From Candidatus Aphodovivens excrementavium (GTDB lineage Bacteria; Actinomycetota; Coriobacteriia; Coriobacteriales; Eggerthellaceae), in the NCBI GenBank assembly GCA_018715935.1, contig DVKR01000031.1, positions 1 through 49,291 of the forward strand: a DNA stretch of 49,291 nucleotides, read 5' to 3'. Positions 1 through 49,291 of this stretch are shown here, piece after piece (positions within the stretch are counted from its first letter, which is position 1; the number at the start of each line of letters is the position of its first letter). The notes below the pieces were generated by a model that did not search any database, was not told where the DNA came from, and worked only from the letters and a program-made list of their open reading frames with translations. The translations under genes were made by a program, and so were the position numbers.

Positions 1-915
1 GGCGTGCCACGTACTGCCACGGCCGACGAGATAAAGAAAGCGTTTCGTAAGCTGGCGCGCAAGCATCATCCCGATGCCGGCGGCGACGAAGCGAAGTTCA
101 AGGAGATAAACGAAGCCTACGAGGTTCTTTCCGACGAGAAGAAGCGCAAGCTCTACGACCAGTACGGAACTGCGAGCGAGAACCAGATTCCCCATGGATG
201 GGGAGGAGGCTCGGTAAACGTCGACGACATTTTCGGCAACGGTGGTGCTGGCTTCGGCAGTTGGGCCGAAATCCTCGAAAGCATTCGCAGGGGCGAAGGC
301 GCCTTTGGAACCAATTGGGACTTCGGCAACATTTCGGGCTTTGGCGGGAATCGCGGGCCTCAGCCACGTAAAGGCCAAGACATGAACGTCACCTTGAACG
401 TGACGTTCGACGAGGCGTTTCGCGGCGCGCAAAAACGCGTGACGGTGCGCGTTCCCGGAAAACAAGAGGCCGAAACGCTGGATGTGAAAATACCGGCCGG
501 TGCCGTTGACGGAGGCCGCCTGCGCTTTCGCGGCAAGGGCGGCGCGGGTCAGTCGGGCGGCGAGGCGGGCGACTTGCTCATCACCACGCATATCGAGCCG
601 CATCCCTACTACACCCGCGAGGGCGCCGATGTGGTGATGGACGTGCCGGTAAGCATTGCCGAAGCCGCCTTGGGGGCAAGCGTTGTGGTGCCTGCGCCCG
701 ACGGTACGAAGGTGAGGGTGAAAATCCCCGCAGGCACGCAGGATGGCACCAAGATGACCATCCGCGGCAAGGGCGCGCCCAAGGTTAAGGGCGACGGAAC
801 GGGCGATTTGCGCATTGTGGTGAAGGTGCACGTCCCCCGCTCGCTGAATGAAAAGCAAAAGCAGGCTATGGAAGATTACCTGGCTGCATCAACCGAGGAA
901 GTGAGGGTATGGTGA
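1..915 (+). CDS. dnaJ: DnaJ-family co-chaperone, 5' truncated
   Basis: J-domain co-chaperone that stimulates DnaK ATPase in the cytoplasm. The window opens inside the J domain: the frame is open from base 1, so the first GTG is unlikely to be the start and the N-terminal dozen or so residues are missing. Visible are the HPD tripeptide in KHHPDAGG, a Gly/Phe-rich linker (about residues 65-120) and two C-terminal beta-sandwich substrate-binding domains. There is no CxxCxGxG zinc-finger region, so this is a type II (CbpA-like) DnaJ as often found beside hspR in actinobacteria. The stop overlaps the hspR start by 7 bases, which argues for cotranscription, presumably with grpE and dnaK upstream of the window (inference). 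Confidence 0.93.
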
Positions 916-1295
916 AAGACGACCGCACCGATCGCAACCGACCTCTGTACATGATCAGCGTTGCGGCTCAGCTTGCCGGTGTGCACCCTCAGACGTTGCG
1001 CGCCTACGAGCAGAAAGGCTTGGTAACGCCGCAGCGTACAAGCGGGAACACGCGTATGTACTCGCAGGCCGATATCGAACGGCTCGAACTCATCAACGAG
1101 CTTACCAACGAGGGCATCAACCTCGCGGGAGTTATTCGCATTCTCGATCTGAAGGGGCGCCTTGACGAGCGCGATTCCGAAATTGACGACCTCCACAAAC
1201 GCGTGCGCAGGTTGGCCGATCGCGTGCACGAGCTCGAAACGCGTGCCGACGTCACCGCGCTGGTTCGCGTGTCTGACATTCCGCGGTTGATGTAA
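909..1295 (+). CDS. hspR: HspR, MerR-family heat-shock repressor
   Basis: A 128-residue MerR-type repressor expected to bind HAIR inverted repeats and, with DnaK as corepressor, silence the dnaK and clpB operons. The N-terminal winged helix carries the signature [20 protein letters not shown] (residues about 15-34), followed by the [14 protein letters not shown] helix and a C-terminal heptad-like coiled coil (residues about 80-115) rich in D/E/R/L. It overlaps dnaJ by 7 bases and lies 146 bases before clpB. I searched by eye for the HAIR consensus CTTGAGT-N7-ACTCAAG in front of clpB and did not find a convincing copy; the operator may lie upstream of dnaK, outside the window. Confidence 0.93.
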
Positions 1296-1316
1296 GAAGA
1301 GGCGTCGGTCTATAGC

Positions 1317-1393
1317 GCAGGCGGCCGTCGACGAAGCAGACGGCTGTCGACAAAAGAGACGGCCGCCGGTAGAGCAGGCGGCGATCGACAAAG
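1317..1393 (+). repeat. Four tandem degenerate ~19-bp repeats between hspR and clpB
   Basis: Four consecutive units: 1317-1335, 1336-1355, 1356-1373 and 1374-1393, 18-20 bp each, all resembling GCAGGCGGCYGTCGACAAAG. Units 1, 2 and 4 contain a TCGAC or ATCGAC core. The array fills most of the gap between hspR and clpB and starts 22 bases after the hspR stop. It does not look coding and no open frame crosses it convincingly. Confidence 0.85.
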
Positions 1394-1441
1394 CCACGCA
1401 AGACTTCAAAACATTAGTCATCCGGAAAAGGAGGAATGGCT

Positions 1442-4162
1442 ATGAACATGGGAAACTTGAACAAACTGGCGCTTACCGCGCAGGAGGCCTTGCAGCAAAC
1501 GCTGTCTATCGCCTCCGATGCGCAGGCGTCGCAAGCAGAGCCCATCCACATGCTGAAGGCGCTGCTTGATTCCAAAGAAAACAACCTGGCGGCCATCATC
1601 AAGCGCATCGGCGCCGATCCGGCCGCTATGCGCGCGAATGTGGAAGCGCATATCGAGAGCATGCCAAAGGTGAGCGGCAGCAACGCGCCGTTTGGCATGA
1701 GCGGCATCCCCAGCCAGGCGCTTATGAGCCTGCTCGACAATGCCGTGAAAATTGCTGAAAAGCTGGGCGACAGCTACGCCACGAGCGAGCATTTGCTCAT
1801 CGCCCTGTCGGAAGACAAGGGCGAGGCGGGCCGCATTCTGAATTCCGCCGGCGTAACGCGCAAGAACATTGAAGCAGCCTACGAAGAGCTGCGCGGCGAC
1901 ACGCGCGTCACCGATCCGCAGGAGAAAGCCCAGTTTGAGGCGCTGGAGCGCTACGGGCAAAACCTCACCCAGCAGGCGCGCGAAGGCAAGCTGGATCCGG
2001 TTATCGGCCGCTCTGAGGAAATCCGCCGCACCGTTCAAGTGCTCTCTCGCCGCACCAAGAACAACCCGGTACTCATTGGCGAGCCCGGCGTCGGCAAAAC
2101 GGCAATCGTGGAGGGCTTGGCGCAGCGTATTGTTGCCGGCGACGTTCCCTCCAGCTTGAAAGATCGCGAGCTGGTTTCGTTGGACATGGCGTCGATGCTG
2201 GCGGGCGCTAAGTATCGCGGCGAGTTCGAAGACCGCCTGAAGGCCGTATTGCGCGAAGTGAAGGAAAGCGACGGTCGCATCATCTTGTTCATCGACGAGC
2301 TGCACACTATCGTGGGCGCAGGCTCGTCGGGCGATAGCTCCATTGATGCGGGCAATATGCTCAAGCCGGCGCTTGCCCGCGGCGAGCTGCATGCTATTGG
2401 CGCTACCACGTTGGACGAGTACCGCAAGTACATAGAGAAGGACGCGGCGCTCGAACGTCGTTTCCAGCCGGTGCTGGTGGGCGAGCCGACGGTGGAAGAC
2501 ACCATCGCCATCTTGCGCGGCCTGAAGGAGAAGTACGAGATCCATCACGGCGTGCGCATCACTGATGCCGCCATCGTTGCCGCCGCCGAGCTTTCGAACC
2601 GCTATATATCCGACCGCTTCCTGCCCGACAAGGCAATTGACCTGATGGACGAGGCGGCAAGTCGCCTGCGCATCGAAATAGACTCGATGCCGGAAGAGGT
2701 TGACGCGGCCGAGCGCAAGCTTACTCAGATGCAGATTGAAGAGCAGGCGCTCATGAAGGAAAGCGACGACGTGAGCAAAGAGCGCCTCGAGGCGCTGCGC
2801 CGCGATATCGCCGCCGCCAAAGAGCAGCTCGATGCTCGCAAGGCCGAGTGGAAAAACGAAAAGGACGTCATTCAAAACGTCCAGAGCTTAAAGGCGGATA
2901 TTGAGGCAGCTCAAACGGAAGAGGAGCGCGCCACGCGTGAAGGCGATCTGTCGCTGGCATCCGAGATCCGCTATGCGCGCATTCCCGACCTCAAGAAGAA
3001 GCTGGAAGAGGCCGAGCGCGTGCTCAACGAAAAGCAAGACGACGGCGCCATTTTGAAAGAGGAGGTGTCGGAAGATGAAATTGCCGAGGTCGTGAGCACC
3101 TGGACGGGCATTCCCGTGAGCAAGATGATGCAGGGCGAGATGGAGAAGCTTGTGGATCTTGAGGACAAGCTGCACGAGCGCGTTGTGGGCCAGGATGAAG
3201 CGGTAAAGGCCGTTGCGGGAGCCATTCGCCGCAATCGCGCCGGACTTTCCGACCCCAACAGGCCCATTGGCAGCTTCCTGTTCCTTGGCCCTACCGGCGT
3301 GGGAAAAACCGAGCTGGCAAAGGCGCTGGCGGAGTATCTGTTCGACACCGAAAAGGCCATGGTGCGCATCGACATGTCCGAGTACATGGAGAAGTTCAGC
3401 GTGCAGCGTCTGATTGGGGCGCCTCCGGGATACGTGGGCTACGACGAGGGCGGCCAGCTCACCGAGGCGGTGCGTCGTCGCCCCTACAGCGTTGTGCTGC
3501 TTGACGAGATGGAGAAAGCCCATCCGGATGTGTTCAACGTGCTGCTTCAGGTTCTTGACGACGGACGATTGACCGACGGTCAGGGTCGTGTGGTCAGCTT
3601 CAAGAACGCCATCATTATCATGACCTCGAACGTTGGAAGCCAGTACATTCGCGAGTTCGCGGCAGAGGAAAGCAACCGCTCGATGGGCGAGATGATGGAA
3701 GAAATTGCCTCGGGCGACATCGAGACAGGCGCCAAGCGTCTCGCGGAACTGACGAGCAAGGTTGAGGATGCCCTGCGCGCCACCTTCCGCCCTGAGTTCC
3801 TCAATCGCATTGACGATGTGATCACCTTCAACGGCTTGTCCATTGAGGCGATGGAGCCCATTGTGAAGCTTCAGCTGAAAGAGGTGCGCAAGCGCCTGGA
3901 GGATCGTCGCGTCACCTTGGACGTGTCTGCTGCGGCGTTGGAGCACTTGGCAATCGATGGTTTCGATCCGGTCTATGGCGCTCGCCCGCTGAAGCGTCTG
4001 ATTCAGCGAGAAGTGGTGGATCGCGTTGCTCAAAAGATCGTTGAGGGCAAGCTGCCCGATCGCAGCCACGTGCTCATCGACATTAACGAAGAGGGCAACT
4101 ACGACTGCAAGGTAGAGCCTCCGCTTGATCTTGATGCGAACTGGGACGATCTTCTGAACTAG
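1442..4162 (+). CDS. clpB: ClpB disaggregase (Hsp100 AAA+ ATPase)
   Basis: Hexameric cytoplasmic disaggregase that threads aggregated proteins together with DnaK/DnaJ. The 906-residue product has the full order: N domain (about 1-145), first AAA+ with Walker A GEPGVGKT, the coiled-coil middle domain (about 400-525, rich in K/E/A), second AAA+ with Walker A GPTGVGKT and Walker B VVLLDEM, then the small C-terminal domain with GARPLKR. The start at 1442 (MNMGNLNKL) is preferred over the in-frame ATG at 1436 because GGAGG at 1430-1434 would sit one base from the latter and 7 bases from the former. The stop codon lies inside the first unit of a 21-bp tandem repeat. Confidence 0.97.
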
Positions 4163-4205
4163 GAAGACGGCTTCCTGGACTAGGGAGGGTCTTCTGAACC
4201 AGGAA
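4145..4205 (+). repeat. Three tandem 19-21 bp units copying the clpB 3' end
   Basis: Units 4145-4165, 4166-4186 and 4187-4205. The first encodes the last residues DDLLN and the TAG stop of clpB; the second, in the same frame, reads DGFLD then TAG again; the third keeps TCTTCTGAACCAGGAA. The clpB terminus and its stop codon thus seem to have been duplicated downstream and then diverged. Confidence 0.85.
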
Positions 4206-4453
4206 TCACGGCGGGTTTCGGCGGCATTGTGCCGCTGAAGTCGTGCGGCAGCCGGTGGGCGCTCTGTCTCTTCGGACGAATGGCGGGTTTCGGCGGTGTT
4301 TGCGCTGCTGGAGCCCGCCAGTTTATTTCCGGTTCGCAGATTTGTTTTCGCTTGCACCGTGACGGGCCTCTCGACGTGATTTTGCCACCATCGCCTCGAG
4401 CGTGTTCTCGCCCGCACCGCTGTGGGCATGATTTGTTTTCCCGCAATGTGTAG
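4206..4453. other. Non-coding gap between clpB and a small membrane protein gene
   Basis: No credible gene is seen in this 248-base stretch. It holds a perfect 15-base direct repeat GGCGGGTTTCGGCGG at 4210-4224 and 4282-4296 (period 72, a multiple of 3 and of 24). No clear rho-independent terminator for clpB was found, although several GC-rich short inverted repeats are possible. Confidence 0.5.
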
Positions 4454-4459
4454 TAGACT
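4454..4459 (+). promoter_or_regulatory. Putative -10 element for a leaderless small gene
   Basis: TAGACT ends 7 bases before the ATG at 4467, the distance expected between a -10 box and a transcription start. The mRNA would then begin at or within a base of the start codon, with no Shine-Dalgarno site. No strong -35 is seen. Weak single-site evidence, supported by the same geometry at 27062. Confidence 0.35.
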
Positions 4460-4466
4460 TAACCCT

Positions 4467-4613
4467 ATGCGGAAAAGCAAGGTGAACATACGACGTAGCG
4501 CGCAAAACGCCGGCTCGCCCATAGTGGCCTATGTTGTCGTGCTGCTCTTTTTCGTCTGCTTTCTCATCTTTTTGTGGGTGATCGTTGTGGGAACGCGGTT
4601 CCTTGTTGGGTAA
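4467..4613 (+). CDS. Small single-span membrane protein, function unknown
   Basis: A 48-residue product with a basic N-terminus (MRKSKVNIRR), a short polar stretch and one strong hydrophobic segment (residues about 20-44, VVVLLFFVCFLIFLWVIVV) followed by a short GTRFLVG tail. Charge distribution predicts the N-terminus inside. I do not recognise a family. The start at 4467 was chosen over an upstream ATG at 4422 because the extra residues are Cys/Pro-rich and unlike a protein start, and because a -10 like box sits 7 bases before 4467. It lies 49 bases before the trkH-like gene. It could be a small regulatory subunit, but that is only proximity. Confidence 0.5.
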   Translation: MRKSKVNIRRSAQNAGSPIVAYVVVLLFFVCFLIFLWVIVVGTRFLVG

Positions 4614-4662
4614 GGTGGCTGCGTTGCGCCAACATAGGAAAACAGTCAGGCGGGGCTGAATC

Positions 4663-6204
4663 ATGTGGCAGCGATTCACCCTCGATGATGTGCGTACGAT
4701 CGGCCACTACCTGGGCGTTCTGATCTTGTTTTTGGCTGCCGCGATGGCGGTCCCCTTCGTTGTGGCGCTGGCGTTTCAGGAGTGGAAGCCCGCCGCGAAC
4801 TATCTGCTGTCCATTGGCATTTCGCTCATATTGGGTTCTGCCTTGCGCCTTCTTCGCGTTGCCCCGGCGCGACTGAGCAGGCGGCAGGCGCTTGCCGTTA
4901 CGGGCTTCGCGTGGATTGTGCTGGCGTTTATCGCCGCTATCCCTTTGTACATGTCGGGGCATTTCAACCGCTTTGTCGACGCGTTGTTCGAAGGCGTGTC
5001 GGGCCTTACCACAACTGGCGCCAGCTTGGTGGTGGACCTCGACCACCTCTCGCTTGCCGACAACATCTGGCGTTTCATGATGCTGCTGCTTGGCGGCTTG
5101 GGCTTGATTGTTGTTGCGTTGGCGTTGGGGTTGTTCGGAAAGCGCTCGGGGGCGAGCTTGTATTCCTCCGAGGGCAGAAGCGACCATCTGGTTCCCAACG
5201 TTGTGCAAACCACCCAGTTCATCGCGAAATTCGCCCTGATCTTCATTTTGATTGCAACCTGCATCTTGACGGTTGTGCTGGCGTTTGCGGGCATCGATCC
5301 GGTACGCGCCGCCTTCCATTCTATCTGCCTGTCCATTACCGCATTCATGACCGGCGGCTTTACGCCCATGAGCCAAAGCGTCGTGTACTACCATTCGTTC
5401 CCGCTGGAATTCATTTTGATGCTTTTGATGCTGGCGGGCTCTATCAGCTTCACCCTCCATGCCGAGTTGCGCAAAGGGCGCGTTGCCGCATTCTTCCGCG
5501 ACATCGAAGTGCGGACGCTCATTATCTGGGTTGGCGTGGCAACGTGCGTGCTTGCGGCGTCTCTTTCGGTGAGCCTCACCTTCAACGACTTGCCCACCAT
5601 GCTGCGCCGCGGCGTGTTCATGGTGATCTCATCTTTCTCCACCACAGGCTTGCAGAACATCACCACCAACCAGCTTGCGGGCGTGTTCTCGTCGGGCGCG
5701 TTCATTGCCCTGGCAGTATGCATGGCGGTTGGCGGCAGCGCCGGGTCTACCACCGGCGGTCTTAAGCTCTTGCGCATGGGCATTATGGCGAAATCGATTG
5801 TGTCCACCATTCGCGAGGCGCTTGCTCCCGACTCTGCGCGTGTTGTCGTTACCTATTACCGGTTGGGGCGTCGTCGCGTTTCTCCCGACATCGTGAAAGA
5901 GGCCATGACGGTGTTCGTTCTCTACGTTTCGACCTACACCATTGGTGCGTTGGTGGGTATCGCGCACGGCTATGACGCCATGCAGGCCATCTTCGAATCG
6001 GTGGCCATGGCATCGAACGGCGGCATCACATCGGGCTTGGTCGTGCCCGACATGCCCATTACGCTAGAGCTGTTCTACATCTTCGAAATGTGGGCGGGCC
6101 GTTTGGAATTTGTCACGCTTCTTGCCATTTTGGTTGAGGTTGTAGTGTCCATTTTGCCCGCAAAGCTGCGTAATCGTCCGCACAAGCAAGAGTCGGTGCT
6201 ATGA
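4663..6204 (+). CDS. TrkH/KtrB-family potassium uptake membrane subunit
   Basis: A 513-residue polytopic protein of the superfamily of K+ transporters that evolved from fused M1-P-M2 channel units. The four selectivity-loop regions are visible: TTTGASL (about residue 120), FMTGGFTP (about 230), FSTTGLQN (about 325) and SNGGITSG (about 450). It would form the membrane channel of a Trk or Ktr system; the usual cytosolic NAD/ATP-binding partner (TrkA/KtrA) is not in this window, so it must be elsewhere or absent. The stop codon overlaps the next gene by an ATGA arrangement, implying translational coupling to the secreted protein downstream. Confidence 0.9.
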   Translation: MWQRFTLDDVRTIGHYLGVLILFLAAAMAVPFVVALAFQEWKPAANYLLSIGISLILGSALRLLRVAPARLSRRQALAVTGFAWIVLAFIAAIPLYMSGHFNRFVDALFEGVSGLTTTGASLVVDLDHLSLADNIWRFMMLLLGGLGLIVVALALGLFGKRSGASLYSSEGRSDHLVPNVVQTTQFIAKFALIFILIATCILTVVLAFAGIDPVRAAFHSICLSITAFMTGGFTPMSQSVVYYHSFPLEFILMLLMLAGSISFTLHAELRKGRVAAFFRDIEVRTLIIWVGVATCVLAASLSVSLTFNDLPTMLRRGVFMVISSFSTTGLQNITTNQLAGVFSSGAFIALAVCMAVGGSAGSTTGGLKLLRMGIMAKSIVSTIREALAPDSARVVVTYYRLGRRRVSPDIVKEAMTVFVLYVSTYTIGALVGIAHGYDAMQAIFESVAMASNGGITSGLVVPDMPITLELFYIFEMWAGRLEFVTLLAILVEVVVSILPAKLRNRPHKQESVL

Positions 6205-6938
6205 GAGCGACGATGGGGAACAGACGGCTGTGCGGTGCGCGTGCGGCGGCTGTGGCTGTGCACGGGACGGCGGTTGCAGAAACGCGCACGGCGGTTGCGG
6301 AAACGCGTGTGGCGGCTGTGGAAACGCGCACGGCGGCTGCGCGCACGGCGGCTGTGGCGGGTGCGCGTGCGGCAGCTGTGGCGGTTTTCGCGGCGTGCGT
6401 CGTGCTGCTCGGCGTGCTTGCGCTGCCTCCTGCGGCATGGGCAGATGACGAAAACTTAGTGAACCCGCAGCAGCGTCCTGACAGCTCCTTTATTTACGAC
6501 ACTGCTATTTCAGCCCTGAACAGCGCCGACACCTATTACGACGGTCAGACCGTCCAAGTGGTCGGAGAGGCAGTGGGCGATGTGATCAACGCCGATGTCG
6601 GCGGGAGCTCAAAATGGATCAACCTCTCTGCTAAAGAGCAGGGCGTCACCTACAGCATCGCGGTGTTTATGAGCGAAACGGCGGCATCGCGCATCGACAC
6701 GCTGGGATCCTACGGCAAAGTGGGGACAACGCTTCAAGTGCGCGGAACGTTTCATTTGGTATGCCCGGAACACGACGGCGTCACCGACATCCATGCCAAC
6801 GTGGTGTCGGTTGTCGATTCTGGGTCAGAGCATCCCGATGCGTTTTCGCTCGAGGCGTTCATTCCGGGCATTGTCGCCGTTGTTGCGGGGCTTGTGCTGA
6901 TGGGCGTTTTCTACCGCTTGCGCGAGCGTCAGCGATAG
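6201..6938 (+). CDS. Secreted, C-terminally anchored protein with OB-like domain and repeat-rich N-terminus
   Basis: A 245-residue protein of unknown function. Residues 1-56 are an Ala/Arg/Thr low-complexity segment including three heptads (TAVAETR, TAVAETR, VAAVETR, residues 23-43). A hydrophobic signal-like stretch follows (about 57-81) ending in PPAAWA-DDE, a plausible signal peptidase site. Residues about 95-210 alternate beta-like segments (GQTVQVVGEAVGDV, TLQVRGTFHLV), resembling a small OB-fold (inference from pattern). A C-terminal membrane span (about 218-238) ends in YRLRERQR. It would face outside, anchored by its C-terminus. The ATGA overlap with the potassium transporter suggests a joint role, but nothing in the sequence names one. 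The long N-terminus before the signal is unusual. Confidence 0.7.
   Translation: MRATMGNRRLCGARAAAVAVHGTAVAETRTAVAETRVAAVETRTAAARTAAVAGARAAAVAVFAACVVLLGVLALPPAAWADDENLVNPQQRPDSSFIYDTAISALNSADTYYDGQTVQVVGEAVGDVINADVGGSSKWINLSAKEQGVTYSIAVFMSETAASRIDTLGSYGKVGTTLQVRGTFHLVCPEHDGVTDIHANVVSVVDSGSEHPDAFSLEAFIPGIVAVVAGLVLMGVFYRLRERQR
6267..6382 (+). repeat. Tandem 21-bp repeats inside a coding sequence
   Basis: Three 21-bp units (6267-6287, 6288-6308, 6309-6329) encode heptapeptides of the form TAVAETR, followed by shortened and lengthened variants to about 6382. All units share an ACGGCGG or GTGGCGG start. The period is a multiple of three, so the reading frame is kept. Because the repeat is GC-rich, several other frames also stay open here. 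Confidence 0.85.
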
Positions 6939-6969
6939 GGGAGCAGCTGGGTATGACGAGGAATAGGCG

Positions 6970-8064
6970 ATGAAGGGGCAAGTGGTAAAACTCGATCGCG
7001 GGTTTCCGCTCGTGCGCTGCGAAGAGGGCGCGCTCGTGCGCTGCGAGCACGCAACCGCGCTGGTGAAAAGCGATTACTCGCGAGCGGTTATCGGCGACTT
7101 CGTGCGTGTTTCCATCCCCGACGGTCATGACAAGGGAATTATCGAAGACATTGAGCCGCGTTCGTGCGAGCTGGTTCGAAAAGATCCAACCGAGCGCGCG
7201 TTGCCGCAGGTCTTGGCAGCTAATTTCGATCGGGTGCTGGTTGCGCAGCCTTTGGCGGACGTTAATCTCAAGCGTCTTGAGCGCGAGCTGGTTCTGGCGC
7301 ACGAAACAGGCGCGGCAGTTACCGTGGTGCTCACCAAGGCGGACCTTGCCGAGAACGAGCAGCAGGTTGGCGCCGTGCGCGATGCGGTTCGGGCTATCGC
7401 GGGGGACGTGGACGTGCTGGTGGTGAGCGCGCAAGACCCTCAGAGCGTGGAGGCGGTGCGTGCGCTGATTCCCCGAAACACAACGGCCATCCTGCTTGGA
7501 AAAAGTGGTGTAGGAAAGTCGAGCTTGGTGAACTTGCTGGTGGGCGAGCAGCTGCTTGAGACGGGGGACGTGCGTGAGGGCGACGGCAAAGGGCGCCACA
7601 CAACCGTGAGCCGCGAGATGATAGACCTGCCCGACGGAGGCTGCATCGTTGACATGCCGGGCGTGCGCGGGCTTGGCCTGTGGGACGCCGAAGCGGGCAT
7701 CGAAGCGGCGTTCCCCGACATAGAGACGCTGTCGGCAACGTGCAAGTTTCGTGACTGCCGGCATGAAGACGAGCCGGGGTGCGCGGTGCGCGCTGCGGTG
7801 GAGTCGGGCGGCATCGCTCCTGAGCGGTACGCCTCTTACCAGGCGCTTCGTCAGGAAGTGCGAGAGGTTGAGCGAAGGCGGGAAGAAGCGCGTCGCGCTC
7901 GGGGAGAGAAGGCGTCAACGCGCCGTCCCGCGCGTACTGCGTCAAGCACCCGATCGGCCAAGAGGACGAAGGCGCGCTCTGGGCCGGGTGGCAACGCGGG
8001 TCGCTCGGGTCGTTCTCGCGGCGGCCGCACGCCAAAGGGCGGAGCGGCTTCAGGCCGCCGCTAG
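6970..8064 (+). CDS. rsgA: RsgA, small ribosomal subunit biogenesis GTPase
   Basis: Circularly permuted GTPase that acts on the maturing 30S subunit. An N-terminal OB-fold (about 1-70) is followed by the permuted motif order: G4 TKAD (about 117-120), G1 GKSGVGKSS (about 178-186), G3 DMPGVRG (about 228), then the zinc knuckle CKFRDCRHEDEPGC (about 258-271). The body matches the family; the C-terminus carries an extra 50-60 residue tail made almost entirely of R, K, S, G, A and T (about 305-364), which could add rRNA affinity. A GAGGAATAGG stretch ahead of the ATG serves as ribosome binding site. It lies 31 bases after the previous gene. Confidence 0.95.
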   Translation: MKGQVVKLDRGFPLVRCEEGALVRCEHATALVKSDYSRAVIGDFVRVSIPDGHDKGIIEDIEPRSCELVRKDPTERALPQVLAANFDRVLVAQPLADVNLKRLERELVLAHETGAAVTVVLTKADLAENEQQVGAVRDAVRAIAGDVDVLVVSAQDPQSVEAVRALIPRNTTAILLGKSGVGKSSLVNLLVGEQLLETGDVREGDGKGRHTTVSREMIDLPDGGCIVDMPGVRGLGLWDAEAGIEAAFPDIETLSATCKFRDCRHEDEPGCAVRAAVESGGIAPERYASYQALRQEVREVERRREEARRARGEKASTRRPARTASSTRSAKRTKARSGPGGNAGRSGRSRGGRTPKGGAASGRR

Positions 8065-8183
8065 GCGGGGCCTTCTGCCGTCGTCCGGTAAAGTCTCTGA
8101 TCCGGCGAAGAATCCCCTGGCGCTTTGCAATGTAGTACGTGCGCTCCCTTAGAGCCGTTGTCCAGTAGAAGCTCGGCGCCTTC

Positions 8184-8211
8184 TTGCGTCGGCCCTTCGT
8201 TCTGATATACT
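8184..8211 (+). promoter_or_regulatory. Candidate promoter for queT
   Basis: TTGCGT at 8184-8189 and TATACT at 8206-8211 with 16 bases between them fit a vegetative promoter. The 3' part of the rsgA-queT gap would then be a leader of roughly 260 bases. Confidence 0.5.
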
Positions 8212-8213
8212 TC

Positions 8214-8479
8214 CCTGCGGTGTTGTGCCGCAGGATGCGTTCTCTTTCGTGCTTCGGAACACATCTTGCGAACAACCCTCGCGTTTGCATCGTTGGGCCC
8301 TGCACTCGCGAAATACTAGTTGCCCATTGCCCGCGGCTGTGCCGTGCGGATCTGCGAGACAATCGTTGCGTGGGCGAGCAGTCTGTTCGCTCACATGCTG
8401 TTTGCGCGCGTCGCGCTTGATGCGAGCGCAAGCTGTCTCTCCGGCTCCGTCGCACGCTGCGCGGAGAGGAGGATTCATC
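8214..8479 (+). promoter_or_regulatory. Long structured 5' leader of queT, candidate riboswitch
   Basis: The 415-base gap between rsgA and queT holds no credible gene. From the candidate promoter onward it can fold: a perfect 7-bp hairpin CCTGCGG-N7-CCGCAGG (8214-8234) and an 8-bp hairpin GTGGGCGA-N9-TCGCTCAC (8370-8394, one G-U pair), and then GAGAGGAGGA just before the ATG. Queuosine-precursor transporters are often controlled by preQ1 riboswitches (known). I could not match the preQ1-I or preQ1-II consensus by eye, so the identity is open. Confidence 0.4.
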
Positions 8480-9106
8480 ATGGAACAAAAAGCAACAACG
8501 GCTTCGTCTGCCACTCGCGCGATGCGAAACGCCACGCCGAAATCGCTCAGCGTCGCGCGCACCGGCATGATCGCCGCCGTCTACGCAGCGGCAACGCTTG
8601 TAGCGCTGCTGGCTTTGCAGGGGCTTGCGTGGGGGCCGGTGCAGTTCCGCATCTCAGAAGCGGTGTGCGTGTTGGCACTGCTGACTCCCCAGGCAATACC
8701 CGGTCTTACCATCGGCTGTGCGCTTGCAAACCTCATTGCCTTGGTGGTAAACGGAACCGGCGCGTTGGGGATGCTCGATGTGGTGTTCGGCAGTCTGGCA
8801 ACCTGCTTGGGTGCTTTGTGGTGCTGGAAGATGCGCGAGCGCCCCAAGGTAGCAGTGCTTGGCCCGGTAATTGCCAACGCGCTTATCGTGCCCGCCTATC
8901 TCCCCTTGCTGCTGCAGGGCATGGGTTTTTACACCATTCCGTTCACTTCCATTGCCCTTGATGGCGCCTATCTGCCCATGTATTTGTTCGGGCTGGTGGC
9001 AACAGGCATCGGCGAGGCGTTGGTGATGTATGTGCTTGGCTTGCCGCTGCTTGCCGCCCTGAAACGCTCGGGTGTGGCGAAGCGCCTGGCCGTCCAATGC
9101 AAGTAG
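8480..9106 (+). CDS. queT: QueT-family queuosine precursor transporter (ECF S component)
   Basis: A 208-residue integral membrane protein with about six hydrophobic segments. The block WGPVQFRISEAVCVLALLTP (about residues 52-71) followed by IPGLTIGCALANL is characteristic of the QueT family, the substrate-binding component of energy-coupling-factor transporters for queuosine precursors. Its ATPase and T subunits are not in this window. The start at 8480 is set by GGAGAGGAGGA just upstream; the open frame runs further upstream but there the residues are Cys/Arg-rich and not membrane-like. The first 27 residues are Thr/Ala/Arg-rich and precede the first span. The long leader suggests control by a ligand or RNA structure. 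Confidence 0.85.
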   Translation: MEQKATTASSATRAMRNATPKSLSVARTGMIAAVYAAATLVALLALQGLAWGPVQFRISEAVCVLALLTPQAIPGLTIGCALANLIALVVNGTGALGMLDVVFGSLATCLGALWCWKMRERPKVAVLGPVIANALIVPAYLPLLLQGMGFYTIPFTSIALDGAYLPMYLFGLVATGIGEALVMYVLGLPLLAALKRSGVAKRLAVQCK

Positions 9107-9115
9107 CAGGGTCGG

Positions 9116-9196
9116 GCGGCAGCCCGCACGCTTTTTGATGGAAGCTCGTGTGGCGGAAGAATCGCGAAGCGCGGCAGCGCGGCAGCCCGCGCGCTT
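9116..9196 (+). repeat. 18-bp direct repeat after queT, 63 bp apart
   Basis: GCGGCAGCCCGCACGCTT at 9116-9133 and the same with one change (G for A) at 9179-9196. The first copy overlaps a short GGGC-GGCA-GCCC hairpin followed after six bases by a T run, so it may be the queT terminator, and the second copy is followed by TTGTTCTTTC. This looks like a duplicated terminator region, in keeping with the other tandem duplications in this window. Confidence 0.6.
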
Positions 9197-9343
9197 GTTC
9201 TTTCAATGGCAGAGTTCTTTCTTCTCTGAATTATCGGTACAATAACGGGTTGCGAATGGGTTTCGCCTTTCTTGCGACGCTGTTTAGCAGGCAGCGCCGC
9301 AAGCGGAGCTCTTTTGCGGCATGTCCCCGGATTAAGGAAGCGC

Positions 9344-10645
9344 ATGAACCCCGTTATCATCGTTCCCACGTTCGTTTCCGCTCGTCGCCGACGCGAAGGC
9401 GGCAGCTTGCTCTCTACCTACGACCACACGACTCCGCTCTCTAAGCCTGGCGAGCTGCCGCGGCTCTTGCGCTCGTTGGTGGGCGTTCAGGGCGTGGGGC
9501 AGATCGTGCTGCTTGTGGTAAGCGAGCCGTCCATTGAGGCTCAGGCTGCCGAGAAAATCCAGCAGACTGCTGCCCAGTTCCCGCAGCTTTCCATTGCGGT
9601 TATGGGTGCGCCCGAGCAGGCCCTCGTCCATCAGCGTATCGAGCAGCTAGGGCTTGGCAAGCTGAACAAGGAGATCGGGCTGACCAGCTATGGCGCTATT
9701 CGCAACTTCGGCTTGGTGATAGCCAACGTCCTCGGCTTCGATTCCGTGGTGTTTCTTGACGACGACGAGGTCATAGAAGACCCCGCGTTTTTGCGTAAGG
9801 CGATGTACGGTTTGGGGAAGCTCACCAAAAAGGGCATTCCTATTCTGGCGAAGACCGGCTACTACTTCAATTCCGAAGGCTCGGTTCTCTCAAAGAGCCA
9901 AAACAAATGGTACAACCACTTCTGGCAGCAGGGCAAAGCGTTCAACGAGTGGATAACCAAGGCGCTTCGTGGCCCGCGCCTGTCGCGCAGCAATCACGTT
10001 TGCGGCGGATGCCTTGCTCTTCACAAAGAGGCGTTTAAGCGGCTTTCGTTCGATCCGTGGATCGCGCGAGGCGAAGACCTCGACTACCTGCTGAACCTGC
10101 GCATGTACGGCTCTGACATCTGGTTTGACAATCAGTGGAATTTGCAGCATCTGCCCCCCGAGACGGAAAGCGAGGGCACGCGTTTCCGCCAGGACATTTT
10201 CCGGTGGCTCTACGAATATCGAAAAATGGAGTTCAGCCGCACACAAATCGACTTGCTGCAGGTGAAATCGGCGTCGCTAGAGCCGTATCCCGGGCCGTTC
10301 TTGCGCCCGGGCATTCGTCGTCGCATTCGCTTGACGGCGATCTTGCGCAGCTTCGGACGTCCCGACAAAAAGGCCTATCGCAAGGCCGCGAAGGCGGCGG
10401 CGGGAGAGGCAGGCACCTACGCCGAGCGCAACTGCTCGAAGTACTTCGAGTTCCAGTTCGTATGGCCGGAGCTCATGGGCAGGCTTGACGGCGACCAAGC
10501 GCTCCTTAACGCATTGGTCCAGTCGGTAACGAGGCGGTATGCCGAAGCCGAAGAGCCGCGTCGTGCCGGCAGGATTGCAGCGGCTGAAGGCGGCGGGATC
10601 GACCCCGGCGCTACCGGCGAGATTCAACTGAACTTGGCAGAATAG
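9344..10645 (+). CDS. GT-A fold glycosyltransferase-like protein
   Basis: A 433-residue predicted cytoplasmic protein. The N-terminus MNPVIIVPTFVS resembles the first strand of a GT-A nucleotide-sugar-binding fold, and VVFLDDDEVIED (about residues 137-148) supplies a DxD-type metal motif. CGGCLALHKEAF with GEDLDYLLNLRMYG (about 220-255) resembles the acceptor/ED region of family 2-like enzymes. There is no signal peptide or membrane span. The C-terminal third is alpha-helical and ends in a Gly/Ala/Glu-rich tail. The substrate cannot be read. ATG 9344 is preceded by AAGGAAG. The two neighbouring genes start within about 60 bases of each preceding stop, so an operon with the TSUP gene is possible. 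Confidence 0.7.
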   Translation: MNPVIIVPTFVSARRRREGGSLLSTYDHTTPLSKPGELPRLLRSLVGVQGVGQIVLLVVSEPSIEAQAAEKIQQTAAQFPQLSIAVMGAPEQALVHQRIEQLGLGKLNKEIGLTSYGAIRNFGLVIANVLGFDSVVFLDDDEVIEDPAFLRKAMYGLGKLTKKGIPILAKTGYYFNSEGSVLSKSQNKWYNHFWQQGKAFNEWITKALRGPRLSRSNHVCGGCLALHKEAFKRLSFDPWIARGEDLDYLLNLRMYGSDIWFDNQWNLQHLPPETESEGTRFRQDIFRWLYEYRKMEFSRTQIDLLQVKSASLEPYPGPFLRPGIRRRIRLTAILRSFGRPDKKAYRKAAKAAAGEAGTYAERNCSKYFEFQFVWPELMGRLDGDQALLNALVQSVTRRYAEAEEPRRAGRIAAAEGGGIDPGATGEIQLNLAE

Positions 10646-10658
10646 AGGCGCAGGCTCT

Positions 10659-11603
10659 GTGGATGCATTTGACATCGTTTGCATGATTGGCGTTCCCGCG
10701 CTGGTTGGTGTGTGCATCGGCATCTTGTCGGGGCTTCTGGGAATTGGCGGCGGCACGATCATGGTGCCGGTGTTTCGTCTGGCTTTTGGCTTGAGCCCGC
10801 TGGTTTCCACGGCAACCTCGCTGTTCACAATCATACCCACGTCCATCTCGGGTGCGATTTCCCACATAAAGGGGAAGACCTGCGTGCCCGCGCTTGGCCT
10901 TGCCATGGGCATTGGCGGGGCGTTTACCTCGCCGGTGGGCGTGTGGCTTGCAAGCATTTCTCCCGCGTGGGCGGTGATGCTTGCTGCGGCGCTTATCATC
11001 GGATACTCCGCAGTGAACATGCTGCTCAAGGCGTTCAGGGCCTCCCCGAAGAGCGCCTCTTCTGGGAAGGATTCCTCCGGGAAGGCGTCTGCAGAGGGTG
11101 CATCTTCCGGGAATGAGTGCTCTGGGAATGCCGTTGGGGGAAAAGCCGCTGGAACGGCCGAGGCTTCCGAAGCGCGCACCGCTGCCGATCAGGGATCTTC
11201 TCAAGTTCCCCCTGTGCCCAAGCTGAACCGCAAGCAGCTGCTCATAGGCGCCGCCATCGGTTTGGGGGCTGGCCTTATGTCGGGGTACGTGGGCGTAGGC
11301 GGCGGTTTTATCATGGTTCCGCTCATGCTCACGCTTGTTCATATTCCCATGAAGCTTGCATCGGGCACGTCTCTTATCGCCATCTTGATTCTGGCTATTC
11401 CGGGAACCATAGAAAACGCTCTTGCGGGCAACATCGATTATGTTGTGGGCTTGGCGGTGGCGGTGGGCTCGATTCCCGGTGCTATTGTGGGAGCGCGGTT
11501 GGTCAAGATTGTCCCTGAGCGTATGTTGCGCTTCATTTTCGGCGGCTTCCTGATTATTGCCGCCATTGTGCTGTTCCTTAACGAGTTCGGGATCCTGGGG
11601 TAA
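10659..11603 (+). CDS. TSUP (TauE/SafE) family anion exporter with a long central loop
   Basis: A 314-residue multi-span membrane protein. The two homologous halves are clear: LSGLLGIGGGTIMVPVFRLAF (about residues 23-43) and MSGYVGVGGGFIMVPLMLTL in the second half, the duplicated glycine-rich signature of sulfite/sulfonate/organic anion permeases. Between the halves lies an approximately 60-residue Ser/Gly/Ala/Lys-rich insertion (128-190) with imperfect SGKxSSGKxS and SGNxxSGN repeats, mirrored by DNA repeats at about 11056-11130. The family linker is normally short, so this is an expansion. A GTG start at 10659 follows the upstream stop by 13 bases. Substrate unknown. Confidence 0.85.
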   Translation: MDAFDIVCMIGVPALVGVCIGILSGLLGIGGGTIMVPVFRLAFGLSPLVSTATSLFTIIPTSISGAISHIKGKTCVPALGLAMGIGGAFTSPVGVWLASISPAWAVMLAAALIIGYSAVNMLLKAFRASPKSASSGKDSSGKASAEGASSGNECSGNAVGGKAAGTAEASEARTAADQGSSQVPPVPKLNRKQLLIGAAIGLGAGLMSGYVGVGGGFIMVPLMLTLVHIPMKLASGTSLIAILILAIPGTIENALAGNIDYVVGLAVAVGSIPGAIVGARLVKIVPERMLRFIFGGFLIIAAIVLFLNEFGILG

Positions 11604-11665
11604 AATTCAATCGCTGTGCCAAGCGAAGCACAGGCCGTGCGAAAGAAATAGTTAGAGGAACCCCT

Positions 11666-13012
11666 ATGGATGTGGAAGCCAGAACAAACAGCGAGCGTTC
11701 GTCGATGCCGCGTTTCTTTAATTTGGAAATGCTCATGTTCACCCTGGTGGTGCTCTCCGGCATGGTGCTGGTGTGGACGCTTGCGACGCCGCAGTACAAC
11801 ATGGTGCTGTTGGCAGTAACCGGCCTGGTGTTCACGCTCTCGCTTGTGGTGGTAATTCGCCTGGTGATGGACCCCGATTCGGTGCGCGCTCGGCAATCGG
11901 ATGCGATGCTGAGGCTGGCAAGCCAAACGCTCGACTGCATGAAAGACGGCATGACCAGAGATGCCGCGCAAACCATATGCTCGCTGCTGCTTCCTTCGAC
12001 GGCCGGCATCGCGGTTGCCATTACCGATCGCGACTGCATTTTGGGATACTCCGGCTTTCTCGAGGCGGAAAACCCCTCGGGCAGCATTATTCGCACGCAC
12101 GCGACGCATGCCACTATCGCCGATGGGAGTATGCGCATCCTGCGCTCTCCCGAAGAGATCGGGTTCCAGCCGGGTTCTACCATTCAAGGCGCCATTATCG
12201 TGCCGCTGAAAGTGAGCGGAACCATTGAGGGAACGCTGAAATTCTACTATCGTCACGCGCGCGACATCAGCGAAACGCAAAAGTCCATCGCCGAAGGGTT
12301 CGGAAGGCTGCTTTCCACTCAAATGGCGGCGGCGGCGTTAGACGAGCAGACCAAGCTTGCCGCAAGCATGGAGCTCAAGGCGCTTCAAAGCCAGATCAAC
12401 CCCCATTTCCTGTTCAACACTATCAACACCATCGCCTCGCTGGTGCGCACCGACCCGGCACGAGCCCGCGTGCTGCTGCGCGAATTCGCCGTGTTCTATC
12501 GTCGCACGCTAGAGGATTCGGCCGACCTCATCATGTTCGAGCGCGAAATGGAGCAAACGCGCCGCTACTTCACGTTTGAGATCGCACGCTTTGGCGCCGA
12601 TCGCGTGGAGCTTCGCGAGGACATCGATGGGCGCGTGGGCGAGATGCTGGTGCCGCCCTTCCTGGTTCAGCCGCTTGTCGAAAACGCGGTGCGGCATGCT
12701 ATGCCGGCGGAGGGAAAGCTGGTTATCACGGTGTTCGGACACATCGACGGCGACGATATCGTCATAGGCGTGGCAGACGACGGAGTGGGCATGACCGAAG
12801 AGGCGCGCCAGAACATCTTGCATCCGGCGTCGGGGCAGGGCATGGGCATTGCCGTAAAGAACGTCCACGATCGCGTGCTGGGCTATTTCGGGCAGGGTTC
12901 GCGCATGGATGTGGAAAGCCAGCCGGGGCGGGGCACGCGGGTGACCCTGCTCATGAAAGACGGCGTGTCGCGGCAAGAGGCTATGGCCCACGATCTTCTC
13001 AAGGCTAACTAG
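11666..13012 (+). CDS. LytS-type sensor histidine kinase without adjacent regulator
   Basis: A 448-residue sensor. Two N-terminal spans (about 18-36 and 43-64) have almost no extracellular loop, followed by a GAF-like domain (about 75-200) and a His_kinase/HATPase module. The phospho-acceptor is in LKALQSQINPHFLFNTINTI, diagnostic of the LytS/YpdA/BtsS class; the ATP-binding region shows VQPLVENAVRHA and DDGVGM, with GQGMGIAVKNVHDRV. Kinases of this class normally sit next to a LytTR response regulator; none is present here, so it is an orphan in this window. The preceding AGAGGAACCCC is a fair ribosome binding site. Signal unknown; the short loops suggest sensing in the membrane or cytoplasm. 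Confidence 0.88.
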   Translation: MDVEARTNSERSSMPRFFNLEMLMFTLVVLSGMVLVWTLATPQYNMVLLAVTGLVFTLSLVVVIRLVMDPDSVRARQSDAMLRLASQTLDCMKDGMTRDAAQTICSLLLPSTAGIAVAITDRDCILGYSGFLEAENPSGSIIRTHATHATIADGSMRILRSPEEIGFQPGSTIQGAIIVPLKVSGTIEGTLKFYYRHARDISETQKSIAEGFGRLLSTQMAAAALDEQTKLAASMELKALQSQINPHFLFNTINTIASLVRTDPARARVLLREFAVFYRRTLEDSADLIMFEREMEQTRRYFTFEIARFGADRVELREDIDGRVGEMLVPPFLVQPLVENAVRHAMPAEGKLVITVFGHIDGDDIVIGVADDGVGMTEEARQNILHPASGQGMGIAVKNVHDRVLGYFGQGSRMDVESQPGRGTRVTLLMKDGVSRQEAMAHDLLKAN

Positions 13013-13040
13013 GCATCGCTTGTTTCCGAATCCATCAACT

Positions 13041-13083
13041 GGCGTAATGCGCGCCTTCGCGCGCGGCGTAATGTGCATCTTCG
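13041..13083 (+). repeat. 19-bp direct repeat with 24-bp period after the LytS-type gene
   Basis: GGCGTAATGCGCGCCTTCG at 13041-13059 and GGCGTAATGTGCATCTTCG at 13065-13083 differ at 3 of 19 positions. A short GCGCG-CCTT-CGCGC hairpin sits at the junction and may terminate the kinase transcript. Confidence 0.65.
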
Positions 13084-13166
13084 GGGGAATGGCTGCTTTG
13101 GCAACTTCTTTTATTGAGATGAAGTATCATTAGCGACGAAGGCTGTTTTCGTCAAAAGGAGATGCC

Positions 13167-13682
13167 ATGGATGCCAAAGTCTACGAACTGATCAACGATC
13201 AAATCAACAAGGAGCTCTATTCCGCCTACCTGTACCTGTCGTTTGCCGACTATTACGAAGAGGAAGGCCTGGAGGGTTTCGCGAACTGGTACGAAATTCA
13301 GGCGCAGGAGGAGCGCGACCACGCCCTGATCTTCCGCAACTACCTGCATGACAACGGCTGTCAGGTGAAACTGGGCGCTATTGCCGCGCCCGACAAAACG
13401 TTCTCGAATTATCTGGAGCCTCTGGAAGCGGCGCTCGAGCACGAGAAGTACGTTACCAGCCTCATCAACGACATTTACGCCGCTGCGCATGATGCCAAAG
13501 ATTATCGCGCGATGAAGTTTTTGGACTGGTTCATTGAAGAGCAGATGGAGGAAGAGGACACCGCCGACACGATGGTTACCAAGATGAAGCTCTTCGGCAC
13601 CGACGCAAAGGCCCTCTACGACCTTGATCAGGAGTGCGCGTCGCGTACCTACACCACCCCGTCGCCCTTGGCAAACGCATAG
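13167..13682 (+). CDS. ftnA: Ferritin (bacterial non-heme type)
   Basis: A 171-residue four-helix-bundle iron storage protein forming 24-mer shells in the cytoplasm. Ferroxidase ligands are visible: E16 in INKELYSAYLYL, E49 and H52 in AQEERDHALIF, and further acidic residues in helices C and D (FIEEQMEEED). Length and order match bacterial ferritin rather than bacterioferritin; no heme-binding Met is evident. AAAAGGAGATGCC provides a strong ribosome binding site. It is probably transcribed alone: a long gap lies before it and a strong hairpin at 13801 follows. No iron-regulator box could be assigned with confidence. Confidence 0.95.
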   Translation: MDAKVYELINDQINKELYSAYLYLSFADYYEEEGLEGFANWYEIQAQEERDHALIFRNYLHDNGCQVKLGAIAAPDKTFSNYLEPLEAALEHEKYVTSLINDIYAAAHDAKDYRAMKFLDWFIEEQMEEEDTADTMVTKMKLFGTDAKALYDLDQECASRTYTTPSPLANA

Positions 13683-13800
13683 CGCTCGGAAGAGCCGACA
13701 GATCGCAGCGGTTTGGACGCGAGAACAAGGCGGCTGGGCGGCTGGCTGCGAGACTGCCGTAGCGCTTAATTCGGCGCGCATTCAAAATACTTACGCATAA

Positions 13801-13838
13801 AGAATCGCCCTGCGGGTAATAACCTGCAGGGCGATTCT
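13801..13838. terminator. Strong bidirectional hairpin between ferritin and the convergent membrane protein gene
   Basis: Thirteen perfect base pairs (13801-13813 with 13826-13838), continued inside by four more pairs around an AATA loop. This sits between two convergent genes. The U-tract is poor on both sides, so it may act as a shared terminator or as a 3' end stabiliser. Confidence 0.75.
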
Positions 13839-13909
13839 GTTGTGGCGGGTATGTCGCCGATGCTTGTGCCGCCTTGTCGTTCGGCACAACTGGCGTTATC
13901 CAGCGAGCT

Positions 13910-14581
13910 TTACTGCTGCGAATTGCTCTGATCCGCGCCGTTCGTCGGCTGCTGCAGTTGCTGCTGCGGCGCGGAATAAGGCTGCGGCTGAGGAGCGGCG
14001 TAAGGCTGCGGCTGCGGAGCTGCGCCGTAGGGCTGCTGGGGCTGAGGCGCCGCGCCGTAGGGCTGTTGCGGGGCGGCGTAATACGCGTTGGGCTGACCGT
14101 AGGGGATAGCCGTTGCCGCCTTGCGGTCCTTGCTTGCAAATACGGCAGCGACGATAAGCAGAACCATCGTGATGAGGTTGCCGTACAAAAACGACAGGAT
14201 CGCGCCAGCCAAAGACCATCCGAACACCTTGCCGAGCTTGTCGGTATCAGCGGAGTTCTTCATGCAGATAATGCCTGCAATAAGCGCGATGATGGAGCAG
14301 ATAATGCCCCACACAATGTAGGCGGCGCCCAAGCCGAGGAGGATTCCCATCAGTCCGAAAGCGTCGTCGGTGGTCATGCCGAGCTCTTCCATGGCGCGCG
14401 CCGACTCGGGGTCAACGTAGATGGCGCCGCTGGCGGCGTCCCGAATGGAGGGGTCGTTCAGCGCTGCACCGCCCACTCCAACAAATGCGAGGGAGAGCAG
14501 AAAGCCCAAGATGCTCAAGGCAGACAGGACGACAACGGCAATGCCCAGTCCGCGAATTGTCTTAGCGTGAGAAGGTTGCAT
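13910..14581 (-). CDS. Membrane protein with a Pro/Gln/Ala/Tyr-rich cytoplasmic tail
   Basis: A 223-residue protein with three or four hydrophobic segments (about 10-40, 82-110, 122-150) and a long C-terminal tail (about 160-223) built from PYGAAPQPQ-type repeats. It resembles the loosely defined DUF4190-like or CCC-motif proteins of actinobacteria, in which two to four spans are coupled to a low-complexity tail, but I cannot assign a family firmly. Start chosen at 14581 (MQPSHAKTIRG) because AAAGGAGC lies 5 bases upstream; an ATG five codons earlier would put that site inside the gene. Function unknown. Confidence 0.7.
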   Translation of the reverse strand: MQPSHAKTIRGLGIAVVVLSALSILGFLLSLAFVGVGGAALNDPSIRDAASGAIYVDPESARAMEELGMTTDDAFGLMGILLGLGAAYIVWGIICSIIALIAGIICMKNSADTDKLGKVFGWSLAGAILSFLYGNLITMVLLIVAAVFASKDRKAATAIPYGQPNAYYAAPQQPYGAAPQPQQPYGAAPQPQPYAAPQPQPYSAPQQQLQQPTNGADQSNSQQ

Positions 14582-14830
14582 GCGTGCTCCTTTCATAGTG
14601 CGTTAATAACGCCGTCAGTAGAGCCATTCTACTACGTATCCGCATTGGCTCTGCGTGCTGCAACCTCGATTTTACTTTCTGCCTGCTGCGGCCTCGCCTC
14701 GCGTTTCGGGCAGAGGCAGCGCAAGGGGCTGTATCAACGGTGCGGGGCGGGTAAGTCGCGTATACTGATTCCAGCAATAACGACGTTCGATCGTGCGTGT
14801 TCAGGCAAGGCGATGTTGAGAGGGCGCGGT

Positions 14831-16003
14831 ATGGAAAACTTCGAATTCGTATCACCAACCCAGTTTGTCTTCGGCCGAGGTGCCGAGCTTACGGTGGGCA
14901 GGAAGCTCGCCGAGCAGGGGGCAAAGCATGTCCTGTTGCATTTTGGCGGTGGCAGTGCGGTAAAAAGCGGGCTTATCGACAGAATAGTTGCTTCGCTTGA
15001 TGCCGAAGGAATTGCGCACACCAGCCTGGGCGGCGTGCGTCCTAACCCCGAGATCACGCTTGTGCGCGAGGGCGTGTCGCTTTGCAAGACGGAGGGAATC
15101 GACTGGGTACTGGCGGTTGGCGGCGGCAGCGTTATCGATTCCGCCAAGGCCATCGCCAACGGGGCATGCATCGAAGAGGACGTATGGGAGCTGTTCGAGA
15201 CCAAGCGTCCCAACGCCAGCGTGCTGCCCATCGCGGTGGTGCTCACCATTCCCGCTGCGGGAAGCGAAGCTTCGAAAAACACCGTCATCAGCAACGACGA
15301 GCTGGGTATGAAAAGCGGTTATGGCAACGACTTCCAGCGTCCCAAGCTGGCGTTTATGAACCCCGAGCTCACCTTTACGCTGCCCGAGTACCAAACTGCG
15401 GCGGGGCTAACCGACATGTACGCCCATTTGCTCGAGCGCTTCTTCGACGACGTGGGTGCCGTTCCAGTTACCGACAACCTGAATCTTTCGCTCATGAAGA
15501 CCATCCGCGCTGAAGCGCCGCGCGTGCTTACCGAGCCGGATAACTACGATGCGCGCGCCAATATCATGTGGGCAGGCATGCTGTGCCATCAGGGCTATGC
15601 CGGTTGCGGCAGGCATGAAGACTGGGCGACCCATGGGCTTGAGCACGAGCTTTCGGCTCTGAACCCCGCCATCACCCACGGGGCGGGGTTGGCGGTGATG
15701 TTCCCTGCATGGATGGAGTACGTGTACGCAGAAAACCCCGCTCGCTTTGCGTTCTATGGCAGCGAGGTATTCGGGCTTACGCCCACAGGCGATATCGAAG
15801 CCGACGCCCTTTCGGCCATCGACGAAACGCGCGCGTTTTTTGCCTCTCTGGGTATGCCCACCACGCTTGAAGAGCTGGATGTTTGCGAGGAAGACATAGA
15901 GAAGATGATTCCCACGCTACGCGCCAACAAAGGTGAGGCGTTCGGCAGCTTCAAAAAGCTCACGATGGACGACGCCCGCGCGATCTATCGCTTGGCGCTG
16001 TAG
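14831..16003 (+). CDS. Iron-containing alcohol dehydrogenase (butanol dehydrogenase/YqhD-like)
   Basis: A 390-residue group III metal-dependent dehydrogenase, NAD(P)H-linked reduction of aldehydes or the reverse. The nucleotide-binding GGGSVIDSAKAIA (about residues 97-109) and the metal-binding region are visible: D and H in AAGLTDMYAHLLE (about 190-202), and H residues in HGLEHELSALNPAITHGAGLA (about 265-285). The block NFEFVSPTQFVFGRG at the N-terminus is typical of the BDH subgroup. The frame is open for about 950 bases upstream, but that part is antisense to the gene at 13910 and is not protein-like; ATG 14831 with AGAGGG upstream is preferred. TATACT at 14761-14766 is a possible -10 box. 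Confidence 0.92.
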   Translation: MENFEFVSPTQFVFGRGAELTVGRKLAEQGAKHVLLHFGGGSAVKSGLIDRIVASLDAEGIAHTSLGGVRPNPEITLVREGVSLCKTEGIDWVLAVGGGSVIDSAKAIANGACIEEDVWELFETKRPNASVLPIAVVLTIPAAGSEASKNTVISNDELGMKSGYGNDFQRPKLAFMNPELTFTLPEYQTAAGLTDMYAHLLERFFDDVGAVPVTDNLNLSLMKTIRAEAPRVLTEPDNYDARANIMWAGMLCHQGYAGCGRHEDWATHGLEHELSALNPAITHGAGLAVMFPAWMEYVYAENPARFAFYGSEVFGLTPTGDIEADALSAIDETRAFFASLGMPTTLEELDVCEEDIEKMIPTLRANKGEAFGSFKKLTMDDARAIYRLAL

Positions 16004-16066
16004 GCGTTTAGATAAACATGTGTTTGCGGGTTCCCGCCGGCTTACGGTCGGCGGAGCGCGCCGACG

Positions 16067-16441
16067 CTAGCGCGTGTCCTCGTTGCCGACCAGGGAGTTT
16101 ACCAGCGCCGAAACAATGCTTACGACGATGGCGGCAACGAACGCGCTGCCAAACGTTGCGATGTGCAGCTGAACGTCGAAGATGCCCTCTGCCGCCCACG
16201 CGGCGAGGTAGAGCATGGCGGTGTTGACCACCAGGTAGAAGATTCCTAAGGTCAAACAGGTGATGGGAAGGCTGAGCACCTGCGCGATGGGCTTGATGCT
16301 GATATTGATAAGCGACAAGATCAGGCCTACCAATGCCACGGCAATCCATGCCTCGGTTCCAATAACCTCGATGCCGGGAACAAGCCACACGGCAACGCCC
16401 ACGGCGATGGCGGTAACCAGCCAGCGGATGATGAAGTTCAT
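16067..16441 (-). CDS. Four-span YvlD/phage holin family 4 membrane protein
   Basis: A 124-residue protein with four hydrophobic segments (about 5-25, 30-48, 57-80, 92-115) and short loops. The N-terminus MNFIIRWLVTAIAVGVAVWLVPGI and the motif NISIKPI are typical of the Mycobacterium four-TM phage holin superfamily (YvlD). In Bacillus yvlD belongs to an envelope stress locus (known); role here unknown. GGAAAGGATTTTC upstream of the start is a good ribosome site. It is convergent with the alcohol dehydrogenase, with 63 bases of hairpin-prone DNA between the stops. Confidence 0.85.
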   Translation of the reverse strand: MNFIIRWLVTAIAVGVAVWLVPGIEVIGTEAWIAVALVGLILSLINISIKPIAQVLSLPITCLTLGIFYLVVNTAMLYLAAWAAEGIFDVQLHIATFGSAFVAAIVVSIVSALVNSLVGNEDTR

Positions 16442-16597
16442 GAAAATCCTTTCCTTCTGCCTGCCACGACTCTAGCATGGCGCCGATCTTTCCCGCGCTC
16501 GCTGGGCGGCATTGTTTCCAAAGTGTGGAGTGCGGCAGCACAGCATCCTGGGCGCGTATACTGATACTCGATTTGATGTTCGAAAGATTGGTGAGAG

Positions 16598-17860
16598 ATG
16601 CCCCCGATACTACACTGCCCCCATGCACGCGAATGCGGCGCCTGCCAGCATGTGAACGAGTCCTACGCCGATCAGCTCGCGCGCAAAGACGAGCGCATGG
16701 CGCAGCTGTTTGCAGAGTTTGAGGGCGTCGAGGTTCGTTCCATTCTGGGGATGGAGCATCCCTATTACTATCGCAACAAGGTGATCTCTCCGTATGCGCC
16801 GGGTCGCCGCATTGCCGCCGATGGCGACGGAAGGACGCACCGCAAGAGCGGCCGCCGTGCGGCGAGCGATCGCGGCAGAGGGGCGGGGTCGCGCAGACGT
16901 GTGGATGGGCCGCGCTACGAGATTCTGTGCGGAATGTATGCGGCAGGCACTCACCGGATAGTCGCTACCGACGAGTGCCTTGTCGAAAACGAGCTGGCGA
17001 AGCGGGTTGTGCTCACTATTCGGCAGCTCATGCCCAAATTCGGCATTCAGCCCTATAACGAAGATACGGGCACGGGCTTTTTGCGTCATGCGGTCGTGCG
17101 TGTTGGGCATACCAGCGGAGAGGTGTTGGTGACGCTGGTAACCAACGGCCGAGAATTTCCCGCATCGCGTGCGTTCTGCCGCGAGTTGGTGAAGCGCTGC
17201 CCGTTTATCACTACCGTGGTGCAAAACGTCAACGAACGTCAAACGAATGTCATTTTAGGAGAGCGCGAGCAGCGCCTCTATGGCCCGGGATTTATCTTGG
17301 ATAGGCTGTGCGGGCTGAGCTTTCGTATTTCTTCGCAATCGTTTTACCAGGTAAACGCGGTGCAAACCGAGGTGCTCTACAACACCGCCATCGAGCTTGC
17401 GCGGTTTGGCGGCACGGAGCGCGTGGTAGACGCCTACTGCGGCACGGGAACCATCGGGCTGGTGGCGGCATCGCGCGGCGCGAGCGAGGTGATTGGCATC
17501 GACAGTGTGGAGAGCGCGATTGCCGACGCGCGTCAGAACGCGCGGCACAACGGCATAGAGAATGCGCGGTTCATTGCTGCGGATGCGGGAGACATGATGC
17601 GTCGGCTTGCTGCCGATGGGGAGCGCATTGACGTGGTGCTGATGGATCCCCCTCGTGCCGGGTCGAGCGAGGCGTTTCTCGATGCGCTCGCCCAGCTTGC
17701 TCCGAAGCGCGTGGCGTACATTTCCTGCAACCCGCAAACCCAGGTGCGCGATTGCCTTCATCTGCGCAAGCGCGGCTACACGCTTGCCGCGGTTCAGCCG
17801 GTTGACATGTTCCCGCACACCGATCACGTGGAGACGGTGGCGCTCCTAACCCGAGAATAA
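16598..17860 (+). CDS. RNA uracil-5-methyltransferase (RlmD/RumA family)
   Basis: SAM-dependent enzyme making 5-methyluridine in 23S rRNA or tRNA. N-terminal iron-sulfur cysteines C7, C13, C16 (HCPHARECGACQH) with C127 as likely fourth ligand; SAM motif DAYCGTGTIGL (about 288-298); DPPRAG; catalytic Cys in YISCNPQT (about 374); and the general base Glu in TDHVETVALL. The N-terminal TRAM domain found in many relatives is absent. Residues about 73-106 are an Arg/Gly/Ser/Asp-rich insertion not expected in the fold. TATACT at 16557-16562 is a possible -10. The last codons (LTRE, stop) are echoed 69 bases downstream. Which uridine it targets cannot be read. Confidence 0.9.
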   Translation: MPPILHCPHARECGACQHVNESYADQLARKDERMAQLFAEFEGVEVRSILGMEHPYYYRNKVISPYAPGRRIAADGDGRTHRKSGRRAASDRGRGAGSRRRVDGPRYEILCGMYAAGTHRIVATDECLVENELAKRVVLTIRQLMPKFGIQPYNEDTGTGFLRHAVVRVGHTSGEVLVTLVTNGREFPASRAFCRELVKRCPFITTVVQNVNERQTNVILGEREQRLYGPGFILDRLCGLSFRISSQSFYQVNAVQTEVLYNTAIELARFGGTERVVDAYCGTGTIGLVAASRGASEVIGIDSVESAIADARQNARHNGIENARFIAADAGDMMRRLAADGERIDVVLMDPPRAGSSEAFLDALAQLAPKRVAYISCNPQTQVRDCLHLRKRGYTLAAVQPVDMFPHTDHVETVALLTRE

Positions 17861-18020
17861 TCAAGCGCTCGGGCTCCAGCTGTCGGGTACCCCTTCCAGC
17901 ACCCGCTATCGCTTCTAACTCGAGAATAATCAGATGTGGGCTTTTCGTCCGCTCCCATCGGGTGTGGTCTTCTCTATCCTCTCCCATCAGGCGCGGGCTT
18001 CTCCACCCGTCGTACGCGAG
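17846..18020 (+). repeat. Tandem duplications after the RNA methyltransferase gene
   Basis: CTAACCCGAGAATAATCA (17846-17863) holds the last codons and TAA stop of the gene; CTAACTCGAGAATAATCA (17915-17932) repeats it 69 bases on, in the same frame, again reading LTRE and stop. Immediately after come about three units of 28-29 bp, the clearest pair being 17952-17974 and 17981-18003 (CTCCCATC then GGGTGTGGTCTTCTC or its variant). Two different periods therefore occupy one gap. Confidence 0.8.
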
Positions 18021-18048
18021 AGGGCGTGCGCGGCAGCGGGCGACTCAG

Positions 18049-18519
18049 TTACTTTGCAGAGTCCATCTCTTCGGCAAGTTCTTCTAAGACATCGGCAGTA
18101 AGCAGGACGCTTTGGCGAATGCAGTCGATGCAAATTGGGAGCGGTGTCGTGCCGGTGGTGTCGAGTGCGCGAATCTCTTCGCAAACGGTTGTATTGCGGA
18201 TCGCGCGAAAGCGACTGACCAGCTTTTTCGAGAGTTCGTAGGTTGCCTCTTTGCTTGTGGGGTTCGCGTAGCCGTTGCTGCGCACGAGCCCTAAAACCAT
18301 GGCGCCGCCCAAAAGCGCGCCGCATGTTTCGGTGTGGGTTGCCAAGCCTCCGCCAAGCCCTTCTCCCAGACGAAAGCAGAGGTCTTTGTCTACGCCGAGA
18401 ACCGTGGCGAACGCGCAAGAAACCGCTTGCACGCAATTGAAATTGCGCTCGTGCATTTCGTGAGCCATCTTCGTTAAGGCGTCGCGGTCGTATGTTCGAG
18501 GGGCAGCAAAAGCGTCCAT
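18049..18519 (-). CDS. C_GCAxxG_C_C family redox-active protein
   Basis: A 156-residue Cys-rich protein of the family named for its C-GCAxxG-C-C motif, found mainly in anaerobes and often near electron-transfer genes. Visible cysteines: C29 (NFNCVQAV), C35, C48, C66 (ETCGALLGGAMVLG), C113 and the CxxC pair C130/C133. Start at 18519 (MDAFAAPRTY) is set by AAAGGACT upstream; the longer open frame would add 16 residues. It is divergent from cysK and the 135-base gap must hold both promoters. Probable role in thiol or metal redox chemistry; partner unknown. Confidence 0.8.
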   Translation of the reverse strand: MDAFAAPRTYDRDALTKMAHEMHERNFNCVQAVSCAFATVLGVDKDLCFRLGEGLGGGLATHTETCGALLGGAMVLGLVRSNGYANPTSKEATYELSKKLVSRFRAIRNTTVCEEIRALDTTGTTPLPICIDCIRQSVLLTADVLEELAEEMDSAK

Positions 18520-18568
18520 GCGAGAGTCCTTTACACTAGGGGCAGCCTTAACGCTGCGACACTGCAAC

Positions 18569-18597
18569 TTGTGCTATAAACAACCTGTTTCAATAAT
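18569..18597 (+). promoter_or_regulatory. Candidate cysK promoter
   Basis: TTGTGC at 18569-18574, 17 bases, then AATAAT at 18592-18597, in an AT-rich patch that stands out from the surrounding GC-rich DNA. It lies about 60 bases before the cysK start. Confidence 0.45.
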
Positions 18598-18654
18598 AGC
18601 ATTGACGTGTCCGCTTCGATGCGGGCGGCGGGCGGATAGGGAAGGGCTGACAGC

Positions 18655-19602
18655 ATGGCTACAACAGATGAAGTTTCACGCATCGTGGGCAAAACGCCGC
18701 TTGTGCATCTTGAGGCTTTTTCGAACGAGGTTGGCGCTCGCGTGTATGCGAAATACGAAGCGGCTAATCCCGGCGGCTCGATTAAGGATCGCGCCGCGCG
18801 CTGTATGATCGACCGAGCCGAGCAGCGTGGCGACATCGTGCCGGGCAAAACGCTTATCGTTGAGCCAACCAGCGGAAATACGGGCGTTGCTCTGGCGATG
18901 ATTGGCGCTGCGCGTGGCTATGAAGTGGTGCTTACCATGCCGGAGTCGATGAGCAAAGAGCGGCGCATGCTGCTGGCGGCATACGGCGCGAAGCTGGTGC
19001 TTACGCCGGCCGCCGAAGGGATGGCGGGCGCGGTTGCGGAGGCGGAGCGCATCGCAGCCCAATCGGAAAGTGCGTGGATTCCCAATCAGTTCGGAAACCC
19101 CGACAATCCGCTGGCTCATGAGCTTTCCACCGGTCCGGAAATCGTAGAGGCGCTCGGCGGCTTTCCCGACGTGGTGGTTGCGGGCGCCGGAACGGGCGGC
19201 ACCATTTCGGGAACGGCGCACTACTTGAAGAAACAGGGCGCCAGCACGGAGTTCTATGCGGTGGAGCCTGCGGAAAGCCCCATTATCGGCCAGGCTCTTG
19301 CCGGACAGCCCCTCGCACCGGCGTCCCATGGCATTCAGGGCATCGGGGCTAACTTCATCCCGGAAGCGCTTGACCTTGAGGTGTTGTCGGGCGTGTTGCC
19401 CATACCCACTAACAGCGCCTACGCCGAAGCGCGGCTTTTGGCCCAGCGGGAAGGGCTGCTGGCGGGCATCTCGTCTGGTGCGAACGTCGCGGGCGTGCGC
19501 AAGCTGGTGGAGGACCGCCCCGAGTTGCAGGGCAAGACGATAGTGACGTTTGTGGTGGACACCGGCGAGCGCTACCTGTCGACGCCCCTTTTTGCGGAGT
19601 AG
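18655..19602 (+). CDS. cysK: Cysteine synthase (O-acetylserine sulfhydrylase)
   Basis: PLP enzyme combining O-acetylserine and sulfide to cysteine. The PLP lysine is K44 in NPGGSIKDRAA; the substrate loop EPTSGNTGVALAM (about residues 70-82) and the phosphate-binding GAGTGGTISGTA (about 178-189) are intact. Length 315 fits CysK/CysM; the ending FVVDTGERYLSTPLF is CysK-type. No serine acetyltransferase is nearby. It may be single: divergent neighbour upstream, hairpin plus T-run downstream. Confidence 0.95.
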   Translation: MATTDEVSRIVGKTPLVHLEAFSNEVGARVYAKYEAANPGGSIKDRAARCMIDRAEQRGDIVPGKTLIVEPTSGNTGVALAMIGAARGYEVVLTMPESMSKERRMLLAAYGAKLVLTPAAEGMAGAVAEAERIAAQSESAWIPNQFGNPDNPLAHELSTGPEIVEALGGFPDVVVAGAGTGGTISGTAHYLKKQGASTEFYAVEPAESPIIGQALAGQPLAPASHGIQGIGANFIPEALDLEVLSGVLPIPTNSAYAEARLLAQREGLLAGISSGANVAGVRKLVEDRPELQGKTIVTFVVDTGERYLSTPLFAE

Positions 19603-19606
19603 CGTC

Positions 19607-19641
19607 GTCGGCGCGGATAACGCGGCGACAAGGTGTTTTTT
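19607..19641 (+). terminator. Probable rho-independent terminator after cysK
   Basis: Stem of eight pairs with one G-G mismatch (19607-19615 with 19621-19629), loop GATAA, then a run of six T at 19636-19641. Six bases separate stem and T-run, so efficiency is uncertain. Confidence 0.55.
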
Positions 19642-19734
19642 GCTGCTAGGCGAGGGAGTTGCAAGCAAAAGGCGGCAAGGGGTGTTCCTCTGTTGCGTTT
19701 GAGCCAGGGCGTCTTCGCTGCTTTTGGAGGAAGG

Positions 19735-20865
19735 GTGCGCGTGGAGCTTCTAAAGCATGTGGAAAACTGCATTGTCGAGCGAGAGCTGGCCTCTGCGGAA
19801 ACTCCGGTGCTGCTGATGGTGTCGGGGGGATCCGATTCGACGGCGCTCGCCTACCTTGCTGCCGACCTGCATGAGCGTGGAGTGTTGGGGCCGCTTGGCA
19901 TCCTGCACCTAAACCACTGCCTGCGCGGCGCCGATGCCGATGCCGACGAGGCGTTTGTGCGCCGGCTCGCGTCGCTGCTGGATATCCCGCTGTTCGCGCG
20001 CTCTGTTGACGTTGGTGCGCTTGCGGCGGCAGAAGGCGGCAACGTGGAGGCCGTGGCGCGCCGCGAGCGCTATCGTGCGGCGGACGATGCGCTGGTGGAT
20101 CTGTGCCGGCAAGCCGCAGCGCCCATTGCAGACGGACGCATTTTCACGGCGCATACGGCAGACGATCGCGTGGAGAATTTCTATATGCGATCCATCGTGG
20201 GCACCGGCCCTGGCGGGTTTCGCGCGATGCGCTATCGCAATGGAGCGGTTTGCCGCCCCCTTTTGGAGGCAGGGCGCGAAGATCTGCGAGCTTATCTGTA
20301 CGAACGTGCCAAAGCGGGCGTGCCGGTAGCGAGGGACGAGGCGGGAGAGCTCTGGCGCGAAGACGCCACCAATGCCCATACCGACCGATTTCGCGCCTTC
20401 GTTCGCCATGAGATCGTTCCGCGCGCGAAAGAGCGCAACCCTCGCCTGCTGGAAACGCTTACGCGCACGATGAACCTTATTGCCGATGAAGACGACATGC
20501 TAGAAGAGCAGGCGGCGGGGCTTATCCACCGCTCGGTTGAATGGCTTTCGCCCGGTCGGCCAGAGGAAGGGTGCGTTCTGCGGCCTTCTTTCGGCGAGGC
20601 GCCTGTTTCTCTTTCGCGCCGCGCTGTTTCAGCGGTGTTTCAAAGCATGATGGGCGTTGACGCGCGCATTGAGGCCGCGTCGATTGAAGCGGTGCTGGCG
20701 GGATTCGACTGCGGCGGTACGCATGCGAAGGGCCCACGAGCAGCGGGCAAGCCGAAAAGCGGCTACGTGACCAACATCCAAGGAAACCTTGCGGTGAGCG
20801 CAAACAAACACGGCGTACGCATCGAGCCGATGGAGGCGTTTCGCGCGCGCCGCAAGCGGGGGTAA
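19735..20865 (+). CDS. tilS: TilS, tRNA(Ile)-lysidine synthase
   Basis: Essential enzyme that converts C34 of the AUA-reading tRNA-Ile to lysidine. The ATP pyrophosphatase P-loop SGGSDSTALAYLA lies at about residues 30-42, followed by LHLNHCLRG and the HTADDRVENFYMR motif, hallmarks of TilS; the C-terminal part is divergent. The GTG at 19735 follows GGAGG at 19726-19730; a second GTG at 19741 is equally possible, giving a product two residues shorter. In many Gram-positive bacteria tilS is directly followed by hpt and ftsH; here they lie 7 kb away with a transporter operon between. Confidence 0.92.
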   Translation: MRVELLKHVENCIVERELASAETPVLLMVSGGSDSTALAYLAADLHERGVLGPLGILHLNHCLRGADADADEAFVRRLASLLDIPLFARSVDVGALAAAEGGNVEAVARRERYRAADDALVDLCRQAAAPIADGRIFTAHTADDRVENFYMRSIVGTGPGGFRAMRYRNGAVCRPLLEAGREDLRAYLYERAKAGVPVARDEAGELWREDATNAHTDRFRAFVRHEIVPRAKERNPRLLETLTRTMNLIADEDDMLEEQAAGLIHRSVEWLSPGRPEEGCVLRPSFGEAPVSLSRRAVSAVFQSMMGVDARIEAASIEAVLAGFDCGGTHAKGPRAAGKPKSGYVTNIQGNLAVSANKHGVRIEPMEAFRARRKRG

Positions 20866-20949
20866 GCCGCTGCGGCGCGATTGGCGTTTGCCGGCGGAAA
20901 GGCTGTCTTTCGGTCGTCTTCGGCTATGGAGTGCAGATGCAGGCCGTGT

Positions 20950-20963
20950 CCGCCTGAAGGCGG
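20950..20963 (+). terminator. Possible tilS terminator hairpin
   Basis: CCGCC-TGAA-GGCGG hairpin, followed 13 bases later by GGTTTTTC. The T-run is distant, so this is a weak call; the hairpin also lies just before the operator at 20983. Confidence 0.35.
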
Positions 20964-20982
20964 CAAGCGCATCCCGGTTTTT

Positions 20983-21000
20983 CTTACGAAACGGTAAGGT
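20983..21000 (+). promoter_or_regulatory. Palindromic operator before the response regulator gene
   Basis: CTTAC-GAAACG-GTAAG, followed by GT. The sequence reappears before the ABC ATPase at 22922 with only two changes in the 18 bases. It sits 23 bases upstream of a TATACT -10 box (21022-21027), that is at the -35 region, where an OmpR-type activator would bind. Likely target of the regulator encoded at 21061 (inference). Confidence 0.7.
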
Positions 21001-21060
21001 CTCCGCAGCTGCTTGCGACGCTATACTTGGTCGCAGAAGAATCAGAGAAACGGAGACTCC

Positions 21061-21729
21061 ATGCGCATACTGCTAGTAGAGGACGACGCCTCCATCGTGC
21101 GGACGCTTTCCGAGCTGTTGCGTTCCGAGGGCTACGAGGTTGCCGATGCCTCCCGACAGGATGACGCAATCGAGCTGCTTCGCCGCGAAAGGTTTGACCT
21201 TGCGCTGCTTGACGTGACGCTTGCGCAGGGGACGGGGTTTGCGGTATGCGCGGCGGCGCGTGATGCCGCGCCTGGAATGCCAGTTATCTTCCTTACCGCA
21301 TCAGACGACGAGTACAGCACGGTTATGGGGCTTGATATGGGCGCGGTGGATTATGTCGCCAAGCCGTTTAGGGTGCGCGAGCTCCTTTCGCGCATCAAGG
21401 CGGCGCTGCGCCGGACGACGGCGGCGACGCAGAAGCTGCAGCTGGGCTCCGTAGAGGTGGATTTGGGCGCGGCGACGGCTCGTAAAGGCGATGTCGAGCT
21501 GGACTTGTCGGCGCTGGAGTATCGGTTGCTGCTCTATTTCGCACAGCATGCGGGAAGGCTGGTCACGCGCGACGCGCTCCGCAACGTCATCTGGGACGAC
21601 GCGGGCGAATACGTCAGCGACAACGCGCTAAACGTCTACATTCGTCGGTTGCGTGAGAAAATCGAGGACGACCCGTCTCATCCTGCCATCATCACGACGG
21701 TGCGGGGGATGGGCTACAAGGCTCAATGA
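21061..21729 (+). CDS. OmpR-family response regulator of an ABC-transporter locus
   Basis: A 222-residue regulator: receiver domain with acidic pocket EDD (residues 7-9), phospho-acceptor D51 (LALLDVTL), and KPF lysine near 100, then an OmpR/PhoB winged-helix domain (about 125-220, ending TTVRGMGYK). CGGAG before the ATG is the ribosome site. The gene order regulator, kinase, ATPase, FtsX permease matches Bce-type peptide-sensing modules, whose regulator activates the transporter genes; the shared palindrome before this gene and before the ATPase fits autoregulation and target activation. Confidence 0.93.
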   Translation: MRILLVEDDASIVRTLSELLRSEGYEVADASRQDDAIELLRRERFDLALLDVTLAQGTGFAVCAAARDAAPGMPVIFLTASDDEYSTVMGLDMGAVDYVAKPFRVRELLSRIKAALRRTTAATQKLQLGSVEVDLGAATARKGDVELDLSALEYRLLLYFAQHAGRLVTRDALRNVIWDDAGEYVSDNALNVYIRRLREKIEDDPSHPAIITTVRGMGYKAQ

Positions 21730-21780
21730 GGGCGGTCCCGGTTCGTCGCGTTTCCTGTCGCGTGGAAGAAAGAGGCATGT

Positions 21781-22863
21781 ATGGGAATCGAAGCAATAGC
21801 GTCGCCGACTGCCCCCGCCCTGGCGGGGCCTTCGAAGCCAGGCAGCTTGCTGCGCAATCGCACGTTCGCACGCCAGATGGCGGCAATGGCTGCAGTGGCG
21901 GCGCTGCTCGCGTTTGCTGCCGGGATGACGGCGGGCAAGGCAAGCGCGGTGTGGGCGGGGGCGGCGGCTGCTGCCTGCTGCGTTTTGTTCGCGGCGTTCT
22001 CGCGGTGCCGCTATCGCGAGATTGCCCAGCTTGCCGCCGAGATGGACGAGGTCCTTCACAGCGGCAGGCGCGTATCGTTTTCGGACTGCCGTGAGGGCGA
22101 CGTTGCGATTCTTCGCAGCGAAGTGTCCAAGATGGTCGCCCAGCTTGCGCGCACATCCGAGCAGCTTCGCGCCGAAAAGACCGCCCTCGCCGACGCCCTT
22201 GCCGACATCTCGCATCAAATCCGCACGCCGCTTACTGCCATGTCACTGCTGGTTCCTATAGCCGAGCGCGCCGCCGACGAGAAGGCGCGTTCGCGTGCGC
22301 TGCGCGAGCTGGAAGGCATGGTCGAGCGCGTGTCGTGGCTGGTGACGGCGCTGCTTAAGCTTGCACGGCTGGATGCCGGGGTCATGTCGTTTGAAAAGCG
22401 CCCGGTGCGGGTGGCGGACGTGGCGGTGCGTGCGATTGCCCCGTTGGAGTTGGTGCTGGACGTGCGAGGAATCAGCTGCTCGGTCAACGTCGGGGGCGCT
22501 TCGTTTCAGGGCGATGTTGCGTGGTCTGCCGAGGCGCTAGAGAACATCGTGAAGAATTGCGCCGAGGCGGCGGGGGAGCGAGGCGCGGTTCGCATCGAGG
22601 CAACCGAGGACGCGCTCGCCACGCGTATTCGCGTAAGCGACAACGGCCCGGGCATCGCTGAGGAGGATCTGCCCCACGTGTTCGACCGCTTCTATCGCGG
22701 TGCGCGTGGCGAGGAAGGAGATCCTGCCAATCCGAAAGGCTTTGGCATCGGGCTCTCGCTTGCCCAGGCCCTAATCAACGCGCAAGGCGGATCGCTGCAC
22801 GCGCGCAACCTGCCCCAAGGCGGCGCATGTTTCGAGGCGGTCTTCCCCAAGATGAACGTGTAG
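21781..22863 (+). CDS. Sensor histidine kinase of the ABC-transporter locus
   Basis: A 360-residue membrane kinase. Two adjacent hydrophobic segments (about 34-50 and 56-75) with virtually no external loop, then the HisKA helix with ALADISHQIRTPLTAM (H near residue 145) and an ATP-binding domain with N box (ENIVKNCAEAA), G1 (VSDNGPGI), F box (FDRFYRG) and G2 (GFGIGLSLAQA). Lack of a sensor loop is the hallmark of intramembrane-sensing kinases that read the state of a partner ABC transporter (known for BceS). It follows the regulator by 51 bases. Confidence 0.92.
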   Translation: MGIEAIASPTAPALAGPSKPGSLLRNRTFARQMAAMAAVAALLAFAAGMTAGKASAVWAGAAAAACCVLFAAFSRCRYREIAQLAAEMDEVLHSGRRVSFSDCREGDVAILRSEVSKMVAQLARTSEQLRAEKTALADALADISHQIRTPLTAMSLLVPIAERAADEKARSRALRELEGMVERVSWLVTALLKLARLDAGVMSFEKRPVRVADVAVRAIAPLELVLDVRGISCSVNVGGASFQGDVAWSAEALENIVKNCAEAAGERGAVRIEATEDALATRIRVSDNGPGIAEEDLPHVFDRFYRGARGEEGDPANPKGFGIGLSLAQALINAQGGSLHARNLPQGGACFEAVFPKMNV

Positions 22864-22921
22864 CGGCGCCGGTTTGAGCGATGCGTGAGGCGGGTGCCGG
22901 CTCTCGTGCGGGTCGGGTTGT

Positions 22922-22939
22922 CTTACTAAACCGTAAGGT
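22922..22939 (+). promoter_or_regulatory. Second copy of the palindromic operator, before the ABC ATPase gene
   Basis: CTTAC-TAAACC-GTAAG followed by GT, nearly identical to 20983-21000. A further partial palindrome TCTTGGTAAGA lies at 22950-22960, and CATACT at 22970-22975 is a candidate -10 box. Probably bound by the regulator encoded at 21061. Confidence 0.7.
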
Positions 22940-23026
22940 GCGCGGCAGGTCTTGGTAAGAGGGGGCTGCCATACTGGGAGCCAGCCGAAAGCGTATGGGC
23001 TGAGTTTTTCAGGAAAGGCGGATGCT

Positions 23027-23710
23027 ATGGACATCCTTACGGTAGAGCACCTCACCAAGATTTACGGACAAGGGGATGCGGCCACGCATGCCCTGACCGA
23101 CGTGTCGTTTTCCATCGCCGACGGAGAGTTTTGCGCCATCGTCGGATCGTCGGGCTCGGGAAAATCGACGCTTCTTCATCTTATGGGCGGCGTGGATCGT
23201 CCCACGTCGGGCACTGTTTATCTGAACGGTCAAGACATCTATGCGCGCAGCGATGAGCAGCTGGCGGTGTTTCGCCGCCGCGAGGTAGGGCTGGTGTACC
23301 AGTTCTATAATCTCATTCCCGTGCTGAACGTGGTGGAGAACATCACGCTGCCGGTGGCGCTGGATGGCCGGCCAATCAATCAAGAGCGCTTGAGCCGCCT
23401 GCTGCACACGCTAGGCCTTGAGGGGCGCGAGACCGCGCTGCCCAACCAGCTTTCCGGCGGCCAGCAGCAGCGCGTCGCCATCGGGCGTGCGCTTATGAAC
23501 GCGCCGTCGGTGGTGCTGGCCGACGAGCCCACCGGCAACCTCGACTCGCGCAATAGCCGCGAGATTATGGCGCTTCTGCGCGCTTCCAACAAGGAGATGG
23601 GCCAGACGCTGGTAGTGATTACCCACGACGAGGACATCGCCGCCACCGCCGACCGCGTTATCGCCATCGAAGACGGCAGAATCGCCCGCGACGAGAGGAT
23701 CCGCCGATGA
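23027..23710 (+). CDS. ABC transporter ATPase (MacB/LolD/BceA type)
   Basis: A 227-residue ATPase. Walker A GSSGSGKST (about 39-47), Q-loop YQFYNLIPVLNVVENI, signature LSGGQQQR (about 142-149), Walker B VVLADEPTGNLDS and H-loop VITHDED. The MacB/LolD subfamily pairs with FtsX-type permeases that couple ATP hydrolysis to periplasmic or extracellular motion rather than classical transport. ATG 23027 follows AGGAAAGGCGG. The ORF could extend upstream, but that would overlap the operator region. It overlaps the permease by ATGA. Confidence 0.95.
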   Translation: MDILTVEHLTKIYGQGDAATHALTDVSFSIADGEFCAIVGSSGSGKSTLLHLMGGVDRPTSGTVYLNGQDIYARSDEQLAVFRRREVGLVYQFYNLIPVLNVVENITLPVALDGRPINQERLSRLLHTLGLEGRETALPNQLSGGQQQRVAIGRALMNAPSVVLADEPTGNLDSRNSREIMALLRASNKEMGQTLVVITHDEDIAATADRVIAIEDGRIARDERIRR

Positions 23711-26700
23711 GCGTCATGACGTCTTTCACGCGGCGCTCCCTGGCAAAAAACCGCATGCGCACGGTGGTGTCTGTCATTGGCATCGTTTTGTCGGTTGCGC
23801 TTATCACGGCAATATGGACAACGGTCTCAAGCTTGCAGCAGGGGATCTACCAGCGCACGATAGCCACCGAAGGCTGGTGGCAGATGTATGCGCAAGGGCT
23901 GTCCGACGAAACGCTCGACAAACTCACGCAAAGCGATCAGATCACCGACATTGCGGTGTCTTACGATGGCGGCGTTGCGTTCTTCTCGGAGGAGGAGCAG
24001 CAGACATTAGGTTCTGGCATCGTGATAAAAACTCCCCCGCAGGCGCTCAAGGGCAAACGCGAACGCGATGGCTCGTCCATCACCTGTATGCCGGTTTTAA
24101 CGGAGGGCAGGTATCCGGAAGCCCCGGGTGAAATCATGCTTCCAGAGCGTTTGAAGGAAAACGAGCTGGGCTCCGATGGCAGCGGGGGAGTGCGCTCGGA
24201 TGGCGCACTGGGCCTCTACGACTCTTTGACCCTTGACGTTTGCCGTTACGTTTCGAGTGATCCGGATCAGCACGAGATTGGCTCCACTGATGACGCCGTG
24301 GCGCTCATGAAATCAGGGTGTGAGGTGCGTGACGCTCAGGGCAATACTTTGGAGGGCTACGGTGCTGCACTGGCGCTTGCGGACGGCAAAGCCGCAGAGG
24401 GCAGCAGTAGCGAAGCCGCAGGCTACTCCGCAAGCGAGGCAAGTCTGACGCTTTCCGAGCGCAGTATGCGCACCTTTACCGTGGTGGGTTTTTACGATGA
24501 TGCCGGAGCGCAGTTTGTCGGCAACGACTTTGTTGCGGCAAGCGTGGGCGAGTCGATTGCCATCACGGCGCCGGGCGGTACTGAAATGCTCGCAGGAGTT
24601 GCTGCGGATAAGACGTCAGAGGCGGCTGTGGACGAGGCGTCAGACGCGGCTGCCGGCGAGGAGTCGGGTGAGGCTGCCAGCCAGGAGCCGGGTGCGGCTG
24701 CCGACCAGCAGGTGGATGCGGTTTCGGGCGCGGCTACGAACCAGGCGCCAGAAGCCGAGTCGGGCATCTATGCCGAAGCGTGGGTGGCTACGCAGGGGTT
24801 TGCAAGCGTCGACGAGATGAGCGAGTTTCTCTCGGGTCGAAGCTATGAGGGAAACGGCTTGGACTACGGGAATGCTGAGACGTATTTCCACATCAATCTC
24901 ATGCGCTATCAGGGGATAGCTACCGACAGCCTCGTGCAAGACTCCCTTACGACAATGGCGGGTGTGCTTGCGATTGTGGTAGTGGTTGCGTCTGTTTCCC
25001 TCATCTACAATTCGTTTTCCATTTCGGTGGCGGAACGAACTCGGCAGTTCGGGCTGCTTGCTTCGCTGGGAGCGTCTAGGCGCCAGTTGCGCCTGTCGGT
25101 AGTTGCCGAAGCGCTTATGCTTGGGGTCGTTGGCATACCCGTAGGCGTGCTTGTGGGCATAGGGGGAACGGCTGCCGTGCTTCACTTTACGGGTGCGGGG
25201 TTCCAAGCGATTCTGGGCGTGTCGCAAGGACTGTCTTTGGCGGTCAGCCCCTTTGCCATTGTTGCGTCGGTGGTGTTTTCGCTGATAACGCTTCTGGTGA
25301 GCGCGTGGATTCCCGCTCTGCGTGCGGGACGCGTCTCGGCGGTAGACGCCATTCGCCAGACGCAAGACGTGCGCCTGCCTCGTCGTGCCCGGCGCAAGGC
25401 GGCTCGGGTGCATAAGGCTGCTCGCTCCACGGGCGAAGGTGAGCCGATGCCCTTCTCGAAGCGCGCCGGCGGCGGGTTGTGGGGCGCTGTTGCCGGTGTT
25501 CCGGGGGTAATTGCCCACCGCAATCTCTCGCGGCAAAGCGCTCGCGGGCGCATCGTGGTCGCTTCGCTTGCGGTGAGCGTGGTCTTGGTAGTGACGGCAG
25601 GCGCCGTGTCGCTGGCGATGGAGCCTTTTGCCAGCCGCGCGGGCAGTGCCGGGGGCGTGTCCTCCGATGCCGACGTAATGCTTTCAGCCAGTTCGTCAGG
25701 CTCTCAAGATACCGATCTGAGCGAATCTGGCGATCAGCTGAACCGCCTTATCGACGAGGCTTCTTCGCTCGAGGGCGTAGCGCTTAACGGCGTTGTCCGG
25801 CAGGGGTCGATGGAAGTTGCCATGCCGGCGGGGATGCTCTCTCATGCCGGCGTGGAAGCGATGCAGAGCATTCATGACAGCAGCGCCTCCGAATGGGTTC
25901 CTCGGCCTTGCGACGAAAAGGGCGCCTACTTTGGCAAAGTGGACGTGTTCTATCTGGATGCGGAATCGTTTTCCCAGATGGCGAACGCGCTTGGCGTGGG
26001 TGATGAGGATTTTGCCGACCCTGCGCATCCACGCGCCATCGCGCTGAACACCTATCAGGGCGCAACGGCAAACCAGGAGTATCTTGACATCGACCCCTTC
26101 GCGCAAACGGGCGTTTTGCAGGCGTACTACGACGCGTCGATCCCCGAGGGGTTTACGAGCATGGGCGTGGTGGAAGGAGAAGACGGCGCGCCGGCGTTGG
26201 GGCTGCTGAACCAGACATCAGCCGATGAGCAGGGCAACCCGTTGGTTGAGTGCGCTTCTCTTGCAGGCAATGCCCGAAGCGTTCAGATCGATGTAGTGGC
26301 GCTCGCGCCCGAGGCTCCGTCCATTGCGAACATCGTTTCTGCCTCTCGTTGCGTGCCCGTTCTGCTTCTATCTGACGAGCTGCCTGGCGCAGCTGCGGAT
26401 TCCGCAACAGGGAGCGGCGAAAGCAGCGCGAGCCTCTCTTCGGTCGAGAAGGAGACGCCCTACTCGTATTCGTTTGCCACGGCTTCTTTCCAGGCAGATG
26501 ATCATGCTGCCGCTGCCGAGAAGATCCAAGACGTGCTTGGCGAGTACTCCGGCATTACGGCAAGCGTTGTCGACCTGGTGGTTGACGCCGAGCAGTCGCG
26601 CCTGGTGATGCAGACCATCCAGGTGTTCATGCTCTGCTTCACCGTCATCATGGTGCTTATTGCGGTGGCAAATGTGTTCAACACGCTCACCAACAGCATC

Positions 26701-27021
26701 ATTTTGCGAACGCGAGAGTTCGCCGTGCTGAAATCGGTGGGAATGGGCAATCGCACGTTTGTGAGGATGCTGGCGTGCGAGTGCGGCAGCTATGTGTCGC
26801 GGGGTCTGGTTATTGGGTTGGCGTTGGCTGTTTTGGTGGCATGGGCGCTCTATCAGGCGCTGGGCATAGCGTTTGAGGGCGTTGGGTTTACACTTCCGTG
26901 GCCCTACGTCGGCGCTGCGATTGCGCTGGTATTGGCGGTGCTGGCAATTAGCGTGCTGTTTGCGGTGCGCAAAAGCCGCACGACCAACGTGGTGGAGGCG
27001 CTGCGCGCCGACGCGGTGTAA
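23707..27021 (+). CDS. Very large FtsX/MacB-type ABC permease
   Basis: A 1104-residue permease, partner of the ATPase with which it overlaps by 4 bases. An N-terminal span (about 17-38), a large external domain (about 40-410), three spans with the FtsX motif AERTRQFGLLASLGASRRQL (about 440-555), a short basic cytoplasmic linker, another span (about 620-640), a second large external domain (to about 960) and three final spans with RTREFAVLKSVGMGNRTF. The first external domain contains a low-complexity Ala/Glu/Ser/Gly/Asp stretch (about 298-352) that looks like an expanded tandem repeat. Likely exports or removes an envelope-active compound, as in BceAB or VEX-type systems; substrate unknown. 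Confidence 0.9.
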   Translation: MSVMTSFTRRSLAKNRMRTVVSVIGIVLSVALITAIWTTVSSLQQGIYQRTIATEGWWQMYAQGLSDETLDKLTQSDQITDIAVSYDGGVAFFSEEEQQTLGSGIVIKTPPQALKGKRERDGSSITCMPVLTEGRYPEAPGEIMLPERLKENELGSDGSGGVRSDGALGLYDSLTLDVCRYVSSDPDQHEIGSTDDAVALMKSGCEVRDAQGNTLEGYGAALALADGKAAEGSSSEAAGYSASEASLTLSERSMRTFTVVGFYDDAGAQFVGNDFVAASVGESIAITAPGGTEMLAGVAADKTSEAAVDEASDAAAGEESGEAASQEPGAAADQQVDAVSGAATNQAPEAESGIYAEAWVATQGFASVDEMSEFLSGRSYEGNGLDYGNAETYFHINLMRYQGIATDSLVQDSLTTMAGVLAIVVVVASVSLIYNSFSISVAERTRQFGLLASLGASRRQLRLSVVAEALMLGVVGIPVGVLVGIGGTAAVLHFTGAGFQAILGVSQGLSLAVSPFAIVASVVFSLITLLVSAWIPALRAGRVSAVDAIRQTQDVRLPRRARRKAARVHKAARSTGEGEPMPFSKRAGGGLWGAVAGVPGVIAHRNLSRQSARGRIVVASLAVSVVLVVTAGAVSLAMEPFASRAGSAGGVSSDADVMLSASSSGSQDTDLSESGDQLNRLIDEASSLEGVALNGVVRQGSMEVAMPAGMLSHAGVEAMQSIHDSSASEWVPRPCDEKGAYFGKVDVFYLDAESFSQMANALGVGDEDFADPAHPRAIALNTYQGATANQEYLDIDPFAQTGVLQAYYDASIPEGFTSMGVVEGEDGAPALGLLNQTSADEQGNPLVECASLAGNARSVQIDVVALAPEAPSIANIVSASRCVPVLLLSDELPGAAADSATGSGESSASLSSVEKETPYSYSFATASFQADDHAAAAEKIQDVLGEYSGITASVVDLVVDAEQSRLVMQTIQVFMLCFTVIMVLIAVANVFNTLTNSIILRTREFAVLKSVGMGNRTFVRMLACECGSYVSRGLVIGLALAVLVAWALYQALGIAFEGVGFTLPWPYVGAAIALVLAVLAISVLFAVRKSRTTNVVEALRADAV

Positions 27022-27061
27022 CGCCCGCCGAGGGCGATTAGCGCAGCCGACGGGGGTGCGC

Positions 27062-27067
27062 TACAAT
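27062..27067 (+). promoter_or_regulatory. -10 element implying a leaderless maf transcript
   Basis: TACAAT ends 7 bases before the ATG at 27075. Transcription would start at or beside that ATG. The other candidate ATG at 27066 overlaps the box itself. Confidence 0.45.
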
Positions 27068-27074
27068 GTCGCCC

Positions 27075-27767
27075 ATGGAAAACGAACAGAACATCACCAA
27101 CCAAGCGGCTGGCGCGGCGCCCGAGAGCGCTGCCCAGCCGCCTGCATTTGAGGTTATCCTCGCAAGCGGCTCGCCTCGCCGCAAACAGCTGCTTGAGGCG
27201 GCCGGAATCCGCTTTACCGTGCACGCTGCTGACGTCGATGAAACGCTTGAGCCCGATCTGCTGGCCGAGCCGTCCGAAGCATGCAAGAAGCTTGCCGAGC
27301 GCAAGGCGGGCGCGGTGGTTCAAGAGATCCTTGCCGATCCGGAATTCGCCGGAATGCTCATCATCCTTGGCGCCGACACCATGGTGGTTCATCGGGGCGA
27401 GATCTTCGGAAAGCCGCGCAACCTTTCCGACGCAAAGCGCATGTTGCGGGCTTTGTCGGGCGACACGCACCAGGTTGTCACGGCGGTTTCGGTGTGGATG
27501 GTGGCCACCTCGTCTGAGGGCAAGGTGTCGTTGGGCTTTCGCACCTTCGCCGACACGGCAGACGTAACCTTCCACGAACTTACCGACGAGCGCATAACCG
27601 AGTATTTGCGTCAGGGCGAATCGTTCGACAAGGCGGGCGCGTATGCCGCGCAGGGCGAGGGCGCCAAACTGATCGCGCACATCGAGGGCGATCGCGATAC
27701 GGTCATCGGCTTGCCGGTAAGCCGCCTTTTGCGCGAATTTCCCGATCTTGCCGCCGCTCAAGGCTAG
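27075..27767 (+). CDS. maf: Maf-family nucleoside triphosphate pyrophosphatase
   Basis: House-cleaning pyrophosphatase acting on non-canonical or modified nucleotides (dTTP/UTP class or m7GTP class). Motifs: ILASGSPRRKQLLEAAG (about 28-44), ADTMV (about 97-101), KPRNLSDAKRML, the serine-rich turn and DKAGAYAAQGEGA (about 187-199), and a final IEGDRDTVIGLPVS. A 20-odd residue Asn/Gln/Ala/Pro-rich N-terminal extension precedes the fold. Start at 27075 (MENEQN) was preferred because the alternative ATG lies inside the apparent -10 box. It is 54 bases after the permease gene but seems to have its own promoter. Confidence 0.9.
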   Translation: MENEQNITNQAAGAAPESAAQPPAFEVILASGSPRRKQLLEAAGIRFTVHAADVDETLEPDLLAEPSEACKKLAERKAGAVVQEILADPEFAGMLIILGADTMVVHRGEIFGKPRNLSDAKRMLRALSGDTHQVVTAVSVWMVATSSEGKVSLGFRTFADTADVTFHELTDERITEYLRQGESFDKAGAYAAQGEGAKLIAHIEGDRDTVIGLPVSRLLREFPDLAAAQG

Positions 27768-27935
27768 CCCTTAAATGTAAAAACAGTGTCACTTCCGACG
27801 GCGTTGCCGTGTCGTTAGCAAAAATGCAGCAGGCCAATGGTACACTAGCCAAATTCGAGACGAGTTTTGGCTGAGCGTGCGAACAGCGCACGACCTGCCA
27901 AAATGCGGTTGAAGTTGCGAGGAAGGCGTTTCGTC

Positions 27936-28481
27936 GTGCACAACGACATCAGAGAAGTGTTGTTCACCCAAGAAGAGCTTGCCAGCCGGGTGCATGAGAT
28001 TGGCGCTTCTATCACGCAAGACTACGCAGACGCTGCTCAGCAGGGCATTGTGCTGGTGTCGGTTTTGCGTGGCGCTGCCATCTTCATGGCAGATTTGGCG
28101 CGTGCTATCGAGCTTCCTGTCGAGATGGACTATATGGCCATCTCCTCGTACGGCAATGGTGCGAAAAGCTCAGGCGTCGTGCGCATTCTGAAAGACCTCA
28201 CCTCCGACATCCAAGGGCGTCACGTAATTATTGCGGAAGACATTCTCGATTCCGGCCTTACGCTGAAGTTCCTGATGAAGAACCTTGCGTCGCGCAACCC
28301 CGCCTCGCTTGAGGTGGCAACGCTGCTTCGCAAAAAAACAAAGGCACAGGCCGACATCACCTGCAAGTACGTGGGGTTTGAGTGCCCCGACGAATTCATT
28401 GTCGGGTATGGTCTCGATTATGCCGAACGGTATCGGAACCTTCCGTACATTGGAGTGTTGAAGCCAGAGATTTACCGGTAA
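27936..28481 (+). CDS. hpt: Hypoxanthine phosphoribosyltransferase
   Basis: Purine salvage enzyme transferring phosphoribose from PRPP to hypoxanthine or guanine. The PRPP-binding VIIAEDILDSGLTLKFL (about residues 97-113) and the flexible-loop region MAISSYGNGAKSSG are typical; VGFECPDEFIVGYGLDYAERYRNLPYIG closes the family signature. Length is 181. The GTG at 27936 is preceded by GAGGAAGG with 8-base spacing and aligns with the usual start (HNDIREVL); an ATG at 27903 and a TTG at 27867 would add unusual basic residues. TACACT at 27841-27846 is a possible -10. Confidence 0.93.
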   Translation: MHNDIREVLFTQEELASRVHEIGASITQDYADAAQQGIVLVSVLRGAAIFMADLARAIELPVEMDYMAISSYGNGAKSSGVVRILKDLTSDIQGRHVIIAEDILDSGLTLKFLMKNLASRNPASLEVATLLRKKTKAQADITCKYVGFECPDEFIVGYGLDYAERYRNLPYIGVLKPEIYR

Positions 28482-28580
28482 GACCCGCCATGTTTATGGC
28501 TTTGCGATAAGCTTGCTTTTCGCAACGGCGTGATCTGGGCCGTAGACGCCAGATCGTGGGAAAGGAAACGACTGAGGTAT

Positions 28581-31058
28581 ATGTCACAAAATCAGAACAA
28601 AAAGCAAGACCTTCAGCCCAACCCTCGGGTAACCATCATTTCAGTGGTGCTGTTTTTATTGGTTGCATTTTTTGTCGGTCAGCAGTTTTTTGCACTGAAC
28701 AATAATTCGCAGCAGCCCACCGACAATCTCATCACCTCCGAGTTTGTGCAGGCAGTTGAGCAGGATCGCGTGACCAACGTCGTGTACAGCGCGGGCGACT
28801 ACACGGTATCGGGTACGTATTACCCCGCCATTACCGCCGGCTCCACCGAGGCCGATGCGTTTAACAGCGCCTTTAGCGCCCTTAATGCACGTGTGGCAAC
28901 GCTGCGCAACGCCGAGACGGGTTCGGCTCCCGCCGGCATCAACACCACCAACCTCGACGAAACCGAGTTGGGCACCGAGCATCGCTACACGTCGACGTAC
29001 GTGGGGTCTCTCGATAGCCTGATGGCTCAGCATCCAGATATCCCCTATGAGGTGCAGCTGCCCAGCGGGTGGATGAACATCCTCTCGACGCTTCTTCCCA
29101 TCATCCTGATTGGCGCGCTTCTGTTCTTCTTCTTCTCGCAGATGATGAAGGCGAACAACTCGCAAATGAGCTTTGGCAAGAACAAGGCGAAAAAGACGCT
29201 TGAAGAGCGCCCCGACGTCAAATTCTCCGACGTTGCCGGCGTCGACGAGGCCGTCGAGGAAATGAGGGAGATCAAAGACTTCCTGTCCAACCCGGCGAAG
29301 TATCAGAGCATGGGCGCGAAGATCCCGCGCGGCTGTTTGCTGGTTGGCCCTCCGGGTACTGGCAAAACGCTGCTCGCGCGTGCCGTTGCCGGCGAGGCGG
29401 GCGTTCCGTTCTTCAGCATTTCCGGCTCCGACTTTGTGGAAATGTTTGTAGGCGTGGGCGCAAGCCGTGTGCGCGATTTGTTTAAAGACGCCAAGGAAGC
29501 GGCGCCTTCCATTATCTTCATCGACGAAATCGACGCGGTCGGTCGTCAGCGCGGAACCGGTCTGGGCGGCGGTCATGACGAGCGCGAGCAAACGCTCAAC
29601 CAGCTGCTGGTTGAAATGGACGGTTTTGAGAACAACGATTCCGTGGTGCTGATTGCGGCCACCAACCGTGCCGACATTTTGGACCCCGCTCTTCTGCGTC
29701 CGGGCCGCTTCGACCGCCAGATCGTGGTTGACACGCCTGACGTGAAGGGGCGCGAGAAGATCTTGCAGGTGCACGCCAAAGACAAGCCCATGGGCTCGGA
29801 CGTCGATCTTGCGGCAATTGCCAAGCTCACCCCCGGCTTTACGGGCGCCGACCTGGCGAACCTCATGAACGAAAGTGCCTTGCTCACCGCGCGCAAGGGC
29901 AAAAAGATCATCACGATGCGCGAGGTCAACGAGTCGATGGAGCGCGTTATCGCAGGGCCGGAGCGCAAGGGTCGCGTGCTGGACGAGCACACCAAGCGCA
30001 CCATCGCCTATCACGAGAGCGGTCATGCACTGGTGGGGCATCTGTTGGAGCATGCCGACCCGGTGCACAAGATTTCTATCATCTCGCGTGGACGCGCGCT
30101 GGGCTACACCTTGTCTATCCCCGATGAGGACAAGGTCCTCAATTCGGTGGGAGAGATGCGCGACCAGCTGGCGGTGTTTTTGGGCGGCCGTGTTGCCGAG
30201 GAGATCTTCTGCGAAGACATTACCACCGGCGCAAGCAACGACCTCGAGCGTGCCTCGAAGATGGCGCGCGCGATGGTTACGCAGTACGGCATGAGTCCCG
30301 AGCTGGGCGCTCAGGTGTTCGGACAGCCTAACCACGAGGTGTTCCTTGGCCGTGATTACGGCAATACGCAAGACTACTCCGAGGAGACCGCGCGGCGCAT
30401 CGACGACGAGGTTGCGCGCATCATGAAGGAGGCGCACGACCGCGCCTACGAGGTGCTGAGCAACCACCGCGATCAGATGGATCTGATGGCAAGCGTGCTG
30501 CTTGAGCGCGAGACCGTTGAGGGCGAGGCGTGCCAGGCGCTTCTCGACAACAAGTGGAACGAGTACCTCGACCATGAAGACGAAATCATCGCCCGCCATG
30601 AACGCGAAGAGGCCGAGGCACGTGCTCGCGACGCGCAGCTGGCAGATCCCAACTGGAACGCTCAGCAGGGTCAGCAAAGCATGCTTCCTGCGCAGGCTCA
30701 GCCCGCCTCTCCTCAGCCCGTGCAGCAGCCGCAGCAGCAGCCTGCACTACGGGGTTCGATTTTAAGCTCGGGATCGGGTCTGCTTCACGACCTGGAGAGC
30801 CGTTTTTCCACGCTGTCTGACGAGCAGGCGAAAAGCGCCCAGCAGGGTGACAACGCAGTTCAGCAGGGTGGTAGCGATGCGGCGCAACAAGGCGTTGCCC
30901 AGCAGCCGGGCGCGGGCGCTGCCCAGCAGGGCTCTGGCGAGCCGGCGGCCTTGGATGGTGCTGCTTCGAATGATGCCGCCCCAAGCGACGCTGCCTCGAA
31001 CGAGGCTGCCCCAGGCGAAGCGCAATCTCAAGGAAAGGACGGGTCCGACGCTCGATGA
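28581..31058 (+). CDS. ftsH: FtsH, ATP-dependent membrane zinc protease
   Basis: Membrane-anchored AAA+ protease degrading misfolded membrane and regulatory proteins. An N-terminal span (about 19-39), external domain (about 40-160), second span (about 168-188), AAA+ with Walker A GPPGTGKT (about 258), Walker [15 protein letters not shown] region, and the zinc motif HESGH (about 478) with the third ligand Asp downstream. Length 825 exceeds the usual 600-700 because of a C-terminal tail (about 690-825) very rich in Q, A, P, S, D with AQQG and [10 protein letters not shown] repeats. GAGG before ATG 28581 sets the start. It overlaps the folP-folK gene by ATGA. Confidence 0.96.
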
Positions 31059-32362
31059 TCTGGCGCTGCTCAAACTTCTCATTCGATACCAAGATGCCCA
31101 TTATTATGGGCATCTTGAACGTTACGCCCGATTCTTTTTCCGACGGGGGCGCGCATGCGTCGCTTGACGATGCCGTGGCGCACGCCCGGCAGATGGTGGA
31201 GGAGGGCGCGCACATTATTGACGTGGGCGGCGAGTCAACGCGTCCCGGTGCCGAGCCCGTTAAGCTCGAAGAGGAGCTTGCACGCGTGCTTGATGTGGTG
31301 CGAGCGCTTGTGTCTGAGGGTATGTGCGTCAGCATCGACACGCGTCACGCGCCGGTTGCACGCGCATGCCTGGAAGCAGGCGCCGCTATCGTCAACGACG
31401 TTTCGGGGTTGAGCGACCCGGAGATGGTTGATGCGGTTGCGCAGTCCAAGTGCGGCGTGGTGGTTATGCACATGCAGGGCGAGCCGGCCACCATGCAAGA
31501 CAACCCCGCCTACACCGATGTGGTGGCGGAGGTGAAAGCATGGCTGCAGGATCGCGCCTCTTCGATAGAGAAGGCGGGCATCGCGCGCGACCGCATATGC
31601 CTAGATCCTGGTCCGGGGTTTGGAAAGACGCCGCAGCAAACGCTTGACCTGGTGAGGAACTTCCATGAGATTGCGCATCTGGGGTATCCCGTTATGGCGG
31701 CGCTTTCTCGGAAGAGCTATATCGGCTATGCCTACGGAATTGAGAAGCCGCTCGAGCGCGATCGCGCCTCTGCCGCCGAAGCCCTGATGGCGTGCGAGCT
31801 GGGTGCAAGCGTCGTGCGCACCCATAACGTAGCGCAAACGGCCAAGGCGCTTGCCGATCTGAGGCCGGAAGTTGTTTTAGGTCTCGGGTGCAACGTGCCG
31901 CTCGTTGCCGAGCCGGGCGAAGAGCGCGAAGGGAAGATCGCGCTCATCAATCAGGCCATCAGCATGCTGTGCACGCTTCCCGACACTCAGATTATCGACA
32001 TCTCCGGATTCTATGAGAGCGAACCTGCCTACTACGAAGACCAAGACCCCTTCGTGAACGCAGTTGCCATCCTGCGTACCGGCGTGCCGCCAAAGGAGCT
32101 CCTGGATTACCTCCACGCAATAGAAAACAGCCTTGGGCGCGTGCGCGAGATCCCCAACGGCCCGCGTACCTGCGACCTCGATATCATCGATTATCAGCTC
32201 TATGTTATAGACAACGATGTGCTCACGCTGCCGCACCCGCGCGCGCTTGAGCGAGACTTCGTGGTAAAGCCGCTGCTTGAGCTGCGACCCGGATTCGTTC
32301 TTGCCGACGGCACGGTCGTCACCGACGAACAGGTACGCGTAGGAAAGGCGCATCGGTTCTAA
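31055..32362 (+). CDS. Bifunctional DHPS-HPPK (FolP-FolK fusion)
   Basis: Two consecutive folate enzymes in one 435-residue chain. Residues about 14-270 are dihydropteroate synthase: MGILNVTPDSFSDGG, DVGGESTRPGA, DTRHAPVA, NDVSG, LDPGPGFGKT, ALSRKS, RTHNV. Residues about 273-435 are 6-hydroxymethyl-7,8-dihydropterin pyrophosphokinase: VLGLGCN, ESEPAYYEDQDPFVNAVAIL, NGPRTCDLDIIDYQ (magnesium-binding DLDI) and LPHPRALERDFVVKPLLEL. The order (FolP first) is the reverse of the HPPK-DHPS fusions of fungi and plants. Start overlaps ftsH by 4 bases; stop overlaps the birA start (TAATG). FolB and FolE are not in the window. Confidence 0.94.
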   Translation: MIWRCSNFSFDTKMPIIMGILNVTPDSFSDGGAHASLDDAVAHARQMVEEGAHIIDVGGESTRPGAEPVKLEEELARVLDVVRALVSEGMCVSIDTRHAPVARACLEAGAAIVNDVSGLSDPEMVDAVAQSKCGVVVMHMQGEPATMQDNPAYTDVVAEVKAWLQDRASSIEKAGIARDRICLDPGPGFGKTPQQTLDLVRNFHEIAHLGYPVMAALSRKSYIGYAYGIEKPLERDRASAAEALMACELGASVVRTHNVAQTAKALADLRPEVVLGLGCNVPLVAEPGEEREGKIALINQAISMLCTLPDTQIIDISGFYESEPAYYEDQDPFVNAVAILRTGVPPKELLDYLHAIENSLGRVREIPNGPRTCDLDIIDYQLYVIDNDVLTLPHPRALERDFVVKPLLELRPGFVLADGTVVTDEQVRVGKAHRF

Positions 32363-33210
32363 TGTTTTCCGTCCGAACGCTCGACGAGGTTGTTTCAACC
32401 AACGAAGAGGTGAAGCGTGCGATTGCCGATGACCGGCCTGAAGGGCTGGTAGTGCGCGCGCATCGGCAGAGCGGAGGCTACGGGAGAGACGGAAGGCGTT
32501 GGGAAAGCCCCCTCGGCGGCCTGTATTTCAGCATGCTGTTGCGCCCAGACGTGGACGCCTGCCAGCTTTCCACGCTGCCGCTAGTGGTTGGCCTTGCGGT
32601 CCGTGAGGCATTGGGCGAGTTTGTGAGCGCCGACATGTTTTCTGCGGTGCAGATAAAATGGCCGAACGATATCGTGCTTGCGCGCGCGGCGACGCAGCCC
32701 GAGCGTGAGGAGTGCGCGGCGATGCGTGCCGAACCCGCAGAGCGCGCGAGCGAGCGCGGCGAGCGCCCTCTGGTAAAAAAGCTGTGCGGCATTTCGACAG
32801 AAGCCCATGATGGAGCCGTGTGCGTTGGCGTGGGGGTAAACGTAAAGCGGCCTCAAATCATGCCAGCGGTTCAAGGGAAAAATAGCCCGGTGTATCTTGC
32901 GGAAATTGCCTCTGAATCTGCGGCGCCTTTTCAGGACGGCGCTTTTCAGGCTCAGGTGCTTGAAGCAATTCTTCGCCATTTCGAGCCCTCTTATCGTCGG
33001 TGGAAAGAGGAGGGGTTCGCGCCGTTCGCCCCTCTTTGCAACGCGTGCTTCGCGCTTGCCGGCGTGCGGGTTGCGATCCTTGATCGCGCAGGGCGCGAGC
33101 TTGCTTCGGGCAGAGCTTGCGGCATTGACGATCAGGGGTTTCTCTTGCTAGAGGACGCTGCTGGCATAACGCGCGCCATAAGCTCAGGAGAAGCCCACAT
33201 TCAGCTATAA
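32362..33210 (+). CDS. birA: Biotin-protein ligase without HTH domain
   Basis: Attaches biotin to acyl-CoA carboxylase and decarboxylase biotin carriers. A 282-residue monofunctional enzyme: it lacks the N-terminal DNA-binding domain of the E. coli repressor. The biotin/AMP loop appears as SGGYGRDGRRWESPLGGLYFSMLL (shown in part: GGYGRDGRRW, about 38-47), then KWPNDIVL (about 99-106), KLCGIS and VGVGVNV. A charged insert of about 30 residues (108-137, rich in R, E, A) splits the WPND helix from KLCGI. The C-terminal SH3-like domain is present. Last codons and stop are duplicated immediately downstream. Confidence 0.93.
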   Translation: MFSVRTLDEVVSTNEEVKRAIADDRPEGLVVRAHRQSGGYGRDGRRWESPLGGLYFSMLLRPDVDACQLSTLPLVVGLAVREALGEFVSADMFSAVQIKWPNDIVLARAATQPEREECAAMRAEPAERASERGERPLVKKLCGISTEAHDGAVCVGVGVNVKRPQIMPAVQGKNSPVYLAEIASESAAPFQDGAFQAQVLEAILRHFEPSYRRWKEEGFAPFAPLCNACFALAGVRVAILDRAGRELASGRACGIDDQGFLLLEDAAGITRAISSGEAHIQL

Positions 33211-33236
33211 CCCGGTCCGTATTCAGCTATAACCCG
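33199..33236 (+). repeat. Perfect 16-bp repeat including the birA stop codon
   Basis: ATTCAGCTATAACCCG at 33199-33214 contains the last codons and TAA of birA; an identical copy lies at 33221-33236 (period 22). The second copy is in a different frame relative to birA. A recent, undiverged member of the 3'-end duplications seen elsewhere. Confidence 0.9.
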
Positions 33237-33331
33237 AGGACGGCATGCGGGAGGCGCGTTGCTCTCGACAGTCCCTTTCGCGGTGGCGTTATGGAACTTC
33301 GTCTAAGTGTATTTTTTCCCTGAGGTTTCGT

Positions 33332-33340
33332 TGTTACAAT
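33332..33340 (+). promoter_or_regulatory. Extended -10 promoter for the MATE gene
   Basis: TGTTACAAT, an extended -10 hexamer (TGn-TACAAT), lies in an AT-rich patch 37 bases before the ATG at 33377. No clear -35 is visible, consistent with extended -10 promoters. Confidence 0.5.
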
Positions 33341-33376
33341 ACATTGTTTGAGAAGAAGAAAGGCGGCGAAACGTTC

Positions 33377-34903
33377 ATGGAGCAGCAAAACGGCACCGAG
33401 ATAGCCCATCAAGAGAAGGAGTCCGAAGCGGTGGGCAACGGAGCGGCGCCCAAGACGGCAAGCCCGCGGGCGGCGCGCCAAGGTGGCGACAAGGTGGATC
33501 GCATGGGCACGGGATCTATTCCCAAGCTCATCGTAGAGTTTGCCATCCCGTCCATTTTGGGCATGGTGGTCAATGCTGCTTACAACATCATCGATTCCAT
33601 CTTCATGGGCCAGGCGGTTGGCGAGATCGGTCTGTCCACCGCAACCACCGCCATGCCGTTGATGACGCTGTTCATGGCGCTTGCGATGCTGGTGGGAAAT
33701 GGCGGCAACGCGCTTGCCGCCTTGCGTATGGGCGAGGGCGACCGCACCGCTGCGCAGCGCTGCCTAGGCAATACCATTACGCTTGGCATCGTTATTTCGG
33801 TTTTCGTTTTCATCTTTACGCAGATTCCGCCTCTTATGGATGTGGTGCTGGGCATTTCGGGCGCCACGGCGCTCGACTGGGAATACTCGCGCGTCTTCAT
33901 TCAGATACTTGGCGCGGGTTTCATATTCCAAATCATTGGCATGGGTGTGAACAACTTCATTCGTACCGCCGGCGCTCCCACGCGCGCCTTGGTTACCATG
34001 GTGGTGGGCGCGGTCTTTTGCACCCTTTTCAATTTCTTGTTCGTTATCGTTATGGGCTTAGGCGTTGCGGGCAGCGCATTGGCTACGCTCTGCGGTCAGT
34101 TTGCGTCGTGCGTATGCGTGATGTGGTACTTCCTTGTTACCAAAAGCTGCCCCATGCATCTCCACGCGCGTTCGCTGCGCCCCGATGCCGAAACTATCCG
34201 CCGTATTTTGGCGCTGGGTCTTGCGAGCTTCGTTATGCAGATCGGCATGACGGTGGTCAACTTGGTGCTCAACAACCTTTTGAACATGTATGGCGCGATG
34301 TCGCCAATTGGCGCGGAGGGCGCAAAGGCGTCCATCGGCGTGGTGGGGCGTATTGCCATGTTCACCGTTGTTCCGCTCATTGGCGTCGCTATTGCCATTC
34401 AGCCGCTTGAGGGATACAACTACGGCGCTCGTCTCTACAAGCGTGTGCGCAAAACGCTGTGGGATGGCGTTATTGCTGCAACGATTCTGGCGGTGTTCTG
34501 CTGGGCTCTCGTGCATCTGTTCCCCGTGCAGATTATCAGCTTCTTCGGCATCACCGATCCCAACCTGCGCGACTTCACCATCTTCGCTTTGCAGGTTCAG
34601 CTTATGATGCTGCCGTTCGTTGGCTTCCAGATTGTTGTTTCTAACTACTTCCAGGCAACAGGTCAGCCTATTAAGTCGATCTTCCTTTCGCTTACGCGTC
34701 AGATCCTGTTCCTGGTTCCGCTCTACATCGCCTTGCCGCTTCTGTTGCCGGTGTGGTTCCCGCAATACACTGGCTTGGACGCCTTGTATTTCGCTGTTCC
34801 CGTTGCCGACTTCCTGGCGATCTTTACCGCGTTGGTGTTCATTCTCGTCGAGCGCAGGCGCCTGCATAAGCTGGAAACGGGCGAGCTTGAAGTAAGCATC
34901 TAG
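33377..34903 (+). CDS. MATE-family multidrug/metabolite exporter
   Basis: A 508-residue exporter with twelve hydrophobic segments. After a hydrophilic N-terminus of about 45 residues comes IPKLIVEFAIPSILGMVVNAAYNIIDSIFMG, the first helix pair of MATE proteins, and an equivalent sequence starting the second half (about residue 275). It uses H+ or Na+ antiport to expel cationic compounds. It lies between birA and bioY with its own promoter; a role in biotin handling is not indicated. GAAGAAAGGCGG precedes the ATG. The stop lies in the first unit of a five-copy tandem array. Confidence 0.92.
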   Translation: MEQQNGTEIAHQEKESEAVGNGAAPKTASPRAARQGGDKVDRMGTGSIPKLIVEFAIPSILGMVVNAAYNIIDSIFMGQAVGEIGLSTATTAMPLMTLFMALAMLVGNGGNALAALRMGEGDRTAAQRCLGNTITLGIVISVFVFIFTQIPPLMDVVLGISGATALDWEYSRVFIQILGAGFIFQIIGMGVNNFIRTAGAPTRALVTMVVGAVFCTLFNFLFVIVMGLGVAGSALATLCGQFASCVCVMWYFLVTKSCPMHLHARSLRPDAETIRRILALGLASFVMQIGMTVVNLVLNNLLNMYGAMSPIGAEGAKASIGVVGRIAMFTVVPLIGVAIAIQPLEGYNYGARLYKRVRKTLWDGVIAATILAVFCWALVHLFPVQIISFFGITDPNLRDFTIFALQVQLMMLPFVGFQIVVSNYFQATGQPIKSIFLSLTRQILFLVPLYIALPLLLPVWFPQYTGLDALYFAVPVADFLAIFTALVFILVERRRLHKLETGELEVSI

Positions 34904-35031
34904 GGCGCAAGAGCAAGGCGGGCACCTCAAGCGCGAGAGAGGAGCGGACGTCTCGAGGGCGCAAGAGCAAGGCAAACATCTCGAGTACGCAAGAGCAAGG
35001 CAAACACCTAAGGCACGCGAGAGTGGAGCGG
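34896..35031 (+). repeat. Five tandem 26-28 bp units starting at the MATE stop codon
   Basis: Units 34896-34921, 34922-34947, 34948-34975, 34976-35003 and 35004-35031 all follow the pattern A/GCAYCTNNRG-GCGCAAGAGCAAGGCRR. Unit 1 contains the TAG stop. Units 3 and 4 are closest (a few differences), units 2 and 5 share GAGNGGAGCGG. The array ends 29 bases before the bioY start. Confidence 0.9.
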
Positions 35032-35060
35032 TGCCGCAAAAGTGGAATGGAGCTTCTAGC

Positions 35061-35675
35061 ATGAACAATCCGAGCAAGACGCGATCGCTTGTCTATGTTG
35101 GCATGACCGTTGCATTGCTGGCGGTGTCTGCCTGGGTGGCAATTCCTTTGGGGCCGGTTCCCTTTACGCTGCAGACCTTCGTTTTGACGTTTGCGCTGCT
35201 GGTGTTGCGTCCGGGCGAATGCTTTGCAGCGCTGTGCGCATACCTTGCCCTTGGGGCAATTGGCGTGCCGGTGTTTTCGGGCATGCGTGGCGGCTTGGGA
35301 ATGCTGGTTGGTCCTACGGGCGGGTTTCTGTGGGGCTTTGTGCTGGGCGCCGTGGTGGCGTTTTTGATGCTGATCCTGGTAAAGCGCAAGATTCTTGTGG
35401 CTCGGCAGAGCGGGGCAGTTCATGCTGGCCGCCGCGTTGAGACAGTAGGCGAACTTGCTGCCTGCGTGGCGTTTCTGCTCGTATCGTATCTGTGCGGTTG
35501 GGTGCAGCTGATGCTGGTGGCAGGCTTGAGCCCGCTGGCAGCCTTCCTTGCCGCCATTGCGCCGTTCGTCGTTCCCGACATTGTCAAGCTTGTTGCTGCG
35601 GTTGCCGTCGCCCGTGCGGTGCGCAAAGCCGTGCCCTCCATCCGGCGTCGAAAAGACTGTTCTAATCCATCCTAA
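35061..35675 (+). CDS. bioY: BioY biotin transporter (ECF S component)
   Basis: A 204-residue membrane protein with six spans. Characteristic BioY blocks: IPLGPVPFTLQTFVLTFALLVL (shown in part: GPVPFTLQTF, about 31-40), LALGAIGVPVFSG and GPTGGFLWGF. It captures biotin at the membrane, alone or with a shared ATPase. With birA 1.8 kb upstream and no biotin synthesis genes in view, this points to biotin uptake. TGGAATGGAGC precedes ATG 35061. A roughly 25-residue Arg/His-rich loop (about 117-137) lies between spans four and five. Confidence 0.92.
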   Translation: MNNPSKTRSLVYVGMTVALLAVSAWVAIPLGPVPFTLQTFVLTFALLVLRPGECFAALCAYLALGAIGVPVFSGMRGGLGMLVGPTGGFLWGFVLGAVVAFLMLILVKRKILVARQSGAVHAGRRVETVGELAACVAFLLVSYLCGWVQLMLVAGLSPLAAFLAAIAPFVVPDIVKLVAAVAVARAVRKAVPSIRRRKDCSNPS

Positions 35676-35733
35676 TCAGGCCTGTTGCGCTATACTCGAC
35701 ACGCTGGTTTCGACGGCATTTAGTTGGATTAGG
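35662..35733 (+). promoter_or_regulatory. fabH promoter region with flanking inverted repeats
   Basis: CTAATCC (35662-35668) and CCTAATC (35671-35677) lie upstream and GGATTAGG (35726-35733) downstream of a TATACT -10 box at 35691-35696. The downstream octamer is complementary to both upstream heptamers, so a regulator could bind both sides of the promoter, or the leader could pair. The first two sites overlap the end of bioY. The regulator is unknown. Confidence 0.45.
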
Positions 35734-35760
35734 TAAGAGCGAAGACGGGGGAGACGTTCC

Positions 35761-36873
35761 ATGGGTTGCGCTATCATCGGATGCGGAAAGGCGTTGCCTG
35801 CGCTTGAGGTTGCTAACGACGATTTGACCGCGTTGGTGGATACGAGTGATGAGTGGATTACCACGCGCACGGGCATAAAAACCCGTCGTATTTGCGTGGA
35901 TGAAACCAACGTCGACCTGGCCGAGGCGGCGGCGCGTCGCGCTTTGGGCTGGGAGTCGGGCGACTACAACGAACGTCGCGTCGAACCTGAAGAGATCGAC
36001 CTCATTGTGTATTCCACGGCAACGCCCGATGTGATGGTGCCAACATGCGCTGCGCTGTTGCGCCGCCGCCTTGGCCTTGTCAACGCGGCTGCGTTTGACA
36101 TGAACGCTGCATGCACGGGCTTTATCTACGGGCTTACGGTTGCAGAATCGATGATGGCAGCGTCTGCCGCGGGGGCTTCTGGTGCGCCGGGGCGCAACCC
36201 CGTTCGCCGTGCGTTGGTGGTGGGCGCCGAGCGGTTGACGCGCATCACGAATTGGCTCGACCGGAATACGTGCGTGCTGTTTGGCGATGGCGCCGGAGCT
36301 GCGGTTGTGGAATGGGATCCTGCGCGAGCGGGCATTCTGAGCACGTATATTCGCAACGACGACGACGATACCAACGCGCTTACCTGTCCAACGGCGTTTG
36401 ACGCTCCGCAGCCGTTCGACACGCAAGGCGTCAAGGTAGACGCGATGAAGAAAGCAGACCCCGGCTTGGCGCGTATCGACGAAGAGGTGGGGGTAACCGA
36501 GGCGGTGCAGGAGGGTCGTCCGCGACAGACGCTCTACATGCATGGTCAGAAGGTGTTCAAGTTCGCAGTCGAGGCGCTCAACCATGCTGTAGAAGAGGTG
36601 CTCGATCGCGCGGGGCTTACCATCGACGACGTGTCGTTTATCGTGCCGCACCAGGCCAACGAGCGCATTATCAAATACGCCGCAAAGAAAATGAAGCTTC
36701 CCTTGGACAGGTTCCAGGTTTCCATTGCGCACCGGGGCAACTCGTCTTCTGCGTGCATTCCCATGACCCTGTCCGACGCCTATGACGAGGGGCGCATAAA
36801 GCCAGGCGACAAGGTTATTCTGGTGGGGTTCGGCGGCGGCTTTACCAGCGGCGCCGTTTTGTTTGAGGCTTGA
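35761..36873 (+). CDS. fabH: 3-oxoacyl-ACP synthase III
   Basis: Starts fatty-acid chains by condensing acetyl-CoA or branched acyl-CoA with malonyl-ACP. The catalytic triad is visible: C118 in NAACTGF, His in IVPHQAN, Asn in AHRGNSSSA. Length 370 exceeds the usual 310-335 because of an Ala/Gly/Arg-rich loop after the active-site helix (about residues 134-150) and an acidic insert (about 225-262). It is alone here; the other fab genes are not nearby. GGGGGAGACGTTCC gives the ribosome site. It is convergent with the histidine kinase gene, with 14 bases between stops. Confidence 0.93.
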   Translation: MGCAIIGCGKALPALEVANDDLTALVDTSDEWITTRTGIKTRRICVDETNVDLAEAAARRALGWESGDYNERRVEPEEIDLIVYSTATPDVMVPTCAALLRRRLGLVNAAAFDMNAACTGFIYGLTVAESMMAASAAGASGAPGRNPVRRALVVGAERLTRITNWLDRNTCVLFGDGAGAAVVEWDPARAGILSTYIRNDDDDTNALTCPTAFDAPQPFDTQGVKVDAMKKADPGLARIDEEVGVTEAVQEGRPRQTLYMHGQKVFKFAVEALNHAVEEVLDRAGLTIDDVSFIVPHQANERIIKYAAKKMKLPLDRFQVSIAHRGNSSSACIPMTLSDAYDEGRIKPGDKVILVGFGGGFTSGAVLFEA

Positions 36874-36887
36874 TGTCCCGCTGGCTG

Positions 36888-37865
36888 TTACGCCGACGGA
36901 ACGGAGGGGATGGCAACGATAAAGCACGCGCCGCCTTCGGGCAGGTTCACCGCTTCCACCGTGCCGTCATGCGCTTCTACGATTGATTTCACGATTGCCA
37001 GACCCAGCCCGGTTCCGCCTGTGCCGCGTGCGCGCGAGGCGTCGGTTCGATAGAAGCGCTCGAATAGAAGCTTCGGATCGATGTCGCCGAATCCCGGCCC
37101 GTCGTCTTTTACGGTGATGATTGAGTTGCCGCGCATGCCGAAAAGCTCGATAACAATGTGCCCTCCCGGCTCGACAAAGCGGCTTGCGTTGTCAACCAGG
37201 TTCGAGATCACCTGACGCAGCTGGTCGCGGTCGCCCAGCACGTCGGGAGCTTCTCCCTCTATCCACACGTTCGCTTTTCGCTCGTCGAGTATCGGCTTGA
37301 GCGTGTCGAGCACGCCCTGCGCCAGGTCGTGCAAGTTGACGCGCCCAAGTTCAAGCGCGCGTGTGCCGTCTTCGATGTGCTGAAGTGCAAGCAGGTCGTT
37401 TACCAGGCGGCTCAGACGCTCACTTTCTTCCACGATGATGCCGCAGAACTTGTCGTGCAGGGCGGGCGGGAGGTCGGGGTCGCGCAACAAATCGGCGTTG
37501 CCTCTGATGGCGGTAAGCGGCGTGCGCAACTCATGCGCAACATCGCTTACGAACTGCGTCTGGCGTTTTTCGCGAAGGACAAGGTCTTGCTGCTGGCTCG
37601 CGGATTTTTTCACCAACGCCGAGATGGTGGCGGCAAGCTCGTCGGCTTCGTAGAGGCGGCCGTCCGAAGCGAAGGACACGTCGCCTCCTGCTGCGAAAGC
37701 GCGCACCTTCTTTTCCAAGATATTGAGCGGTTCGGCTAAAAAGTGGCCGATTATCAGGCTCAATATAAACGTGAGAAGCCCCAAAGGCAGAAGAAGCGCA
37801 AAAATGTAGGCCGGTGCGTCACTTACCAGGAACCACACGCCCAAGGCGAGCGTTCCGGTAAGCAC
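36888..37865 (-). CDS. PhoR/BaeS-like sensor histidine kinase, start codon uncertain
   Basis: Membrane kinase paired with the response regulator at 38044. From the GTG at 37865 it has two hydrophobic segments (about 3-15, 19-43), HAMP, HisKA with DVAHELRTPLTAI, and an ATPase domain with ISNLVDNASRF, KDDGPGFGD, FERFYRTD and GTGLGLAIVK. The frame stays open upstream to 37946 and encodes a plausible cytoplasmic start (VRLRKARYLIKRLQSYF), but no ATG, GTG or TTG precedes it: the region has merged with the 14-bp tandem array. Either the GTG is used, giving a shortened first span, or a non-standard start is used. The normal regulator-kinase overlap is replaced by a gap of 97 to 178 bases. Confidence 0.85.
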   Translation of the reverse strand: MLTGTLALGVWFLVSDAPAYIFALLLPLGLLTFILSLIIGHFLAEPLNILEKKVRAFAAGGDVSFASDGRLYEADELAATISALVKKSASQQQDLVLREKRQTQFVSDVAHELRTPLTAIRGNADLLRDPDLPPALHDKFCGIIVEESERLSRLVNDLLALQHIEDGTRALELGRVNLHDLAQGVLDTLKPILDERKANVWIEGEAPDVLGDRDQLRQVISNLVDNASRFVEPGGHIVIELFGMRGNSIITVKDDGPGFGDIDPKLLFERFYRTDASRARGTGGTGLGLAIVKSIVEAHDGTVEAVNLPEGGACFIVAIPSVPSA

Positions 37866-37931
37866 CGAAAGCAGCGTTGACAGGCAGGCGAAATATGACT
37901 GCAGCCGTTTGATGAGATACCTCGCTTTACG

Positions 37932-38052
37932 AAGGCGGACGAAGGGTTACGGACGAGAAGTAACGGACGAGAGCGGCTCACGAAGGGCAGCTCGCGAAGA
38001 GCGACATGCGAAGATCAGCTCACGAAGATCAACTCATGAAGGGCTACTGGCG
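37932..38052 (-). repeat. Eight-plus tandem 14-bp units between regulator stop and kinase start
   Basis: Read on the minus strand, units run from 38052 to 37932 with period 14 (one unit of 13, a partial last one of 10): CGCCAGTAGCCCTT (contains the TAG stop of the regulator), CATGAGTTGATCTT, CGTGAGCTGATCTT, CGCATGTCGCTCTT, CGCGAGCTGCCCTT, CGTGAGCCGCTCT, CGTCCGTTACTTCT, CGTCCGTAACCCTT, then CGTCCGCCTT. The period is not a multiple of three and there are no spacers. The first unit is the 3' end of the coding sequence, so the array appears to have grown out of the stop-codon region. Confidence 0.92.
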
Positions 38053-38739
38053 AAAACGGTATCCGTAGCCACGCACCGTTTCAACCAGGCCGGGGTCGTA
38101 CCCGGCGCTTTCGATTTTGTCGCGCAAGCGTTTGATGTGCGTGTCAACCGTCTTCGTTTCGGTGAGGTATTCCCATCCCCAGGCCTCGCGCAGCAGATCT
38201 TCGCGAGAGACGACCTTGCCTGCGTTACGCATCAGGCATGCCATCAGCTCGAATTCGCGGGGCGTGAGCTCTATGGGGCCTTTGTCGCCCTTGGCGGTGT
38301 GAGCGTCTTCGTCGAGCGTGATGCCGCTTGCGGTAATGGCGCGCGTGGCGGAGGGGAAGTCTCCGCCGGAGCCACGGCGCAAGAGCGCGCGCACGCGCGC
38401 AATGAGCTCGCGAACGCCAAACGGCTTCGCCAGATAATCGTCGCCGCCAATTTCCAAGCCCACCACTTTGTCTAGTTCCGTATCGCGGGCAGAAAGGAAC
38501 AGGACGGGCGCGGCGGTTTTAGACCGCAGACGCCGACACAGCTCGTAGCCGTCCATGCCGGGAAGCATGATGTCGAGAACGAACAGGTCGTAGGGTTTTG
38601 CGAGCGCCATCTCGTAGGCGGTTTCACCGTTGTCGGCAACGTCGACCGAAAAGCCTTCTTTTTGCAGCGCATACGACACGAATTCGGTGATGGAAGGCTC
38701 GTCGTCAACGAGTAGGATACGGGTAGGAGCGTCGGTCAT
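38044..38739 (-). CDS. OmpR/PhoB-family response regulator
   Basis: A 231-residue regulator: acidic pocket VDDE (residues 11-14), phospho-acceptor D56 (LFVLDIMLPGMDGYE), KPF near 106, then a winged helix ending TVRGYGYRFRQ. The start at 38739 (MTDAPTRILLVDDE) follows AAGGAGG; the open frame extends 35 codons upstream but without a ribosome site. It is divergent from coaX and shares a 211-base gap with it. Co-transcription with the kinase at 36888 is likely despite the repeat array between them. Target genes unknown. Confidence 0.93.
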   Translation of the reverse strand: MTDAPTRILLVDDEPSITEFVSYALQKEGFSVDVADNGETAYEMALAKPYDLFVLDIMLPGMDGYELCRRLRSKTAAPVLFLSARDTELDKVVGLEIGGDDYLAKPFGVRELIARVRALLRRGSGGDFPSATRAITASGITLDEDAHTAKGDKGPIELTPREFELMACLMRNAGKVVSREDLLREAWGWEYLTETKTVDTHIKRLRDKIESAGYDPGLVETVRGYGYRFRQ

Positions 38740-38858
38740 AGCAATCCTCCTTGGCGTTGCCATACGGTGCGGTGAATTGACGCGCATCGTGTGACGGCTT
38801 TCGTGCGGCGGGTGCTTCTGCCGACAAAGGCGCACCCTCATCAAAGAGCTTGTTCTCT

Positions 38859-38876
38859 ACCTCTATAATGAGAGGT
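38859..38876 (+). promoter_or_regulatory. Palindrome over the coaX -10 box
   Basis: ACCTCT-ATAATG-AGAGGT, a perfect 6+6 bp inverted repeat, contains TATAAT (38864-38869). A protein bound here would cover the promoter. It lies 75 bases before the coaX start and about 120 bases before the divergent regulator gene. Confidence 0.5.
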
Positions 38877-38950
38877 CGTTCAAACAAACGCATTGAAACC
38901 TAGTAGTGATTATAGCCGCCAACCACCCATGCAGAAGGGATGTTGAGAAG

Positions 38951-39748
38951 ATGTTGCTTGCCATCGATGTGGGGAACACGCAAACGGTCATTGGCGTATA
39001 TGAAGGTCAAACGCTGCAGCATATGTGGCGCATTGCCACGAACAAGCAGCACACGTCCGACGAGCTGCGGTTGAAGCTTATGCCCTTGCTGAGCTCGGAG
39101 GGCATCGATTCGTCCGATCTAGCGGGCGCGGTTTTAGCGTCGGTGGTGCCGCAGCTGTCGCATGGGTGGCAGTCTGCGTTGCGTAAGCTGGTGGGCGCCG
39201 AGCCTTTGGTGTGCACGGCGGACTCCGCCGGGGAGGAGCTGTTTCCCACCGCCTATGCCAACCCCTCAGAGATTGGCGCTGACCGTGTGGCAGACGCCGT
39301 TGCCGCACGTTCGCTCTATGGGCAGCCGGTGGTAGTGGTAGATTTTGGTACGGCGACCAACATCGAGGTTATCGATCGGGAAGGTGTATTCGTGGGGGGC
39401 GTGATTGCCCCCGGCGTGGAGACTTCCGCCGCAGCGCTGTTTTCGCACGCCAACCGCCTGTCGGCTATCGAGCTGGAAGACCCCCATACGGCCATCGGGG
39501 GAAACACGGCACAGGCTATGCAGGCAGGCATCGTGTATGGCGAAGCGGAACGCGTGGATGGCTTGGTTCAGCGTATTTTCGACCAACTTGGGTATAAAGC
39601 TCCGGTTGTGGCAACGGGCGGCTTGGCTGCGCGCGTAGCTCCGCTTTCGCGCACGATCACGATGGTGAACAAAGAGCTTACTCTTGAAGGTCTTCGGCGT
39701 TTTTTTGAAGAAAGAGGGGCTTGCGAGCATGGAGGATGTAGAGACTAA
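38951..39748 (+). CDS. coaX: Type III pantothenate kinase
   Basis: First step of coenzyme A synthesis, ATP-dependent phosphorylation of pantothenate; the CoaX type needs a monovalent cation and is insensitive to CoA. ASKHA-fold motifs: MLLAIDVGNTQTVIGVY (phosphate 1, residues 1-17), GADRVADAVAAR with the catalytic Asp, VVDFGTATNIEVID (phosphate 2, about 134-147) and ATGGLAARVAP (about 222-232). Length 265 is standard. The stop overlaps the start of the next gene by 20 bases. GTTGAGAAG before the ATG is a weak ribosome site. Confidence 0.95.
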   Translation: MLLAIDVGNTQTVIGVYEGQTLQHMWRIATNKQHTSDELRLKLMPLLSSEGIDSSDLAGAVLASVVPQLSHGWQSALRKLVGAEPLVCTADSAGEELFPTAYANPSEIGADRVADAVAARSLYGQPVVVVDFGTATNIEVIDREGVFVGGVIAPGVETSAAALFSHANRLSAIELEDPHTAIGGNTAQAMQAGIVYGEAERVDGLVQRIFDQLGYKAPVVATGGLAARVAPLSRTITMVNKELTLEGLRRFFEERGACEHGGCRD

Positions 39749-40142
39749 ATCCGAACCGGAACGAGGGTTTTTCCCTCTTCATTTTGACGGCGACAACAGC
39801 TACCCCGAATGCGAGCAGTGCGACAGATGCTGCCACGTCAACGTGTTGGCGATGACGCACGAAGAAGTGCAGAGAATTCGCGACTACGCAGCTGCGCACG
39901 ACATCCATCCCGTCGACCGCAACAAGGAATGTTGCTGCTTTGAGGATCCCGTGCATGGCGGTTGCATGGTGTGGGAGGCACGCGCCCAGGTGTGCCGACT
40001 CTACAATTGCCATGTTCCGCGGCTGGAAATCCTGCGACAAAATCCCAATATCCACGTGCCCGACGATCTCCCTTGGGTCGATATGCACGAGTGCTTCATC
40101 AATAACAACGAATTCGACCCGCGCTGGGCAACGGTTTCGTAG
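39729..40142 (+). CDS. YkgJ-like zinc/iron-chelating Cys-rich protein
   Basis: A 137-residue cytoplasmic protein with a Cys cluster: CEQCDRCCH (about residues 28-36), ECCCF (about 68-72), GGCMVW, CRLYNCHVPR, and a terminal HECFINNNEFDP. This pattern is that of the CxxCxxCC (YkgJ) family, annotated as zinc- or iron-chelating; biochemical role unknown. The start at 39729 lies inside coaX, giving a 20-base overlap and probable translational coupling. An alternative in-frame ATG at 39684 would place 15 residues of coaX overlap at the N-terminus with no ribosome site. Confidence 0.8.
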   Translation: MEDVETKSEPERGFFPLHFDGDNSYPECEQCDRCCHVNVLAMTHEEVQRIRDYAAAHDIHPVDRNKECCCFEDPVHGGCMVWEARAQVCRLYNCHVPRLEILRQNPNIHVPDDLPWVDMHECFINNNEFDPRWATVS

Positions 40143-40153
40143 AGAAAAACTTC

Positions 40154-40246
40154 CGTTAGGCAGAGGGCTCTGCCGGACCGAGGCTTTGCCTGAGCGCGAG
40201 CCTTGCCGGAGCGACGCCTCTGCTGGAGCGAGAGCCCTGCTGTCAG
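40154..40246 (+). repeat. Tandem ~17-bp repeats between the YkgJ-like gene and fhs
   Basis: Units 40154-40169, 40170-40185, 40186-40202, 40203-40219 and 40220-40236, then a partial 40237-40246, all of the pattern YTGCCGGAGCGAGAGCCT. Within the array the three 17-bp units are closest to each other. It begins 12 bases after the stop, so unlike others it does not clearly include the stop codon. Confidence 0.8.
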
Positions 40247-40339
40247 GTATTTTCACCCCTCGGCATGACTGTGGAAACGCGTGGGCGTCAACCCGGGTAC
40301 AATGTGACCCAAGACGTTTCCAGGGGAAGGAGCCCATCC

Positions 40340-42028
40340 ATGCTGAGCGATATCGAAATTGCGCAATCGATCACGCCGGAGCCCATTGCCGGCATTGCCA
40401 AGAAGGCTGGCATCGACGACAAGTATCTCGAATGCTACGGCAACTACAAGGCGAAGGTCGACTACAACTTGCTGCGCAACGAGAAGCATGAGCCGGGCAA
40501 GCTGATCTTGGTTACCGCCATCAACCCCACGCCAGCCGGCGAGGGAAAAACCACCACGACGGTTGGGTTGGCCGACGCTCTTTCCAAGCGCGGCAAAAAC
40601 GTCATGGTTGCCTTGCGCGAGCCCTCGCTCGGCCCGGTGTTTGGCATCAAGGGCGGCGCAGCAGGCGGCGGGTATGCCCAGGTAGTTCCTATGGAAGACA
40701 TCAACCTGCATTTCACGGGCGACTTTCATGCCATCGGCGCTGCCAACAACCTGCTGGCAGCGCTCCTGGATGCCCATATCCACAACGGCAACGAGCTTGG
40801 CATCGACGTGCGCAAGATAACGTGGAAGCGCGTGGTTGACATGAACGATCGCCAACTGCGCTTTATCGTCGACGGCTTGGGCGGCAAGGCGAACGGGGTC
40901 CCGCGCGAAGACGGCTTCGACATCACCGTTGCGTCCGAAGTGATGGCGATTTTCTGTCTGGCAACCTCCATCACCGACCTCAAAGAGCGTTTGGGACGTA
41001 TTGTGGTTGGCTATACCTTCGACGACAAGCCCGTTACGGCTCACGACCTGCATGCCGAAGGCGCTATGACTGCGCTTCTGAAAGACGCGCTCAAGCCCAA
41101 CCTGGTGCAGACGCTTGAGGGCACGCCGGCGTTCGTGCACGGTGGGCCGTTCGCTAACATCGCTCACGGCTGCAATTCCATCATGGCTACCCGCATGGCG
41201 ATGGCCTTGGGCGACTATTGCGTTACCGAGGCGGGATTCGGTGCCGACCTCGGCGCCGAGAAGTTCCTCGACATCAAGTGCCGTCTTGCGGGGCTTGCGC
41301 CCGATGCCGTAGTGGTGGTTGCTACCGTGCGTGCGTTGAAGAATCACGGCGGCGTTGCCAAGGCGGATCTCAACGAAGAGAACTTGGAGGCTTTGGAGGC
41401 GGGTCTTCCGAACTTGCTGCAGCATGTGGAAAACATCACCAAGGTCTACAACCTTCCGTGCGTGGTGGCCATTAACGAGTTCCCCACTGACACGAAGGCG
41501 GAAGTTGAGCTGGTCGAGCGCAAGTGCAAGGAGCTGGGCGTTAACGTTGCCTTGTCTCAGGTGTGGGCGAAGGGCGGCGACGGCGGCCTGGAGCTGGCCG
41601 ACGAAGTGGTGCGCCTGTGCGCAGAGGGCGACAGCGAGGGTCGCTGCGCCAACACGTTCCAGTTCGCCTACGAAGACGACCTTTCCTTGGCAGAGAAGAT
41701 CGAGGCTATCGCGAAGCGCGTGTATCATGCCGATGGCGTGAACTTCGAGCCGAGCGCGCGTAAGGAGCTTGCCAAGCTGGAGAGCTTGGGGTTCGGCGGC
41801 ATGCCCGTATGCATGGCGAAGACCCAGTACTCCTTCTCGGACGATCAGACCAAGCTGGGCGCTCCGCGCGACTTCACCGTCACGGTGCGCCAGGTGAAGG
41901 TGAGTGCCGGCGCCGGGTTCGTGGTGGCGCTTACGGGCTCCATCATGACGATGCCCGGTTTGGGCAAAGCGCCTGCCGCGTTTAAGATCGACGTTGACGA
42001 AACGGGCAAGATCAGCGGCTTGTTCTAA
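40340..42028 (+). CDS. fhs: Formate-tetrahydrofolate ligase
   Basis: ATP-dependent entry of formate into the C1-tetrahydrofolate pool (methyl branch of the Wood-Ljungdahl route, or purine/serine supply). The 562-residue protein has P-loop [16 protein letters not shown] (about 55-70), [21 protein letters not shown] (shown in part: [14 protein letters not shown]) and [11 protein letters not shown], as in known enzymes. ATG 40340 follows GGGAAGGAG. TACAAT at 40298-40303 may be the -10 box. Followed by a long hairpin, then fchA-like and folD genes. Confidence 0.96.
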
Positions 42029-42051
42029 CGAGTACACCGCTGCTTGACGCT

Positions 42052-42115
42052 GAGGGAGGCCCTGACGGCTCGCTTTCGCGCGACCCTGCGAAGTCGGAGC
42101 GCCAGGGCCTCTCTC
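42052..42115 (+). terminator. Long hairpin between fhs and the fchA-like gene
   Basis: A 13-bp outer stem (42052-42064 with 42103-42115, one G-U pair) and an inner TTCGC/GCGAA stem, about 64 bases in total. No T-run follows, so full termination is uncertain; it could attenuate read-through or protect the fhs mRNA, giving different levels of Fhs and the two downstream proteins. Confidence 0.6.
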
Positions 42116-42158
42116 GCTGACTTTGACTCGAATCGCGAATTGCACGGAGCTGTTGAAG

Positions 42159-42776
42159 ATGAACCTCGACACCGAATTTCTTGAGAAGCTTGCTTCTGCC
42201 GATCCCGCGCCGGGCGGTGGCGGGGCAAGCGCCTATGCAGGAGCGCTTGCCGCCGCATTGGCCGCCATGGTTGGCAACCTGGCAGTTGGAAAACAGAAAT
42301 ACGCCGACGAGCAGGAGGGGATCCTTGCGTCGCTCGAGCGCTTGGCGCAACTGAGAGCCCGCCTGCTTGATTTGGTGTCCGCCGACGCTGGCGCCTACCT
42401 GCCGCTCAATCGCGCCTACCGCATGCCGCGCGGCACCGCCAGCGAGGCGGCGGCGCGCCAGGAAGCAATTCAGGAGGCGCTAGGTCCGGCATGCGATGTG
42501 CCGCTTGAGATCATGGAGTCGTGTTCCGACATCATCGACGAGGCCGATTACCTGGCACGCCACGGCAGCAAGCTTGCCGTGTCGGACGCCGGGGCGGCGG
42601 CAGTGCTCGCGCGCGGCGCGCTGGTCTCTGCGGCCATGAATATATTCCTAAACGTCGACAGCATGACTGATCCTGAGCGGGCTTTGCGCTACCGTGCCCG
42701 CGTAAACGAGATGATGATCAGTGCCCAGATGCGATCCGACATCGTTGCATCGCTGGTCATGGGCTATTTGCAATAG
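42159..42776 (+). CDS. Cyclodeaminase/cyclohydrolase family protein (FchA-like)
   Basis: A 205-residue helical protein of the formiminotransferase-cyclodeaminase C-terminal family. The N-terminal PAPGGGGASAYAGALAAALAAMV (shown in part: DPAPGGGGASAYAGALAAAL) is the family signature. In clostridia the same-size stand-alone protein beside fhs and folD is FchA, methenyl-tetrahydrofolate cyclohydrolase. The neighbours here are fhs and folD, so cyclohydrolase is the likely activity rather than histidine-derived cyclodeaminase. ATG 42159 (MNLDTEF) is preferred over a TTG at 42123. It ends 8 bases before folD. Confidence 0.85.
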   Translation: MNLDTEFLEKLASADPAPGGGGASAYAGALAAALAAMVGNLAVGKQKYADEQEGILASLERLAQLRARLLDLVSADAGAYLPLNRAYRMPRGTASEAAARQEAIQEALGPACDVPLEIMESCSDIIDEADYLARHGSKLAVSDAGAAAVLARGALVSAAMNIFLNVDSMTDPERALRYRARVNEMMISAQMRSDIVASLVMGYLQ

Positions 42777-42784
42777 GGGCGGGT

Positions 42785-43654
42785 ATGGCAAAACTGCTAA
42801 AGGGAAAACCGGTTGCGGATGCGATCATTGCCGATGCGCGCGCCCGCGCCGACGCGCTGCGTGCTCGCGGCGTTGCCCCGACGCTCGCAATCGTGCGTGT
42901 TGGGAGCGATCCGGGGGACTTGTCCTATGAGCGAACCCTTCTCAAGCGCACTTCAGATGCGGGCGTTGGCGTGCAGACGGTTTCTCTTGATGCCGATGTT
43001 TCGCAAGACGTGCTGGGGGTTGTCATGCGCACGTTGTCCGATGACCCCGCCGTGCATGGATGCCTGATGTTTCGTCCGCTGCCGGCGCATCTTGACGATG
43101 TCACAGCATGCGAGCTGATCGCGCCCGCCAAGGATGTTGACGGCGTAACGCGTGCGTCGCTTGCGTATGTGGTGTCGGGCACAGGCGAGGGGTTTGCCCC
43201 TTCGACGGCGGAAGCGTGTCTGCGCCTTCTCAGGCACTACGATGTCCCGATCTCTGGGGCGCGGGTGGCGGTGCTGGGACGCAGCCTCGTGGTGGGAAGG
43301 CCTTTGGCCTTGCTGCTCACCGCATGCGACGCGACGGTGACGTTGTGCCACTCGCGCACCAAAGATACTGCTTCAATCTGTCGCGACGCCGACATTGTCG
43401 TGTGCGCCACCGGCAGTGCGCGGGCATTCGGGCGTGAGTATTTCCGTGATGGGCAGACGGTGCTGGACGTGGGAATCAACTTCACCGACGAGGGCGAAAT
43501 GTGCGGGGACGTGGATGAATCTGCACTTGACGGCGTCGCGTGCGCGCTCACGCCTGTTCCGGGCGGCATCGGGTCGGTTACCACGGCGGTGACGCTCGAC
43601 CACGTGGTTGTCGCGGCAGAGCGCGCTGCCCATTCCGTGCGTGGGCGCGCTTAG
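42785..43654 (+). CDS. folD: FolD-family methylene-tetrahydrofolate dehydrogenase lacking cyclohydrolase residues
   Basis: A 289-residue FolD fold: substrate-site Y48 (LSYERTLLKR), PAKDVDGVT (about 114-122), nucleotide-binding VLGRSLVVGRPLALLL (about 162-177), and PVPGGIGSVTTA (about 260-271). Compared with E. coli FolD (Y50, K54, Q98, D121) the lysine four residues after the Tyr is L52 here, and the motif usually written LVQLPLP reads LMFRPLP (F96 in place of Gln). The known cyclohydrolase Lys and Gln are therefore missing, while the NAD(P) site is intact. I infer a monofunctional dehydrogenase served by the FchA-like neighbour. It sits 8 bases after that gene. Confidence 0.92.
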   Translation: MAKLLKGKPVADAIIADARARADALRARGVAPTLAIVRVGSDPGDLSYERTLLKRTSDAGVGVQTVSLDADVSQDVLGVVMRTLSDDPAVHGCLMFRPLPAHLDDVTACELIAPAKDVDGVTRASLAYVVSGTGEGFAPSTAEACLRLLRHYDVPISGARVAVLGRSLVVGRPLALLLTACDATVTLCHSRTKDTASICRDADIVVCATGSARAFGREYFRDGQTVLDVGINFTDEGEMCGDVDESALDGVACALTPVPGGIGSVTTAVTLDHVVVAAERAAHSVRGRA

Positions 43655-43827
43655 GGCCTCCTTCGCTCTCTCGATCTTTCGATTCGTTACGCGCTGCCTG
43701 CGGCCGCTGTCGCATGCTGCACGGTGGGCATGCCGGGCACGGCGCGAGCTTCTGCAGCGGAGCTGAAGACGGTTTCGCCGTCGGTCGAATCACGTCTTAC
43801 CGCTTGGTAAAACCCACATCAGATCTC

Positions 43828-43855
43828 TTGCGTTTGCAATTCTAGCTGTTACCAT
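43828..43855 (+). promoter_or_regulatory. Candidate promoter for the MFS-CBS gene
   Basis: TTGCGT at 43828-43833, 16 bases, TACCAT at 43850-43855 with TG just upstream (TGTTACCAT, extended -10). The 258-base gap from folD also holds small hairpins (for example GACGG-TTTCG-CCGTC) but no gene. Confidence 0.5.
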
Positions 43856-43912
43856 GCCTTCTTGTGCTTTTGGGCGCGTTGCGAGAAAGTTTGTCGTTTT
43901 CGGAGGTTTCGT

Positions 43913-45826
43913 ATGGGACTGACGCGTACGCAAAAGGTTATGGTGGTCGTATTCTTGGCGGGTACGGTGTTCGCGGTGCTCAACCAGACGCTGCTGTCGC
44001 CGGCGCTTCCCGCGATCATGGCAGATACGGGCGTTGACGCTACCACGGTGCAGTGGCTTACGTCAGGCTATTCGCTCACCGAGGCAGTCGTCATTCCCTT
44101 TGCCGCATACTTTATCGGCCGCTTTTCCACACGTCAGCTATTTCTGGGCGGTATGACGCTCTTTACGCTGGGTAGCCTCTGTGCTGCGCTGGCGCCGTCG
44201 TTCCCCGTGTTGCTTTTGGGTCGCGTGCTCCAGGCGGTGGGCACTGGTGCGGTCATGCCGATGGTGTTTACCGTCATCCTGCTGATCTTCCCGCGCGAGA
44301 AGCGCGGCAGTGCAATGGGCATCATCAGCCTCGTTATCGGCTTCGCGCCTGCTATTGGTCCTTCGCTCTCGGGTCTGCTTGTTGACTCGGTGGGTTGGCG
44401 CGCGCTGTTCATCATCGTGACGGTGCTCTCGGCGCTCATCGTTGTGGTGGGGTTTGCCGTGCTCAAAAACTACGGCGATTTCAAGCGCGTAACGTTCGAC
44501 CCGCCATCGGTGGCGCTTACCACCATTGGCCTGGTGTGCTTGCTCTACGGCCTGTCGACGTTCTCGTCCAAGAGCAACTTGCCGCTCACTATCGGGCTGA
44601 TCGTGGTGGGTGCGGCGCTGATGGCTGTCTATGTCCGCCGCCAGCTTAAGCTGGAAACACCCATGCTGCAGGTGGGCATCCTGCGTACGCGTCGCTATGC
44701 CACGGCGGTTATCGTGATCGTGATCGTCCAGGCGGCGCTTATGGGCACCGGTGTCATCATTCCGCTGTTCATCCAGGGGACGCTGGGCAATTCCGCCACC
44801 GTGTCAGGCGTGGCGATGCTGCCGGGCGCGGTGCTCGGTGCACTCATGTCGTTTATTGCGGGGCGCCTGTTCGACCGCTACGGCGTGCGCAAGCTGGCAA
44901 TTCCGGGCGGCGTGCTGACGCTGGCGGGCGCGTTCGGCATGGCGGCGCTTGGGATTGATGCCAGCATTCTGTCGGTTGCGGCGGTCTACACTGTGATGGT
45001 GGTGGGCCTGCAGACCATGATGACGCCGCTGAACACCTGGGGCGTCAACTCGTTGGACAACAGCGTCATCCAGCATGCGCAGGGCGTGTCCAATACGCTC
45101 AACCAGATTGCGGGTGCGTTCGGCACGGCGCTTTTGGTGTCCATATCGGCGCTGTCTCCTATGCTCGCGCCTCAGGCAGGAGCGCTTGAGCAGCAATACC
45201 TTGGCCAGCACCTGGCATTTTGCGTAATGACGGCGCTTTTGGTAGTGGCGTTTGTGGTGGTGTGCGCGTTGGTGAGCGATAAGCCCGACAGAAAGGCGTC
45301 GAAGGATCGCGCGGGCGCCGCACGCACTGCGTCTGGGGTTGCCGCCGACCCCCTTACGGTTGGGTATGCGATGGATCGAAGCCCGGTAAGCGTGCCGTCT
45401 GACGCCCCCATGCGCGAGGTGGTGCGTGTGATGGCGGAGTCGGACACCAGTGGTGTGCCGGTGGTGGACTCCTCTGGGATTCTGGTGGGCTTTGTGTCCG
45501 ATGGAGACGTGGCCTCGTATCTGGGCAAAAACGAGCTGTCGTTTTTCGACCCTAGTCTCACGCTGGTGCGTTTCTCCGACGAAGGGGATTTTGTTGACCG
45601 CTTGGACGACCTGCTCGACCTGGGCGTGATGAACGTTGCCACACGCCGTGTGGTGACGGTGGAGGCAGGCGACTCCATCGACGATGCTTGTCACGTACTG
45701 GCAGAGAAGCGCATCAAAAAAGTGCCGGTGGTCCAGGACGGCAAGCTGGTGGGCACGCTGTCGCGCCGCAACATCATCCACGCGATTGCCGACGCGCGCG
45801 GTCTTGGGGCGGCTGAGCGAGCGTAG
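43913..45826 (+). CDS. DHA2-type MFS exporter fused to tandem CBS domains
   Basis: A 637-residue protein. Residues about 1-470 form a 14-span drug:H+ antiporter-2 transporter: LNQTLLSPALPAIMADTGVD after the first span, LTSGYSLTEAVVIP, the RxxxG motif (GRVLQAVGTGAVMP) and PAIGPSLSGLLVD. Residues about 483-637 are two CBS domains (AMDRSPVSVPSDAPM, VPVVDSSGILVGFVSDGDV; then VVTVEAGDSIDDA, KKVPVVQDGKLVGTLSRRNII). CBS pairs bind adenine nucleotides and gate channels or enzymes; attached to an MFS exporter they are unusual and suggest control by cell energy or a nucleotide. CGGAGG precedes ATG 43913. Confidence 0.9.
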   Translation: MGLTRTQKVMVVVFLAGTVFAVLNQTLLSPALPAIMADTGVDATTVQWLTSGYSLTEAVVIPFAAYFIGRFSTRQLFLGGMTLFTLGSLCAALAPSFPVLLLGRVLQAVGTGAVMPMVFTVILLIFPREKRGSAMGIISLVIGFAPAIGPSLSGLLVDSVGWRALFIIVTVLSALIVVVGFAVLKNYGDFKRVTFDPPSVALTTIGLVCLLYGLSTFSSKSNLPLTIGLIVVGAALMAVYVRRQLKLETPMLQVGILRTRRYATAVIVIVIVQAALMGTGVIIPLFIQGTLGNSATVSGVAMLPGAVLGALMSFIAGRLFDRYGVRKLAIPGGVLTLAGAFGMAALGIDASILSVAAVYTVMVVGLQTMMTPLNTWGVNSLDNSVIQHAQGVSNTLNQIAGAFGTALLVSISALSPMLAPQAGALEQQYLGQHLAFCVMTALLVVAFVVVCALVSDKPDRKASKDRAGAARTASGVAADPLTVGYAMDRSPVSVPSDAPMREVVRVMAESDTSGVPVVDSSGILVGFVSDGDVASYLGKNELSFFDPSLTLVRFSDEGDFVDRLDDLLDLGVMNVATRRVVTVEAGDSIDDACHVLAEKRIKKVPVVQDGKLVGTLSRRNIIHAIADARGLGAAERA

Positions 45827-45856
45827 CGTCCGGCACGCGTAACTATGCGCGAAGGA

Positions 45857-45885
45857 CATGCCCGAGCCTGCCGCGCCCGGGCATG
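45857..45885 (+). other. Hairpin downstream of the MFS-CBS gene
   Basis: CATGCCCG paired with CGGGCATG around a 13-base loop. It precedes the stronger hairpin at 45890 and may assist termination. Confidence 0.45.
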
Positions 45886-45889
45886 AAAT

Positions 45890-45940
45890 AAGGGGCTGCA
45901 CCCGAATCGCGCAGCATGCGATGATGGGTGCGGCCCCTTT
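45890..45940. terminator. Bidirectional terminator between the MFS-CBS and peptidase genes
   Basis: Fourteen-base-pair stem (45890-45903 with 45926-45939, one T-G pair), 22-base loop. T's follow on the plus strand (CCCCTTT) and on the minus strand (CCCCTTATTTC), fitting convergent genes. Confidence 0.7.
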
Positions 45941-45955
45941 GCGTGAATTGGGACG

Positions 45956-47035
45956 CTAGTCGATGATCGAGAGCTCGCGCGGATAGGTGTTGAGCACCTC
46001 GCAGCCGTCCTCGGTTACGATGACAAGGTCTTCGATGCGCACGCCAAAGCGTCCGGGCAGATAGATGCCCGGTTCGATGGAAAAGCACATCCCCGGCGCT
46101 ACCTGCTCCTCGTTGACGGACGACACGTCACCAGGCTCGTGAACGTCAAGGCCGATCTGGTGGCCCAAACGATGCGTGAAGTACGGTCCGTAGCCGGCGT
46201 CCTCGATGACCTTTCGTGCGGCAGCGTCAATGTCGCAAAAGCGCGCGCCGGGGCGCACTGCCGCTTTGCCTGCCTCGTTTGCCTGGCGCACGACCTCGTA
46301 GACGTGCCGCTGCTCGTCGCTTGCCTCCCCGAAGAAGAACGTGCGCGTCATGTCAGAGCAATACTCGTCTTTGCGGCATCCCACATCGAACAGCACCGTG
46401 TCACCGCGCTTAAGGCGTGTGCCATCGGGCTCGTGATGGGGGTCGGCGGCGTTAGCGCCAAAGCTTACGATGGGGCTGAACGAATGACCTTGCGCGCCAA
46501 GACCCTGGTAGATCTCTTCAAGCTGCGCCGCAACCGCACGCTCGGTGACGCCCTCGTGAACGAGGCTTTTGAACTGAGCCATGCCCGCGTCGTTTGCGGC
46601 GGAGGCGGCGCGCATTAGGGCGCATTCTTGCTCGTCTTTGATCGCGCGCGCGTCGTCAACGGCGTCGGAGGCGAGCGCGAACCCCGATGCCACGTTGCGC
46701 TCCATCAGGGGAATGAGGAACCGCGCGGGCAGGTTCTTGTCGCAGCCGAGCACGGAGTTGGCATCGCAGCGCGACGCAAGCAACGCAAGCGGGTCCTCGG
46801 TATCGTCGAAGGACACCACTTCCGCTTCGATGCCGGCAGGTGCGGTGAACAGCCTGTTCAGAAACAGTGTTGGCTGCTCTGCCCCCGCTCTTAGCAGCAG
46901 CCCAAGAAAACGTTCGCCCGGTTCGACGTAGACGTCGGCAAGATATTGAATCGACCGCGGGTCGCATACCAGCAGCTGCGAGATTCCGCGTTCAGAAAGG
47001 TTTTCCAGCACGGTTTCGATGCGTTTTTTGCTCAC
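45956..47035 (-). CDS. M24-family aminopeptidase P / Xaa-Pro dipeptidase-like
   Basis: A 359-residue pita-bread metallopeptidase. Creatinase-like N domain (about 1-125), then metal ligands: LFDVGCRKDEYCSDMTRTF (two Asp), HRLGHQIGLDVHEPG (His), SIEPGIY (Glu) and RIEDLVIVTEDG (Glu). Likely removes N-terminal residues ahead of proline or splits Xaa-Pro dipeptides. A GTG start at 47035 (VSKKRIETV) follows CAGGAGCG; the longer frame adds 16 residues without a ribosome site. It lies in the same direction as the LysR gene upstream, 169 bases away. Confidence 0.9.
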   Translation of the reverse strand: MSKKRIETVLENLSERGISQLLVCDPRSIQYLADVYVEPGERFLGLLLRAGAEQPTLFLNRLFTAPAGIEAEVVSFDDTEDPLALLASRCDANSVLGCDKNLPARFLIPLMERNVASGFALASDAVDDARAIKDEQECALMRAASAANDAGMAQFKSLVHEGVTERAVAAQLEEIYQGLGAQGHSFSPIVSFGANAADPHHEPDGTRLKRGDTVLFDVGCRKDEYCSDMTRTFFFGEASDEQRHVYEVVRQANEAGKAAVRPGARFCDIDAAARKVIEDAGYGPYFTHRLGHQIGLDVHEPGDVSSVNEEQVAPGMCFSIEPGIYLPGRFGVRIEDLVIVTEDGCEVLNTYPRELSIID

Positions 47036-47204
47036 AAGCGCTCCTGTCTTTCGCGATTTCGATGGATCCGCACCGGCGAACAAGCGCGACGTGCTGTTCT
47101 TTGGCGGCTAGGGCGGACGTCTCTGCTGCGCTCATGATAACGCATGTGCGTGCTTGCGAGATTGCGAAGTCGCAGCCGTCGTTGCACGGTCGCTGTCGCG
47201 AGCG

Positions 47205-48146
47205 TCAGGAGTGCAGGTACGCTTCCAGCTCGGTGTTGAAGTACCCTTCGGGGATGTTTTGCTTCAGGAACTCTGCGAATCTCCGCGCTTCTTCGGTATG
47301 GGGCTGGTTTGCCGGCCAGGTGAGCGTAACGGGATACCACATGGGCTCGGTTTTCACCTTGAAGCGCACGATGCCCGGCTCTTTGCGGTATCTATCGGCG
47401 ATGCATTCGGGCACGCTTGCCCAGCCGAGGCCTGCCCTGACGCCCTCGACCATCGCCTCGTGCGTGTCGAACAGCCCGACCATGTTGTGCTGTTCCAGCG
47501 AGATGCCGTAGCGCTCGCGGAAGTGCCGGTTGCCCACCATGTGCCGGCCCGAGTTCCATTCGTAGATGATCATGGGCCAGGTGAGCAGCGTCTCGACGGA
47601 GACGGGGTGGACGCTCTGGTTGTACGGGGGCTTGTCGGGGGCGAGGAAGATGAGCTTGCGGCATCCAAGCACCTCGTTAACGATGCGGGGCTCTACCGGT
47701 TGGTTTTCCAAAATGGCGAAATCGAGCCGCCCGTCGTCGAGCTTTTCGATGAGTTCGGGCTCGTAGCCTGCGTCAAGGTGTATGCGCGCGCCGGGATTTT
47801 CCTCGGTGAACTTCGCTGCGATGGCGGGCAGCAGCTCCACGCCATCGGCAAAACTCATGCCGATGTTGAGCGTGGCGTCGAAATGCTCGTCGATGGCGGC
47901 AAGCTGCGAGGCGAGCGTGCGCTCCATGTTTTCAATGTTGTGTGCAAAGCGCAGCACCGTCTCTCCTGCGCGTGTGAGCGTCACGCCTGTAGACGTGCGG
48001 TTGAACAGTTTCGTTCCAAACTTCTTTTCTATGTTGGTGATTTTCTGGGAAAGCCCGGGACGCGACATGTACAGTCTGTCGGCTGCCTGAGAAAGGCTTT
48101 TCGATTCGGAAAGCACCAAAAGCACTTCGACTTCATCGAACAGCAT
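47205..48146 (-). CDS. LysR-family transcriptional regulator
   Basis: A 313-residue regulator. N-terminal winged helix (LFDEVEVLLVLSESKSLSQAA, shown in part; RLYMSRPGLSQKITNIEKKFG, in part) and a C-terminal periplasmic-binding-like domain with hydrophobic core typical of LTTRs. It is divergent from the molybdoenzyme gene at 48621 across a 474-base gap, the usual arrangement for a LysR controlling its neighbour in response to a substrate or product. GGGGGAGAACGGCC precedes the start at 48146. The inducer is not predictable from sequence. Confidence 0.92.
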   Translation of the reverse strand: MLFDEVEVLLVLSESKSLSQAADRLYMSRPGLSQKITNIEKKFGTKLFNRTSTGVTLTRAGETVLRFAHNIENMERTLASQLAAIDEHFDATLNIGMSFADGVELLPAIAAKFTEENPGARIHLDAGYEPELIEKLDDGRLDFAILENQPVEPRIVNEVLGCRKLIFLAPDKPPYNQSVHPVSVETLLTWPMIIYEWNSGRHMVGNRHFRERYGISLEQHNMVGLFDTHEAMVEGVRAGLGWASVPECIADRYRKEPGIVRFKVKTEPMWYPVTLTWPANQPHTEEARRFAEFLKQNIPEGYFNTELEAYLHS

Positions 48147-48620
48147 GGCCGTTCTCCCCCTTCTCGAATCTTTGCCCGCTCCGCGTTCACGCAAGGCGTG
48201 TGCGCGAAATCGCAGGCGGGCATGTGTCTGCTGTCGGGCAGGCGCATGGCGGATAGACACCCCCAACAAGGTACAGATACTTCATCATTCAACACTTTGC
48301 GATCAGACGTGTCCAGAGGATCAGCGCAATTCGGTGACGGGATTTCTGACAAGCGCTGCAAAGAACTTCTGCATGCAGATCCTCGTTACGCATGCGGCAG
48401 AAAACTGCTTCGGCGAGTCGGTAAGCGACATACATCGTCTCAGTTCAGGGGGACATACTAAGCGCATGGCACAAGGGAGAGCGGTGCGCTGCCGCTTGAA
48501 GGGGGACGCCGCGTGCAGGACCGGTAGGGTTTGCGTGGCGGCCAGACGGCGCCGTCGGCCTGCGCAGATACGCTGCTTTCCCGTGCAGTGAAACGAGAGA
48601 GGAACGAAAAGGAGGGGCTG
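48147..48620. other. Divergent intergenic region, lysR and molybdoenzyme genes
   Basis: No credible gene is seen in these 474 bases. An AT-richer patch at about 48265-48305 stands out and is a reasonable place for LysR binding, although no clear T-N11-A palindrome could be fixed. CATACT at 48454-48459 is a possible -10 box for the molybdoenzyme. AAAAGGAGGGG just before 48621 is a strong ribosome site. Confidence 0.4.
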
Positions 48621-49291
48621 ATGGACAAACAGGCCATCATCGATGCCAGCCGTGCCCGACGCGAAGGAGAGAGCATCTTCTACACGTCCTGTCCGGCAAA
48701 CGGCTGCTGGGATTCGGCATGCGTCCTCAAATGCCATGTCAAAGAAGGGAAGATCTTCGCGATCGAGCCCGATGACTCCGTGAACCAGAATGACAGCCGC
48801 GAGGATTGCGGCTGGGAGAACATCTGGAAGGGCAACGTCCAGATGCGTCCGTGTGCCATGGGTCATTCCTGGAAAAAGGAGCTCTACGCCGAAACGCGCC
48901 TTCTGCATCCTATGAAGCGCGTTGGCAAAAAGGGCGCCGGCAACGGTTACTTCGTTCAGATCAGCTGGGAAGAGGCGCTTGACACCATCGCCGAGAAGAT
49001 GAAGGAGATCAAGGGCAAGTACGGCCCTTACGGCATCTTCCATTCCCAGTATCCCAGCTTCGAAAAGAACGGCTTCCCGCTGGCTCCGTGGTGGGAAGCA
49101 GGCTTCGGCGCGTGGGGAGAGCACTCCACGTCTGGTCACGCCGCCGGCGAGATGCTGCACCTCGGCGTCGATCTGACGCGCTGCGCGCAGGGTCGATCCG
49201 ACGCGCTGCCGGGCTTCGAGGCGTCCGACATCTTCAATTCGAAGCTGTTCATCATGTGGGGCATGGACCCGGTCGTCGCGTGGTTCGGCCC
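48621..49291 (+). CDS. Molybdopterin oxidoreductase (DMSO reductase superfamily), 3' truncated
   Basis: The first 223 residues of a large molybdenum enzyme, cut off by the window end. The N-terminus has no Tat signal; the RARR stretch is not followed by a hydrophobic segment, so the protein is probably cytoplasmic or has a partner-borne signal. The cluster region SCPANGCWDSACVLKCHV gives C24, C29, C34 and C38, with C78 (RPCAMGHSW) as a further candidate, and ISWEEALDTIAEKMKEIKGKYGPYGI is the usual entry to the Mo-bis-MGD domain. The length between motifs resembles pyrogallol hydroxytransferase or catechol dehydroxylase relatives known from gut Eggerthellaceae (family impression). Divergent LysR control fits inducible anaerobic metabolism. 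Confidence 0.85.
   Translation, partial: MDKQAIIDASRARREGESIFYTSCPANGCWDSACVLKCHVKEGKIFAIEPDDSVNQNDSREDCGWENIWKGNVQMRPCAMGHSWKKELYAETRLLHPMKRVGKKGAGNGYFVQISWEEALDTIAEKMKEIKGKYGPYGIFHSQYPSFEKNGFPLAPWWEAGFGAWGEHSTSGHAAGEMLHLGVDLTRCAQGRSDALPGFEASDIFNSKLFIMWGMDPVVAWFG

Follow-up and report, generated by a model that had tools for sequence, protein, structure and literature searches.

In Clostridium perfringens, FolD reportedly works as a dehydrogenase only, and both FolD and FchA are said to be needed to replace the FolD of Escherichia coli. FolD, FchA and Fhs of this organism are separate proteins, as published by Aluri et al. 2016 (Microbiology 162:145, doi 10.1099/mic.0.000209; cited in PMC7219735). 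In E. coli FolD, the lysine (K54) serves as general acid/base and the glutamine (Q98) positions that lysine; the role of the Asp has also been treated (PMC3338484). The E. coli mutant K54N presents no detectable cyclohydrolase activity and about 19% of the dehydrogenase activity, and Q98H about 1% and 8%, respectively (PMC5688156). Another described relative is yeast Mtd1, which is NAD-dependent and, by report, dehydrogenase-only.

The locus considered here lies in a stretch of 49,291 nucleotides (the window) of contig DVKR01000031.1 from Candidatus Aphodovivens excrementavium (Coriobacteriia, Eggerthellaceae), whose close relatives include Collinsella (same order) and Candidatus Aveggerthella. 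As in C. perfringens, FolD, FchA and Fhs are encoded as separate proteins, although the two organisms belong to different phyla. The window is a further case of the C. perfringens-type combination of FolD, FchA and Fhs, and the arrangement itself is not new. Very probably it holds a three-gene one-carbon cluster with a dehydrogenase-only FolD, in which FchA performs the cyclohydrolase step. The features are the following:

40265-42028, + strand: fhs, formate--tetrahydrofolate ligase (587 aa; PF01268, 907.7 bits, well over its cut-off; model NF010030 of NCBIfam, 937 bits where 652 are required)
42052-42115, + strand: GC-rich hairpin between fhs and fchA, with one arm at 42052-42079 and the other at 42088-42115, not followed by a T-run
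42159-42776, + strand: fchA-like, 205 aa with the FTCD_C fold, a putative methenyl-THF cyclohydrolase (PF04961, 197.4 bits)
42785-43654, + strand: folD, 289 aa, predicted to act on methylene-THF as a dehydrogenase only (PF00763 and PF02882; L52/F96)
42938-42940, + strand: codon of L52, aligned with E. coli FolD K54, the cyclohydrolase lysine
43070-43072, + strand: codon of F96, aligned with E. coli FolD Q98
43139-43141, + strand: codon of D119, aligned with E. coli FolD D121, the pterin-binding Asp, which is kept

The fchA stop codon and the folD start are separated by 8 bp, and fhs and fchA by 130 bp. The ATG of the fchA-like gene is preceded by GGAG, and an alternative TTG start is open at 42123. 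The hairpin has 28-nt arms that are 75% complementary, and the z-score of the entire fhs-fchA gap is -1.7; this hairpin might separate or stabilise the fhs and fchA transcripts. A search of the whole window placed no Rfam RNA family in the gap, and the promoter/terminator scan gave no signal exceeding that of shuffled sequences. The genes may be cotranscribed, less certainly so for fhs given the 130 bp gap and the hairpin. Immediately upstream of fhs (39684-40142) lies the gene of a small CxxCxxCC (PF03692) protein, and immediately downstream of folD (43862-45826) that of an MFS transporter with two C-terminal CBS domains.

Taking E. coli K-12 FolD (from NC_000913.3) as the reference, an ungapped alignment pairs Y50 with Y48 of the window FolD, K54 with L52, K56 with K54, Q98 with F96 and D121 with D119. 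The sequence-only reading had matched the E. coli Lys and Gln with L52 and F96, with the NAD(P) site and the Asp kept, and the alignment agrees on both counts (Y48, D119, G165-R166-S167 and S190 are present). Since the stretch from Y48 to K54 aligns without gaps, the window's own K54 is not the catalytic lysine: it pairs with E. coli K56, and the objection that the reading had itself named, K54 at the catalytic position, falls away. The protein belongs to the FolD family, with 92.4 bits for PF00763 (cut-off 32.8) and 162.9 bits for PF02882 (cut-off 27), and lacks both residues of a bifunctional FolD (Lys K54 and Gln Q98). Among the best 25 of 30 NCBIfam models, the highest bifunctional FolD score reaches 246 bits, where 421 would be required.

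The AF2 model of the window FolD (pLDDT 94.4) aligns along its whole length with canonical FolDs, and the structural alignment called for earlier yielded a Z of 38.0 over 286 residues for E. coli FolD (1b0a) and of 29.7 over 271 residues for Mtd1 (1edz). The E. coli enzyme thus has the same fold, with the Tyr and Asp kept, yet differs at K54/Q98 (L52/F96), in L40R, V51E, L99R, P265S and M266V, and in overall sequence (about 30% identity). Mtd1 also shares the fold, but with 20% identity it stands farther off than the bacterial FolDs. Regarding the cofactor, R166 and S190 match the residues usual in canonical FolDs (of 71, 70 have the Arg and 69 the Ser), which indicates NADP(H) as the probable cofactor of the window enzyme; the tie of these positions to NADP is known from human MTHFD1. 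No second FolD, and hence no canonical copy, was found elsewhere in the genome, which has a size of 2.08 Mb and a completeness of about 99%. The published E. coli mutants support a predicted loss of cyclohydrolase activity in the window FolD.

The neighbouring protein has a clear FTCD_C domain (PF04961, 197.4 bits against a cut-off of 24.5) and is the only FTCD_C protein of the genome. Its sole NCBIfam match is the FchA model NF045657, with 173.5 bits and a cut-off of 275; this shortfall counts against the FchA assignment and is the reason why we call the protein FchA-like, the claim being that it works like FchA. Its top PDB match is the methenyltetrahydrofolate cyclohydrolase 7vg4 (E 2.8e-34), ahead of FTCD, and it shares the FTCD_C fold and the PGGGG and SD motifs with 7vg4/7vg5. 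We take these structures to be from Methylobacterium extorquens, where the cyclohydrolase is presumably partnered with MtdA and not with a FolD.

Under the favoured reading, Fhs would form 10-formyl-THF from formate, THF and ATP, FchA would interconvert 10-formyl-THF and 5,10-methenyl-THF, and FolD, with NADP(H) as its probable cofactor, would only interconvert methenyl-THF and methylene-THF; these activities, and the direction of flux, are predictions. The second activity of FolD would have gone with the Lys/Gln pair (the dyad), its step being performed by the neighbouring FchA. This is what had been proposed from the letters of the DNA, namely a dehydrogenase-only FolD with FchA supplying the cyclohydrolase and a route of three proteins from formate to methylene-THF. 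The proposal is supported, at the level of prediction, by the E. coli mutants, by the near-perfect co-occurrence of altered dyads with FTCD_C, by the conserved fhs-fchA-folD order and by the absence of a formiminotransferase, with which the FTCD_C protein would have its other known function.

Within the class, 296 genomes were surveyed, with residues read in more than 110 of them and elsewhere the PF00763 score alone. FTCD_C is present in 193 genomes, all of the window's order, and missing from 103, 97 of which have a FolD. The 193 carry the low-scoring PF00763 type of FolD and the 97 present canonical scores, one FolD near the score border being cut by a contig end. Where residues were read, there were no exceptions to the match between dyad and FTCD_C. 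The gene fchA precedes folD on the same strand, mostly less than 100 bp away, and the fhs-fchA-folD order is conserved. In most bacteria both functions reside in one bifunctional protein; the split of FolD and FchA over two neighbouring genes, a known arrangement, is the rule in the window's order. In the family of Collinsella, some species have fhs followed directly by a canonical folD and others fhs, fchA and a folD lacking K and Q; two genomes of the window's own family (G102 and G249, loci L159-L162) have two fchA-folD pairs each, all without K and Q.

The genus g44, taken as Collinsella, includes 23 species with FTCD_C and a low-scoring FolD and 14 without FTCD_C in which K and Q are present. 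Here the fchA-folD pair and the single canonical folD take each other's place, in some species next to the same fhs gene, a pattern that looks like gene replacement. The sampled Collinsella-type loci (L107-L122 and L123-L126) hold either fhs with a canonical folD or fchA with a K/Q-less folD, never both.

Beyond the class, in the phylum of Pseudobutyrivibrio, 141 of 239 genomes have FTCD_C. The highest-scoring FolDs read there are all K-lost, with FTCD_C in every genome, either adjacent or elsewhere, and K and Q are present in 64 of 65 sampled FTCD_C-negative genomes. Another clade is found among clostridial FolDs (among loci L208-L219, and L295), in which the lysine is kept and Q98 is changed to E; in those among L208-L219, fchA lies directly downstream of folD, in reverse gene order. 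The Q-to-E locus L295 (genome G537) is the single exception, and given that its contig ends exactly where fchA would come next, it may be just the assembly that lacks the gene. The pooled loci come from overlapping sets, and since several share a genome or stem from close relatives, the counts are not independent; they comprise 163 with an altered dyad and FTCD_C, 1 with an altered dyad without it, 116 canonical without FTCD_C and 13 canonical with it. To the question whether loss of Lys/Gln always goes with fchA, the answer is hence FTCD_C in the genomes of 163 of 164 dyad-altered FolDs. Due to the 13 loci, the rule is one-way: an altered dyad implies FTCD_C, but the converse does not hold. 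An open-access search found no statement of a dyad-fchA rule for Coriobacteriia in the literature.

A FolD tree built with the dyad columns removed separates canonical FolDs from a K-lost clade, which spans Coriobacteriia and Bacillota, and from a Q-to-E clade, which includes a single L/L member. Grouping all K-lost sequences is weakly rejected (p-AU 0.044), owing to that single L/L member, and the altered dyad would have arisen about two to three times. With only one to three changes on the tree, a sign test on independent losses is powerless. The correlation is strong, but it rests on few events, mainly two clades, with the replacement in Collinsella as the exception.

At 151 K-lost loci, the Lys site is never K and mostly A, L, I or V, and the Gln site is F, L or M in all 151. 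As the fixed state of a large clade, L52/F96 is not a matter of chance. Other positions change along with the dyad (E. coli numbering): L40 to R in 95%, V51 to E in 91% and L99 to R in 81% of the set, while P265/M266 are mostly S/V. The window's R38, E49 and R97 correspond to L40, V51 and L99. In the structure of E. coli Q98H, Y50 packs against V38, L40, L96 and H98 (PMC5688156), which places at least L40 beside the active site. The co-changed positions suggest remodelling rather than simple decay. A more daring reading, which we consider rather doubtful, is that of a distinct FolD class whose site face was rebuilt for FchA (R38, E49, R97 and a GSVTT-like stretch for GPMT), for example for the passing of methenyl-THF, with the gene sets of Collinsella interchanging.

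The remodelled residues might also mean that FolD is still bifunctional, with R38, E49 and R97 standing in as base or acid in the cyclohydrolase step, and these residues, fixed or frequent across the K-lost clade, are indeed seldom or never found in canonical FolDs. However, the FTCD_C gene found in every K-lost-clade genome checked would be needless if FolD had retained the activity, one K-lost subclade has A or S at the R97 position, and E. coli K54N is inactive as a cyclohydrolase (PMC5688156), which leaves a bifunctional enzyme highly improbable. Two points do weigh against the split of activities: the cyclohydrolase reaction can proceed spontaneously (PMC5688156), such that absent catalysis in FolD could be tolerated, and the co-occurrence is concentrated in two clades, which implies few independent evolutionary events.

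Given that FTCD has FTCD_C as its cyclodeaminase domain and that the FchA score is under its cut-off, the gene could instead encode a formimino-THF cyclodeaminase of histidine or purine breakdown, lying next to folD incidentally. Yet no formiminotransferase (PF07837, FTCD_N) was found in the genome, the Thermotoga maritima control being positive, on which ground a histidine-degradation enzyme was rejected; the top PDB match is a cyclohydrolase ranking above FTCD, the coupling with fhs and folD is conserved, and FTCD_C is tied to dyad loss. We therefore hold a cyclodeaminase very unlikely. Acetogen gene clusters also hold fhs, fchA and folD together (PMC12003927), as would be the case if the cluster were the methyl branch of the Wood-Ljungdahl pathway; but neither acetyl-CoA synthase (CdhC, PF03598) nor the MetF/MTHFR family (PF02219) has a match in the genome, about 99% complete, and acetogenesis was rejected as extremely unlikely. 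The genome does have two Formyl_trans_N (formyltransferase) genes. Since formiminotransferase, acetyl-CoA synthase and MetF are all missing, the three-gene route would serve C1 supply, most likely balancing C1 units for purine and formyl-Met-tRNA synthesis.

For annotation, NCBI family models call such FolDs bifunctional or miss them, and a check of two residues and of the presence of fchA would seem sufficient to put this right for a whole gut-bacterial order and many Bacillota, which is relevant to metabolic models. It is predicted that fchA is needed in organisms with a dyad-altered FolD. In E. coli FolD, K54 anchors carolacton (PMC5688156), and a dyad-altered FolD is predicted to resist this compound. 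A natural experiment is at hand in Collinsella, where the switch occurs at species level.
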